Of a DNA stretch of 52,045 nucleotides, positions 1-52,045 are shown one piece after another. The position numbers and the translations under genes are program-made. This DNA comes from Sphingobacteriales bacterium (GTDB taxonomy: Bacteria > Bacteroidota > Bacteroidia > UKL13-3). The notes under the pieces are model-generated. The model was given only the letters and a program-made list of their open reading frames with translations. It was not told where the DNA came from and did not search any database. The stretch is taken from the NCBI GenBank assembly GCA_021298155.1, contig JAJTEN010000012.1, positions 1-52,045 of the forward strand, read 5' to 3'. Each line of letters starts with the position of its first letter. Position 1 is the first letter of the stretch.

Positions 1-1
1 A

Positions 2-418
2 ACCATGATAGTGGGCGGCAAACAAGTAAATGCCCGTGCCTATATTTCAAAGTTTAATTTTAGTGGCACCGACCAAAGTAAAAAAGTTGGCGTATTATCT
101 GGTGGGGAGCGCAACCGTGTGCATTTGGCCATGGCGCTTAAACAAGGTGGCAACGTATTGTTACTGGATGAGCCTACCAATGATATAGACGTAAACACCT
201 TGCGTGCTTTGGAAGAAGCTATCGAAAACTTTGCTGGCTGCGTGGTGGTAATTTCCCACGATAGGTGGTTTATAGATAGAATTGCCACACATATTTTAGC
301 CTTCGAAGGCGATAGTCAGATTTACTATTTTGAAGGAAATTACTCAGAATATGAAGAGAACAAAAAACAGCGCTTGGGTGATGTATCGCCGCATAGGGTG
401 AGGGTTAAAAATATATAG
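2..418 (+). CDS. ettA: EttA, ABC-F translation factor (3' end only)
   Basis: This is the C-terminal part of an ABC-F family ATPase; the reading frame is open at the left window edge, so the start lies outside. The visible 138 residues hold the second ABC signature ([12 protein letters not shown]), the Walker B with D-loop ([12 protein letters not shown]) and the switch histidine (VVISHDRWF). The tail ([29 protein letters not shown]) is split by family habit into the conserved FEGD and FEGN-Y-EYEE blocks that mark EttA rather than Uup or drug-resistance ABC-F proteins. EttA binds the ribosomal E site and gates entry into elongation according to the ATP/ADP ratio; that role comes from family knowledge. 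A perfect hairpin terminator follows at 463-510. The family assignment is firm, but nothing can be said about the missing N-terminal ABC domain. Confidence 0.93.
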
Positions 419-425
419 AAGAGGA

Positions 426-453
426 CCATAGTCCATAGACCATGGTCCATAGT
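426..453. repeat. Four tandem 7-base units (ccatagt-like)
   Basis: Four consecutive heptamers read ccatagt, ccataga, ccatggt and ccatagt at 426-432, 433-439, 440-446 and 447-453. The array also contains an inverted repeat, GGACCAT at 423-429 and ATGGTCC at 442-448. It lies between the ettA stop and the terminator and is non-coding. I see no second copy in this window. Confidence 0.7.
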
Positions 454-462
454 TGATGACGC

Positions 463-510
463 TAATTAAAAAAGGGGAAACTGCTAAACCAGTTTCCCCT
501 TTTTTAATTA
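463..510. terminator. Bidirectional intrinsic terminator, ettA / DEAD-box helicase
   Basis: Two 20-base arms (463-482 and 491-510) are exact reverse complements around an 8-base loop. The GGGGAAAC core is flanked by A6 on one side and T6 on the other, so it can stop transcription from ettA on the plus strand and from the helicase gene on the minus strand. Confidence 0.9.
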
Positions 511-524
511 TTCATAATTCCCAA

Positions 525-1778
525 CTACACTTTTCTTTTATGCGCGGGCTTTCTTCTGGAAGGCTTATTATGCGGTGGCAATTGCTTTTTGGGTTTGGTT
601 CGAACCGAAGAAGGAACGCTTTCTACGTAGCGGGTATCTAACACAAAAGGATGAGTTTCGTTAACCGGAATTTGTTTGCCTATTAGCTTTTGAATGTCTT
701 TTAGTTCACCAAATTCTTCTTCATCGCAAAATGAGAAAGCTATGCCATCAAATCCGGCTCTACCCGTTCTACCAATTCGATGCACGTATGTTTCTGGCAC
801 ATTAGGCAATTCAAAATTAATTACATGCGATAAGGCATCAATATCGATACCACGTGAAGCAATATCTGTGGCCAATAATACTTTTATTTTACCCGACTTA
901 AAATCGCTCAAGGCTGCTTGTCGCGCATTTTGAGATTTATTACCATGGATGGCAGCTGCTTTTATGCCGGCTTTATCGAGGTCTTTTACTACCCTATCTG
1001 CCCCATGTTTGGTACGCGTAAAAACCAAAACAGAATTCATTTTTTCGGTTTCCAATAAATGAATTAGCAATCGTTTTTTATCTGATTTGCTAACATAGAA
1101 TAGCGACTGAACAATGGTATCTGCTGTAGATGAAACAGGCGTTACTTCTACCTTTGAAGGATGATGCAAAATACTATCGGCCAAACTTTGAATAACCGGT
1201 GGCATTGTAGCCGAGAAAAATAGAGAATGACGTTTGTGTGGTAACTTAGCAATTACTTTCTTTACATCGTTCACAAAGCCCATATCTAGCATACGATCGG
1301 CTTCGTCCAATACAAAAAACTGCAATTCATTTAAATGAACAAAACCTTGTTGCATGAGGTCTAATAAACGACCCGGAGTGGCAATGAGTATATCTACGCC
1401 TCGGTTCAACCTATCTACTTGTGCATGTTGCGAAACACCTCCAAATATAACAGTTGGCTTTAGTCCGGTATGTTTACCATAAGCTATAAAACTCTCTTCA
1501 ATTTGAATGGCTAATTCTCTGGTTGGCGTTAGAATAAGTGCTTTAATTTTCTTGCGTTTTTCTGTAATTTGCTGCGACTGCTTATACAAAAGCTGAAGGA
1601 TAGGAATGGCAAACGCTGCTGTTTTTCCGGTTCCGGTTTGAGCACAACCTAGCAAATCTTTACCTTGCAATAAAATGGGGATGGCTTGTTGTTGGATAGG
1701 AGTTGGCGTAGTGTAGCCTTCGGCCTTTAAGGCCTTTAAAATGGGCTCAACCAAGTTGAGCTGATCAAATGTTGTCAT
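525..1778 (-). CDS. DEAD-box ATP-dependent RNA helicase (RhlE-like)
   Basis: A 417-residue DEAD-box helicase that unwinds RNA duplexes using ATP, probably in ribosome assembly or mRNA turnover. All core motifs are visible: Q motif ([14 protein letters not shown] then [10 protein letters not shown]), motif I AQTGTGKT, Ia PTRELAIQ, Ib [31 protein letters not shown] and [10 protein letters not shown]. The C-terminus is a short basic tail ([10 protein letters not shown]) typical of RhlE-type proteins, where it helps bind RNA. I start at the ATG at 1778, which gives MTTFDQLNL directly before the Q motif; an in-frame upstream start at 1805 adds nine residues that do not look conserved. A possible -7 element, TATCTTTG, lies on the minus strand at 1878-1871. 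Which RhlE paralogue this is cannot be told here. Confidence 0.92.
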
Positions 1779-1930
1779 AAAAAATATTGGGCAGAATGGG
1801 CCCACGAAAATAAAGAATCTAAGCTAGCTACTCTGCAGTGGGTTTCGATAAAATTAGTGAAACCGCGCCACAAAGATAAGCCAGCGATTGGAATAAACTA
1901 ATTTTAAAATAGTTGGCGATTAGAAAGCAT

Positions 1931-1970
1931 GTCATTTTAAGCGCAACGCAGTGAAGCGAAAAATCTTTTT
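1931..1970. repeat. Degenerate Bacteroidota interspersed repeat
   Basis: The sequence starting GTCATTTTAAGCGCAACGC, followed by GAAGCG and AAATCTT, resembles the gtcattncgagcgcagcgagaaatct family of short intergenic repeats common in Bacteroidota genomes. This copy looks decayed. The call rests on memory of that repeat type, and no second copy was seen in this window. Confidence 0.35.
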
Positions 1971-2021
1971 GTTTGAATCAGTAAAATTATAGATTCTTGA
2001 AGCAAAATAAAGCAACATTCT

Positions 2022-3140
2022 ATGCTCAGCTTCTGGGAAAAAAACACGTTTACAAATTACGATTACATTATCATTGGTGCGGGCATTACGGGCATGTCTG
2101 CTGCTTGCGAAATAAAAGAAAAGTGCCCGCATAAATCTGTCTTAATACTCGAAAAGGGTTTGTTACCCAGCGGCGCTTCCACCAAAAATGCGGGCTTTGC
2201 CTGCATTGGCTCGCTAAGCGAAAATTGTGCAGACATTGCCCTCATGGGCGAAGATGCTTTTATGCAACTCACACTCAATCGCTGGCAAGGCCTGCAAATA
2301 CTGCGCAATAGATTGGGCGATGATGCCATTGCATACGAATCTAATGGTGGGTATGAGTTGGTTTTAACAGGTAAAGATGATGTGTTTATAAATCAATTAG
2401 ACTACATGAACCAGTTACTTTTCGCCCATTTTAACAAGTCTCTTTTCACGCTACAACCCCAAGCTGCCAAGCAATTTGGGCTGAACCAACACTTGGTAAA
2501 AACGGTGATAAAAAACGAAGTGGAAGGACAATTAGACACCGGAAAAATGATGCAAGCTCTTATTTGTTACGCGCAAAAATTAGGCGTAAGCATCATCACG
2601 GGTGCTCAGGTGTTAAACGTGCAGGAGAACCCAGAAAATGTGTTGGTTCAAACCAAAACAATAGACTTTAAAGCCAAACATGTATTTTTTTGTACCAACG
2701 CATTTACTAAAGAACTGTTGCCGGGTATAGAATTAGAACCTGGTCGCGGACAAGTTATAGTAACGACGCCCATTCCCAACTTAAAAGTGAAAGGTATATT
2801 CTTCTTTGATGAAGGGTATTATTACTTTAGAAACTACCAAAACAGAATTATATTCGGAGGCGGCAGAAACCTCGATTTTGCTCGAGAAAACACCACAGCG
2901 TTTGGGTCGAACCAAAAGATATTAGATGCTTTACAGTATTATTTAAAAGAATTAATTTTACCAGAAACGCCCTTCGAAATGGAGCATAACTGGAGCGGAA
3001 TAATGGCATTTGGTTCAGACAAAACCCCGCTTGTTAAGAGAATTAGCGAGCGCCAAAGTATGGCGGTTCGCCTTAACGGAATGGGTGTTGCGCTGGGGAG
3101 TAAATTGGCCAAAGATTTGGTTGAAATAAGCAGGAATTAG
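2022..3140 (+). CDS. FAD-dependent oxidoreductase, glycine oxidase / DadA-like (DAO family)
   Basis: A 372-residue flavoprotein of the DAO superfamily, which oxidises amines or amino acids using FAD. The Rossmann dinucleotide motif is at residues 13-18 (IIIGAGITG), followed by the acidic end of strand beta2 (LILEKG) and the substrate-channel segment SGASTKNAGFACIG. The C-terminal part has the usual barrel with an FAD-contacting GGG (IIFGGGRN) and a late glycine-rich turn (LNGMGVALGSKLA). There is no signal peptide, so it is cytoplasmic. The substrate is unknown. The gene is monocistronic and its last four bases overlap the end of the converging gamma-carbonic-anhydrase-like gene, with no terminator between them. 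Confidence 0.85.
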   Translation: MLSFWEKNTFTNYDYIIIGAGITGMSAACEIKEKCPHKSVLILEKGLLPSGASTKNAGFACIGSLSENCADIALMGEDAFMQLTLNRWQGLQILRNRLGDDAIAYESNGGYELVLTGKDDVFINQLDYMNQLLFAHFNKSLFTLQPQAAKQFGLNQHLVKTVIKNEVEGQLDTGKMMQALICYAQKLGVSIITGAQVLNVQENPENVLVQTKTIDFKAKHVFFCTNAFTKELLPGIELEPGRGQVIVTTPIPNLKVKGIFFFDEGYYYFRNYQNRIIFGGGRNLDFARENTTAFGSNQKILDALQYYLKELILPETPFEMEHNWSGIMAFGSDKTPLVKRISERQSMAVRLNGMGVALGSKLAKDLVEISRN

Positions 3141-3694
3141 CTACTTGTTTTATAATGTTTGATATACTCCTTAGATAACTCTACATAGGCTTGTGCATTG
3201 CGTTTTACTTTTTGGATATGCGCTTCGCTCAATTGCTTTGCTACCTTAGCGGGCGAACCCATTACTATGCTGTAATCTGGTATTTGCATGCCTTCTGTAA
3301 CCAATGCATGGGCGCCAATAATGCAAAAGTTACCAATCTTGGCGCCATTTAAAATAGTGGCATGCATGCCTACCAAAACATTGTTTCCCATTTGTGCGCC
3401 GTGTACAATGGCACCATGACCAATTATACATTCTTCGCCAATTACCACTGGATAACCCGGATCTACATGAATTACGGCATTTTCTTGCACATTGCTTTTA
3501 TGGCCAATGTGAATCTCATCTGCATCGCCACGAATTACTGCACCAAACCAAACAGACACTTCATTGCCCAATATTACCCTCCCAAAAACACGCGCCGTAT
3601 CTGCTATAAAAACATCTAAACCTTTTTGAATGGGTGTTTGTAAAATGCTTTGCATACGCGCCAAAACCGAATTTTTTAAATCGCTATTTTTCAT
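3137..3694 (-). CDS. Gamma carbonic anhydrase-like hexapeptide-repeat protein
   Basis: A 185-residue left-handed beta-helix protein of the gamma-CA / PaaY / YrdA family. Hexapeptide repeats run from about residue 35 to 150. The family's zinc-site histidines are present in VIHVDP and GHGAIVHGAQMG, and the conserved VWFGAVIRGD and QENAVIH segments are intact. A C-terminal helix (about 155-185) packs on the helix, as in trimeric relatives. The family includes true carbonic anhydrases and others with unclear acyl-related roles, so catalysis is possible but not shown. An alternative start is the internal Met at residue 14 (MQSILQ), which would remove a poorly conserved leader. Confidence 0.85.
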   Translation of the reverse strand: MKNSDLKNSVLARMQSILQTPIQKGLDVFIADTARVFGRVILGNEVSVWFGAVIRGDADEIHIGHKSNVQENAVIHVDPGYPVVIGEECIIGHGAIVHGAQMGNNVLVGMHATILNGAKIGNFCIIGAHALVTEGMQIPDYSIVMGSPAKVAKQLSEAHIQKVKRNAQAYVELSKEYIKHYKTSS

Positions 3695-3764
3695 ACGGGT
3701 TCAAAACTAAAGTTATTTATTTGGGTTTTAAAAGATAAATTGCACATATTAAACATCTGAATAC

Positions 3765-4643
3765 ATGAAAAAATTATTCTTATTAAGCGCGCTTGCTACC
3801 GTATTATTAGTAGGTTCAGCCCAAGCCCAAAGCATTCCATTTCCACAACCTAGTCCGGCTGCAAGCATTAGCCAAAACTTTGCCACCTCCAAAATAGACA
3901 TTAACTATGCACGTCCGTCTGCACGTGGTAGAAAAGTTTTTGGGGATGTTGTTCCTTTCGGTAAGTTCTGGAGAACTGGCGCAAACTCGGCCACCACCAT
4001 TACTTTTGGCGAAGATGTATTTGTGAATGGCATGGAGTTAAAAGCGGGTAAATACGGTATTGTTTCATTTCCAAATGCCAATGAGTGGACAGTTGTTTTT
4101 ACCAAAGATCTAAATGTAACTAGCGCAGATGCATACCAAGAGGCCAATGATGCTGCTCGTTTTAACGTAAAAACAGAGCAGTTAAATCAATTTGTAGAAA
4201 CCTTTACCATTGAGTTAAATAATATGCGTAATGATGCGGCCGATTTAATTATGAAATGGGAGCAAACGCAAGTAAAATTAAGTATCAAAAGCAATTACGA
4301 TGAGCGCTTAAGTAAGCAAATAGAAACCGTAATGAATAAAGATACGCGTCCGTACTATGGCGCAGCCAATTATTTTTACGAAAACAATAAAGACCTAAAC
4401 CAAGCTTTAACTTGGATTAACAAAGCTGTTGAAGCTAATCCGAAAGCTTATTGGGTTTGGTTATTAAAAGCCAAAATCCAAAAAGGTTTAAAAGATTACA
4501 ACGGTGCATTAGAAACCAGTGCTAAATCATATGAGTTAGCCAAGGCAGATAATGATGATGCCTACATGCGTAATAACGAAAAATTACAAGCAGAAATCAA
4601 AGCGTTACCAGATTACAAGCCAGGAAAAGCAAAGAAGAAATAG
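3765..4643 (+). CDS. DUF2911 protein with C-terminal TPR, secreted
   Basis: A 292-residue exported protein with a clear Sec signal peptide (MKKLFLLSALATVLLVGSAQA, cut near residue 21). Residues about 25-165 form the DUF2911 domain, recognisable by SPAASISQNF, INYARPSARGRKVFG and PFGKFWRTGANSATTITF. The rest looks like two to three helical TPR-type hairpins (LNQALTWINKAVEANPKAYWVW, KDYNGALETSAKSYELAKA). DUF2911 proteins are common in Bacteroidota and have no established function. The gene stands alone and ends at a strong bidirectional terminator. Confidence 0.85.
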   Translation: MKKLFLLSALATVLLVGSAQAQSIPFPQPSPAASISQNFATSKIDINYARPSARGRKVFGDVVPFGKFWRTGANSATTITFGEDVFVNGMELKAGKYGIVSFPNANEWTVVFTKDLNVTSADAYQEANDAARFNVKTEQLNQFVETFTIELNNMRNDAADLIMKWEQTQVKLSIKSNYDERLSKQIETVMNKDTRPYYGAANYFYENNKDLNQALTWINKAVEANPKAYWVWLLKAKIQKGLKDYNGALETSAKSYELAKADNDDAYMRNNEKLQAEIKALPDYKPGKAKKK

Positions 4644-4656
4644 TAGTATTCAAACC

Positions 4657-4700
4657 AAACAAAAAAGCTAGTTTCAGAATTGAAACTAGCTTTTTTGTTT
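4657..4700. terminator. Bidirectional intrinsic terminator, DUF2911 / purD
   Basis: Perfect 20-base-pair inverted repeat (4657-4676 and 4681-4700) around a 4-base GAAT loop. The GC-containing core (GCTAGTTTCA) has A6 on one side and T6 on the other, so it serves both converging genes. Confidence 0.92.
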
Positions 4701-4713
4701 TACACCCAATCTA

Positions 4714-5994
4714 CTACAAAAATTCAAAGCCAATGTCTTTGCGGTAATATTTGTTTTCGTAGCTTATCCGCTCTGCATTTTGCAAGCTTAGGTTCAAGGC
4801 TTCTTGTATGTTTGAACCCAATGAAGTTATAGCCATTACCCTGCCGCCATTGCTCAGTAACTCGCCGGCTTCACTTAATTTAGTACCGGCATGAAATAAA
4901 GTAGAACCCACAACAGAATCCATTCCACTCATTACTTTACCGCGCTCAAACACCTCTGGGTAACCTTTAGAAACCAGCATTACGGTTACAGCTGTTCGCT
5001 CATCTATTTCAATCTTCACCTCATTTAACTTACCTGTGCCTGCTGCCATCATTAGTTCTACCATGTCGTTTTGAATACGCGGCAAAACAACCTCGGTTTC
5101 TGGATCGCCCATGCGGCTATTATATTCTATAACTTTCGGTTCACCATTTACATTCATGAGTCCCACAAAAATAAACCCAACATAATGAATACCCTCTGCT
5201 TGTAGGCCCGCCAAAGTTTTAGATACTATTTGGGTTTCTACTTTTTGTAGAAATGCTGCATTGGCAAATGGTACCGGACTAATAGCTCCCATGCCGCCTG
5301 TATTGAGGCCTGTATCGCCCTCACCTATTCGCTTATAATCTTTAGCGCTTGGCAGTAATACATAATTTTTACCATCGCAGAGTACAAAAACAGAAAGCTC
5401 AATACCTTGCAAAAACTCCTCTACCACCACTTTTTCACTGGCCGAACCAAACTTTTGCGCGGCAATCATTTCTTTCAACTCAGCTTGTGCTTCCTCTACC
5501 GAATGGCATATTAACACACCCTTTCCGGCAGCCAATCCATCGGCTTTAAGCACAATAGGCAAGCTATGGTTTTCTAAATACGCCAATCCTTCTTCCAGCG
5601 TATTTTGAGTAAAGGTTTGGTATGCAGCGGTTGGAATGCCGTATTTCTGCATAAACTTCTTACTCCAATCTTTACTACCTTCCATTTGTGCGCCAGCCTT
5701 ATCCGGACCCACAAAAGCTATTCCTGCCAGTTTTGGATCGGCCATAAAGAAATCTCTTAAGCCTTTAACAAGCGGGTCTTCCGGACCTACAACCAATAAA
5801 CTAATTTGATTATCGAGACAAAATTGCCCAACCAAATGAAACTGATTTACATCTATAGAAACATTAATACCATGCTGACTAGTGCCTGCATTGCCCGGCA
5901 TAATGTATAATTGTTTGCAGTTTGGACTTTTCGCTAAAGCCTGTGCAAATGCATGTTCTCTGCCTCCAGAGCCAATTAAGAGGATATGTATCAT
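4714..5994 (-). CDS. purD: Phosphoribosylamine--glycine ligase (GAR synthetase)
   Basis: PurD, 426 residues, the usual full length. It joins phosphoribosylamine and glycine with ATP to make GAR, the second step of purine synthesis. Visible family marks are the N-terminal LLIGSGGREHA, the GPEDPLVKG loop, the ATP-grasp core (KADGLAAGKGV, VVEEFLQGIELSVF), the magnesium and phosphate segment GGMGAISPVP and the late YNSRMGDPETEVVLPR. It overlaps the end of folA by four bases (ATGA), so the two are translationally coupled in the order folA-purD. No purine riboswitch is seen. Confidence 0.97.
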   Translation of the reverse strand: MIHILLIGSGGREHAFAQALAKSPNCKQLYIMPGNAGTSQHGINVSIDVNQFHLVGQFCLDNQISLLVVGPEDPLVKGLRDFFMADPKLAGIAFVGPDKAGAQMEGSKDWSKKFMQKYGIPTAAYQTFTQNTLEEGLAYLENHSLPIVLKADGLAAGKGVLICHSVEEAQAELKEMIAAQKFGSASEKVVVEEFLQGIELSVFVLCDGKNYVLLPSAKDYKRIGEGDTGLNTGGMGAISPVPFANAAFLQKVETQIVSKTLAGLQAEGIHYVGFIFVGLMNVNGEPKVIEYNSRMGDPETEVVLPRIQNDMVELMMAAGTGKLNEVKIEIDERTAVTVMLVSKGYPEVFERGKVMSGMDSVVGSTLFHAGTKLSEAGELLSNGGRVMAITSLGSNIQEALNLSLQNAERISYENKYYRKDIGFEFL

Positions 5995-6491
5995 GAGGCA
6001 AATATAATGCGTTCGTATACTTCAAACGTATGTGGATACGCATTTTTTTCATCTGCATCATGATGTTCAGCACGCGAGAGTGCAAACGCTGAAGCATTTA
6101 ATTCTACAAAAAAGGCATCTGCTTTAAATGTATGGTGAATACGCGTAAGATAAACCTTATTACACAAAGGCAAAGCCTGCTTATAAATACTATCGCCACC
6201 AATAATAAAAAGCTTCTCTACTTGTGCTTGTTTGGCAAAATCTAAAACAGCATCAAAACTCGTAAACACCTGGCAACCCTCTATTTCTTTGGCCGTTTTA
6301 CTGAGAATTAAATTGGTTCTATTGGGCAAAGGTTTGCCAATAGAATCATAGGTTTTACGCCCCATAAGCACGGCATAACCAGAGGTAATTCGCTTAAAAT
6401 ATTTTAAATCATTGGGCAAATGACACAATAATTTATTGTCAATGCCGATTCCATTTTGCTCATCGGCAGCCACTACCATTGCTATTTCCAT
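5991..6491 (-). CDS. folA: Dihydrofolate reductase
   Basis: FolA, 166 residues, reduces dihydrofolate to tetrahydrofolate with NADPH. Family features are the AADEQNGIGIDNKLLCHLPNDL segment, here read as the NGIG Met20-loop region and the L-P-x-D-L catalytic block, then VLMGRKTYDSIGKPLPNR for cofactor binding and FIIGGDSIYKQAL. The C-terminal HTFEVYERI matches the family's last strand. It is the first gene of a two-gene unit with purD. Folate supply and purine synthesis are linked because tetrahydrofolate carries the formyl groups used by later Pur enzymes. The dnaA terminator lies just upstream. Confidence 0.96.
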   Translation of the reverse strand: MEIAMVVAADEQNGIGIDNKLLCHLPNDLKYFKRITSGYAVLMGRKTYDSIGKPLPNRTNLILSKTAKEIEGCQVFTSFDAVLDFAKQAQVEKLFIIGGDSIYKQALPLCNKVYLTRIHHTFKADAFFVELNASAFALSRAEHHDADEKNAYPHTFEVYERIIFAS

Positions 6492-6513
6492 GAATAATTT
6501 TTTATGTATTATA

Positions 6514-6547
6514 AAAAAAGTCCCGATAGAAACTACGGGACTTTTTT
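6514..6547 (-). terminator. Intrinsic terminator of dnaA
   Basis: Stem AAAAAAGTCCCG (6514-6525) with CGGGACTTTTTT (6536-6547), loop 10 bases, placed directly after the dnaA stop on the minus strand and ending in a T run in that direction. Confidence 0.85.
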
Positions 6548-6550
6548 ATT

Positions 6551-7987
6551 TTAAACTAAATTCATTTTAATGCGTTTGCCTATTTCATCTATATCGGCTT
6601 TAAACTTCTTGTCGGTTTCCATTAAATCATTAACCGTCTGACAAGCGTGAATAACCGTAGAGTGATCTCTGCCTCCAAAATGCATACCAATTGTTTTTAA
6701 AGACGACTTGGTTAAATCTTTGGCGTAAAACATAGAGATTTGGCGCGCCTGCACTATCTCACGCTTACGCGTTTTAGATTTTACCTGCTCAACTGGAATG
6801 GTAAAATAATCACAAACTAATTTTTGGATATACTCAATCGAAATTTCACGGGTATTGTTCTTTACAAAATTCTTTAAAATTTGCTTAGCCAACTCAATGT
6901 TAACCTCCTTACGGTTTAAACTAGCCTGAGCCAACAAACTCACTAAAGCACCCTGTAATTCGCGCACATTGGTATTTATATTGTGCGAAACATACTCTAC
7001 CACTTCACGATGTAAAGTGATACCATCATTATACATCATATGTTCCAATATGGCTAAACGCGTTTCAAAATCTGGCGTTTGCAAATCGGCTGATAGTCCC
7101 CATTTAAATCTACTCAATAAACGCTCATCCATGCCTTTTAAATCTTTAGGCGCTCTGTCTGAGGTTAAGATAATTTGCTTACCCTGTTGGTGCAAATGAT
7201 TAAATATAGTAAAAAATATTTCCTGAGTCTTTTGTTTGTTTTCTAAAAATTGAACATCATCTACAATCAGCACATCTATTTGCTGATAGTAATTAATAAA
7301 ATCTTGGTTAGAATTGTTTCGTATCGCATCTACAAACTGATTCATGAACTTTTCTACCGGAACATATACTACAATTTTGGTGCGACTATTTTGTTTAATT
7401 AAATTACCTATGGCGTGAACCAAATGCGTTTTACCTAAACCTGTTTCACTAAAAATCATAAGTGGATTAAAAGAGGTTCCACCTGGCTTATTTGCCACCG
7501 CAATACCAGCACTCCTTGCTAACCTATTACAATCTCCTTCTATAAAATTATCGAAAGTTAAACTTGGATTCAAGTTACTATCAATATTCATTTTCTTGAT
7601 ACCAGGTATAATAAACGGATTTTTGATGCTTGGATTCAGATTGATCCCAACACTGGTTTGCTGTAAATCAGATTTTGAACTACTACTGCCCGGTATATTT
7701 ACCACATATGGTGTTGAATTGGCCGTTCCGTTTTCTACAATGATATTGTATTCTAACCTCGCCCCTACGCCAAGTTCTTGTTTTAAAGTTTTCTTTAACA
7801 AGCTAACATAGTGCTCTTCTAACCATTCGTAGAAAAACTGACTGGGAACTTGGATAGTTAAAACTTTGTTATCTAATTTAATGGGTTTAATAGGCTCGAA
7901 CCATGTTTTGAAGCTTTGGGCCGGAACATTATCTTGAATAAGCTTCAGTATTCCATTCCAAACATCTTCACATGTTTTTTCAATCAT
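6551..7987 (-). CDS. dnaA: Chromosomal replication initiator DnaA
   Basis: DnaA, 478 residues from this start. Domain I is at about 1-85 (MIEKTCEDVW to the LKQELG helix), linker II at about 90-140, the AAA+ domain III follows with Walker A SETGLGKTHLVHAIGN and Walker B VLIVDDVQFL, and domain IV carries the DnaA signature GGRDHSTVIHA for DnaA-box recognition. I chose the ATG at 7987 over one at 8002. AAGGAG sits six bases before the 7987 ATG, the 8002 ATG overlaps that ribosome site, and a -7-like TACATTCG (8012-8005) would place the transcript start at about 7999. The gene is alone: no dnaN or recF beside it, and rpmH-rnpA lies 28 kb away. Confidence 0.97.
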   Translation of the reverse strand: MIEKTCEDVWNGILKLIQDNVPAQSFKTWFEPIKPIKLDNKVLTIQVPSQFFYEWLEEHYVSLLKKTLKQELGVGARLEYNIIVENGTANSTPYVVNIPGSSSSKSDLQQTSVGINLNPSIKNPFIIPGIKKMNIDSNLNPSLTFDNFIEGDCNRLARSAGIAVANKPGGTSFNPLMIFSETGLGKTHLVHAIGNLIKQNSRTKIVVYVPVEKFMNQFVDAIRNNSNQDFINYYQQIDVLIVDDVQFLENKQKTQEIFFTIFNHLHQQGKQIILTSDRAPKDLKGMDERLLSRFKWGLSADLQTPDFETRLAILEHMMYNDGITLHREVVEYVSHNINTNVRELQGALVSLLAQASLNRKEVNIELAKQILKNFVKNNTREISIEYIQKLVCDYFTIPVEQVKSKTRKREIVQARQISMFYAKDLTKSSLKTIGMHFGGRDHSTVIHACQTVNDLMETDKKFKADIDEIGKRIKMNLV

Positions 7988-7993
7988 TATATT

Positions 7994-8012
7994 CTCCTTC
8001 ATATCGAATGTA
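7994..8012 (-). promoter_or_regulatory. Probable -7 element and SD of dnaA
   Basis: On the minus strand TACATTCG (8012-8005) resembles the Bacteroidota -7 box, and the Shine-Dalgarno AAGGAG (7999-7994) lies six bases before the ATG at 7987. No well spaced -33 TTG was found, so the promoter part is tentative while the SD is clear. Confidence 0.4.
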
Positions 8013-8241
8013 AAAATGACTAAAAAAGTTCACACATCAAAATCTTTTCAACATATTTTTTTGATAAAATGTGGTTTAAAAAAATTACACACTGATTTTT
8101 AACACTCTTAATTTATGTTCGAAAAAAAATTTTTGGTTGTGATAAATTAACACTAAACAAAAATTTAACAAATAATTGATAAGCGTCAAAAATCCCAGCA
8201 TTAACAATGTACTACAGACATTAATAATTTAGTAACAATAA
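8013..8241. other. AT-rich region upstream of dnaA
   Basis: About 230 bases of very AT-rich, non-coding DNA between dnaA and the metallophosphatase gene (both minus strand). It contains runs such as TTTTTTTGATAAAATG and sequences only loosely like DnaA boxes (TTTTCAACA with two mismatches to TTATCCACA). It most likely holds the dnaA promoter region and the 5'-nucleotidase operon's end. An origin is possible but not supported by a box cluster. Confidence 0.3.
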
Positions 8242-9189
8242 TTAATTTTCAAGGTTTATTAGCTCCGACACGGAACTAGTAGGCTCTTTTACAGTGTTAA
8301 CAAAAGGTTCAAAAGTGTATGTAAGCGCTCCTAGTTGGAGTCCAGCCCAACCCACTTGATTTACACATACTTTTTTGTTGATAACATTGGTGTAAAACAC
8401 AGGCTCTGGCAAAAAGGTATGGGTATGTCCACCAATAATTAAATCAATATGCGCAGTTTGAGTGGCTAATATTTCGTCGCAAACTTTTGTAGAATTATAT
8501 TTATAACCCAAATGTGATAAGCAAATAACCAAATCACACTTGTGCTTCCATTTCAGTGTTTCGGCCATTTTATTTGCCACTTGAATGGGATCATTGTATT
8601 TTATTTCTCCATATAATTTAGCTGGCACCAAACCATCTAATGCTATTCCAAGACCAAACACACCAATCTTCAAGCCCTGTTTGCGATAAATTTTATATGG
8701 TTGTACCTTTTCTTTAAGTGGCGACTTAGAAAAATCATAATTGGCGTTCACGATATCAAATTGCGCATGTGGCAATTGTTTTAGCAAACCAGGTATCCCC
8801 GCATCAAAATCATGATTACCTAAGGTTACACAATCATAACCCATTTCACTCATGAGTTTATATTCTAGCTCACCTCCAAAAAAATTAAAATAAGGAGTTC
8901 CTTGAAAAATATCTCCCGCGTCTAGGAGTAAAATTTCACCTTTTTCTTTTCTGCATTTTGCAATGAAAGATGCCCTTGCCGCTGCACCTCCTTTTCCTCC
9001 CAACTTCTTATCTGCAGAGGGAAAAGGCTCAATTCTACTATGCCAATCATTGGTATGCAAAATGCTTAACACTTTAGGTTTTGCATTGGCCAAAACTTTT
9101 ACAGGGGTGTTGGCTAAAGCACCAAAACCTACTAAATATAAGGTTTGTTTGATAAATGCTTTTCTGCTACTCTTTTGTAATTCTTCCAT
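8242..9189 (-). CDS. 5'-nucleotidase/UshA-type metallophosphatase domain protein
   Basis: A 315-residue calcineurin-like phosphoesterase matching only the N-terminal catalytic half of UshA-type 5'-nucleotidases. Metal-site motifs are in order: HTNDWHSRIEP (Asp48, His50), DAGDIFQGTPYF, TLGNHDFDAG, the CLSHLGYK histidine and IIGGHTHTFL. The N-terminus (SSRKAFIK followed by a hydrophobic stretch) looks like a Tat-type signal with RK in place of RR, so the enzyme probably acts in the periplasm. The substrate-binding C-terminal domain is encoded separately by the gene just upstream (9240-9923), 50 bases away. Together they should make one two-chain nucleotidase, though the exact substrate is unknown. 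Confidence 0.88.
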   Translation of the reverse strand: MEELQKSSRKAFIKQTLYLVGFGALANTPVKVLANAKPKVLSILHTNDWHSRIEPFPSADKKLGGKGGAAARASFIAKCRKEKGEILLLDAGDIFQGTPYFNFFGGELEYKLMSEMGYDCVTLGNHDFDAGIPGLLKQLPHAQFDIVNANYDFSKSPLKEKVQPYKIYRKQGLKIGVFGLGIALDGLVPAKLYGEIKYNDPIQVANKMAETLKWKHKCDLVICLSHLGYKYNSTKVCDEILATQTAHIDLIIGGHTHTFLPEPVFYTNVINKKVCVNQVGWAGLQLGALTYTFEPFVNTVKEPTSSVSELINLEN

Positions 9190-9239
9190 CTTTTATGGCT
9201 TGCAAAGTTTCTCCTTCGTAAAAGTTATTTTTCAATTGC

Positions 9240-9923
9240 TCAATTTAAAGCTGTGCGAAGCATGACCGAAACGCTTTCATAATTCAACGGATTCTTTAAC
9301 ATGGAAGCCATATCGCCACCCCCGGCAAGGTAATCACTCGTTAGCAATCGGTATACCTTTTGGTGTTCAAACGGTTTTCCATTGGTAAATTGAATATCTT
9401 GGGCTTTAGTGTTACCAATTTTCATGCGTATACCAGATACAGGCCAACCACCATTGGCTGCTACTACATTTAAAAAGGCTTCTAATTGATCTCCAGTTAC
9501 ATCTAGAACCACCAGCTCATTATCAAATGGCAATAACTCAAAAATTGTGCTGATATATATATCACCTTTATAAATAGTTGGGATTCTGAGTCCACCCGAA
9601 TTGAGCACACACAAATCAACTTGCAACCCCTTGGCAAAAGCATATTGCATTAACTCATCGCAAACCATGTTTCCAAGAGAACCTTCCGGGTTTTCTTTCA
9701 CCAAATCTTGAGAAGCCACCATTATCCTTTGGTTCATTTGGCTATCAAGTTTTAGCTTATAAGGTTCAATTATACGTAAAACGGTTTGATCCAAAAGTAC
9801 TCCCGTATCGGGCATGATGGAAACCGATTGATGTGAGAGTTTTACAAGATGAAAATTACTTTGACAAGCACATAGCAAGAATAAAAGGGAAACAGAAACA
9901 AGTTTTCTCATTTTCCTTTTCAT
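9240..9923 (-). CDS. 5'-nucleotidase C-terminal domain lipoprotein
   Basis: A 227-residue lipoprotein (lipobox LLCAC, Cys20) that matches the C-terminal substrate-binding domain of UshA-type 5'-nucleotidases. Marks of that domain are GSLGNMVCDELMQYA, VLNSGGLRIPTIYKGDIYISTIFELLPFDNELVVLDVTG and LTSDYLAGGGDM, which contact the base and ribose in relatives. It has no metallophosphatase half; that is the next gene downstream. Gene order is C-terminal domain first, so this is not simply a frameshifted ushA. It follows the mutase gene by 8 bases and is clearly in the same operon. Confidence 0.88.
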   Translation of the reverse strand: MKRKMRKLVSVSLLFLLCACQSNFHLVKLSHQSVSIMPDTGVLLDQTVLRIIEPYKLKLDSQMNQRIMVASQDLVKENPEGSLGNMVCDELMQYAFAKGLQVDLCVLNSGGLRIPTIYKGDIYISTIFELLPFDNELVVLDVTGDQLEAFLNVVAANGGWPVSGIRMKIGNTKAQDIQFTNGKPFEHQKVYRLLTSDYLAGGGDMASMLKNPLNYESVSVMLRTALN

Positions 9924-9931
9924 AGTCTTAT

Positions 9932-11482
9932 TTAGGCTTTGTATTCTCCAAACACGTTGCGTAAGGTGTCGGCAATTTCACCCAAGGTGGTATAGTTTTC
10001 TACAGCATCTACGAGCAAAGGCATAAGATTAGTTCCATTCTTTGCCGCCTCACTAATTTGGTTCAAGCCAGCTGTTACTTTGTCATTATTTCTATTTGCC
10101 CTGAGTTGCTTTAGACGCTCCATTTGTCCAATTCTGATGCTATCATCTACCCGCATGATTGGAGGCATAACATCTTGCTCGGCATTAAATTGATTTACCC
10201 CAACAATCACTTTACTGCCTTTTTCAATATTCATTTGGTATTGATAAGAAGCGTTCGCTATTTCCTTCTGCATATATCCCTGTTCAATAGCCGATACAGA
10301 ACCTCCCATAGCATCAATCTTGGCTATATAATCCCATGCAGCAGCTTCTATTTGATTGGTAAGCTCTTCCACAAAATAACTACCTCCCATTGGATCTACC
10401 GTATCCACAACACCACTTTCATAGGCAATAATTTGTTGCGTGCGCAAGGCAGTTCTAGCCGCAGCCTCGGTAGGTAAACTCAAAGCTTCATCAAACCCAT
10501 TGGTATGCAAGCTTTGTGTACCACCCATAACCGCTGCAAGCGCTTGCAGGGTAACACGCATGATATTGTTTTCTGGTTGTTGGGCTTGTAAAGTTGCGCC
10601 TCCGGTTTGGGTATGAAACCGCAGCATCATTGCCTTAGGATTTGTTGCGCCCATATCTTTGGCCATTTTTGCCCACATTCTGCGTGCAGCTCTAAATTTA
10701 GCTATCTCCTCAAAAAAGTTATTGTGGGCATTGAAAAAAAACGAGAGTCTTTGTCCAAATACATCTATATCTAACCCTTTTGCTTGTGCCGCTTTTAAAT
10801 ATGATTTAGCATTGGCAAGCGTAAAAGCAATTTCTTGCACTGCTGTTGAACCTGCTTCTCTAATGTGATACCCAGAGATTGAAATGGTATTCCACTTTGG
10901 CACTTCCTTGCTGCAATACTCAAAGATATCTGTAATGATGCGCATGCTAGGTTTTGGCGGATAAATATAAGTGCCTCTCGCGGCATATTCTTTTAAGATA
11001 TCATTTTGTATGGTTCCGCTAATTTTTTTGATATCCGCTCCTTGCTTTTTAGCTAATGCAATGTAAAATGCCAACAAGGTTGAAGCGGTTGCATTAATGG
11101 TCATTGATGTAGTAATTTTTTCTAATTCAATGCCATCAAATAAAACCTCCATATCTTGCAAAGAGTCGATTGCAACACCCACTTTCCCTACCTCTCCTTC
11201 GCTCATAGCATGGTCACTATCATATCCAATTTGTGTGGGCAAATCAAAGGCAACACTTAAACCCATTGTGCCATTTGCCAATAAATATTTATAGCGCTTA
11301 TTACTTTCCTCTGCCGTGCTAAATCCTGCGTATTGACGCATAGTCCATAACCTTCCTCTATACATATCCTTTTGCACACCACGTGTATAGGGAAATTCTC
11401 CTGGCAACTCTTGGTTGCCCAATCCAGTATATAATTCTTTAATTAGAATCCCAGAATCCGTCTCAAAATTTCTTTCACTCAT
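9932..11482 (-). CDS. Acyl-CoA mutase large subunit (methylmalonyl-CoA mutase family)
   Basis: A 516-residue B12-dependent mutase catalytic (TIM-barrel) subunit. Signatures include [58 protein letters not shown], the substrate-loop [11 protein letters not shown] and the late [24 protein letters not shown]. The protein stops before a B12-binding domain, so it must pair with a separate cobalamin-binding small subunit, which is not in this window. [10 protein letters not shown] is the form seen in isobutyryl-CoA and archaeal or Bacillus-type mutases, so methylmalonyl-CoA versus isobutyryl-CoA cannot be decided by eye. I start at the ATG at 11482 (MSERNF), ten bases after the upstream gene; a longer start at 11512 would overlap that gene. 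Confidence 0.88.
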
Positions 11483-11492
11483 TCTCTGAAAA

Positions 11493-12029
11493 TTATCCAA
11501 ATACCAAATCAAATTCTTTTTTTATGAAGCCCAAAGCTTTGTGCGTTGGCACTACTTCAATGTTTATTAATTGCTCAAAAATGGCTTTACTTAAATCTAA
11601 ACCAACTGCATTTGGACCCAAATCTGAGTATGCTGTATTGATTAGGTTAATCATTTCTTCCTTCACTACACGTATCACTTGCCATGCTTGAGCCGAAACA
11701 TATAATTGTTGCGATAAATTATGGTTATACTCTGAATTAATCGCCGAAATAAGCTCCATTTTTAATTGAGAAGCACTCACACCAGGCTTGTGGGTGCGCA
11801 TTACCAAACTTTCCGGGCTCATTCTTTCCATTAGCAGGATGCAACGCTCATACGCTTGTAAACGCAAGGGTTGCATGGTTTTAATTTGTTCAGATTTTAA
11901 ATCCATCATGCGTTTTTCATACTCTGTATCAAAGAAAATCTTAAATTGATAGTAGGTAATAATAAATACAATAAGGGCCGGAATGAGATATTTTGTAATC
12001 TCTAAAAACAATACAATTACTTCGTTCAT
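11493..12029 (-). CDS. Membrane-anchored conserved protein, function unknown
   Basis: A 178-residue protein with one N-terminal transmembrane helix (residues about 6-30, [22 protein letters not shown]) and a helical cytoplasmic part. The segment [24 protein letters not shown] with later [26 protein letters not shown] looks like an amphipathic, conserved core. I believe this matches a Bacteroidota family of unknown function, but I cannot name it with certainty. It is the first gene of a minus-strand operon with the mutase and the split nucleotidase, behind a -7 element TAAATTTG at 12072-12065. Its position before the mutase gene hints at a link, but its function is not known. Confidence 0.75.
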
Positions 12030-12064
12030 GTAGTCAAAATTTCCTCGAAAATAAGGGATTTTAC

Positions 12065-12090
12065 CAAATTTATTTTCTTAAAATAAACAA
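12065..12090 (-). promoter_or_regulatory. Probable promoter of the mutase/nucleotidase operon
   Basis: On the minus strand an exact TAnnTTTG -7 element (TAAATTTG, 12072-12065) has a TTG at 12090-12088. The 15-base gap is shorter than the usual 17-23. Transcription would start about 30 bases before the ATG at 12029. Confidence 0.4.
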
Positions 12091-12167
12091 TTTATGGAAA
12101 GCGTTGAATTGTTGCTTATTTTTCTGTTAAATGTATTTGTAAAAAGTTAATTTCGTAAGCTTAGGAA

Positions 12168-14756
12168 ATGGCAAAAGAAATAAAAGAAAATAAAATAATT
12201 TTTGGAGATATAAAAGAATTTCCAGAAAAAGATGCGCAGGTTGAACCCAAATCTAAAAAACAAAAAACCGCTGAAAACCAAGAATCTGGAAGGTATTTGC
12301 GATTTATTAAAGATGAGCGATTCTTAAAATCTGTTGGGATATTTTTTACTTTTTTATCCGTTTTCTTATTTGTTTCATGCATTTCATTTTTTGCCAGTTG
12401 GGAAAACGACCAAAGTTTGGTTCAATCCATCTCTTGGGGCATGCTTACTGAGACCAACCCGGTATTGGCTGACAATATCTTAGGTACATTAGGCGCTTGG
12501 ATCAGCTATGTATTTATATATAAAGGTTTTGGTATTGCCTCTTTTGCCTTTGTACTCATTTTCTTTTTGTTTGGCATTCTACTGCTTACCAGATTGCAAC
12601 CTTTATCGTTCAGCAAAACATTAAAATATAGTTTCTTTATAGGCATTTGGGTTTCTTTACTCATGGCATTTTTGTTCCATGAAAACTCGCCCATTCTTGG
12701 CGGATCTTTTGGGTATTATGGATTCTTGTATTTAAAAGGCCTACTGGGTACAATGGGTGTTGGATTTGCCTTGTTGGCCTACTTATTCATTTTTTTGATT
12801 GCAGTATTCAATATTAAATTCTATGCCCCAAAAGCACTATCAAATATAGAAGACACACCAGCTCAAACCCAAGGCATTGAAAATGAAATTTCCTATAACA
12901 ATCAAATCCAGGATGAAGTAGCAAAACCAATTGATGAGCTCCCTATTAACTTAGATGATTTTGTGCTCACAGAAAAAACAGATATCGATGCCCCTGAACC
13001 TATTCCAAATCATCAAACTGAACCACTCGAAATCACCATAAATCAGCCCATTGAAGAAGAAGCAATAAGTGAAGATACATTCGTTATTGAACCTATTGCT
13101 GAAATAGAAAAGATTGAGCCAGTTGTAATTGAAAAACAAGAACAATTAAAAACAGATAGTGGCTTAATCATTGAAGTGCAAGAAATAGTGGAGGAAGAAT
13201 TAACGGATGAAAATGCAGGATTGGTGCATAGCGGACTCGATCATCCGTACGACCCAACCCTAGATTTTAGTCACTACCAATACCCTTCGATAGATCTCTT
13301 AAACGACTATGGCGACAATAAAGCTAAAGTAGAAAGTGCTGAACTTAGCGAGAAAACAAGGATGATTGAGGATACGCTGAAAAATTATGGTATTGGTATC
13401 AAGAAAATTTCAGCTACCATCGGGCCCACTGTAACCTTATACGAAATTATCCCGCAGGATGGGGTTCGAATTGCAAAAATTAAAAATTTAGAAGACGATA
13501 TTGCACTTAGTTTGGCCGCATTGGGCATTCGTATTATTGCACCTATTCCAGGGCGCGGTACAATTGGTATTGAGGTGCCTAATACAAATCCTGCCATGGT
13601 TAGTATGCGCTCTGTATTGGCATCACCTAAGTTTATTCATGCCGAAATGGATCTCCCTATCGCCTTCGGGAAAACCATTAGCAATGAGGTTTTTGTAACA
13701 GATTTAGCAAAAATGCCTCACATGCTTATGGCTGGTGCTACAGGTCAGGGAAAGTCGGTTGGACTCAACGCAGTGCTTGCATCGCTCCTCTTTAAAAAGC
13801 ATCCTTCACAAATTAAATTTGTTTTGGTTGACCCAAAAAAGGTAGAATTAAATATTTATAAAACCATTGAACGCCATTTTTTAGCCAAAATACCTGGCGA
13901 CCAAGATGCAATTATTACTGATACCAAATTGGTTATTCATACCTTAAATTCTTTATGCCAAGAAATGGACGACAGGTATGATTTGTTGAAAGATGCGCAA
14001 GTAAGAAATTTAAAAGAATACAACGCAAAATTCATAAGTAGACGACTTGCACCAACAGATAAAATTAAACACCGTTACTTACCTTATATTGTAGTTGTAA
14101 TAGATGAGCTTGCAGATTTAATGATGACAGCCGGTAAGGAAGTTGAACATCCTATTGCACGCTTAGCCCAATTAGCAAGAGCCATAGGCATACACCTTAT
14201 CTTGGCTACGCAAAGACCAAGTGTAAACATTATCACCGGAACAATTAAAGCAAATTTCCCTGCCCGTGTAGCCTTCAGGGTATCTCAAAAAATCGACTCG
14301 AGAACCATTCTAGATGCCAATGGCGCAGATCAATTAATTGGTAAAGGAGATATGTTATTTAGTAATGGAAATGACCTAATTAGGTTGCAATGTGCTTTTG
14401 TGGATACACCAGAAGTTGAAAAAATTACGGAGTTTATTGGGAGTCAGCAAGGCAGAGAACCATACGAATTACCTTTGGTTCAAACCGAAAATGAAGACAT
14501 GGGTCCAAGCGAGGGATTTGACCATGATAACCGCGATAGTTTGTTTGAAGAAGCAGCTAAGCTAATTGTGATGCATCAACAAGGCTCAACCTCACTTATC
14601 CAAAGAAGATTAAACTTAGGCTATAATAGAGCAGGCAGATTAATTGATCAGCTCGAAAAAGCAGGAATTGTTGGACCATTCAAGGGAAGTAAAGCCAGGG
14701 AGGTGATCTGCAAAACCGAAATGGAATTAGAAGAATTACTTAAAAATTTACGCTAA
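12168..14756 (+). CDS. ftsK: DNA translocase FtsK
   Basis: FtsK, 862 residues, pumps DNA at the division septum and helps resolve chromosome dimers. Residues about 55-215 hold four or more membrane helices (from SVGIFFTFLSVFLFVSCISF), then an acidic Glu/Pro-rich linker to about 390. The alpha and beta motor domains follow, with Walker A GATGQGKSVG near 523, DPKKVELNIY, Walker B YIVVVIDELADLMM and LATQRPSVNIITGTIKANFP. The C-terminal winged-helix gamma domain (STSLIQRRLNLGYNRAGRLIDQLE) reads orientation sequences. The gene stands alone, 138 bases from the divergent operon; a -7-like TAATTTCG (12148-12155) precedes it without a good -33. Confidence 0.96.
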   Translation: MAKEIKENKIIFGDIKEFPEKDAQVEPKSKKQKTAENQESGRYLRFIKDERFLKSVGIFFTFLSVFLFVSCISFFASWENDQSLVQSISWGMLTETNPVLADNILGTLGAWISYVFIYKGFGIASFAFVLIFFLFGILLLTRLQPLSFSKTLKYSFFIGIWVSLLMAFLFHENSPILGGSFGYYGFLYLKGLLGTMGVGFALLAYLFIFLIAVFNIKFYAPKALSNIEDTPAQTQGIENEISYNNQIQDEVAKPIDELPINLDDFVLTEKTDIDAPEPIPNHQTEPLEITINQPIEEEAISEDTFVIEPIAEIEKIEPVVIEKQEQLKTDSGLIIEVQEIVEEELTDENAGLVHSGLDHPYDPTLDFSHYQYPSIDLLNDYGDNKAKVESAELSEKTRMIEDTLKNYGIGIKKISATIGPTVTLYEIIPQDGVRIAKIKNLEDDIALSLAALGIRIIAPIPGRGTIGIEVPNTNPAMVSMRSVLASPKFIHAEMDLPIAFGKTISNEVFVTDLAKMPHMLMAGATGQGKSVGLNAVLASLLFKKHPSQIKFVLVDPKKVELNIYKTIERHFLAKIPGDQDAIITDTKLVIHTLNSLCQEMDDRYDLLKDAQVRNLKEYNAKFISRRLAPTDKIKHRYLPYIVVVIDELADLMMTAGKEVEHPIARLAQLARAIGIHLILATQRPSVNIITGTIKANFPARVAFRVSQKIDSRTILDANGADQLIGKGDMLFSNGNDLIRLQCAFVDTPEVEKITEFIGSQQGREPYELPLVQTENEDMGPSEGFDHDNRDSLFEEAAKLIVMHQQGSTSLIQRRLNLGYNRAGRLIDQLEKAGIVGPFKGSKAREVICKTEMELEELLKNLR

Positions 14757-14837
14757 GCCTAGTTTGGCACAAAATATGACTTTAAACCATTCATTAAATT
14801 TTTCATCTTAAATCAATTATTATTAAACCTTTGCCAC

Positions 14838-15485
14838 GTGAAAAAAATATTATTAATCTGTTTGACGCTATTTTTAATGATTCCTGCATATGCCCAAAAA
14901 AGCAAAGGAAATGATGCTGAAAAGTTAATGGATCGAATTAGTAAAAGATACAAAGAATTCAAAAGCATAAAGGCAGATTTCGTTTATACGATTGAAAATA
15001 AACAACAAAAAAGTCAGGAGAAACAAGTGGGTCACATCTTAATAAAGGGCAACAAGTTTACTTTGGATATTGCTAATCAACTGATTATTTGTGATAATAA
15101 GACCATTTGGACCTATAGCAGAGAGGTAAATGAGGTACAGGTTAGCGATTATTCGCCTAAAGAAGGTGCAATTCGTTTAGACGATATTTTTACCATGTAT
15201 GGTAGAGGTTTTATGTACAAGATTATTGATAATAAAAAAGAAGCAAATAAAGAATTGGTGTTTTTAGAGCTTACCCCAAAAGACAAAAAGAAGAAATATT
15301 TTAAACTGAAGGTGACTGTTGATAAAACAAATCAAACCGTATTAAGCACGCAAGTATTTGAAAAGAACGGCACCATTCATACGTATAATGTCACCAATCA
15401 AGTTCCAAATCTAAAATTTGAAGACAAAAAATTTGTGTTCGACCCTAAAAAATATCCAGGAGTTGAAGTGATAGATTTGCGTTAA
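14838..15485 (+). CDS. Outer-membrane lipoprotein carrier LolA-like protein
   Basis: A 215-residue periplasmic protein with a Sec signal (MKKILLICLTLFLMIPAYAQ). It resembles LolA, which shuttles lipoproteins to the outer membrane: AEKLMDRISKRYKEFKSIKADFVYTIENK, GHILIKGNKFTLDIANQLIICDNKTIWTYS and the C-terminal FDPKKYPGVEVIDL fit the half-barrel family in Bacteroidota. It starts at a GTG, since no ATG lies nearby in frame at the signal peptide. It lies 81 bases after ftsK in the same orientation. Its end overlaps the converging DUF1573 gene by four bases with no terminator between. LolB is not seen, as is usual in this phylum. Confidence 0.82.
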   Translation: MKKILLICLTLFLMIPAYAQKSKGNDAEKLMDRISKRYKEFKSIKADFVYTIENKQQKSQEKQVGHILIKGNKFTLDIANQLIICDNKTIWTYSREVNEVQVSDYSPKEGAIRLDDIFTMYGRGFMYKIIDNKKEANKELVFLELTPKDKKKKYFKLKVTVDKTNQTVLSTQVFEKNGTIHTYNVTNQVPNLKFEDKKFVFDPKKYPGVEVIDLR

Positions 15486-15919
15486 AAACCTCCTCCAACA
15501 TCCAATTTTACGGGAGATTTTGGTTCTTTTGGCGTATCTAATACACTCCCTTTTATCGTTAATTGAACATTGCCACTGGCCGAATTAGACTGCACAGTGA
15601 TTCCCTTTGAAAATACACCTCTGTAGCTACCTGCATTGTAAATAGCTTTTATTTTAGCCTTCTCCCCTGGCATAATTGGCTCTCTTGGCCACTCTGGGGT
15701 AGTACAACCACAGGCGGGTTGAACATTACTCAATAATAGCGGAGCTTTTCCTTTGTTGGTAAATTTAAACTCATGAGACACAGGTTTACCATCATAAATT
15801 TTACCAAAATCGTGCTCCACAGCCTCGAACTCAATTACTGGTTTTGGTTCAGTTCCATTTTGGGCTAAACCCAACAAACTGATACTTAAAAATACAAATA
15901 AAAGAATACTATTTTTCAT
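15482..15919 (-). CDS. DUF1573 secreted protein (copy 2)
   Basis: A 145-residue exported protein with a signal peptide (MKNSILLFVFLSISLLGLAQ). The DUF1573 Ig-like domain covers about residues 28-120, with the family's strand motif FEAVEHDFGKIYDGKPVSHEFKFTNKGKAPLLLSN and the double-cysteine block PACGCTTPEW, followed by IMPGEKAKIKAIYN. DUF1573 domains resemble ASH/PapD-like Ig folds; their role in Bacteroidota is unknown. It is paralogous to its upstream neighbour (15982-16392), with a terminator-like hairpin between. The start is the ATG at 15919 at the signal peptide; a start at 15943 would add eight residues. Confidence 0.85.
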   Translation of the reverse strand: MKNSILLFVFLSISLLGLAQNGTEPKPVIEFEAVEHDFGKIYDGKPVSHEFKFTNKGKAPLLLSNVQPACGCTTPEWPREPIMPGEKAKIKAIYNAGSYRGVFSKGITVQSNSASGNVQLTIKGSVLDTPKEPKSPVKLDVGGGF

Positions 15920-15930
15920 AACGTTACATA

Positions 15931-15965
15931 AAAAAGCCTGCACAAATATAATTTATGCAGGCTTT
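15931..15965 (-). terminator. Intrinsic terminator between the DUF1573 genes
   Basis: Stem AAAGCCTGCA (15933-15942) with TGCAGGCTTT (15956-15965), 13-base AT-rich loop, ending in a T run on the minus strand, 17 bases after the stop of the first DUF1573 gene. The second copy must be made by read-through or its own promoter. Confidence 0.7.
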
Positions 15966-15981
15966 AAAATATTAATTTTTT

Positions 15982-16392
15982 TTACTTGCTATCTGCAGGT
16001 TTTACATCTCCTTTTAGGTAAAGGATTACTGTAGAATTTTTAGCATTACTTACTACGGTTACACTTTTGGTGAACGGGCCAGGTGAAGCCGCATTGTAGG
16101 TAGCTTTTACAGTTCCTGTTTTGCCTGGCTTAATAGGCTCTTTTGTCCACTCAGGTGTAGTACAACCACAACTTGCAGCAGCATTAGTAACGATTAAAGG
16201 TGTTTTACCTGTGTTTTTGAAAACGAATTCATACGTTGCTGGAACTCCTTGTGGAATATTTCCGAAATCATGTGTCTCCTTCTCAAATTTGATTTCAGCA
16301 ACTTTACCATCAGGTTGCACATCTGGAGTTTGAGCGCTTGCAGTGAATAAACCTCCAAAAGCGATCATAGCGGTTAAAATAAATTTTTTCAT
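15982..16392 (-). CDS. DUF1573 secreted protein (copy 1)
   Basis: A 136-residue exported protein with a clear signal peptide (MKKFILTAMIAFGGLFTASA). It carries one DUF1573 domain: FEKETHDFGNIPQGVPATYEFVFKNTGKTPLIVTNAAASCGCTTPEW and IKPGKTGTVKATYN are split conserved blocks, including the CGC pair. It is a close relative of the next gene downstream and probably arose with it by tandem duplication. A good promoter lies upstream (16437-16467), predicting a leader of about 38 bases. The function is unknown; the export signal and Ig-like fold point to a periplasmic or surface role. Confidence 0.85.
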   Translation of the reverse strand: MKKFILTAMIAFGGLFTASAQTPDVQPDGKVAEIKFEKETHDFGNIPQGVPATYEFVFKNTGKTPLIVTNAAASCGCTTPEWTKEPIKPGKTGTVKATYNAASPGPFTKSVTVVSNAKNSTVILYLKGDVKPADSK

Positions 16393-16436
16393 CTTGGTTA
16401 TAGTTTTTTACTTGTTTGATATTACAATTTCCGTTC

Positions 16437-16467
16437 CAAAAATACTTTAGTTCTGTCGCAATACCAA
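16437..16467 (-). promoter_or_regulatory. Promoter of the DUF1573 pair
   Basis: On the minus strand TTG (16467-16465), a 20-base spacer and TATTTTTG (16444-16437) match the Bacteroidota -33/-7 consensus exactly. Confidence 0.55.
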
Positions 16468-16527
16468 TAACTCTTACTTAAATTTTTATTAAAACAGGTG
16501 TTTCACCCAAAAAGATGTGCCTATTTA

Positions 16528-16565
16528 AAACGTAGGCTGGTTTAAAAATGAACCAGCCTACGTTT
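16528..16565 (-). terminator. Intrinsic terminator of the giant T9SS gene
   Basis: Fifteen-base-pair stem, AAACGTAGGCTGGTT (16528-16542) with AACCAGCCTACGTTT (16551-16565), 8-base loop, 8 bases beyond the stop codon at 16574 on the minus strand. Confidence 0.85.
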
Positions 16566-16573
16566 AAGTTGAA

Positions 16574-19500
16574 TTAATCTTTGATTAACTTTCGGGTAAT
16601 TGTTGTTTCTCCTTTTGAAACCTTTATCACATAAATGCCTGAAGCCAATTTATGCAAGGCAGATACCGTAATCCCTGCACCTCCAGCTATCTGATTTAAT
16701 TGGCCTTTGTACGCAACTTTTCCAAATAAATCTACTATTTCAATTGATACCGCCGCGTTTTCTGAAAGTGCAAAACCTAGGTTAATTTGGTCTTTAAACG
16801 GATTTGGATATACAATTATTTCCTCCGCTATTTCGCCTGTAAAATCTAGCAAGCGAGCAGGAGAATACGCAAAGCTTCCGTCTCTGTCTATCATTTTCAA
16901 TCTGTAATATACATGCTTACCATCAAAAATTTGAACTGCATTTTTGTCATCAAACTGATAGGTTAGTGATTTATTAGAATTACCTGCGGCGGCTATTTCA
17001 CCAATCTTCACAAAACGCTTTCCATCTTCTGCGCGTTCTACCTCAAATAGCTTGCTATTCAATTCACTCACTGTATTCCAAATTAATAAAGCATCCTCAC
17101 CATTTCGCATGGCTTCAAACTTAGATAAAGTTACAGGCAATGGAGCAAGGTCGGTAGTTCCTGTAAAATCTCCTAAATCATTGCTCATACCTGCAACACC
17201 AAACCTGTAGTTTACAGAGTCTACTGCAGTCATACTTGCGCCAAAATGCTTCCAAGTTCCTGCTGCAGCAGATGTTTTTTGTGCGAGTTTTAAATCACTC
17301 ATAAATGGCACAGTACCCAACATATTTGGATCAAAAGTAAAGGTAACATCATAAGCATATAATGAACCACCACTTGGCGTGATTCTCCAAAATACATCCA
17401 TAATCTCTGCATTTGGATTATTCCCATTATTGGTTGGATCAGACACAACTGCACCTGTATGGTAAGTTCCACTGATGGCAGTTGGTAAGGTTCCACTATA
17501 CCCCCAAACCAAAGTAGCAACAGTATCTCCGTATGAAATCATACGCTGGGTATTTCCTCCACCAATACTTCCAGTGATAGTCATTGGTGCTGGATTTACT
17601 GTTGGTGTAAACTCAAATGCGCCTATATCAGGTGCACCCGTTCTAACTAAGGTACTTCTATTTGCTCCGGTAATATCTCTAGGTACAAACATGGTTTGTT
17701 GTGCGCGGCCATTAGCAGCCCAGGCCATTGCATTATTTACAGCAGGCTTCAAATCAGTGCTGGATGTAAAGGTCATATCTGCTAATAAAGACCTTCTATC
17801 TGTATTTACATTTACTGCATTTCTAAAAGTGGTATAAATAGTGCTTGGCGCATAGTTTAAACCATTCACAAAGGCAAAGTTTGCCCCAGTAGAATAATAT
17901 AAATTATTATCGGCCTGACTTGTTCCGCTGGTTGCGGCGAAGTTTGCGTAGTAAATTGCATAACTGCTTGGGCAATATAAAATATTATTTACGATTCTTA
18001 AGTTTGACGTTGCCACAATTTGAGGAACGGTTGGACTCGTAGTATTTCCTTGAATATACAAAGCATACGATGTAGTTGGAGAAGTTAAGCGAAGTGTATT
18101 GTTCATGAAATAGGTATTAGACCCATTTGCATAAAAAATTCCATATTGGGTATTTGAACTGGTCATGTTTACTACATTATTACTAAACATAGCTAAACCT
18201 GCCTCCCCATAGTAATTTACTTGTGCAGCATATATTCCGTAATAACCTGCTGGACTCTGAATATCATTTCCTGTAACTTCTACATTTCCAGAAATACCAC
18301 TAAAGAATAATCCATAATAACCATATGAAGGACTTGGATTTACTTTATTATCTCTCACTTTAGGGTTATTTCTGCTCAACAAATAGATACCCGACCAATA
18401 TGGTTGATTTATGAAGTTAGAGTCGATTACTAAGCCTGGTGTGTATTGATTAATGATATTTTGACCACCTAAATAAATAGAGTAAGAACCAAATCTAAAT
18501 TCATTTTTTACAAAAGATAGTTCAGTGGCATTATCTCCATTTGGACCAAATACTACAGCAAATTGATCTGCTGTACTGGTGGTAGTAACTCCCTCCAAAA
18601 TACAGTTTCTAAAACTGATATTATTGGTATTTGTATTATTGGTAGCAAACTTGTTAATAGATACTACTCTCGCAAAAGTAGCATTTGTATTACGAACAGT
18701 TAAGTGTTCAAAATTAACAAAACCAGCTCCTCTTAATCTAATGGTATAATTATCTAATGAAGTGGCATTAGCAGAGGTAATGATAACGCCAGCAGCATTA
18801 TTTGATGCAGATTTAAACAATACCTTTGCATTCGAATTAGTACCTGCAATGGTTGTAATATCTATCTGGCCTGTATAGGTTCCATTAGAAATATTGAATG
18901 TTACGTTTCCAGTAACACCACCGCAGGTTAACCTATTCACAGCATCTGCGATGGTTAAAAAGTTATTTGGACCCGTACCACTTGGATTTATAGTATAATT
19001 ACCATTTAAAGCGCCACAGAAGCTTGTTGAGGTGGTGTCATTTAAATTTTGCAAATCAGCTACCGTATTTGGATTGCTGGTGTATGCTTTCATATTCACT
19101 AAACCGCCGGTGAAGTTAAATCTTTGATTGGCTCCTGATGGGCCACTAGTAGAATCAAATTCAACGGTATCTGTAGCTCCAGGTGCAATTGAACCCGTAT
19201 AGGTAAGTGTTCTTACTAAAGTATCAACAGCATAGCTCACGTTTAAACTGGTAATGGTATTTAATCCAAAATTTTGAACTACCACAACTACATTTGTTAA
19301 ACCTGGCTGAACCGGCTTACTTGGTGTTAAAATAGCGATAGCACCTGCATCTTCTGTTGGGCGAGAGAATTCGTTTACACCTGGATCTGGTGCTGTGGCA
19401 TTTCTTGTTACGCCATCAATATCTGTTGGCACCGTTGCTAATGGCATGCCCATACTATCTATAGAAGGACTAATTGTTCTTAGATTAGTGGCCGAGAAGT

Positions 19501-22500
19501 AGGTTGGCAATGTCCAAATACTATTGGTATCAATATTCGTAATAAATGGTGCCATCGCAAATCTATAGGTAGCCAAGGTAGGAAAAATTGTATTTGCAAT
19601 ACGGAAAGGATAGGCAGATGGCGAATTATATACATTATGATTAATTAGCATAGAGCTCGCACTTAATGCAGCTGTATTTGTACACCACAATGCCATTGCA
19701 CCATTTGGTGAGGTAAAAATATTATTTACGATTCTAGCATTATTAGCTGTTGCGGCATTATTGTAATTGTAATATAATGCACAGCTTACATAAGATGCAT
19801 CAGCAGAGGTATTGTTTACTGTATTATGAGCGATATCTGTAAAGGTATTTGAACCTCCATCATAGATTCCATAAGAAGTAAAAGAGGCTTGGCCGATCTG
19901 AATCATGTTATTGGCAATAATATTTCTTGAAGAACTAGTACCAATATTTCCAAACATATAAATACCATATCCACCAGCTTGTCCGTACATTCTATTTCTG
20001 GTGATTCTAATACCATTATCACACTGATAGGTATACAATGGAGAAGCGAAAGTATTCACCCCATTTCCAGCATTGATAATAACATTATTATCCATGATAA
20101 TGCCATTTTGCCAATAAGCAAATACACCATAATAAAAAGGATTAATAAATACCGAATTTCTAATAACATTACCATTTGCTCTAGGTGTTGAATTATTAAA
20201 TAAGTTAACACCATAATACCCTCCAACTAAAGTACAGCTATCAATGAGCAAATAATTTGCATTATTTCCAGCATTGTTAACATTCATATTATTGGAACTA
20301 GAAACAATAGGAGCAAACGATGTAAAACCAGTGGTTAATAGCGATGTTTTCACTGCGCACCTTACCACACTATTACTGTCAGCAGCATTCATGTATAATA
20401 TTCCGAAACCTCCACCTGAGGATGCAGAATTTTCAATACTCAAATTCCTAAAATGAATGTGTTTCGCACCATTCATTAAAATCGTTGCTCTTTGTCCCGA
20501 ACCATTATGAACAATTCTTGTGGTGGCTGTATCTGCCCCAACAATAGTAATACTATTTATTGCACTCATTCCTGGCGCTACGCCGTTAAAGGCAATTGAA
20601 CCATTATAAACTCCCGGTACAATATTCACTGTAATTGGACCAGCAACCCCGCATAGTTGTGCAGTTTGCGAAAAAGCAACTAAACTATTAAAAATTGTAT
20701 CATTCGGAGTTACTGCTGGGTTTACATAATAGTTCCCTGCTAAAGGAGTACATACCGTTACATTAATGGTATCATTTAAAGGAAAACTATCAGATACTGT
20801 ATTAGGATTTGATGACCATGCTTTAATTTTATAAAATCCAGGGTTTGCAAAGTTGTATGAACCTAAAATCATAGCAGAACTATCGCCAAAACCTATGCTA
20901 CCTGTCCATATATTAGGCGTTTGCGCAGTACCATTAACTGTCCAATCTAAATTTGCACTCGTTAATGCAGCTGTTCCAAAACTCTTTACCATAACTTGTA
21001 CGTTTTGTACACCAAGAGAAAGTGGACTAGTTGGAGCTATAAATCTTGTTAGTGCCGCATCAGCTCCTGGTACAGAGAATTCATAAGCACCAATATCAGG
21101 AGTAGAAGTTCTTAATGCACCGGTATAATCTCTTGGTACATCTGGTGTATTGAAACCCACATTATTTAATGAGTCATTGCCTGGCATATAATATTCAGGA
21201 TTAACACTAAATCTAAACATAGGATTTGCAAATACACCTTGTTGATCATATGCATTGGCATTTACAGCTCTCCAGGCAGCCCAAGTGGTTTGATTACTTG
21301 CATGAAACCCAACAAAATTATTAGTACTACCTGCAGGCACTCTCAAATACACATTATTATTATTAATTGTATAACCTGCTCCAGTGGTTTGTAAATAATA
21401 TACATATTTAGCACCTGAACCTCCTCGGTTCAAACCCCAAATATTATTTCTAATAATTAAACCAGTTGGCGATCCAGAATTATAATATAAATACGTAACT
21501 CCAGTAGACGTGCTCGCTGCATGATCAACATCAAAGGTGTTATTGTATATACGTATATTGTTTACACTTTGCTGGTAATATCCATATAAGGTACCATTAA
21601 ACTTAATATCATACATTAAGTTATTTCTAAAAATAATAGGTCGTGTAGCCTGTGTATTAGTAGCAATAAAATAATACCCATAAAAAGTACCAGTAGTTGT
21701 TTGTTGCATCTGGAATGGCTGTTTTATCACATTATTTTCAATGGTATCTTGAGCCATACCATTTACACCATAGATTCCATAAAAAGTAGTTGGAGACGCT
21801 TTAGTTGGTCGCCACATCACATTACCGGAGATGGTTGAACCAGATGTATACATCATATACATTCCATATACTGTAAAATCTCTTAAATCATTATTTTTAA
21901 TAACGTTAAATGTATTTGGACCATTAGTAGTGTTTGTTGGGCAATACGAAATTCCAAAATATGGACCACCTGTGCTGTTACCCACAATTGAGTTATTTTG
22001 AATTAAGTTATTGGTACCATTATTTCCGGTTGCGGTTGGACTATTTAGAGCTCCTGTAATAGCAATACCGGCAGAGTTAGAACCACCCAACACAGAACCA
22101 ATATCAATAGTACAATTCTGTATGGTGTTAAAATTAGCTCCTGCAGTTAAAATTACTCCTACGCCTTGGCTCGAATTTAAACTTACAATTCTTAAGTTAT
22201 TAATGGTACAATAATCTGTACCTACTAAATTAAAAATACCTATACTACCATTACTTATATTGTTAAACTGAAGTGTAGCTCCATTTCCATTAATTGTAAC
22301 AGTGTTTGCGGCACTGGTTCCCGGAAATTGGGTAAACATTACTTGTTCGGTATACGGCCCACTTCCGGTAGTTACATTTGCAGTAACAGCCCCACCTAAT
22401 CCACCAATTTGAAGCAAGGTAGCAAAATCTGTAAAGTTTGTAAATACACCAACACCCGGAGTAGCCGCATTGTTGATGGTAATTACTCCAGATACACTAG

Positions 22501-25240
22501 ATGCGGTGATGCCTGATACTTCATTATTAGCAGCATTTGGGTCAGTTACACCATTTGGATTACTTATAGTAGCTACTATTCGATATAAGCTATTAGAAGC
22601 AATTGCCACCGAATCTAAGAAAATGTTATTACTCACGGTTCCACCAAATAAACTATCTGTGAAACTAATTGGTGTTTGTGCCACCCCGTTTAAGGTCCAG
22701 TTAATAGTGGCACTGGTTATCAGGTTTTGCCCTGCATTTCTTATTTTTACGAAGATTGCCTTATTCCCAGCAGCGTATGGCGCTGCAGGCATTACAATTT
22801 GATCCATGGCTGCATCTAGTGCAATCGGACTTGCCTCAAATGCGCCAATATCCATTGGCAATGCCCTAGGTGTGTTGGCAACATCAAAAGGTACAGTAGC
22901 AATTACATTTGCACCTGCACCATTATATGCTCCATCTTGTGGAGAGAAATTGGCAGTACTTGCATTTACATAATTTGGAGAAAACGAATTACTCTGTTGG
23001 TCGAATATAGGGAAAGCTGTTTTCCAAGATGACAGCGATGGGTAATCAACACCCAAATAATTGACTAAGTTGTATCCTGTTGAATTACTAAAATACGCAT
23101 TGTTATTAATAGTGGCTCCCGTTGCCCAAGAACCCGTTGAAAACAATGCATGCTTAGCTCCTGAACCACCTTTGGTTATGCTTATGATATTGTTTCTAAA
23201 ATCTAGAAAACTAGAAGTAGAAGTTCCACCTGTCCAATATAAACCCTGTGTTTGATTTGTACTTGTAGATGCTGCATAATCAAAATTGAAGGTGTTATTA
23301 TATATTCTATGATTAAAGCTTGTTAAGAAATAAAATCCAAACTGCTGTCCATTACCATTTAAATTATAGGCGAGATTATTGGTAAAAATACACGGCTCTG
23401 TAGACGATCCAGAATAATTTATCCCATAAAATAAAAACATAGGAGTAGTGGTGGTTGGTGAACCTCCAAACAGATTGGTAATAATATTTGCATCAAACGT
23501 ATCTAAACGAGCAGTACTATTTAAATAAAAAGCATACGTGGTAGTAAATGAAGTTTTTGTGGGTCTTGTAATGGTATTTCCACGGAAGACTGTCCTATTT
23601 CCAAATTGCCAATTTACACCGGCGTAAAAGAAGTTTTCAATTCTATTGTATAAAAATCTATTGTAAGACCAGGTAGTTCCAGATGCTTGAGGATAACCTA
23701 CAATACCGTAATACATGCCCGATGATGTTGGGTGTCCTTTTATGGTATTCAATTCAATGGTATTGAACCTTCCATTTGCACCACTTGTATTATTTGATGA
23801 TGTACTATTTGAAAATACAATGCCTGCTGAATTATTTGCAGTAGATGAAGTAACGGTTGAAATGTCAATAACAGATCTGCGAATTACATTAGAATCTGCA
23901 TTTTGAAAGAAATGAACGCCCCATCCAAAATTAGCATTAGTGGTTCTAATATTTAAACTATCAATGGTTACATGCTTAGCCCCTTGTAACCTAATTACAG
24001 AAATATTATTGGCATCGCAGTTAAATTGCAAGGTTGCTCCTCCACCAAAGAATTTGATGGTATTGGTTGCTGATGCTCCAGGAATAGCTGGAATAATTAA
24101 GTTTTCATTATAGATACCCGGTGTTACATTGATTTCCACAGGCCCAGAAACGCCACAAGCAATTAAGGCTGAATCAGCTGCTCCAAATCTTGTAAAATTA
24201 TTAATGGCTGTACCCGTAGGGTTAATGGTGTATGTGCCGGATAATGGGGCAGAGCAGTAAGTTACCATAGACCTACAAATAGTATCATTGGCGGGAGTAT
24301 TATTACCTAAAAAGTTCGGATTATCTGTCCACGCCCGCAAATTATAAGATCCTGTTGAAGGCAAAGAAAGTAAGGTGGTAAAAGTAGCCGTATAGGTAGC
24401 TCCTGGAGCAATCGACAAAGAACTTAAAGACTGAAAGACAGGTGTATTATTATTTAATTGATAATATACATCCACACTTGTAATGGTGGTGGTTGAAATA
24501 TTTGTAAAATTAAAGGCAACTGTATTATTTCCAACCAAAGGTGCAGCAGGTGAAGTAATTTTTCCCGACATTAAATCTGGTGTGCTAGCTGGCACTAATA
24601 AAGTATAATCTTCGTATTCTGCTGAATACGTTAATGGTCCACAAGGCTGGGGAATTAAGCCTTGACCATCACTTGCTACACGAATGCGGTATACACCAGC
24701 AGTAAGCGTAGTTGGTAAAATAAAGCTACCACTAACATCTGTATTCACAACTGTTAAATTGGGTGAAGTAAATACCAACTCTGGAGCAGTAGTTGCAAAT
24801 GTTCCATTATTATCGTAATCGATGTATATTCTAAATAAAGTCTGATTACTGTTTCCACCTCTAACCGTAAAATAAACTGAATCACCAGCAGCAGCTCGTA
24901 CTATTTGATTGGTATAATCAAAATAGATCTGAGTACCCTGACCAGCAGTAGTAAAATTACTAATCTGAGAAGGAGTGACTGAGGTTCCTAAAATAACCCG
25001 CTGAATCCCCATACCAAAATTTGCATTATTTGCAGCTGTAATAGCTGTGCAATAATTTGGCGTGGTATAACATTGTGAATAGGAATGCTGAACAGCCATC
25101 AACATCATAAGCACCAAAAAAACCACTGATTTTAGCTGTTTAAAATTAAAGCTTTCGCACATTCGCGTGGGCCATTTTAAACGCATTGTAGCTGCCAAGT
25201 GATTGGCTCGAAAAGACTCGTTTTGTAGAAAGTTTTTCAT
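16574..25240 (-). CDS. Giant secreted beta-helix protein with T9SS type A sorting domain
   Basis: A 2888-residue secreted protein. The signal peptide is FKQLKSVVFLVLMMLMAVQHSYS (about 34-56, split hydrophobic core); the 30 residues before it suggest the real start may be Met19 or Met27. A GEVED-like domain with a calcium-type loop (YIDYDNNGTF) spans about 110-215. Then come four modules of about 580 residues, starting near 330, 915, 1500 and 2077. Each opens with G-x-Y-x-INP, has right-handed beta-helix repeats rich in N-N-x-I-x-x-N, and most close with PDIGAFE or DIGAYE plus a CARDB-like Ig segment. The end has a fibronectin-like block (LPVTLSKFEA) and the T9SS sorting domain (VYPNPFKDQINL to KLIKD, last 80 residues). 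It is probably a surface adhesin or glycan-binding protein; no catalytic site is seen. It is monocistronic. Confidence 0.88.
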   Translation of the reverse strand: MKNFLQNESFRANHLAATMRLKWPTRMCESFNFKQLKSVVFLVLMMLMAVQHSYSQCYTTPNYCTAITAANNANFGMGIQRVILGTSVTPSQISNFTTAGQGTQIYFDYTNQIVRAAAGDSVYFTVRGGNSNQTLFRIYIDYDNNGTFATTAPELVFTSPNLTVVNTDVSGSFILPTTLTAGVYRIRVASDGQGLIPQPCGPLTYSAEYEDYTLLVPASTPDLMSGKITSPAAPLVGNNTVAFNFTNISTTTITSVDVYYQLNNNTPVFQSLSSLSIAPGATYTATFTTLLSLPSTGSYNLRAWTDNPNFLGNNTPANDTICRSMVTYCSAPLSGTYTINPTGTAINNFTRFGAADSALIACGVSGPVEINVTPGIYNENLIIPAIPGASATNTIKFFGGGATLQFNCDANNISVIRLQGAKHVTIDSLNIRTTNANFGWGVHFFQNADSNVIRRSVIDISTVTSSTANNSAGIVFSNSTSSNNTSGANGRFNTIELNTIKGHPTSSGMYYGIVGYPQASGTTWSYNRFLYNRIENFFYAGVNWQFGNRTVFRGNTITRPTKTSFTTTYAFYLNSTARLDTFDANIITNLFGGSPTTTTPMFLFYGINYSGSSTEPCIFTNNLAYNLNGNGQQFGFYFLTSFNHRIYNNTFNFDYAASTSTNQTQGLYWTGGTSTSSFLDFRNNIISITKGGSGAKHALFSTGSWATGATINNNAYFSNSTGYNLVNYLGVDYPSLSSWKTAFPIFDQQSNSFSPNYVNASTANFSPQDGAYNGAGANVIATVPFDVANTPRALPMDIGAFEASPIALDAAMDQIVMPAAPYAAGNKAIFVKIRNAGQNLITSATINWTLNGVAQTPISFTDSLFGGTVSNNIFLDSVAIASNSLYRIVATISNPNGVTDPNAANNEVSGITASSVSGVITINNAATPGVGVFTNFTDFATLLQIGGLGGAVTANVTTGSGPYTEQVMFTQFPGTSAANTVTINGNGATLQFNNISNGSIGIFNLVGTDYCTINNLRIVSLNSSQGVGVILTAGANFNTIQNCTIDIGSVLGGSNSAGIAITGALNSPTATGNNGTNNLIQNNSIVGNSTGGPYFGISYCPTNTTNGPNTFNVIKNNDLRDFTVYGMYMMYTSGSTISGNVMWRPTKASPTTFYGIYGVNGMAQDTIENNVIKQPFQMQQTTTGTFYGYYFIATNTQATRPIIFRNNLMYDIKFNGTLYGYYQQSVNNIRIYNNTFDVDHAASTSTGVTYLYYNSGSPTGLIIRNNIWGLNRGGSGAKYVYYLQTTGAGYTINNNNVYLRVPAGSTNNFVGFHASNQTTWAAWRAVNANAYDQQGVFANPMFRFSVNPEYYMPGNDSLNNVGFNTPDVPRDYTGALRTSTPDIGAYEFSVPGADAALTRFIAPTSPLSLGVQNVQVMVKSFGTAALTSANLDWTVNGTAQTPNIWTGSIGFGDSSAMILGSYNFANPGFYKIKAWSSNPNTVSDSFPLNDTINVTVCTPLAGNYYVNPAVTPNDTIFNSLVAFSQTAQLCGVAGPITVNIVPGVYNGSIAFNGVAPGMSAINSITIVGADTATTRIVHNGSGQRATILMNGAKHIHFRNLSIENSASSGGGFGILYMNAADSNSVVRCAVKTSLLTTGFTSFAPIVSSSNNMNVNNAGNNANYLLIDSCTLVGGYYGVNLFNNSTPRANGNVIRNSVFINPFYYGVFAYWQNGIIMDNNVIINAGNGVNTFASPLYTYQCDNGIRITRNRMYGQAGGYGIYMFGNIGTSSSRNIIANNMIQIGQASFTSYGIYDGGSNTFTDIAHNTVNNTSADASYVSCALYYNYNNAATANNARIVNNIFTSPNGAMALWCTNTAALSASSMLINHNVYNSPSAYPFRIANTIFPTLATYRFAMAPFITNIDTNSIWTLPTYFSATNLRTISPSIDSMGMPLATVPTDIDGVTRNATAPDPGVNEFSRPTEDAGAIAILTPSKPVQPGLTNVVVVVQNFGLNTITSLNVSYAVDTLVRTLTYTGSIAPGATDTVEFDSTSGPSGANQRFNFTGGLVNMKAYTSNPNTVADLQNLNDTTSTSFCGALNGNYTINPSGTGPNNFLTIADAVNRLTCGGVTGNVTFNISNGTYTGQIDITTIAGTNSNAKVLFKSASNNAAGVIITSANATSLDNYTIRLRGAGFVNFEHLTVRNTNATFARVVSINKFATNNTNTNNISFRNCILEGVTTTSTADQFAVVFGPNGDNATELSFVKNEFRFGSYSIYLGGQNIINQYTPGLVIDSNFINQPYWSGIYLLSRNNPKVRDNKVNPSPSYGYYGLFFSGISGNVEVTGNDIQSPAGYYGIYAAQVNYYGEAGLAMFSNNVVNMTSSNTQYGIFYANGSNTYFMNNTLRLTSPTTSYALYIQGNTTSPTVPQIVATSNLRIVNNILYCPSSYAIYYANFAATSGTSQADNNLYYSTGANFAFVNGLNYAPSTIYTTFRNAVNVNTDRRSLLADMTFTSSTDLKPAVNNAMAWAANGRAQQTMFVPRDITGANRSTLVRTGAPDIGAFEFTPTVNPAPMTITGSIGGGNTQRMISYGDTVATLVWGYSGTLPTAISGTYHTGAVVSDPTNNGNNPNAEIMDVFWRITPSGGSLYAYDVTFTFDPNMLGTVPFMSDLKLAQKTSAAAGTWKHFGASMTAVDSVNYRFGVAGMSNDLGDFTGTTDLAPLPVTLSKFEAMRNGEDALLIWNTVSELNSKLFEVERAEDGKRFVKIGEIAAAGNSNKSLTYQFDDKNAVQIFDGKHVYYRLKMIDRDGSFAYSPARLLDFTGEIAEEIIVYPNPFKDQINLGFALSENAAVSIEIVDLFGKVAYKGQLNQIAGGAGITVSALHKLASGIYVIKVSKGETTITRKLIKD

Positions 25241-25343
25241 TATAATAGTTTTTGGTTTGTTTTACACACTTTATAAAAAAGATAGTTTACCTATCATTTT
25301 CATAAATTAAAATTATAAAAAAAAATAATCAATTACAAATAAT

Positions 25344-25376
25344 AAAAAAACAGCCCCGCCTTTTTGGGGCGGGGCT
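25344..25376 (-). terminator. Intrinsic terminator of the transsulfuration gene
   Basis: GC-rich stem AGCCCCGCC (25352-25360) with GGCGGGGCT (25368-25376), 7-base loop, followed on the minus strand by a seven-T run (25350-25344), about 30 bases after the stop at 25405. Confidence 0.9.
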
Positions 25377-25404
25377 ATGCAAATTTTAAGTAAAAATTAA
25401 GAGT

Positions 25405-26562
25405 TTATGCTCCCAAAACCATTTTCAAGTCCTGCAATATATCTTCTATATCTTCCACACCTACGCTTAGTCGTAATAAATTATCAACTACGCCAGCTTT
25501 CTCTCTTTCTTCCTTTGGAATGGAAGCATGCGTCATGGTAGCCGGATGATTAATTAAACTTTCAACTCCGCCTAAACTTTCTGCTAGTGTAAATACTTTA
25601 AAAGCCGAGGCAATTTTAAAGGTTTTTTGCAAGTCTGCATTTTTAAGTACAATAGAAATCATCCCTCCAAAATCGCGCATTTGTTGTTTGGCAATGGCAT
25701 GATTGGGATGATCTGTAAAACCTGGCCAATATACCTTCTCAATGGCAGGATGATTCTGTAAAAATAGAGCCACCTGTTTACCATTTTCACAGTGTGCTTT
25801 CATTCGTAAATGCAAGGTTTTTAATCCACGTAACACCAAGAAACTATCCATTGGTCCTGGCGTTGCACCACATGAATTATGTATAAAAGCCAAACGTTCA
25901 TACAATGCATCATTACTCGTTAATAGAGCTCCCATAACAACATCACTGTGTCCACCCAAATATTTGGTAACACTATGCATTACAATATCTGCACCTAAAT
26001 CTAGTGGATTTTGCAAATAAGGAGATGCAAAAGTATTATCTACTGCAAAAGTAATATGATGGGCCTTAGCAATAGCTGAACAAGAGGCTATATCCACAAT
26101 TTGCATCGTTGGGTTAGTAGGTGTTTCTACCCACAACAATTTAGTATGATCGGTAATATAAGGAATTATATTTTGAGGATTACTTAAATCAATGAAATGA
26201 AATTTAATACCATAATTAGCAAAAACCTTAGTAAACATGCGATAAGTGCCACCATACAAATCGTTGCCAGTAATCACCTCATCTCCGGGCTTAAGCATTT
26301 TGATTACGGCATCAGTTGCTCCCATTCCGCTACTAAAACACAAACCATACTTGGCATTTTCCAGCGATGCCAAACAGTTTTCTAAGGCAGAGCGTGTAGG
26401 ATTCTTTCCTCTGGCATAGGCATACCCTTTGTGTTTACCTGGACTTTCTTGCCAATAGGTACTTGTTTGATAAATGGGCGTCATTACAGCACCTGTGGTT
26501 GGATCAGGTTCCTGACCTGCATGAATGGCTCGCGTACCAAATTTAAATTCTGAGTGATTCAT
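25405..26562 (-). CDS. Cystathionine gamma-synthase / gamma-lyase family PLP enzyme
   Basis: A 385-residue PLP enzyme of the Cys/Met transsulfuration family. Motifs are FGTRAIHAGQEPDPTTGAVMTPIYQTSTY split across the N-terminus, YARGKNPTR, FSSGMGATDAV for the phosphate, VETPTNPTMQIVDI, VDNTFASPYLQ and the PLP lysine in HSVTKYLGGHSD. The late SLGGVESLINHPATMTHASIP is typical of the gamma-synthase and gamma-lyase groups. It acts in methionine or cysteine synthesis in the cytoplasm. The choice between gamma-synthase, beta-lyase and gamma-lyase is not safe by eye. It is monocistronic, with a -7-like TACATTCG on the minus strand (26591-26584). No SAM riboswitch is seen upstream. Confidence 0.9.
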   Translation of the reverse strand: MNHSEFKFGTRAIHAGQEPDPTTGAVMTPIYQTSTYWQESPGKHKGYAYARGKNPTRSALENCLASLENAKYGLCFSSGMGATDAVIKMLKPGDEVITGNDLYGGTYRMFTKVFANYGIKFHFIDLSNPQNIIPYITDHTKLLWVETPTNPTMQIVDIASCSAIAKAHHITFAVDNTFASPYLQNPLDLGADIVMHSVTKYLGGHSDVVMGALLTSNDALYERLAFIHNSCGATPGPMDSFLVLRGLKTLHLRMKAHCENGKQVALFLQNHPAIEKVYWPGFTDHPNHAIAKQQMRDFGGMISIVLKNADLQKTFKIASAFKVFTLAESLGGVESLINHPATMTHASIPKEEREKAGVVDNLLRLSVGVEDIEDILQDLKMVLGA

Positions 26563-26703
26563 TTTTATAGATTATTTTGTGTACGAATGTAGGATTCAAA
26601 ACTTAAATTGAATAGCATTAATCAATTAAAGATTAAGGAAAGAGAAAATATTTGCATTTAAACGGAATAAACTTATTTTTCCTCCTTAATTGAAACAGAA
26701 AAT

Positions 26704-27069
26704 ATGCCTACACAATTTATTAGCAAAATGAACAAAACAGAGGCTGGTTTCCATATTCTTATGATGTTAAGTTTGGTAGATGGAAATATTCAAAGCGCTG
26801 AAAGTTCGGTAATCATAAACTTTTTAGAAGAAAATTTTAATGAAGCAATTGACATTATAAAAGAACAAGCATTTATAAGAGCATGTCCAGAGGAAGAAAG
26901 ATTGCAACATTTTACCGAAACTGCCGAACAATTTTATGCTATCGCGAGCGAGAAAGACCGCAATACATTTATCGCATTTGCCATGCAGGTGGTTATGGCT
27001 GATAAGAAAATGGAGAAAGAAGAGAATGTTTATATAAATGCTTTATTCGATTGCTGGGGGATTGATTAG
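26704..27069 (+). CDS. TerB-like acidic helical protein
   Basis: A 121-residue all-helical cytoplasmic protein with the TerB-like pattern of two acidic metal-binding-type turns, LSLVDGNIQSAE near residue 25 and VVMADKKMEKEE near residue 100. TerB-like domains bind divalent metal in the tellurite-resistance protein TerB and act as partners of many other systems. Nothing else of a ter operon is near, so resistance should not be inferred. An internal Met at residue 9 (MNKTEAGF) is an alternative start. It ends one base before the end of the converging gene at 27070, with no terminator in between. Confidence 0.65.
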   Translation: MPTQFISKMNKTEAGFHILMMLSLVDGNIQSAESSVIINFLEENFNEAIDIIKEQAFIRACPEEERLQHFTETAEQFYAIASEKDRNTFIAFAMQVVMADKKMEKEENVYINALFDCWGID

Positions 27070-27930
27070 TTAATTTCCACCGCCTTTTATTGCTTTATCT
27101 TTTATCAGCTTCAGAGCCTTTAAATCTTTTGCATTGCATTTACAGTTGGCTGGACTAGTATTAGCGAAATACATAAGTTCACTATTCGCAGCACTTACAA
27201 CGAGTTTATTGCAAAATTTTTCATCTTTTGAATAATAAAAATAAGCAAAACCATTGTCTTGCCACTTTATAACTTTTCGAATTTCATCTCCATCTACTTC
27301 TTCCACATCGCCATCGTACAATGTCATAGCATCTTCCTTACCTTTTAACTCCAATTGTTTGTCTTCAATCAGCAATTTTTTATCTACCAATTGCGACTTA
27401 TCTGATGGATAATTTGTCATCATACTACTAGCACTCAATTCACTGTTTTTCTGCACCTGAATTGCCGCATTAAAATAGTTATTCAAAAGTTGCACTGCAC
27501 GTGTTGTTTCAGCGGCCCAGTCATTAGTATCAATTGCATTGCTGCAAAAACCATAGGCTAATAAATTATCTGGCTGAACCCTACGACTAAATTTCTTAGT
27601 GATTACAAAAGCATTCATATCTTCTTCCGAGCTACAAACTTTTGCCTTAATTTTTGATCCTTTAGACTTACTAAAATAAAGGAATGCATAATCTCCTTTT
27701 TTATAGTTGGCCAGCTCATAGTCCTGCGCAAATTCGAAGCCTGTATACGACCAATATCTCTCTACCGCAGCGATAATAGATGCACTATAAGCGCTATCTT
27801 CAAACAATACAACAACTAAGCGTGTATCTTTAAATTTCTCGAGTTCTTCTTTCTTTTTAAAATTTCCAAATTGGGCAAAAGAAATCGTATAGGCTAAGAT
27901 GAAAGTAAACAAAAAGAATAGTTTTTTCAT
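27070..27930 (-). CDS. Secreted protein, function unknown
   Basis: A 286-residue exported protein with a signal peptide (MKKLFFLFTFILAYTISFAQ). I recognise no domain. The mature part starts with KKKEELEKFKDTRLVVVLFEDSAYS and later has KKGDYAFLYFSKSKG, which read as alternating strands and could be a small alpha/beta fold. There is an acidic turn (LYDGDVEEVDGDEI) and a C-terminal pair of close cysteines in NCKCNAKDL. It lies downstream of the sigma factor gene but behind that gene's terminator. Its end directly abuts the end of the TerB-like gene. Probably periplasmic. Confidence 0.7.
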   Translation of the reverse strand: MKKLFFLFTFILAYTISFAQFGNFKKKEELEKFKDTRLVVVLFEDSAYSASIIAAVERYWSYTGFEFAQDYELANYKKGDYAFLYFSKSKGSKIKAKVCSSEEDMNAFVITKKFSRRVQPDNLLAYGFCSNAIDTNDWAAETTRAVQLLNNYFNAAIQVQKNSELSASSMMTNYPSDKSQLVDKKLLIEDKQLELKGKEDAMTLYDGDVEEVDGDEIRKVIKWQDNGFAYFYYSKDEKFCNKLVVSAANSELMYFANTSPANCKCNAKDLKALKLIKDKAIKGGGN

Positions 27931-27978
27931 AATTTTAGTTGTTAAGATTTTTGCAATTTGCCAAATAAAAGGATAAAA

Positions 27979-28008
27979 AAAAAGCGATTTGCAGGCAAAT
28001 CGCTTTTT
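27979..28008 (-). terminator. Intrinsic terminator of the sigma factor gene
   Basis: Stem AAAAAGCGATTTGC (27979-27992) with GCAAATCGCTTTTT (27995-28008). The effective loop is about six bases, and a T run follows on the minus strand, 18 bases after the stop at 28027. Confidence 0.85.
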
Positions 28009-28026
28009 TGTGCAGCAAATAAAATA

Positions 28027-28566
28027 TTAAGCAACCTCTTTTTCTACAGAATATCCATACATGGCTCCGTATGACGCCAATGCATCGCGCAATTGTCTGC
28101 GCGCAACAAAAATCCTTGTTTTCACTGTACCAATTGGAATATTCAATATTTCAGCAATCTCGTGGTATTTAAACCCTTTCACATTCATCGTGAATGGCTT
28201 CTGTAGATTCACAGGTAATTCACCAATTGCTGTTTCAATATCTTTTCTCAGAAAACCTTGCTCGCCTTCATTTTTTACCAAAGGGGCAACACTATCCAAA
28301 TAAAAATCATTATCAGTTTGATCAATAAAGGTATTTCTCTTGACCATTCTTCGGTAGTTATTAATAAATGTATTTTTCATGATGGTATATAACCATCCTT
28401 TCAGATTCGTGCCATTCTCAAACTTATCTTGGTAGGTGTACGCTTTTAACATCGTTTCTTGCACAAGATCATTGGTATCTTCTACATTTCGGGTTAACTG
28501 ATAAGCGTAATGCCTGAGTGGCTTTGCTTCTTTCTGAACCATTTTTTTAAAATCTATAGAAGTCAT
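28027..28566 (-). CDS. RNA polymerase sigma factor, sigma-70 family (ECF-like)
   Basis: A 179-residue two-domain sigma factor. Region 2 spans about residues 10-80 (MVQKEAKPLRHYAYQLTRNVEDTNDLVQETMLKAY, GTNLKGWLYTIMKNTFINNYRR) and region 4 about 115-170 (ETAIGELPVNLQKPF, KYHEIAEILNIPIGTVKTRIFVARRQL). Close relatives are widespread and highly conserved in Bacteroidota. I start at the ATG at 28566: a strong promoter (28597-28629) predicts the transcript start near 28591, which lies downstream of the alternative ATG at 28611. No anti-sigma factor is adjacent, so control by a membrane anti-sigma is not suggested. Target genes are unknown. Confidence 0.9.
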   Translation of the reverse strand: MTSIDFKKMVQKEAKPLRHYAYQLTRNVEDTNDLVQETMLKAYTYQDKFENGTNLKGWLYTIMKNTFINNYRRMVKRNTFIDQTDNDFYLDSVAPLVKNEGEQGFLRKDIETAIGELPVNLQKPFTMNVKGFKYHEIAEILNIPIGTVKTRIFVARRQLRDALASYGAMYGYSVEKEVA

Positions 28567-28596
28567 ATTGTTTAATTGTTTTTTATAAATGTTAAA

Positions 28597-28629
28597 CAAA
28601 TGTATGTACATTAATAAGTAGAATGCAAA
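28597..28629 (-). promoter_or_regulatory. Promoter of the sigma factor gene
   Basis: On the minus strand TTTG (28629-28626), a 21-base spacer and an exact -7 TACATTTG (28604-28597). It predicts a leader of about 25 bases and sets the start codon at 28566. Confidence 0.55.
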
Positions 28630-28912
28630 TATTTTTGTTTAATTTTATTTGATTTTCATTAAACAAACCATAACTATTTAATTTTGTGCATTTTAAATTT
28701 ATAAATAAAAAATTCTGATTTAAATAATTGCTTTTTATAGGCAAATTTTTAATTCATTTTTAAGTTAAACTGACAATTAAACCTGTTTTTCATCATAATT
28801 AAGATACTAAATTTGATTACTACAAAAACTTTTGTTAAACTTTTTGCTTATTATATTAAACACAACAAAAATAAATAAACAGAATAATACTTAGCTTTTA
28901 CCAATATAAAGT

Positions 28913-28920
28913 TAAGTTTG
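28913..28920 (+). promoter_or_regulatory. -7 element before the PTPS-folE operon
   Basis: TAAGTTTG is an exact TAnnTTTG match ending 8 bases before the ATG at 28929. It would give a nearly leaderless transcript. No clean -33 TTG was found. Confidence 0.4.
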
Positions 28921-28928
28921 TAGCTACA

Positions 28929-29339
28929 ATGGAAATAACAGTATCAAGAAAAGCACATTTCAACGCGGCACACAGGTTGCATGTTTCGCAGTGGAGTGAT
29001 GAAGATAACAAACAGTTTTTTGGACATTGCAACAACCCAAATTTTCATGGGCATAATTATGATTTAATTGTGAGTATAACCGGAGATATTGATCCAGTCT
29101 CTGGTTATTTTATAGACATGAAGTGGCTGAGCAATTTAATTAAAGAAGAAATAGAAGATAGATTCGACCATAAAAATTTAAATTTAGATTGTGAGGAATT
29201 TAAATCCTTAAATCCGAGTACAGAAAACCTCGCCGTTGTGATATGGCAAATTTTAAAAAGCAAATTGAACAATATAAAACATCTGAAAGTAATATTATAT
29301 GAAACAGAAAGAAACTTCGTTGAATACAACGGAAATTAA
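28929..29339 (+). CDS. 6-pyruvoyl-tetrahydropterin synthase / QueD family enzyme
   Basis: A 136-residue T-fold enzyme that acts on dihydroneopterin triphosphate. The zinc histidines are visible in FNAAHRLH and FHGHNYDL, the nucleophilic-type cysteine in FGHCNNPN, and the catalytic glutamate in LYETERNFVEY. It is followed by folE, whose product supplies its substrate, so the pair makes either 6-carboxy-tetrahydropterin for queuosine (QueD) or another reduced pterin. QueE and QueC are not in this window, so I leave the symbol open. If folE starts at 29299 the genes overlap by 41 bases; if at 29344 they are four bases apart. Confidence 0.88.
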   Translation: MEITVSRKAHFNAAHRLHVSQWSDEDNKQFFGHCNNPNFHGHNYDLIVSITGDIDPVSGYFIDMKWLSNLIKEEIEDRFDHKNLNLDCEEFKSLNPSTENLAVVIWQILKSKLNNIKHLKVILYETERNFVEYNGN

Positions 29340-29994
29340 GAACATGCATGCCGAAGAAATCGGTGAAAATCATGTAGGTTTTTCAATGGAAACACCCATT
29401 CGCGAAGATGCTTTTGCTTTGGATGATGAATTAAAAATTGAACTGATTGAAAAGCATTTTAAGGAGATAATGCTTATTTTAGGCTTAGACCTAAATGATG
29501 ATTCATTAAGCGGCACGCCACATCGTGTGGCTAAAATGTACGTTACTGAAATGTTTAAGGGTCTGAACCCAAAAAATATTCCAGCAGCCAAACTATTCGA
29601 AAATAAATATCAGTATAAAAATATGCTGATAGAAAAAAACATCTCTTTTCATAGCGTATGTGAACATCATTTTGTTCCAATTATTGGTAAGGCTCACGTA
29701 GCTTACATACCCAATGGTAAAGTAGTTGGATTATCTAAACTCAATAGAATAGTTAGGTATTTTGCACAAAGACCACAAGTACAAGAACGCATGACCGTTC
29801 AAATTGTAAATATGTTAAAAGAGGCTTTAGCTACAGAAGATGTTGCTGTAATTATTGAAGCAGATCACATGTGTGTTGCCATGAGAGGTGTCCAAGACAT
29901 TACAAGTAGTACTATAACTAGCGAATTTAGTGGTAAATTTTTAGACGGAAAAACCCGCGAAGAATTGCTTCGATTGATTAAATTAGACGCTTAG
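29299..29994 (+). CDS. folE: GTP cyclohydrolase I
   Basis: FolE, 231 residues, converts GTP to dihydroneopterin triphosphate, the first step of folate and of queuosine or biopterin synthesis. Visible marks are SGTPHRVAKMYV, the zinc cysteine and histidine block SVCEHHFVPIIGKAHVAYIP, LSKLNRIVRYFAQRPQVQERM and the second zinc cysteine in DHMCVAMRGVQ. The zinc-binding Cys/His/Cys set marks a type IA enzyme. The start is uncertain: ATG 29299 overlaps the PTPS gene, while ATG 29344 (MHAEEIGENHVGF) gives a common-looking N-terminus without overlap. It forms one operon with the upstream PTPS gene, which uses its product. Confidence 0.95.
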   Translation: MKQKETSLNTTEIKNMHAEEIGENHVGFSMETPIREDAFALDDELKIELIEKHFKEIMLILGLDLNDDSLSGTPHRVAKMYVTEMFKGLNPKNIPAAKLFENKYQYKNMLIEKNISFHSVCEHHFVPIIGKAHVAYIPNGKVVGLSKLNRIVRYFAQRPQVQERMTVQIVNMLKEALATEDVAVIIEADHMCVAMRGVQDITSSTITSEFSGKFLDGKTREELLRLIKLDA

Positions 29995-30001
29995 TTCGGG
30001 T

Positions 30002-31261
30002 TTAATGTGAATCAAATACTTCACCGTTGATGATTACTTTGGATACTTGATCAACGCCAAAATAATAGGGCATTATTGCCAAAGACGACATTGGCTTTGT
30101 GATAAACACATTGGCTCTTTTACCCCTGGTAATAGAGCCAATTTCATGACTAAGCTCTAACGCGTATGCCCCATTTATCGTTGTTGCATTTAAAGCTTCT
30201 TCCGGACTCAGCTTCATTTGAGTGCAGGCTAAAGCTACTACAAAACCCATTCTTCCATTAGGTGTGCTACCTGGATTAAAATCACTCGCCAAGCAAACTG
30301 GCAAACCAGCATCTATCATTTTTCTGAGCGGCGCATATGGAATACCCAAAAAGAATGAACAGCCGGGCAATGCCACTGGCATCGTATCGCTTTGAAGTAA
30401 ACATTTTATCTCATCATCACCTGTATATTCTAAATGATCTACACTTAGCGCATGATTTCGAACAGCTGCCTGAACGCCCCCTGTATAACCCAACTCATTG
30501 CCATGAATTTTTGCTTTCAATCCATACGATTTTGCCGCCTCAAGTAAGGCATCTGTTTCAGTTGGAGTAAAAAATCCTTGATCACAAAACACATCCATAT
30601 AATCGGCTAAATTTTCGGCATGCACTGCTGGCAACATTTCCTCAATAATCAAACGAATATAGTCTGCTCGATTCGCTTTATAGGCTGAAGGAATAGCATG
30701 CGCGCCCAAAAAAGTTGCTTTAATTGGAATGGGAGAAATGGCCTTCAATCGTTTAATAACTCTAAGCATTTTTAACTCATCTACTACAGTTAATCCATAT
30801 CCACTTTTTATTTCAATGGCTCCTGTTCCAAAAGCAATCAAATCCCATAAACGCTGTTTGGCTTGAACAAATAATTCATCTTCACTCATTTCTTGCAAGC
30901 GCTTAGCTGAGTTTAAAATCCCTCCCCCCGACTCTGCAATCTCTTCATACGTTTTGCCTTTTATTCGCATAACAAATTCTTCTTCCCTTGTTTTGGCAAA
31001 AACTATATGCGTATGGGAATCAACAAAGCAGGGCAGCACAAACCTATCTTTGGCTGAAATGCGATTATGGGCAATGGATTCAAATCTGGAGCTATCTAAA
31101 TTGCGCATTTCGCCATAATCACTAATTTTTCCATTTTCTATCCATAACCAAGCATCTGCTATCGCATGAAATTGCGCCATTTCTGCGCCCTTTAGTTTTA
31201 ATGCACCATTTTCAATGATACCTGCAAGCGAGCTAATTTCTGTTATTAATAAGTTTGCCAT
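30002..31261 (-). CDS. hutI: Imidazolonepropionase
   Basis: HutI, 419 residues, an amidohydrolase that opens imidazolone-5-propanoate in histidine breakdown. Motifs are the metal-binding LPCFVDSHTHIVFAKTREEEF, the loop GGGILNSAKR, AIEIKSGYGL, the later metal histidine HGNELGYTGG, SVDHLEYTGDDEI and ASDFNPGSTPNGRMGF. The length fits the family. Other hut genes (hutH, hutU, hutG) are not in the window, so the pathway must be completed elsewhere. It converges on folE, ending 7 bases away with no obvious terminator. No clear promoter element was found upstream. Confidence 0.95.
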   Translation of the reverse strand: MANLLITEISSLAGIIENGALKLKGAEMAQFHAIADAWLWIENGKISDYGEMRNLDSSRFESIAHNRISAKDRFVLPCFVDSHTHIVFAKTREEEFVMRIKGKTYEEIAESGGGILNSAKRLQEMSEDELFVQAKQRLWDLIAFGTGAIEIKSGYGLTVVDELKMLRVIKRLKAISPIPIKATFLGAHAIPSAYKANRADYIRLIIEEMLPAVHAENLADYMDVFCDQGFFTPTETDALLEAAKSYGLKAKIHGNELGYTGGVQAAVRNHALSVDHLEYTGDDEIKCLLQSDTMPVALPGCSFFLGIPYAPLRKMIDAGLPVCLASDFNPGSTPNGRMGFVVALACTQMKLSPEEALNATTINGAYALELSHEIGSITRGKRANVFITKPMSSLAIMPYYFGVDQVSKVIINGEVFDSH

Positions 31262-31382
31262 GGCTCAAAATAAGGTAAAAGAAATATGTCAGCCAAATTA
31301 TACCAATTGTAAAGAATTATTAAAGAGATAAAAAAATTGAAGAATATTTTGGCATATTCGCTTAGTAAAACACTAATCACAT

Positions 31383-33923
31383 ATGCCTAATAAATGCACT
31401 TTTATACTACTTTTATTATTCTATATACATATAAGCACCCATGCGCAAACACCTAAATCATACAGTAGCGGAGAATTAGAAACAGAATTCAAAAAACTAA
31501 CCAATACAGCTAAAGTACTATACATTGCCGCCCATCCAGATGATGAAAACACCCGTTTAATTTCTTGGTTAGTGAATGAAAAATGTGTAAGAACTGGTTA
31601 TCTCAGTTTAACACGCGGAGATGGCGGGCAAAATTTAATTGGTTCAGAACAAGGGACAGAATTAGGAGTTATAAGAAGTCAGGAACTCCTTGCTGCGCGT
31701 AAAATAGATGGTGCCGAACAATTTTTTACCCGAGCATTTGATTTTGGATACAGTAAAAGTGCCACTGAAACATTCGACAAATGGAATAAAGAAGAAATTT
31801 TAGGAGATGTAGTATACATTATCAGAAAGTTTAGGCCCGATATTATTATTACCAGATTTGCAACAGATGGTAGTGGCGGTCACGGCCATCACACTGCTTC
31901 GGCTATTCTTGCAGAAGAAGCATTTGATGCAGCAGGCGATCCTACTCGTTACCCAAAGCAACTCAAAACAGTTAATATTTGGCAACCCAAAAGATTATTA
32001 TACAACAGCGCAGCCCGATTTTGGAACCCCAATGCAGATATGAGTGGATGCATTGTAGAAGATGTTGGCGGATTTAACTCTGCATTAGGAAAAAGCTACG
32101 GAGAAATAGCTGCAGAGAGCAGAAGTATGCATAGCAGTCAGGGTTTTGGAAGTAGCAAACAAAGAGGAGAAATGTTAGAATATTTTAAGCCATTAAAAGG
32201 AGATACCACGCAGCTTAATAGTTTGTTTCAAGGCATAGATTTAACCTATTCTCAATCACCCCTTGCAAGAAAACGCAAGAAACTCATCACACAGGCAGCC
32301 AACGCCTATCAGTCAAAAAATTATACGGCTTGCACACAAAAACTCCTTCAAGCACTTGCCATACAATCCCAATTAACAGATGAAGATTATGGCTACAAGT
32401 ACCAGCATATCATAAAAACAATCTTAAGTGTAAATGGCCTATTTTTAGAAGCTGTTTCAGAAAACAGCGCCCTATTTGCTGTTGGAGATTCAATTAAAAT
32501 AAAAGTAAACAGCCTCAATCGTAGTCGAACCAAAGTTGAATTACATCAAATTACTATACAAAATATTGGTTCAGACCAAAATTGCCTTACCCAAGCGGCA
32601 ACGCAACAAATAACAAGTGAACTGCTGATAAACAAACCACAAACTCACTTATTCGCAATAAAAATTTGCGAAAATACGAAACCCTCTTCCATGTTCTGGC
32701 TGAACCAAGACATTGAAAGCAACAAATTTGTTATGCATCAAACCGAAATTGGCATTCCATACGCACTCCAGTCGGGCTATACTGTTCAATTTGATTTGAG
32801 CATATTGAACCAAAAAATAAGCTACCAAGTGCCTGTGATGTATAAATTTACAAATCCAGAAAAAGGTGAATTTTATAGAAATCTAATGATCACACCACCG
32901 GCCATGGTAAATGTAGTAAACAATACATTGGTTTGTAATGATACGGCCACTAAAAACATAAAAATTAGCATCAAGGCAGGTAAAGACAAGGTAAGGGGAA
33001 TTGTGCGTGCTATATTCCCAGAAGCCTGGAAAATAAGCAGCGATAATGCAATAAAAACAGATGCCATTTCATGCGAAGTACCCTTTGAATTGGATAAAAA
33101 ATTCACAGAAAAAGAGGTGTTGTTTTATGTTAAAGCCCCAGTCAATAGTACTACAGGAAAAGTAAGGTTTGAACTAATAATTGAAGGTAAAACTTACCAC
33201 CAAGGCTTTAAAGAAATTAGTTATGACCACATACCTACCCAGGTATTGTTTCCAACTGCAGAGATAAAATTAGTTAAGTTAGATGCCAATAGAAAAGTAA
33301 AGAAAATTGGGTACATACCTGGCGCTGGCGACGAGATTCCATCTGGGTTAACGCAAATTGGGTACGAGATTAATACCATCAGTGATGAGCAAATCAGAAT
33401 TGGGAATTTAAATGAATTTGAAACGATTATTACCGGGGTAAGAGCCTATAATACGAACGAAAAACTGAGTATTTTCAAGCAAAAATTAATGGAATTTGTG
33501 GCCAATGGCGGCAATTTAATTGTGCAATACAACACAAACAGTTTTGCGGGTCCGTTTAAAGGAGATATTGGTCCGTACCCTTTTAAAATTACCCGCGAAC
33601 GCATCACAGATGAAAATGCCAAGGTTATTTTTGAAAACCCAAAACACCCAGTTCTTCAAACACCTAATCAACTTAGCGAAAAAGATTTTGAAGGTTGGAT
33701 CCAAGAAAGAAGTATTTACCAGGCCGGGGAAATTGACGCTAAGTATGAAAACATTTTTAGTATGGCTGATCCCAATGCCAAACCAAGCAATGGCAGTTTA
33801 ATCATTGGAAAATATGGAAAAGGCAACTTTATTTATACTGGTTTGGTTTTCTTTAGAGAACTTCCCGCAGGCGTTCCTGGAGCATACAGATTGCTTGTAA
33901 ATTTAATTGAATTGGGCAAATAA
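31383..33923 (+). CDS. PIG-L family deacetylase, large secreted form
   Basis: An 846-residue exported protein with a signal peptide (IYHI-free start MPNKCTFILLLLFYIHISTHAQ, split at residue 21). The PIG-L / LmbE de-N-acetylase domain covers about 40-300, with the zinc motif AAHPDDENTR and the second-site histidines in DGSGGHGHHTASA. These enzymes remove acetyl groups from GlcNAc-type sugars or related conjugates. The middle (about 350-620) is beta-rich with Ig-like segments, and the C-terminus (about 640-840) resembles a glutamine-amidotransferase-like fold (LVKLDANRKVKKIGYIPGAG, FVANGGNLIVQYNT) without a visible catalytic triad. Such three-part proteins are common in Bacteroidota. Substrate unknown; probably acts in the periplasm. 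Confidence 0.85.
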   Translation: MPNKCTFILLLLFYIHISTHAQTPKSYSSGELETEFKKLTNTAKVLYIAAHPDDENTRLISWLVNEKCVRTGYLSLTRGDGGQNLIGSEQGTELGVIRSQELLAARKIDGAEQFFTRAFDFGYSKSATETFDKWNKEEILGDVVYIIRKFRPDIIITRFATDGSGGHGHHTASAILAEEAFDAAGDPTRYPKQLKTVNIWQPKRLLYNSAARFWNPNADMSGCIVEDVGGFNSALGKSYGEIAAESRSMHSSQGFGSSKQRGEMLEYFKPLKGDTTQLNSLFQGIDLTYSQSPLARKRKKLITQAANAYQSKNYTACTQKLLQALAIQSQLTDEDYGYKYQHIIKTILSVNGLFLEAVSENSALFAVGDSIKIKVNSLNRSRTKVELHQITIQNIGSDQNCLTQAATQQITSELLINKPQTHLFAIKICENTKPSSMFWLNQDIESNKFVMHQTEIGIPYALQSGYTVQFDLSILNQKISYQVPVMYKFTNPEKGEFYRNLMITPPAMVNVVNNTLVCNDTATKNIKISIKAGKDKVRGIVRAIFPEAWKISSDNAIKTDAISCEVPFELDKKFTEKEVLFYVKAPVNSTTGKVRFELIIEGKTYHQGFKEISYDHIPTQVLFPTAEIKLVKLDANRKVKKIGYIPGAGDEIPSGLTQIGYEINTISDEQIRIGNLNEFETIITGVRAYNTNEKLSIFKQKLMEFVANGGNLIVQYNTNSFAGPFKGDIGPYPFKITRERITDENAKVIFENPKHPVLQTPNQLSEKDFEGWIQERSIYQAGEIDAKYENIFSMADPNAKPSNGSLIIGKYGKGNFIYTGLVFFRELPAGVPGAYRLLVNLIELGK

Positions 33924-33956
33924 GACTTAAAACAAACAGTTATGGTATTTTTTGTC

Positions 33957-33964
33957 TAATTTTG
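33957..33964 (+). promoter_or_regulatory. -7 element before der
   Basis: TAATTTTG matches TAnnTTTG exactly and lies 19 bases before the der ATG at 33984. A correctly spaced -33 TTG was not found. Confidence 0.35.
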
Positions 33965-33983
33965 CAGGTTCAATAACTAGAAA

Positions 33984-35297
33984 ATGGGCAATATTGTTGC
34001 AATTGTAGGCCGACCAAATGTTGGTAAATCAACCTTATTTAATCGATTAATGGGCGAGTTTAAAGCCATTGTAGATGATTTTAGTGGGGTTACCAGAGAC
34101 CGTCATTATGGAAAAGCTGAATGGCAAAATAGAGAATTTGTATTAATCGATACTGGTGGATATGTGCACAATAGCACAGATATTTTTGAAACAGCAATTC
34201 GTGATCAGGTTAAAATAGCCATTGATGAAGCAGATGTGATACTCTTTATGGTAGACGTGCAAACGGGTATTACCGACCTAGATTCAGCTTTTGCCAATCT
34301 TTTGCGCAGAAGCAAAAAACCCACTTTAGTGGTGGTAAATAAATGTGATACTTTCGAAAAAGAACATGATTCTTACGAGTTCTACAGTTTAGGATTCGAT
34401 AATTTATTTTGCATTTCGTCTGGCAGTGGTAGCGGAACCGGGGATTTACTCGACCAAATTGTTTCTTTAATTCCAGCAGAAGACCTAGTGATTACTGAAG
34501 ACGCGGAAGAAATTCCAAAAATTGCAGTGGTAGGCAGACCGAATGTAGGTAAATCATCTTTAGTTAATGCTTTATTAGGCGAAGAAAGAAATATTGTAAC
34601 AGATATTGCAGGAACCACCAGAGACACCATTAATTCACATTACAAATTTTACGGTAAAGAATTTTTACTGGTTGATACAGCAGGTATCAGAAGAAAGAAA
34701 AAGGTAAATGAAGACATCGAGTTCTATTCTGTAATGCGCTCGCTCAGAGCCCTAGAAAATTGCGATATTGCCATCTTAGTCTTGGATGCACAATTGGGAC
34801 TTGACCAACAAGATTTAAATCTGGTTAGTTTGGCCGTAAAAAATGGGAAAGGACTCGTTATTTTGGTAAATAAATGGGACCTTATGGCCAAGGAAACCAA
34901 TACGGCAAGGAACTTTGAATTACAAATTAAAGAAAAGCTTCAACCATTTGATGATGTGCCCATCATCTTTACATCAGCCATAGAAAAACAAAGAATTCAT
35001 AGAGCCGTGGAAGTAGCTATGGAAGTTTATGAAAATAGAACCAGAAGAATAACTACCTCCAAGCTTAATGAATTTGTTGAGCAAATTATTGCTGCCTATC
35101 CGCCTCCATCTGTGAAAGGTAAATTTATAAGTATCAAATACGCCACCCAATTACCGGGTAAGAGTCCGAAATTTGTGTTTTTCTGCAATCTTCCTCAATA
35201 TGTTAGCGATAGCTACAAAAGATATATTGAGAATAAAATCCGCGAAGAATATGACTTTTCAGGTGTTCCAATAACAATTTATTTCAGAAAAAAGTAA
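33984..35297 (+). CDS. der: Ribosome-assembly GTPase Der (EngA)
   Basis: Der, 437 residues, a double-GTPase needed for 50S subunit maturation. The first G domain has [12 protein letters not shown], the switch-I threonine in [13 protein letters not shown] and NKCD. The second begins near residue 175 with [31 protein letters not shown] and NKWDL. The KH-like C-terminal domain follows (about 355-437), ending [19 protein letters not shown]. Full length and intact. It sits alone with its own -7 element and has no terminator before the small lipoprotein gene. Confidence 0.97.
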
Positions 35298-35302
35298 AAA
35301 AA

Positions 35303-35333
35303 CTTGTAAAAGAGAAAATTACTAGTAAATTTG
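35303..35333 (+). promoter_or_regulatory. Strong promoter of the small lipoprotein gene
   Basis: CTTG at 35303-35306, a 19-base spacer and an exact -7 TAAATTTG at 35326-35333. The predicted leader of about 33 bases is A-rich just before the ATG (AAAAACAAGTAAA), as in highly expressed Bacteroidota genes. Confidence 0.65.
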
Positions 35334-35372
35334 CAAACGATTTTAGAAATTAACAATTTAAAAACAAGTAAA

Positions 35373-35612
35373 ATGAAAAAAGTATTATCAATCCTTGCCG
35401 CTTCTGCTATGTTGGCTATCGTAGCTTGTGGTCCTTCTGCTGAAGAAAAAAAGAAAGCTGAAGAAAAAAGAGTTCAAGATTCAATCGAAGCTGCTCAACG
35501 TAACGCAGATTCTTTAGCTGCTTTAGAAGCTGCTATGGTTCAAGACACAACTGCAGTTGCTGCTGAAGCTGCTCCTGCTGCTGAGACTGCTCCAGCTGCT
35601 GAAACTAAGTAA
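35373..35612 (+). CDS. Small lipoprotein with Ala/Glu-rich tail
   Basis: A 79-residue lipoprotein: signal MKKVLSILAASAMLAIVAC with Cys19 as the lipid site. The mature part is a charged helix (EEKKKAEEKRVQDSIEAAQ) followed by a low-complexity tail of Ala, Pro, Glu and Thr. It has no recognised domain. The tail repeats APAAET and the codons are strongly uniform (GCT for Ala, GAA for Glu), unlike its neighbours. With the near-perfect promoter and a tight terminator this points to very high expression as a single-gene unit. It could be a structural or spacer lipoprotein, comparable in role to Lpp, but that is inference. The chosen start is the ATG directly before the signal peptide; an upstream in-frame TTG at 35331 would fall inside the promoter. 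Confidence 0.8.
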   Translation: MKKVLSILAASAMLAIVACGPSAEEKKKAEEKRVQDSIEAAQRNADSLAALEAAMVQDTTAVAAEAAPAAETAPAAETK

Positions 35613-35633
35613 TCCTTAGTAGAAGTTAAAAGA

Positions 35634-35669
35634 AAAAAGAGTTCCGATCCTTCGGGGCTCTTTTTTTTT
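35634..35669 (+). terminator. Intrinsic terminator of the small lipoprotein gene
   Basis: Stem GAGTTCCGA (35639-35647) with TCGGGGCTC (35652-35660), two G-U pairs, TCCT loop, preceded by an A run and followed by nine T. Confidence 0.85.
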
Positions 35670-35700
35670 GTCTTTTTTTTAATCTTTTTCACAAAAAAGA

Positions 35701-35731
35701 TTTGTCATCCCAAAAATTATACATATTTTCG
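35701..35731 (+). promoter_or_regulatory. Promoter of rpmH
   Basis: TTTG at 35701-35704, 19-base spacer, -7 box TATTTTCG at 35724-35731 (one base from TAnnTTTG). The predicted leader is about 15 bases. Confidence 0.5.
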
Positions 35732-35752
35732 CAGTCCTAAAAATTTAAGGCA

Positions 35753-35914
35753 ATGGCTCAACCAACATTTAACCCATCGATAAAAAAGCGTAAGAACAAA
35801 CATGGCTTCCGCGAAAGAATGGCTAGCGCGTCTGGCAGAAAAGTAATTAAAGCCCGTAGAGCACGTGGTCGTAAAAAATTAACTGTTTCTGACGAAAAAC
35901 GTCATAAGCATTAA
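35753..35914 (+). CDS. rpmH: 50S ribosomal protein L34
   Basis: A 53-codon gene easily missed because of its length. It translates as a very basic protein beginning [20 protein letters not shown] and continuing [24 protein letters not shown], which is L34: [14 protein letters not shown] and RRARGR are the family's hallmarks. A TTTG-N19-TATTTTCG promoter lies just upstream and a terminator-like hairpin downstream. It stands before rnpA and yidD, the classic order, but dnaA is not adjacent. The Bacteroidota form has the usual C-terminal extension (SDEKRHKH). Confidence 0.96.
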
Positions 35915-35962
35915 TAGAATGCTGCCTTAACAATAAGGCATATATATTCTTAAACAGAAATT

Positions 35963-35995
35963 TCCCGAACAGTTTTACTGGTACGGGATTTTTTA
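35963..35995 (+). terminator. Probable terminator of rpmH
   Basis: Stem TCCCG (35963-35967) with CGGGA (35984-35988), inner pairing ACAGT/ACTG, followed by TTTTTT. It lies between rpmH and rnpA, so rnpA depends on read-through or its own promoter. Confidence 0.55.
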
Positions 35996-36021
35996 TTTAT
36001 ATCGTTTGAAAACTAGGTCAA

Positions 36022-36438
36022 TTGAAGCATACATTAGGTAAATCTGAACGCTTGAGTAAAAAGGTTTTAATAGACGCCTTGTTTACCAAACAATGTCCCG
36101 CATTTCTGCTGCATGGTTTTAGATTTTCCTTTCAATTTGTTGAATCTCCGCAAGAATCCTTCTGTTCAGTACTCTTTGTTAGCTCAAAAAAGAAGCTAAA
36201 AACGGCAGCAGAGAGAAATAGGCGAAAACGCCTACTCAAAGAATTATATCGCCTCAACAAAACTCCTCTCATTCAATACCTGGCAGAACAGCAAACGCCA
36301 ATAACCCTTTCTATAAATTGGGTAAGCGCAGAAGATTTAAATTTTCATACACATCAGCCTTTTTTTGTTAAAGCCATTCAAAGATTAATCAGTGAACTTC
36401 AAAAAAATCCTAAGCCTGCCGCTCATTTGGCTCATTAA
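36022..36438 (+). CDS. rnpA: Ribonuclease P protein component
   Basis: RnpA, 138 residues, the protein cofactor that helps RNase P RNA bind and cut pre-tRNA leaders. It has the family pattern of an N-terminal [17 protein letters not shown], the beta strands around [21 protein letters not shown] and the RNR motif ([15 protein letters not shown]) that contacts the RNA. It starts at TTG (36022); no ATG is available near the expected N-terminus. The 3' end overlaps yidD by 47 bases. The next gene, yidD, and the preceding rpmH give the standard order. The body is divergent, as usual for RnpA. Confidence 0.9.
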
Positions 36439-36619
36439 ATGTTACCAATTGGTTATTTCACCCCTATTACCAAATGCTTGCAGGTATACACCCACTTGCA
36501 GTGAATATAGTATTCAAGCGCTTCAAAAATACGGACCTTTAAAAGGATTTTGGCTCGGCCTAAAGAGAATTGCACGTTGCCATCCTTGGGGGTCGCACGG
36601 ACACGACCCACTGCCCTAG
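36392..36619 (+). CDS. yidD: Membrane protein insertion efficiency factor YidD
   Basis: YidD, 75 residues, a small membrane-associated protein that aids insertion by YidC. It has the family block [34 protein letters not shown], split at ACRYTPTCS, and the conserved tail [18 protein letters not shown]. The cysteines and HPWGxxGxDP are intact. It begins at GTG 36392 inside rnpA, giving a 47-base overlap in another frame. YidC is not in the window. The membrane contact is by an amphipathic helix rather than a spanning helix. Confidence 0.93.
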
Positions 36620-36704
36620 TTTTAACTCTGTTCATAAGCCTAATAAGCAAAAATTTTTTGCGGATAATTACGTTTTACATTTTAAAGCTTAATTTGAACC
36701 CGAA

Positions 36705-38369
36705 ATGAAAATGTTTGCTAAAAAATTCCGCTGGTATATTCTTCTATCGCTCACTTTAATTGGATTATTATCTTTTAAAATTGGCGACAATTATTTTGAA
36801 ATAGCTAAAAACTTAGAACTATACGCCTCTGTTTTTAGAGAAATTAACACCTACTATGTAGATGGCATAGACGCAGGTAAACTGAATAAAAAGGCAATTG
36901 ATGAAATGCTCAAGACGCTCGACCCCTATACTAATTTTATTAGTGAGGCCGAAGCCGAAGATTTTAGATATCAAATGACTGGCCAATATGGTGGTGTAGG
37001 TTCACAAATTGGCCAGAAAGATGATTATGTGGTTATTACCGATCCGTATGAGGGATATCCGGCCTACAAAGCAGATTTAAGGGCAGGAGATATTATCCTA
37101 AACGTAGATGGAAAAGACATCAAAGGAAAGAGTACTTCTGATGTAAGTAAACTACTAAAAGGACAAGCTGGAACTGCTTTAAAACTTGTAATCAAGCGCA
37201 ATGGTCAAGAATTGCAAAAAACAATTGTACGGGAAGAAATAAAGGTTAAAAACGTACCTTATTTTGGTTTAATAAACCCAGAAACAGGCTATATTAAACT
37301 AACAGGCTTTACCCAAGATGCAGGAAAGGAAGTTCGTGATGCTTTGGTATCACTTAAAAAACAAGGTATAAAACAAGTCATTTTAGACTTACGCGGGAAC
37401 CCTGGAGGTTTATTAAACGAAGCAGTTAACATTGTAAATGTATTTGTGCCGCAAGGACAACAAGTGGTTTTTACGCGAGGTAAAGTTAGTGAATGGGATA
37501 AAAGTTATGAAACAACCATTGGCGCTACAGATCCTGTTATTCCAATTGCAGTGCTCGTTAATAGAGGATCTGCTTCTGCCTCTGAAATTGTTTCTGGAAC
37601 GATACAAGATCTGGATAGAGGTATTGTGATCGGACAAAGAAGTTTTGGTAAAGGGCTTGTTCAAAGCACACGCCCACTTGCTTATAATACCCAAATTAAA
37701 ATAACAACAGCAAAATATTATACCCCAAGTGGAAGGTGCATACAGGCACTAGATTATAGTCACAGAAACGAAGATGGTAGTGTTGGTTCTGTTGCAGATT
37801 CCCTAAAAAAAGAGTTTAAAACTAAAAATGGCAGAAAGGTATTTGATGGGGGTGGTATAGACCCAGATATCAAGGTAGAACTGAAACCCTATTCCCAAAT
37901 TACCCAAAGTTTATTAGCCAAACAACTTATTTTTGATTTTGCAACCCAATACCGCAATTCTCATGATAGCATTGTAGAGCCAAAATTATTTTCATTGAGT
38001 AATGCAGATTTTGAAGCCTTCAAAAAAATGGCAGAATCAAAAGATTTGGATTATAGCACCCAAACAGAAAAAAGCTTGGAAGAACTGAAAAAGAAAGCCG
38101 AGCAAGAAAAATATTTTGATGCGATTAAAGCTTCCTATGAAAGCATGAAAACACAACTAAAACGTGATAAACAAGCAGATTTAGACAAAAATAAACTAGA
38201 AATTATCTCTTTGTTGGAAGAAGAAATTGTTAAACGATATTATTTTCAAAAAGGAAGAATTGAAGCCTCTTTTGCGCATGATTTAGAAATAACTGAAGCG
38301 CTCAATATACTCCAAAATCCAGTCAGGTATCAGGAAATATTAAATCCACCTATCAACCCCAAAAAATAA
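36705..38369 (+). CDS. C-terminal processing protease, S41 family (CtpA/Prc-like)
   Basis: A 554-residue serine protease anchored or exported by an N-terminal hydrophobic segment (YILLSLTLIGLLSF, residues 11-24). A PDZ domain lies at about 85-165 (GGVGSQIGQKDDYVVI, ADLRAGDIILNVDGKDI), and the S41 domain at about 170-360 has LDLRGNPGGLLNEAV, the serine motif NRGSASASEIVSG near 289-291 and the lysine in RSFGKGLVQ near 316. The C-terminal 180 residues are helical and charged, seen in the longer Bacteroidota and Prc-type forms. It processes or degrades periplasmic proteins. It starts an operon with the exporter (four bases downstream) and the M28 peptidase. Confidence 0.92.
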   Translation: MKMFAKKFRWYILLSLTLIGLLSFKIGDNYFEIAKNLELYASVFREINTYYVDGIDAGKLNKKAIDEMLKTLDPYTNFISEAEAEDFRYQMTGQYGGVGSQIGQKDDYVVITDPYEGYPAYKADLRAGDIILNVDGKDIKGKSTSDVSKLLKGQAGTALKLVIKRNGQELQKTIVREEIKVKNVPYFGLINPETGYIKLTGFTQDAGKEVRDALVSLKKQGIKQVILDLRGNPGGLLNEAVNIVNVFVPQGQQVVFTRGKVSEWDKSYETTIGATDPVIPIAVLVNRGSASASEIVSGTIQDLDRGIVIGQRSFGKGLVQSTRPLAYNTQIKITTAKYYTPSGRCIQALDYSHRNEDGSVGSVADSLKKEFKTKNGRKVFDGGGIDPDIKVELKPYSQITQSLLAKQLIFDFATQYRNSHDSIVEPKLFSLSNADFEAFKKMAESKDLDYSTQTEKSLEELKKKAEQEKYFDAIKASYESMKTQLKRDKQADLDKNKLEIISLLEEEIVKRYYFQKGRIEASFAHDLEITEALNILQNPVRYQEILNPPINPKK

Positions 38370-38373
38370 CTAA

Positions 38374-39192
38374 TTGGAGACCATAGATTACTTAATACTC
38401 TTTATTTTTGGCGGTGTAGCAGCCTTTCTATCTGGATTTTTGGGTGTTGGAGGTGGCATTATTTATATTCCTGTAATAGAATACTATTTAAAAAAGTTGG
38501 GGATACACTCTGATATTTTAGTTAAAACTATCTTAGCTAATTCTTTATTTACCATCATTTTTTCGGGAAGTGTGTCAAGTTATTATCAGTATAAAAACGG
38601 CAATTTTTACCCCAAACAAATCATCCAAACAGCCTTACCCGGGATTGTATCTGCTTTACTAATTACGTATCTAATAAAATCAGGAACCTGGTATGATAAA
38701 ACTATTTTCAACTATGTTTTCGGCAGTATGCTGCTCCTCATTGTAAGCAAAATGTATTTAACCAAACCGAAAATAAATAATGAGGAATTAATAAATGATA
38801 AAGCAATTTATTTTGGAGGCACAGGCTTTTTTGCTGGTATTGTAACCGCATTCTCAGGCTTGGGTGGCGGAGTGGTAATGACACCTATTTTTACAGACCT
38901 ATTTAAACAACCCATAAAGAAAGCTAGCTCCATTTCAAATGGGGTAATTCCTTTTTTTGCTATCGCCATGGGTATTTATAACTTAACAGATACGCCCAAA
39001 CAAATTATTAGTTCCTATCAAATTGGATACATCGTTTTACCCATTGTTGCGCCGCTTATTTTAAGTACTTTTATATTTGCACCCATTGGCGTAAATACCT
39101 CTCAGAAAACCTCACATAAAATGATTCGCCTCACTTTTGCCTCTTTTGCATCCATTGTTTTTTTTAAAATATTATATGAACTATTTCTCTAA
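38374..39192 (+). CDS. TauE/SafE-family (TSUP) anion exporter
   Basis: A 272-residue inner membrane protein with about eight transmembrane helices in two repeats. Each repeat opens with the TSUP glycine-rich hairpin: FLSGFLGVGGGIIYIPVIE near residue 17 and IVTAFSGLGGGVVMTPIF near residue 160. The family exports sulfite, sulfoacetate or other organic anions; the substrate here is unknown. It starts at TTG (38374), four bases after the protease stop, and its end overlaps the peptidase start by 17 bases. It is therefore the middle gene of a three-gene operon with two proteases. Confidence 0.88.
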   Translation: METIDYLILFIFGGVAAFLSGFLGVGGGIIYIPVIEYYLKKLGIHSDILVKTILANSLFTIIFSGSVSSYYQYKNGNFYPKQIIQTALPGIVSALLITYLIKSGTWYDKTIFNYVFGSMLLLIVSKMYLTKPKINNEELINDKAIYFGGTGFFAGIVTAFSGLGGGVVMTPIFTDLFKQPIKKASSISNGVIPFFAIAMGIYNLTDTPKQIISSYQIGYIVLPIVAPLILSTFIFAPIGVNTSQKTSHKMIRLTFASFASIVFFKILYELFL

Positions 39193-40891
39193 ATCCTTAA
39201 GCGTAATTAGTCTCCTAATTTTGGGTTTCGGTTCAAGCCATGCCCAAAACTTGCCCAAAGCAGAAACCGATGTGTTAAAATCTTTAGAACATAATATTTC
39301 ATACCTGGCAGACGACCATTTAGAAGGCCGACTAATGGGCAGTAGGGGTGAAAAAATTGCGTATGAATTTATTGTAGAAAATTTTCAATCGTTAAATATT
39401 CTACCCAAAGGTGATGATGGGTATTTGCAAAGATTTTACCTGCAAAAAATAGTCTGTAAAAAAGGAGAACTAATCATTGAGAATAAACAAGGAAAACTAA
39501 ACTTCCTTCAAATAAACCCCAGTAGAAACTTCCCACTTTCTATGAGTAAACCTGGCAAAGAAGAAGGAAAATGTATTTGGGTTGGTTACGGTATTGAAGC
39601 ACCAGATTTAGGGGTGAATGATTATGCAAACATCAAAAGTGTAAAAGGGAAAATTGTAGTGATGCGATTGGGTCACCCCGATTTTAACAATCCCCATGCA
39701 AAGCTTGCCACTGTATCAGATTTAGAAACCAAAATAACAAACGCCATTCAAAAGGGGGCATCAGGAATTATTATCATAAATACCCACGATGAAATAATCG
39801 AACCCGACTTTAAACCTATTGTAAAAGCTCCATTTAAGTCGGTACCCATCTACTTTCTAGGCAAAGCAGCTTCAGTAGATTCATCCCAATTTGTGAATGC
39901 AAAAATTAGCCTGAATATAGATACTGCTGGAATAAAATTAGAGGGACATAACGTAATTGGATACATCAACCACAAAGCTCCGCAAACGGTTGTTATTGGC
40001 GCACATTATGATCATTTAGGGTATAATGAGTTAGGTGGCTCTACCTACCGCAAACAACAAAATGAAAAACCCCAAATACACAATGGAGCAGATGATAATG
40101 CCAGTGGAACCGCTGCATTAATTGAATTGGCAGAATTATTACAAAAATCTCCATACCGAAGCCACAACTATTTATTTATTGCTTTTAGCGGAGAAGAACA
40201 AGGCCTCTTGGGTTCACACTATTTTGTTGATCATCCTACCATTCCACTTAGTCAGATAAACTATATGATAAATATGGATATGGTTGGCAGGCTAGATACC
40301 ATTAAAAAGAGTTTTTCAATCAGCGGTTCTGGCACCTCTCCCCGCTGGGACAGTATTTTACCAAACATTAATACAAACGATATAAAAGTAAAATACGACC
40401 CAAGTGGAACTGGGGCGAGTGATCATACTAGCTTTTATAATGTAGGAATACCTGTATTACATTTCTTTACAGGAAATCATGCAGACTACCACAAACCGAG
40501 CGATGATTGGGAGCTTATTCATTTACCGGGCACTTTACAAATCATTAAATATATCTATACCTTAGTTGGTAAATTAGATAAGCAATCTAAATTAGCATTC
40601 ACCAAAACCAAAGAAAGTATGGCATCAACAACTACCTTTAAAGTAACATTAGGCATTATGCCCGATTATTTATTTGAGGGAAAAGGGGTAAAAGTTGATG
40701 GCACTACAGAAGGAAAACCTGCTGCCATTGCCGGCATCAAAAGGGGTGATGTTATTATTAAACTCCACCAATTTACTATCCAGAGTATGGATGATTACAT
40801 GGAAACGCTAGGCAAACTGGAAAAAGGTTTGCAAACCAAAGTGCTTATTATTAGAGCAGGAAAAGAGTTGGAGTTAGACATAACTTTATAA
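39176..40891 (+). CDS. M28 family zinc aminopeptidase with PA and PDZ domains
   Basis: A 571-residue exported peptidase with a signal peptide (MNYFSKSLSVISLLILGFGSSHAQ split at residue 24). A PA-type insertion (about 100-250, GKIVVMRLGHPDF, KGASGIIIIN) precedes the M28 domain. Zinc ligands are visible: GAHYDHLG, GADDNASGTAALIEL, FSGEEQGLLG, NMDMVGRL and SDHTSFYNVGIPVLHFF. A C-terminal PDZ domain ends the protein (FEGKGVKVDGTTEGKPAAIAGIKRGDVIIKL, split). It cuts N-terminal residues from peptides in the periplasm or outside. The chosen ATG at 39176 starts the signal peptide; one at 39137 would only add residues overlapping the exporter gene. Confidence 0.9.
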   Translation: MNYFSKSLSVISLLILGFGSSHAQNLPKAETDVLKSLEHNISYLADDHLEGRLMGSRGEKIAYEFIVENFQSLNILPKGDDGYLQRFYLQKIVCKKGELIIENKQGKLNFLQINPSRNFPLSMSKPGKEEGKCIWVGYGIEAPDLGVNDYANIKSVKGKIVVMRLGHPDFNNPHAKLATVSDLETKITNAIQKGASGIIIINTHDEIIEPDFKPIVKAPFKSVPIYFLGKAASVDSSQFVNAKISLNIDTAGIKLEGHNVIGYINHKAPQTVVIGAHYDHLGYNELGGSTYRKQQNEKPQIHNGADDNASGTAALIELAELLQKSPYRSHNYLFIAFSGEEQGLLGSHYFVDHPTIPLSQINYMINMDMVGRLDTIKKSFSISGSGTSPRWDSILPNINTNDIKVKYDPSGTGASDHTSFYNVGIPVLHFFTGNHADYHKPSDDWELIHLPGTLQIIKYIYTLVGKLDKQSKLAFTKTKESMASTTTFKVTLGIMPDYLFEGKGVKVDGTTEGKPAAIAGIKRGDVIIKLHQFTIQSMDDYMETLGKLEKGLQTKVLIIRAGKELELDITL

Positions 40892-40910
40892 GGTTACGAT
40901 AGTATTGCCT

Positions 40911-41507
40911 TTATATCTGCTCTACCCTATTTACCTCAACCATGGCGTGTACTTTATACCGTATGTTGGTTTGCGGGTTTTCACACAATACATAGGTTCT
41001 TAATAATTTAATTCGCCGCAGCAGCATGGGATTCGACTTCATGCTAAAAAGCGTCCCATCAGATAATTGTGATAGGGTTAAGATATGTGCTTTGCGCTCA
41101 TCATACTTTTTTAACACCTGCAATAATTGAAGGTCTGCTGCTTGCGTATATTTTGGATTTTGCATATGCTTGGCTAGAGCCGACTTCAAATCATATGGAA
41201 AAATGTCTAAATCAAAAAACGGTTGCATGCATCGCTTATACTCTGCTTTCCATTCTGCGCCATGAGGCTCGTGATTGGCTCCGTACTTTAAAAAACTTGT
41301 ATGGTGAGCCAATTCATGTATAAAGGTAATTAAGAACTCAAAAGGACTTAAATTATGGTTTATTGAAATACGAGAACCCTTACCTGAATGTGGCGTATAA
41401 TCACCGTAACGCCCTTTTCGCTCTACTTCAATATGCAAATGCATGCGATGAGTCATAATAAGCTCTACGCATAAATTTAGTGCCGCTTCTGGCACATATT
41501 TACGCAA
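40911..41507 (-). CDS. SprT-like zinc metalloprotease domain protein
   Basis: A 198-residue protein with the SprT-like zinc motif HELAHHTSFLKYG and the third ligand region HGAEWKAEYKRCM, preceded by the conserved strand SRISINHNLSPFEFLITFIHE. No cysteine zinc ribbon is visible. SprT-like proteins relate to the DNA-protein crosslink protease SPRTN, but bacterial ones are largely uncharacterised. The start is odd: the first common start in frame is TTG 41507 (MRKYVPEAAL), whereas similar-looking sequence continues upstream (IIEHKDKLKDA) as far as a stop at 41553-41555 with no ATG. It is separated from ald by a weak terminator. Confidence 0.8.
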   Translation of the reverse strand: MRKYVPEAALNLCVELIMTHRMHLHIEVERKGRYGDYTPHSGKGSRISINHNLSPFEFLITFIHELAHHTSFLKYGANHEPHGAEWKAEYKRCMQPFFDLDIFPYDLKSALAKHMQNPKYTQAADLQLLQVLKKYDERKAHILTLSQLSDGTLFSMKSNPMLLRRIKLLRTYVLCENPQTNIRYKVHAMVEVNRVEQI

Positions 41508-41559
41508 TGCATCTTTCAGTTTGTCTTTGTGTTCGATGATTGATATCGCTATTTAAACA

Positions 41560-41589
41560 AGTAAGGGCAGATTTTCACCCGCCCTTACT
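41560..41589 (-). terminator. Weak terminator of ald
   Basis: Stem AGTAAGGGC (41560-41568) with GCCCTTACT (41581-41589), 12-base loop, 23 bases beyond the ald stop on the minus strand. The T tract after the stem is poor. Confidence 0.5.
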
Positions 41590-41611
41590 CAAATGATCTT
41601 ATAAAAAAAGA

Positions 41612-42724
41612 TTATAGCACTTCACTTACCGCACTGTATGGCAAATTAAAGGCATCAGATACGCCTTTATATACTACTTTTCCATTTACTACATTTAAAC
41701 CTAAACGCAATTCTTCATTATCTATACAAGCTTGTTTCCAACCTTTATTGGCTAGTTGCAAGGCATACGGCAATGTAGCATTTGTTAAAGCCAAGGTAGA
41801 GGTATATGGAACAGCTCCAGGCATATTAGCCACACAATAATGAATAATTCCATCAATCTCATAGGTTGGGTTTTCGTGTGTGGTAGGCTTACAGGTTTCA
41901 ATGCAACCACCTTGATCAACGGCCACATCTACTAATACAGTACCCGGACGCATTTCCTTTAACATGTCGCGTGTAATTAAGTGCGGTGCTTTGGCACCTG
42001 GTATTAAAACGGCACCAATAATTAAATCGGCTGTTTTAATGGCTTCACGGATATTGTATTCGTTTGAGTATACTGTTTTTACATTAGCAGGAAGAATATC
42101 ATCTAATTCACGTAAACGTGGAATAGAAATATCCATAATGGTAACATCTGCAGCCATACCAGCAGCCATTTTAGCTGCTTGTGTACCAACAATACCACCA
42201 CCTAAAATTAATACTTGAGCAGGTTTAACACCTGGTACACCACCTAATAAAATACCTCTTCCACCCATTGGCTTTTCTAGGTATTTGGCACCTTCTTGAA
42301 TACTCATTCTACCAGCAACCTCACTCATAGGAACCAATAACGGAAGTGAGCGATCTTTCTTTTCTACGGTTTCATATGCCAAACACACGGCTTTACGCTC
42401 AATCATAGCCATGGTTAATGGTTCATAACTGGCAAAATGGAAATAGGTAAATAATAATTGATTCTCTTTAATTAAAGAATACTCAGAAGCAATTGGTTCT
42501 TTTACCTTCACAATCATCTCCGCTTTGGCGTAAACCTCTTCAATAGTAGCTAAAATAGTAGCACCTGCATTTGAATATTCTTGGTCGCTAAAACCACTGC
42601 CTATTCCAGCAGTAGATTGAACAAATACCGGATGGCCTGCTTTTACAAAGGCCGAAATACCTGCTGGAGTTAAACCCACGCGGTTTTCATTGTTTTTAAT
42701 TTCTTTTGGAACGCCAATAATCAT
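41612..42724 (-). CDS. ald: Alanine dehydrogenase
   Basis: Ald, 370 residues, interconverts alanine and pyruvate plus ammonia with NAD. Signatures are the N-terminal IGVPKEIKNNENRVGLTPAG, substrate-site VKVKEPIASEY, the histidine in FTYFHFASYEPLT, GGRGILLGGVPGVKPAQVLILGGGIVGTQAAKMA around the NAD-binding glycines (split here) and VDQGGCIETCKPTTHENPTYEIDGIIHYCVANMPGAVPYTSTLAL in the C-terminal block. The length is typical. It is a single-gene unit with the best promoter in this stretch (42750-42780). It may feed alanine nitrogen into metabolism. Confidence 0.96.
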   Translation of the reverse strand: MIIGVPKEIKNNENRVGLTPAGISAFVKAGHPVFVQSTAGIGSGFSDQEYSNAGATILATIEEVYAKAEMIVKVKEPIASEYSLIKENQLLFTYFHFASYEPLTMAMIERKAVCLAYETVEKKDRSLPLLVPMSEVAGRMSIQEGAKYLEKPMGGRGILLGGVPGVKPAQVLILGGGIVGTQAAKMAAGMAADVTIMDISIPRLRELDDILPANVKTVYSNEYNIREAIKTADLIIGAVLIPGAKAPHLITRDMLKEMRPGTVLVDVAVDQGGCIETCKPTTHENPTYEIDGIIHYCVANMPGAVPYTSTLALTNATLPYALQLANKGWKQACIDNEELRLGLNVVNGKVVYKGVSDAFNLPYSAVSEVL

Positions 42725-42749
42725 AATGATAGTTTAAAATTTGGGTTGG

Positions 42750-42780
42750 CAAACTTAGGATTAAATTATGAATTCCCAAA
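42750..42780 (-). promoter_or_regulatory. Promoter of ald
   Basis: On the minus strand TTTG (42780-42777), a 19-base spacer and an exact -7 TAAGTTTG (42757-42750); predicted leader about 20 bases. The -33 box nearly touches the stop codon of the upstream cytochrome gene. Confidence 0.6.
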
Positions 42781-42783
42781 AAC

Positions 42784-43200
42784 TTAATGAGAATTAGATG
42801 GGCAATTTTGGATAGATTTTATCAGACTATCTGAATGCAATGAAACGGGGTTTTCTGGGAATTTTTGCAACACATATAGACAAATAGCTAACACGTCTTG
42901 TTCATTTAACTTATCGTTTGCAGGCATTTTTTGGTTATATGTTTTGCCATTTACCTGAATTTCTCCTTGCATGCCATGCCTAATCATACAAGGTAAGTTC
43001 TTGGCATGCTTCAGCAAATAATCTGACTGCTTCAGGGGTGGAATAAGCATAGCTAATCCGCTTCCATCTGCTTGATGACAATTACTGCAATGTAATTCAT
43101 ATAATTTGGCACCAGTATGTATTTGCTGCATACTAGACAACTCCGCATCAGAGCAAGCATAAAGAAAAAGTATACAAGAAATACACATCAACAATCTCAT
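42784..43200 (-). CDS. Small c-type cytochrome lipoprotein
   Basis: A 138-residue lipoprotein (lipobox FLYAC, Cys16) carrying one class I cytochrome c domain. Heme is bound at C38-S-N-C41-H42 (ELHCSNCHQADGSG), and the distal methionine is likely M92 in YNQKMPAN. It should sit on the outer face of the inner membrane or on the outer membrane and pass electrons. It is the last gene of a tight operon behind the SCO1-like gene, with a four-base overlap, so it is probably made together with copper delivery to a cytochrome oxidase. Its redox partner is not seen in the window. Confidence 0.9.
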   Translation of the reverse strand: MRLLMCISCILFLYACSDAELSSMQQIHTGAKLYELHCSNCHQADGSGLAMLIPPLKQSDYLLKHAKNLPCMIRHGMQGEIQVNGKTYNQKMPANDKLNEQDVLAICLYVLQKFPENPVSLHSDSLIKSIQNCPSNSH

Positions 43201-43796
43201 GGCTTTTCAGATTTAAGAATAAATAAATCTTCAATTAACTGATCTACTTCTTTGGCATCAGTGCCGTTATACACTCCCCTTACCCTGCTTTTTGGGTCAA
43301 CTAAAATAAAGCCACCGCTATGAACATAGCCTCCAGGCTCAGTGCTATCAGGCATAGCTGTGGCATAATAGCCTTTTTCAGCCAACTCATAAATCTGCTC
43401 CCTGTTACCGGTTAAAAATTGCCATTGTTTTCCGTCTGAACCCAAACGACTCGCATATTCCTTTAAAAGCGGAATACTGTCAAATTCTGGATCAATCGTA
43501 TGCGACAATAAAACAAAAGCAGGATCACCCTTAATCTGCTGATACACGCGCAACATTTCTTTTTTCATAATGGGGCAGATGGTTGGACAAGAGGTGAAAA
43601 AGAAATCCGCCACATAAATTTTTCCTTTCACAAAAGCTTCCGTAATGGTATCTCCATCTTGATTCACCAATACAAAGGGAGGCACTGTGGCATAGGTACT
43701 ATCGATAGGTGATTTTTCACCTAATATTGGCAAAGTTTTATTTTGATTGCAAGCCACCAATAGGTATAGACTTATTGCAAAAATTAGATATCTCAT
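43197..43796 (-). CDS. SCO1/SenC family copper chaperone, lipoprotein
   Basis: A 199-residue thioredoxin-fold lipoprotein (lipobox LLVAC, Cys16) of the SCO1/SenC family. The copper site is complete: C70-P-T-I-C74 in FFFTSCPTICPIM and His159 in GGYVHSGGFILVDP. SCO proteins deliver or reduce the CuA centre of cytochrome c oxidase. It overlaps by four bases with the gene before it (lipoprotein) and the gene after it (cytochrome c), which is strong evidence for one functional unit in respiration or copper handling. Confidence 0.93.
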   Translation of the reverse strand: MRYLIFAISLYLLVACNQNKTLPILGEKSPIDSTYATVPPFVLVNQDGDTITEAFVKGKIYVADFFFTSCPTICPIMKKEMLRVYQQIKGDPAFVLLSHTIDPEFDSIPLLKEYASRLGSDGKQWQFLTGNREQIYELAEKGYYATAMPDSTEPGGYVHSGGFILVDPKSRVRGVYNGTDAKEVDQLIEDLFILKSEKP

Positions 43797-44206
43797 GGCG
43801 CTATGGTTTTTAAAGTTGAATCTGCCAGCTGTATGCTTTCATAAATGGCTGCACTTATGCGGTTAATTTCTATTTCCTGTGTTTTTAGGTAGGCTATAGC
43901 CGTATCGCTTTTCGCTGGAATTTGGTAGGAACGCATCCAATTCATCATGGCTGCATCTGCCTTGGTTAAGGCATACGAAACTGTTTGTAAATGCGCTAAA
44001 TTATTTGTGGAAGTGACCGAATCTATCTTGTGTTGAATGCGTTTTCTGAGTGCAAGCACCTTAGCGATTTTTGGCATCACCTCATCATGCACATGCATAA
44101 TAACCGAATCTCTGCGGGCTATTTCAATTATTTGGGCATCTATTTTTGGTTCAGCACATGAACAAAGTAAAGCTAAAAACAAGGCAAAAGATAAGAGAAA
44201 TCGCAT
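43793..44206 (-). CDS. Lipoprotein with HVHDEVMP motif, function unknown
   Basis: A 137-residue lipoprotein (lipobox LLCSC, Cys17) that is otherwise entirely helical. I recognise no known domain. The stretch VIMHVHDEVMPKIAKVLALRKRI (split at MP) carries Met37, His38, His40 and Met44, residues able to bind copper or heme. It lies first in the operon with SCO1 and cytochrome c, overlapping SCO1 by four bases. It follows the histidine kinase by 46 bases without a terminator. A role in copper or cytochrome handling is an inference from this setting. Confidence 0.75.
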   Translation of the reverse strand: MRFLLSFALFLALLCSCAEPKIDAQIIEIARRDSVIMHVHDEVMPKIAKVLALRKRIQHKIDSVTSTNNLAHLQTVSYALTKADAAMMNWMRSYQIPAKSDTAIAYLKTQEIEINRISAAIYESIQLADSTLKTIAP

Positions 44207-44252
44207 GATGTAAAATTTGAGGCAAAGGTCTTAAAAAAATTGAATTTAGCTA

Positions 44253-46253
44253 TCAATATGCCTTTGGGAATGTAAAATAAAAACTTGAGCCTTTACCCTC
44301 TTCACTTTCTACCCAAATATTGCCCCCATTTTTTTCTACAAACTCTTTACACAACAATAAACCCAAACCCGTACCTTTCTCATTTGCTGTTCCTTGGGTA
44401 CTTACATTGGCATGCGCAGTAAATAACGTTTGCCTTTGTTCTTCCGAAATTCCAACTCCGTTATCTATAACAATTATTTGATGAACATCTGGCTCCTCCT
44501 GAGATAATATACTTACAGAACCACCCTCTGGTGTAAACTTTAAAGCATTTGAAAGCAGATTTCTAATGATTAAGTTTACCATGTTTTCATCGGCTAAAAT
44601 ACAGGCGTCTATATCCGTATCATTGGTTAATTGAATTTGCTTTTGAAAAGCCATACTGGTTAACATTTGGCAATTCAACTCGGCCAACTTATGAATATTT
44701 ACCTTTTTGGGTTCAACCTGTACTCCTTTAATCTGACCCGAAGCCCAAACCAACAAGTTTTCAAGTAAATCTATCGTATTTTGAACAGATGCAGCCACTT
44801 GTTTACTCATTTCAGAAGTACTTTCTTGGTAATTTGGAGCAGACACCAAATCAAAATACAGCTTCATGGTGGTAAGGTTATTTCTTAAATCATGTGAAAT
44901 GATAGAAAAAAACCGGTCTTTCACCTGATTGAGTTGGTCTAACTGGGCTCTTTGACTTTCTACCTCTGCATTCTTTGCAGCCAAATCATGCATACCTGCG
45001 CTCAGTTTTTTATTAATGATTCTGTTTTGAGTAATAAAATAAATAAACAATAAAATAAGCAATGCCATTAGCACCGATAAGGCAAGAAAAAAATTCTTTT
45101 CCTGTTTAGCTTGTTGTAAATCTAAACTTCTTAGTTTTTGTTCTTTGCCCATTAACTCTATTTGTGCCTGTTTCTTCTCTGTTTCATACAATAATTGCAA
45201 ATCGGCAGTTTGCTTTAAAATGGAATCATTGAATAACGAATCTTTTATTTCATAACTCAAAGAACGAAATGCTTTCGAAGTTCCCGGATCGTTTAAACCC
45301 TTGTAAACATCAGATAATCCTTGGTAAGCCTCTTCCAATTCAATTTTTAATCCGGCAGGTTTAGCCAGCGCTATGGCCTTTCTATAAAACAAATTTGCCT
45401 TTTCATAATCTTTCCCTTCGGCAAGTAATTTTGCCATACCAATTAAACTGCTTACCTCCAATGGCACAATATGCATAGGCGCTACAAGGTTGTATGCCCT
45501 ATTATAATTATTTAAGGCCTCTTTGTTATTCCCATCCGAAACAAAAAGAGCAGCCATATTTATTAAAGCAGCTGCTTCACCCGGTTTATTGTTTAGGTCT
45601 TTGTATATGCGCTCAGCTTTTTTATAAAATTCAACTGCCTTTACAAATTTATTTTGCCTAGCATACATAGCACCCACCTGCTCGTATATGTTTAATAACC
45701 TAAATTTATCATTTTGCTTTTCAAATAGTGTAATAGCTTTTAAATTATAATCAATTGCCCTAGAAAAATTATTCTGTTTATAATATAAATCTGCCAGCGC
45801 CATATAGGTATTGAGACTACCAATGATATCTGCATGTGATTCAAAGAATCGCAAAGATTCTAAGTAACGTTCTAAGGCTTTGGTAAAATCTCCCTGAGCA
45901 TGAAAAATTGTGGCTAACAAATAGGTAAGCTCCGCTTTTTTCTGACCCAAATTAACACTTTCACAAATGAATAAAGCCTCCTGAATAAATTCTTTCGCAC
46001 TAACATATCTGGCTGCTAAAATATCTAATTGGGCCAATTGTTTTAAGGCTTCCACCTGAACCCCACTTAATCCCTTTTGTTTAGCCTGAACCAATACTTG
46101 CTCAAAAACAACTTGTGATTGGCTCGGCTCATTGTATCGTTTGATAAGCCCCTGCTCTAATTGCTTCTGCAAGATTATACTATCTGTTTGTCCACTTAAA
46201 CTGGATAATAAAAACAGGTAATAAACCAGAAATAAAGATAAAATTTTAGGCAC
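44253..46253 (-). CDS. TPR-containing sensor histidine kinase
   Basis: A 666-residue kinase. The N-terminal signal or anchor (MPKILSLFLVYYLFLLSSLSG) is followed by about seven TPR units (residues about 25-340, for example FTKALERYLESLRFFE and FVKAVEFYKKAERIYKDL), a coiled coil and a second membrane helix near 395-415 (FFLALSVLMALLILLFIYFI). The cytoplasmic kinase has the H box FSIISHDLRNNLTTMK (His near 453), N box NLIIRNLLSNALKF, G1 DNGVGIS and G2 KGTGLGLLLC. Its response regulator gene ends two bases upstream, so the two form a pair. The TPRs lie outside the cell membrane and may sense a partner protein rather than a small ligand. Confidence 0.92.
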   Translation of the reverse strand: MPKILSLFLVYYLFLLSSLSGQTDSIILQKQLEQGLIKRYNEPSQSQVVFEQVLVQAKQKGLSGVQVEALKQLAQLDILAARYVSAKEFIQEALFICESVNLGQKKAELTYLLATIFHAQGDFTKALERYLESLRFFESHADIIGSLNTYMALADLYYKQNNFSRAIDYNLKAITLFEKQNDKFRLLNIYEQVGAMYARQNKFVKAVEFYKKAERIYKDLNNKPGEAAALINMAALFVSDGNNKEALNNYNRAYNLVAPMHIVPLEVSSLIGMAKLLAEGKDYEKANLFYRKAIALAKPAGLKIELEEAYQGLSDVYKGLNDPGTSKAFRSLSYEIKDSLFNDSILKQTADLQLLYETEKKQAQIELMGKEQKLRSLDLQQAKQEKNFFLALSVLMALLILLFIYFITQNRIINKKLSAGMHDLAAKNAEVESQRAQLDQLNQVKDRFFSIISHDLRNNLTTMKLYFDLVSAPNYQESTSEMSKQVAASVQNTIDLLENLLVWASGQIKGVQVEPKKVNIHKLAELNCQMLTSMAFQKQIQLTNDTDIDACILADENMVNLIIRNLLSNALKFTPEGGSVSILSQEEPDVHQIIVIDNGVGISEEQRQTLFTAHANVSTQGTANEKGTGLGLLLCKEFVEKNGGNIWVESEEGKGSSFYFTFPKAY

Positions 46254-46255
46254 TA

Positions 46256-46966
46256 TTACAATTCGTTTTCAAGGAGTTTAAACCCAGATCCATGGATATT
46301 AACAATCTCTAAATTTGGATTAATTTTTAATACATTTCGCAATTTATTAATGTATACATCTAGGTTACGCGCAGTGTAAAAATCGTCTCTACCCCAAACG
46401 TGCAATACCAAACTCTTGCGGGGTAAAAGCTGGCCCTTATTTTTAACAAAGAGCTTTAATAAATCGCACTCTGTGGTACTTATTCTTCTTTCAACAGTTC
46501 CCTGTTTAATTACCCGGTTTGGGATATCTAATATCATTCCAGCTAATTCATATACTTCCTCTTTTAAAATAATATCAGGAATTACTTGAATAGTTCTTTT
46601 CAAAATAGCTCTTAACCTAGCTACTAATTCTTGCGTGCTAAAAGGCTTAGTAATGTATTCATCTGCTCCTAAATTAAAGCCCTTTAATTTATCCTCTTCA
46701 CTGCTATTTGCAGTAAGAAAAACTAAAGGAGTATAGGCATCCTCCTCTCTAATTAATCTTGCTACCTCAAAACCATTTTTCTTGGGCATATTAACATCCA
46801 ATAAAATGATATCAAATTTTTCTTTATTAAATATCTCAAACGCTTCAAGTCCGTCTTTGGCAGTTTGCGTAGTAAAGCCCGAAAGTTTTAAGTTTTCTCT
46901 TAACAAATTTGCGAGTGTACTATCGTCTTCAGCAATTAAAATATGCGGTAATTTTCCTTGATTCAT
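46256..46966 (-). CDS. OmpR-family response regulator
   Basis: A 236-residue response regulator. The receiver domain (residues 8-122) has the acidic pair ED-D (13-15), the phosphorylation site Asp57 in LLDVNMPKKNGFE, the Thr in FLTAN and Lys in YITKPF. The winged-helix DNA-binding domain is at about 135-236 (ISTTECDLLKLFVKNKGQLLPRKSL, split, then VWGRDDFYTARNLDVYINKLR and HGSGFKL). It is followed two bases later by its kinase gene. I start at ATG 46966; the longer start at 47005 adds residues of no receiver character and lies upstream of a -7-like element at 46991-46984. Confidence 0.95.
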   Translation of the reverse strand: MNQGKLPHILIAEDDSTLANLLRENLKLSGFTTQTAKDGLEAFEIFNKEKFDIILLDVNMPKKNGFEVARLIREEDAYTPLVFLTANSSEEDKLKGFNLGADEYITKPFSTQELVARLRAILKRTIQVIPDIILKEEVYELAGMILDIPNRVIKQGTVERRISTTECDLLKLFVKNKGQLLPRKSLVLHVWGRDDFYTARNLDVYINKLRNVLKINPNLEIVNIHGSGFKLLENEL

Positions 46967-46983
46967 AACTGTGATATTATTTT

Positions 46984-46991
46984 CGAATGTA
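46984..46991 (-). promoter_or_regulatory. Possible -7 element of the two-component operon
   Basis: TACATTCG on the minus strand, the same octamer found before dnaA and the transsulfuration gene. No properly spaced -33 was seen. It predicts a leader of about 12 bases to the ATG at 46966. Confidence 0.3.
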
Positions 46992-47092
46992 AGATAATTT
47001 AGCAAATTCTGGAACCAGTGGCTTATATTGCAAGCTATAGATTTGAAATATTGCCCTACAAATTTTATGGTTTTTTCACGTTGTCAAATGAT

Positions 47093-47100
47093 TATATTTG
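47093..47100 (+). promoter_or_regulatory. -7 element before the UbiA-type III PKS operon
   Basis: TATATTTG matches TAnnTTTG exactly. It predicts a leader of about 52 bases before the ATG at 47159. The -33 position has no TTG. Confidence 0.35.
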
Positions 47101-47158
47101 TTTTGTAGCAAAACTTTAAGAAACCCTTTAGAAACATTAAAGAAATTTTTAAGAGCCA

Positions 47159-48049
47159 ATGAAAATACCATCTTTCCTGATTTTACTTAGAATACCATTT
47201 TCATTTTACCTATTGCCTGTATTTCTATTTGCCTTATCTTATGCAGAAAGCATCGATATAGAAAAATCAACCCATCTTTTTATCCTACTGCATCTGTTAA
47301 TATACCCTGCAAGCAATGGATTTAATAGTTTTCAAGATAAAGATAAAACCAGCATTGGAGGCTTAAGTAATCCACCTCAACCCAATAACACTTTGTTATA
47401 TGTTAGCATGGCATTGAACCTAATTGCCATTGCCTATAGTTATTGGATTCATCCCTTTTTATGCCTCTTAATAACCTGTTATATTATTGCCTCTATTGCC
47501 TATAGTTGGAAAATTATTCGATTAAAAAAATACCCATTATTTAGCTTCATCACTGTAGTTTTTTTCCAAGGTTTTATAACTTATATTTCAACCTATTTAT
47601 TTTGTCAACAGAGCAACTACCCCGAGAATTTGGGTCAGACCAACTTCTTATTACCTGCAATTATTAGCAGTTTAATGGTAGCAGGAGCTTATCCTATGAC
47701 TCAAATTTACCAACACGAGGCAGACAAATTAAGCGGCGATTTAACCCTTAGCAGGGTATTGGGTATAAAAGGAACATTTGCTTTTTCTGCATTAATGAAT
47801 ACCATGGTTTTCATTATAATGGGGTACTTTTTATTGAATACAAACCAATCTCATTTTTTTTATTTATTCATTATTTTCGTTTTCCCACCCTTAAGTTTCT
47901 TTACATGGTGGTACAACAAAGTTAGGAAAAGTGATGTGTATGCAAACTATAGGTATACTATGATTTTAAACAATATCTCATCCATTTCGTTAGTGTTATA
48001 TTATCTGCTTATCATCATTTTAGAAAACATCAGTGAGATATCTCTATAA
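47159..48049 (+). CDS. UbiA family prenyltransferase
   Basis: A 296-residue inner membrane protein with about eight to nine transmembrane helices. The UbiA prenyl-diphosphate motifs are recognisable: the first in YPASNGFNSFQDKDKTS (Asn56, Asp60, Asp62) and the second in YQHEADKLSGDLTLSRVLG. UbiA enzymes attach an isoprenoid chain to an aromatic or quinone-like acceptor. It overlaps the type III polyketide synthase gene by 17 bases, so the PKS product is its likely acceptor, but this is inferred from gene order alone. The protein is divergent from MenA and UbiA proper. Confidence 0.83.
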   Translation: MKIPSFLILLRIPFSFYLLPVFLFALSYAESIDIEKSTHLFILLHLLIYPASNGFNSFQDKDKTSIGGLSNPPQPNNTLLYVSMALNLIAIAYSYWIHPFLCLLITCYIIASIAYSWKIIRLKKYPLFSFITVVFFQGFITYISTYLFCQQSNYPENLGQTNFLLPAIISSLMVAGAYPMTQIYQHEADKLSGDLTLSRVLGIKGTFAFSALMNTMVFIIMGYFLLNTNQSHFFYLFIIFVFPPLSFFTWWYNKVRKSDVYANYRYTMILNNISSISLVLYYLLIIILENISEISL

Positions 48050-49115
48050 TATCCAAACCAGCCTACCCAAATTTCAAATTCCGCAAATTGAATTGGGTCA
48101 ATATATGGCAGAACAATATGATTTTAGCGAGGAAGAAAAAGCAAAGCTTATGCTCATGTATAAGCGAAGTGGCATTGCCAATAGACACAGTTGTTTGCCA
48201 GATTTTAATTTAACCGAAACAAACAAGGAACTATTTATAAACCAGGATGAGCCAAGTGTTTCTAAACGTATGGAAACCTACTTTAAACATGCGCTACCGC
48301 TGGCAACTGAGGCTGCTTTTGACGCATTGCAAGGAGAAAAAATTAGCCACCTAATTACTGTTTCTTGTACCGGAATGGCAGCACCTGGGCTAGATTTAAT
48401 GCTAATAGACACGCTACATTTACCTTTGCACACACACAGAAGTTCTGTTAATTTTATGGGATGCTATGCCTATTTTCATGCACTTAAAATTGCAGATGCT
48501 TACTGCCAAAGCGACCCACATGCAAGGGTATTAATTGTAAGTGTAGAATTATGTACCATACATTTTAATAAAGCAAAAGATACCGATCAAATTGCGGCCA
48601 ATTTATTATTTGCAGATGGGGCAGCAGCCTGTTTGGTTAGTGCACAAAGGCCCAATCACAATGCCTATTTTAGTATCGACTCATTTTACTCAAAAATAGT
48701 ACCTCAAGGCAAATCAGATATGGCCTGGAAAATTCATGAAACGGGGTTTTTAATGACTTTGAGTGCCTATATTCCACAAATTCTACAAAGCTCCATCAAA
48801 CCAATTATTGAAGAAGCTTTATCAATAAAAAACAGCACAATAACTAATATTCAACATTGGGGAATACATCCTGGCGGGAGGAAAATTTTAGATTATTTAT
48901 CGGCAGAATTGGGCTTAACGCAAACAGATTTACGCGCCAGTTATGCTGTGTTGAATGAAGTAGGAAATCTTTCAAGCAGCACTATTCTATTTGTACTACA
49001 AAATATTTTAAACAGAGATGGATACTCACCAAATCAACCCTGTTTCACCGCTGGATTTGGTCCGGGATTAACCATAGAAACCATGCTATTAAACCACGCT
49101 ACCCATTCTGTTTAA
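48033..49115 (+). CDS. Type III polyketide synthase (chalcone synthase family)
   Basis: A 360-residue thiolase-fold enzyme of the chalcone/stilbene synthase family. The catalytic triad is complete: Cys144 in VNFMGCYAYFHA, His279 in QHWGIHPGGRKIL and Asn312 in NEVGNLSSSTI. Other family blocks are VSCTGMAAPGLD and FADGAAACLV. Such enzymes extend an acyl-CoA starter with malonyl-CoA into alkylresorcinols, pyrones or related aromatics. It starts at GTG 48033 inside the UbiA gene, so translation is probably coupled. Its last 17 bases overlap the end of the converging AAA+ gene. Starter and product are unknown. Confidence 0.93.
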   Translation: MRYLYNIQTSLPKFQIPQIELGQYMAEQYDFSEEEKAKLMLMYKRSGIANRHSCLPDFNLTETNKELFINQDEPSVSKRMETYFKHALPLATEAAFDALQGEKISHLITVSCTGMAAPGLDLMLIDTLHLPLHTHRSSVNFMGCYAYFHALKIADAYCQSDPHARVLIVSVELCTIHFNKAKDTDQIAANLLFADGAAACLVSAQRPNHNAYFSIDSFYSKIVPQGKSDMAWKIHETGFLMTLSAYIPQILQSSIKPIIEEALSIKNSTITNIQHWGIHPGGRKILDYLSAELGLTQTDLRASYAVLNEVGNLSSSTILFVLQNILNRDGYSPNQPCFTAGFGPGLTIETMLLNHATHSV

Positions 49116-51702
49116 ATCCAATATTTCGTTTTGGCTCTTGTTCATTTGGAACCACTTTTAAATGCTGAACATCCTCCAAGTACAAAGTATTTATCATTTC
49201 TATGGTTCGCTCTGCTTGAGACAATTTAGCTAAGCGTAAATGTTGACTTTTAATCACTTCTTCTACTACTTTCCTCACATTTCGTGCATTCCCAAAATAC
49301 TGATTCCGATTGGCAAATAAGTCTGAGAAATAAGACTGCAGATGACCCGAGGCAGCTTCATTAGGAGTAATATTATTACCGATGAGCATTTTTATGGCAA
49401 TTTGAAACAACTGCTCGGCCCCATAATCTTCAAAATGAAGTTCCCTATCAAAACGGGAGCGCAAACCTGGGTTACTTTCAAGAAATCTGCGCATATTTTC
49501 TGTATAACCGGCAACAATTACAATAAAATTACCCCGATTATCTTCCATTCTTTTGAGCAATGTTTCTATGGCTTCTTTTCCAAAATCATTTTCACCCCCT
49601 TCACTTAGTGCATAAGCTTCATCAATAAATAAAACGCCACCTTGTGCCTTATCAATTAATTCTGCCGTTTTAATAGCTGTTTGACCTACAAATCCGCCTA
49701 CTAATGCTTGCCTATCGCACTCCACTAAATTGCCACGCTCTAGAATGCCTAAGGCTTTATAAATTTGGGCTAGAATTCTGGCAACGGTAGTTTTACCAGT
49801 GCCCGGATTACCGGTAAACACAGCATGTAAAGAAAAACTTTGCCGTACATCTTTACCAATTTCTCTATAAAAACGCACTAATTTAACCAGCTCATCTATC
49901 TCATTTTTAACAGAGTCTAAGCCAATCAAATGATGCAAAGTATTTAATGCCTGTTTTAATAAATCCTCATCAATTGGAATATCTGCCACGCCTTTTTTCT
50001 TCCCTTCAAAAATCCTTTCAATATCTGCACTTTGAATGGTTGAGATTTCTTCATTAGATAACATGGCAGGGTTATGGGTTTGCATTAAACGCAAACCCAT
50101 ATTCATTTTACTTTCATCAATGAGTGTATTTACATACCTGGCATTCCCAAATGCTGCATCCCTATTTCTGTATGCATCTACCAATTTTTTATATAAATAT
50201 TCTTCTGCCCCAGTGCTTAAAGAAACGCCTCGTTTTTGCATGGTAAATCTTGCAATCTGCATTAATTCTTGAGGAATATAATCTACAAAATCATAAAACA
50301 TACTGAACCTAGACCGCATACCTGGATTAGACGCTAAGAAATTATTCATTTCATTGGGATAACCTGCTACAATAATTGCTAGGTCGCCCTCCCCATCACT
50401 CATCTCTTTTAATAATATTTCTATGGCTTCTTTTCCAAAGTCTTTCGAGTCATCGTTTTTTCTCGCTAGCGCATAGGCTTCATCTACAAACAAAATTCCG
50501 CCTCGTGCTTTTTTAATTGCCTCCTTGGTTTTAGGCGCTGTTTGTCCGATATACTCTGCAACTAAATCACTTCTATCTACCTCTAATACATGTCCTTTAC
50601 TTAGCAAACCCATTTGATGATAAATCATACCTAACATGTTTGCCACGGTAGTTTTACCTGTACCTGGATTACCCGTAAACACAGCATGCAAATTTATACG
50701 CTCATTATCATCAAAGCCCTTTTCTTTTCTAATTTTTAAAAAGTTAAGGTAAGTAGTGTATTCTTTAACCTTCTTTTTAATTTCATCTAAGCCAATAAGT
50801 GCATCTAATTCTTGCAAGAGTTTTTCCATGCTTGCATCCATTGGTTCGGCCTTAATTATTTCTTTGGGTTTAGGCTTGAGTAAAATTGGTCGTGCTTCCT
50901 CAATAAAAGCTGTACCTACTTCAAAGGGTATAGTAGCAATAATTTGGTCCATAAATAATACGCTAATGGAATAGGTATCTATGCCCCAAGTGCCTTTTAA
51001 TTCGTTTCCCCAACCAACAGTACATTCAAACGTTTTCTGTTTGGTATCAACAAATAATAACTTGTCAATTGCGCCTTTTAATTGACCTGTATTTGTATTA
51101 AAATAAAATTGCAATTCGCAAGGCCAAATCGCAATCTCTTCAATAAGATTTTCTAATTCTAATTCTAGCCAAACATAGCGTGTTTCATCGCTACTAAACA
51201 CCGAATAATATTTACGCTCTGGCATCAAAACGTTGTTTTCTGAGCCTTCGTATAATTTAATTTTATTTACCTTAAAGAACGGATTTACAGTTTCTGAAAC
51301 GAGTCCGAGATCGATGATATAGAAAACTTTTTCTCCAACAAATTCATTGTCTATCCATGCTTCCCATCTGTATATCCCCTTCTTCCAATAGTTACCTGCA
51401 TTTTTTACACCCCAACCCTCCCGAATAAAAACAATATTTTCATCTTTCGTAATATTTCTATCAGCTGTTAAATTGCATATTTCACTACCATCCTCATCGT
51501 TCACGCATTTTAGGCTAATCCGAGCAGTCCAATCTTGCTCATCAAATAATTTATTAAAAAAAGAAAGTTCACAATAGATAAAGCTGCATTCGGCCTCATC
51601 AAATACCTGACGGTATTTCTTTTCATTATTTGCCAGCCATTCTGTTGAACCAAATATTTTGATGTCTCTAATTTTGTATTTGTGTGAAAGTTCTTTTGAC
51701 AT
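49099..51702 (-). CDS. Tandem CbbX/SpoVK-like AAA+ ATPase with duplicated N-terminal beta domains
   Basis: An 867-residue cytoplasmic protein. Two CbbX-type AAA+ modules have complete motifs: Walker A GNPGTGKTTVA near 339 and 628, Walker B GGILFVDEAYAL near 401 and GGVLFIDEAYAL near 687, and arginine-rich sensor blocks NPGMRSRF and NPGLRSRF. CbbX-type ATPases remodel partner proteins (CbbX acts on RuBisCO, EccA in type VII secretion). The first 270 residues are not AAA+: they are beta-rich and look like two repeats of about 125 residues, each starting FGSTEW or YEGSEN and ending at a W-rich GWG and Y-x-W-x-hydrophobic strand. I recognise no named domain there. The client protein is unknown; no RuBisCO or secretion gene is nearby. 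Confidence 0.87.
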   Translation of the reverse strand: MSKELSHKYKIRDIKIFGSTEWLANNEKKYRQVFDEAECSFIYCELSFFNKLFDEQDWTARISLKCVNDEDGSEICNLTADRNITKDENIVFIREGWGVKNAGNYWKKGIYRWEAWIDNEFVGEKVFYIIDLGLVSETVNPFFKVNKIKLYEGSENNVLMPERKYYSVFSSDETRYVWLELELENLIEEIAIWPCELQFYFNTNTGQLKGAIDKLLFVDTKQKTFECTVGWGNELKGTWGIDTYSISVLFMDQIIATIPFEVGTAFIEEARPILLKPKPKEIIKAEPMDASMEKLLQELDALIGLDEIKKKVKEYTTYLNFLKIRKEKGFDDNERINLHAVFTGNPGTGKTTVANMLGMIYHQMGLLSKGHVLEVDRSDLVAEYIGQTAPKTKEAIKKARGGILFVDEAYALARKNDDSKDFGKEAIEILLKEMSDGEGDLAIIVAGYPNEMNNFLASNPGMRSRFSMFYDFVDYIPQELMQIARFTMQKRGVSLSTGAEEYLYKKLVDAYRNRDAAFGNARYVNTLIDESKMNMGLRLMQTHNPAMLSNEEISTIQSADIERIFEGKKKGVADIPIDEDLLKQALNTLHHLIGLDSVKNEIDELVKLVRFYREIGKDVRQSFSLHAVFTGNPGTGKTTVARILAQIYKALGILERGNLVECDRQALVGGFVGQTAIKTAELIDKAQGGVLFIDEAYALSEGGENDFGKEAIETLLKRMEDNRGNFIVIVAGYTENMRRFLESNPGLRSRFDRELHFEDYGAEQLFQIAIKMLIGNNITPNEAASGHLQSYFSDLFANRNQYFGNARNVRKVVEEVIKSQHLRLAKLSQAERTIEMINTLYLEDVQHLKVVPNEQEPKRNIGFKQNG

Positions 51703-51886
51703 AAAACGGGGATTTGATTAATCAATACAACAACATTTAGACCAATTTTAATATGTTTTTGCTGCAGTGTATTGGATCAGAATAGCGCAAAACCCATTAA
51801 ATTTCTCATTATGTGACACTTATATTTCCAACAAAATCAGATATTTTAAAAAAATAGTTTTTGCGTAAAAAAAAACAAAAAAGCAA

Positions 51887-51916
51887 TTGCTAATTAGTTC
51901 TAGAATCATAGATTTG
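51887..51916 (+). promoter_or_regulatory. Promoter of the right-edge leader RNA
   Basis: TTG (51887-51889), a 19-base spacer and an exact -7 TAGATTTG (51909-51916), pointing right; transcription should start near 51923. It lies in the 343-base non-coding end region, whose first part (51703-51880) is AT-rich with no other signal seen. Confidence 0.55.
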
Positions 51917-51922
51917 CAGTCC

Positions 51923-52045
51923 TTGAAAAGCACACAAGATTTTTACGAAGTGTTTCTTACAAGGAAAATTCAGCTAAGTCCGGAGAGATGGGTGAGAGGC
52001 TGAAACCACTCCCGCAGGTATGCGGGACTAACCAACGTAGGTAGT
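51923..52045 (+). ncRNA. Structured leader RNA, cut by the window edge; possibly c-di-AMP (ydaO) riboswitch
   Basis: From the predicted transcript start the RNA can form TTCAGC (51969-51974 region) with GCTGAA, the hairpin CCCGCA-GGTA-TGCGGG, and ACTAACC-aacgta-GGTAGT at the very end. The run GGCTGAAACC, then GGTATGCGGGACTAACC, then a closing GGTAGT resembles the 5' half of ydaO-type c-di-AMP riboswitches (GCCGAAUCC, GGUACGGGGGACCCA, GGGGUGAAU). The match is by memory and eye. The second half would lie beyond the window. An alternative is an unknown structured leader. A tRNA was considered and rejected because no anticodon arm forms. Confidence 0.4.

Follow-up and report, generated by a model that had tools for sequence, protein, structure and literature searches.

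A predicted membrane prenyltransferase gene and a type III polyketide synthase (PKS) gene, which overlap in the window (the whole stretch of DNA that was analysed, 52,045 nucleotides of a contig from a Sphingobacteriales bacterium), are probably half of a four-enzyme pathway that is split over two loci and that, like the agq system of Actinoplanes missouriensis, would make a prenylated phenolic or hydroquinone lipid. We propose that the PKS would condense malonyl units with an acyl-CoA, probably one derived from a fatty acid, to give an alkylresorcinol-type ring. A methyltransferase (MT, UbiG/UbiE-like) and an FAD monooxygenase (FAD, GGR/UbiH-like) that are encoded elsewhere in the genome would then methylate and hydroxylate the ring, and the membrane protein, which we will term UbiA, would add a prenyl chain. 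We infer the order of these steps, the prenyl donor, and the location of the product in the membrane. A two-component system that is encoded next to ubiA would control the pair via an array of four repeats. The features of the locus are listed in Table 1.

Table 1. Features of the ubiA-PKS locus (positions in the window)
Feature	Position	Strand	Basis or remark
TPR-containing histidine kinase	44253..46253	-	HATPase_c 5e-25, HisKA 2.9e-7, TPR_12 9.8e-26
Response regulator, OmpR/PhoB-type, divergent	46256..47005	-	Response_reg 3.8e-30, Trans_reg_C 8.2e-16
TATATTTG, match to the Bacteroidetes -7 element	47093..47100	+	Conserved in four close species only
Four tandem 7-mers (TTTAAGA, CTTTAGA, TTAAAGA, TTTAAGA), exact 11-bp period	47115..47154	+	Just before the ubiA start
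UbiA-superfamily membrane prenyltransferase gene (predicted)	47159..48049	+	296 aa, ATG start; Pfam PF01040, fold, motifs
Overlap of the UbiA and PKS reading frames, 17 bases	48033..48049	+	ORF coordinates
Type III PKS gene	48033..49115	+	360 aa, GTG start; Pfam, PDB relatives (e.g., PKS18), residues, fold

UbiA and the PKS form a conserved pair

The first-pass annotation had described an overlapping UbiA/type III PKS pair, and the open reading frames, Pfam matches, and predicted structures confirm that the pair is real. As the two frames lie in tandem with an overlap, they are likely to be co-translated. The start codon of the PKS agrees with the N-termini of its relatives. The UbiA family of Pfam matches the first protein at 3.7e-13 (49.8 bits, versus a cut-off of 34.2), and the PKS matches Chal_sti_synt_C (1.5e-23) and Chal_sti_synt_N (7.7e-22), both above the cut-offs. 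NCBIfam gave no specific subfamily for either protein (the UbiA matches were far under the cut-off). The top NCBIfam match of the PKS was DpgA, which we rejected because it scored 150 bits against a cut-off of 425 bits. AlphaFold models of UbiA and the PKS are confident (pLDDT of 95 and 94, respectively). The UbiA model aligns with UbiA structures at TM scores of 0.6–0.7, and its nearest folds are UbiA enzymes, some of them solved with prenyl diphosphates. The PKS model aligns with type III PKSs, including PKS18, at a TM score of about 0.9, and among solved structures, PKS18 and the homologue of PKS18 from M. marinum come nearest to it. The host assembly (2.5 Mb in 71 contigs, 98.7% complete) contains one type III PKS and six UbiA-family matches, including the gene described here.

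The PKS gene is convergent with a gene on the minus strand (49099-51702) whose 867-aa product resembles a tandem pair of CbbX-like AAA+ modules. The ends of these two genes overlap by 17 bases, and throughout the genus the AAA+ gene stays next to the locus.

We sought the PKS in several hundred Bacteroidota genomes, placed 114 loci and reference PKSs in a tree (a quick maximum-likelihood tree with no mixture model), and read the neighbouring genes from mechanical ORF calls. The window's PKS lies in a clade of 85 entries (SH-aLRT 98), which comprises 84 from Bacteroidota and one from a Psychrobacter plasmid. The same UbiA is encoded within three genes of the PKS in 77 of the 85; it is directly adjacent upstream in 74 and downstream in 3, and in 57 of the 77 loci it is upstream, adjacent, and on the same strand. 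The seven Bacteroidota entries that have no ubiA nearby have one elsewhere in their genomes. These data support the pair being a conserved unit whose adjacency is no accident. The earlier view that the two genes belong together thus holds up: their adjacency is common in other genomes, and among the reference enzymes in the tree the PKS groups with none, of a different use or otherwise. It is extremely unlikely that UbiA and the PKS are chance neighbours with unrelated functions. UbiA does at times survive without the PKS, but the two are linked across the class and beyond, and they co-occur genome-wide in the Bacteroidota exceptions.

In most loci of this clade outside of the window's genus and g5, the typical gene order is UbiA-PKS-MT-FAD. 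Loci with PKS-MT-FAD but no UbiA also exist, both in further clades and in Deinococcus and Proteobacteria, so UbiA looks like a later addition to an older three-gene module.

The methyltransferase and FAD genes are at a second locus

We used the MT and FAD proteins of a relative's contiguous cluster (L055) as queries against 21 genomes. In the window's genome, orthologues of both lie side by side on contig 35 (G000:C35:16901-18734) and are 55% (MT) and 51% (FAD) identical to the L055 proteins. They are followed by an SDR gene and a flavin reductase gene, as in the relatives' contiguous clusters. The first-pass annotation had reported that the methyltransferase and the FAD oxidoreductase were absent, which was mistaken, and its picture of a minimal two-gene pathway falls with that claim. 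Its other suggestion, a prenylated polyketide aromatic, is still the best reading of the pair.

Both genes also track the PKS across the family. MT was found in all 19 family genomes that have the PKS and in none of the 27 that lack it (a Fisher test gives 2e-13, a value that is too strong, as relatives do not count as independent samples and a few of the genomes are incomplete). In two PKS-less genomes of the same genus (G013 and G015), we found no MT and only weak paralogues of FAD. The distances among the UbiA, PKS, MT, and FAD proteins are correlated (r of 0.71–0.84), to which shared descent contributes. A stand-alone pathway of two genes that makes a simple prenylated polyketide would fit the absence of MT and FAD from beside the pair in the window's genus, but as the same genome encodes both, and both track the PKS, we consider this very unlikely.

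Thus, the predicted pathway is complete, with its four genes split between two loci (C16 and C35). These genes are clustered in most relatives. Other species of the window's genus have the same split, and in two g5 genomes MT and FAD are also separated from each other. In the tree, a single group (SH-aLRT 94) unites the split loci from g1 with those from g5, so the contiguous UbiA-PKS-MT-FAD arrangement is probably ancestral.

The SDR, the flavin reductase, and DPRP were rejected as core genes of the pathway, as they are kept beside UbiA where PKS-MT-FAD is gone. At locus L079 (7554-10735, minus strand), MT-FAD-SDR-flavin reductase is part of a long co-directional run behind secA-like, deoC-like, and fumarylacetoacetase-family genes. 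In some relatives, DPRP, a photolyase-related gene, joins the MT-FAD-SDR-flavin reductase run.

UbiA has altered motifs that can decay where the PKS is lost

The first motif of UbiA is N53-x2-N56-S57-x2-D60-x-D62 and the second is Q182-x-Y184-Q185-H-x2-D189. Relative to the family motif NxxxDxxxD, the NxxxD is kept and the further aspartate is at +2 rather than +4. Also, the canonical DxxxD is replaced by Q185-x3-D189, with Q185 in place of the first aspartate, and the lack of this motif counts against the proposed pathway. All nine of the named residues (N53, N56, S57, D60, D62, Q182, Y184, Q185, and D189) are identical in 77 of 77 PKS-linked homologues, in which 26 UbiA residues in total are invariant. 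This predicted UbiA subfamily with altered diphosphate-binding motifs is new here.

Several genomes have lost the PKS and kept UbiA. In four g2 genomes (G019, G085, G083, and G079; loci L231, L232, L233, and L249), the gene order is UbiA-SDR-flavin reductase-DPRP, and the PKS-MT-FAD genes that intervene in their relatives are gone. The UbiA proteins of these genomes have lost 13 to 16 of the 26 invariant residues, including D60 and D62 of motif 1, whereas PKS-linked UbiA proteins of similar divergence have lost 0 to 3. (The four cases may represent a single event, and one of the four, G079, has the other, ICMT-linked kind of PKS.) This suggests that the gene was kept while its function was lost or changed. 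In contrast, six UbiA proteins that are unlinked but are from PKS-bearing genomes have lost none of the 26 residues. So, it is the presence of the PKS in the genome, rather than adjacency to it, that goes with an intact UbiA active site. This decay after the loss of the PKS is our strongest evidence that UbiA would act on a product of the PKS pathway.

Two loci from the window's genus complete the comparison. At L230 (G015:C30), the PKS is cleanly gone and the order histidine kinase-response regulator-array-UbiA-AAA is intact; only two invariant residues of this UbiA are changed, one of them Q185. At L248 (G003:C137), there is no neighbouring PKS, the same gene order is intact, and UbiA has lost no invariant residue, though this assembly has 8% contamination and contains other copies of the PKS. 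The persistence of UbiA at both loci counts against the proposed pathway.

Could UbiA be part of the pathway without transferring a prenyl group onto the PKS product, with its altered motifs serving as a scaffold or in another transfer? Its motifs are invariant but non-canonical, both in having Q185 for the first aspartate and in having DxD after NxxNSxx, which could fit such a role. We think that this is unlikely because both aspartates of motif 1 and D189 are invariant in all 77 homologues, because the motif 1 aspartates are among the residues that are lost where the PKS is gone, and because the nearest folds to the predicted structure are UbiA enzymes, as described above.

The PKS active site and the type of product

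The catalytic triad of the PKS (Cys144-His279-Asn312) is kept in 77 of 77 members of the UbiA-linked set, and so is a second active-site thiol, Cys112, at the position of Cys106 in THNS. A117 (conserved in 76 of 77) and C174 match A148 and C205 of PKS18; we take A148 to be a residue of the active-site tunnel. The second thiol and these two matches speak for the proposed pathway. At other tunnel positions of PKS18 (PMC6274091), the PKS differs: N208 is replaced by H, A209 by F, L266 by W, and L348 by S. As the tunnel residues are only partly kept, a long-chain starter is not assured. W232 is not diagnostic for a resorcinol product by the Trp281 rule from ArsB, as the pyrone enzyme PKS11 also has W in the aligned stretch.

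Given that its closest solved structures are PKS18, an alkylpyrone enzyme, and the M. marinum homologue, and given the two shared tunnel residues, the PKS might make alkylpyrones instead of resorcinols; MT and FAD would then tailor these and UbiA would have a different acceptor. This seems doubtful. First, the PKS is apart in the tree from PKS18 and from the clade of PKS11, RePKS, and the ICMT-linked enzymes. Second, PKS18 and PKS11 lack the second thiol. Third, the MT-FAD-linked PKSs of planctomycetes and cyanobacteria make alkylresorcinols (PMC10896814). We therefore favour an alkylresorcinol-type ring as the product.

Comparison with known systems

The closest parallel in activities is agqA-D of Actinoplanes missouriensis. 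The agqB and agqC genes encode the methyltransferase and the oxygenase. The agqA-D cluster (Awakawa 2011) is reported to yield alkyl-O-dihydrogeranyl-methoxyhydroquinones: an alkylresorcinol is prenylated and hydroxylated, and it is a membrane enzyme that carries out the O-prenylation (PMC7692728, PMC4044012, PMC10896814). The window's genome has the whole set (type III PKS, UbiA, methyltransferase, and FAD oxygenase), as matched by predicted activities. In contrast to agq, the system described here is in Bacteroidota, occupies two loci, has altered UbiA motifs, and has a two-component system and a repeat array alongside. As the genes are split, we do not classify it as a member of the agq type, but propose that it would work like one. 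(Streptomyces plasmid loci were rejected as a sequenced agq-like comparison, as their neighbours differ.)

In hidABC of picocyanobacteria and in the MT-FAD-type III PKS operons of planctomycetes, the PKS makes pentadecyl- and heptadecylresorcinols, and the operons both make and modify alkylresorcinols (PMC10896814). These systems share the methyltransferase, the FAD oxidoreductase, and the PKS with the pathway described here, but no UbiA is mentioned for them, and their PKS gene is last, whereas in the relatives with contiguous clusters it comes before MT and FAD. We did not find a contiguous three-gene operon of this type in the window's genome. Because MT-FAD-PKS operons make alkylresorcinols, and adding UbiA gives the activities of agqA-D, we propose an agq-like lipid. 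In the SrsA system (Streptomyces griseus) and the FtpA system (Myxococcus xanthus), a type III PKS likewise makes alkylresorcinols, which are oxidised further to alkylquinones (PMC10896814), but no prenylation step is described.

The family also has another kind of type III PKS (L066, L077, and L078), with an ICMT-family methyltransferase and near PKS11 and RePKS (alkylpyrone-type). It too has a methyltransferase neighbour (in G033, G066, and G079), but it forms a separate clade, its methyltransferase is of another family, and it has neither the second thiol nor an adjacent UbiA. The window's PKS is not in the PKS11-like clade and has no ICMT neighbour.

A putative regulatory array upstream of ubiA

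The histidine kinase is the predicted partner of the response regulator, whose true start is likely an ATG near 46966. At most of the family's loci, both genes are next to UbiA-PKS, and the histidine kinase remains beside UbiA even at loci that have lost the PKS. (Behind the histidine kinase are small cytochrome-c-like, SCO1-like, and lipoprotein-like genes, at 42784-44206 on the minus strand, which are kept in several loci of the same genus.)

The box bound by PhoB-type regulators consists of direct 7-bp repeats with 4-bp spacers, and the array before ubiA has this geometry. It is in register in 14 of 14 loci from the same genus and is also present at the PKS-less loci of G015 and G003. By chance, 0.04 matches would be expected in the window at 3 mismatches. 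The array is probably bound by the divergent response regulator, so that the two-component system probably regulates ubiA and the PKS through it. This predicted four-fold array is new here and occurs once in the 2.5-Mb genome, so we rejected shared control of the MT-FAD locus by the array.

The first-pass annotation had placed both genes behind one -7 element. The element, TATATTTG, does exist, but its conservation does not extend across the genus. If TATATTTG is the promoter, then the array lies downstream of the transcription start, which would suggest that the regulator represses ubiA and the PKS.

Implications

Among open-licence papers, we found none on UbiA with a type III PKS in Bacteroidetes (an earlier description elsewhere is possible) and none that reports a product for the Bacteroidia pathway. 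It is also possible, though less likely than not, that this UbiA subfamily, which is mainly from Bacteroidota and has altered but invariant motifs, performs an unusual prenyl transfer onto a polyketide aromatic to make an unrecognised class of redox-active or protective membrane lipid under dedicated two-component control.

The split loci imply that a scan of gene neighbourhoods alone would misjudge the pathway as a two-gene stub, as the first-pass annotation did. The natural losses of the PKS are ready-made comparisons, and the repeat array offers a direct handle on what switches the pathway. More broadly, prenylated phenolic-lipid biosynthesis of a kind that has its characterised example in an actinobacterium seems to be common across the class Bacteroidia.
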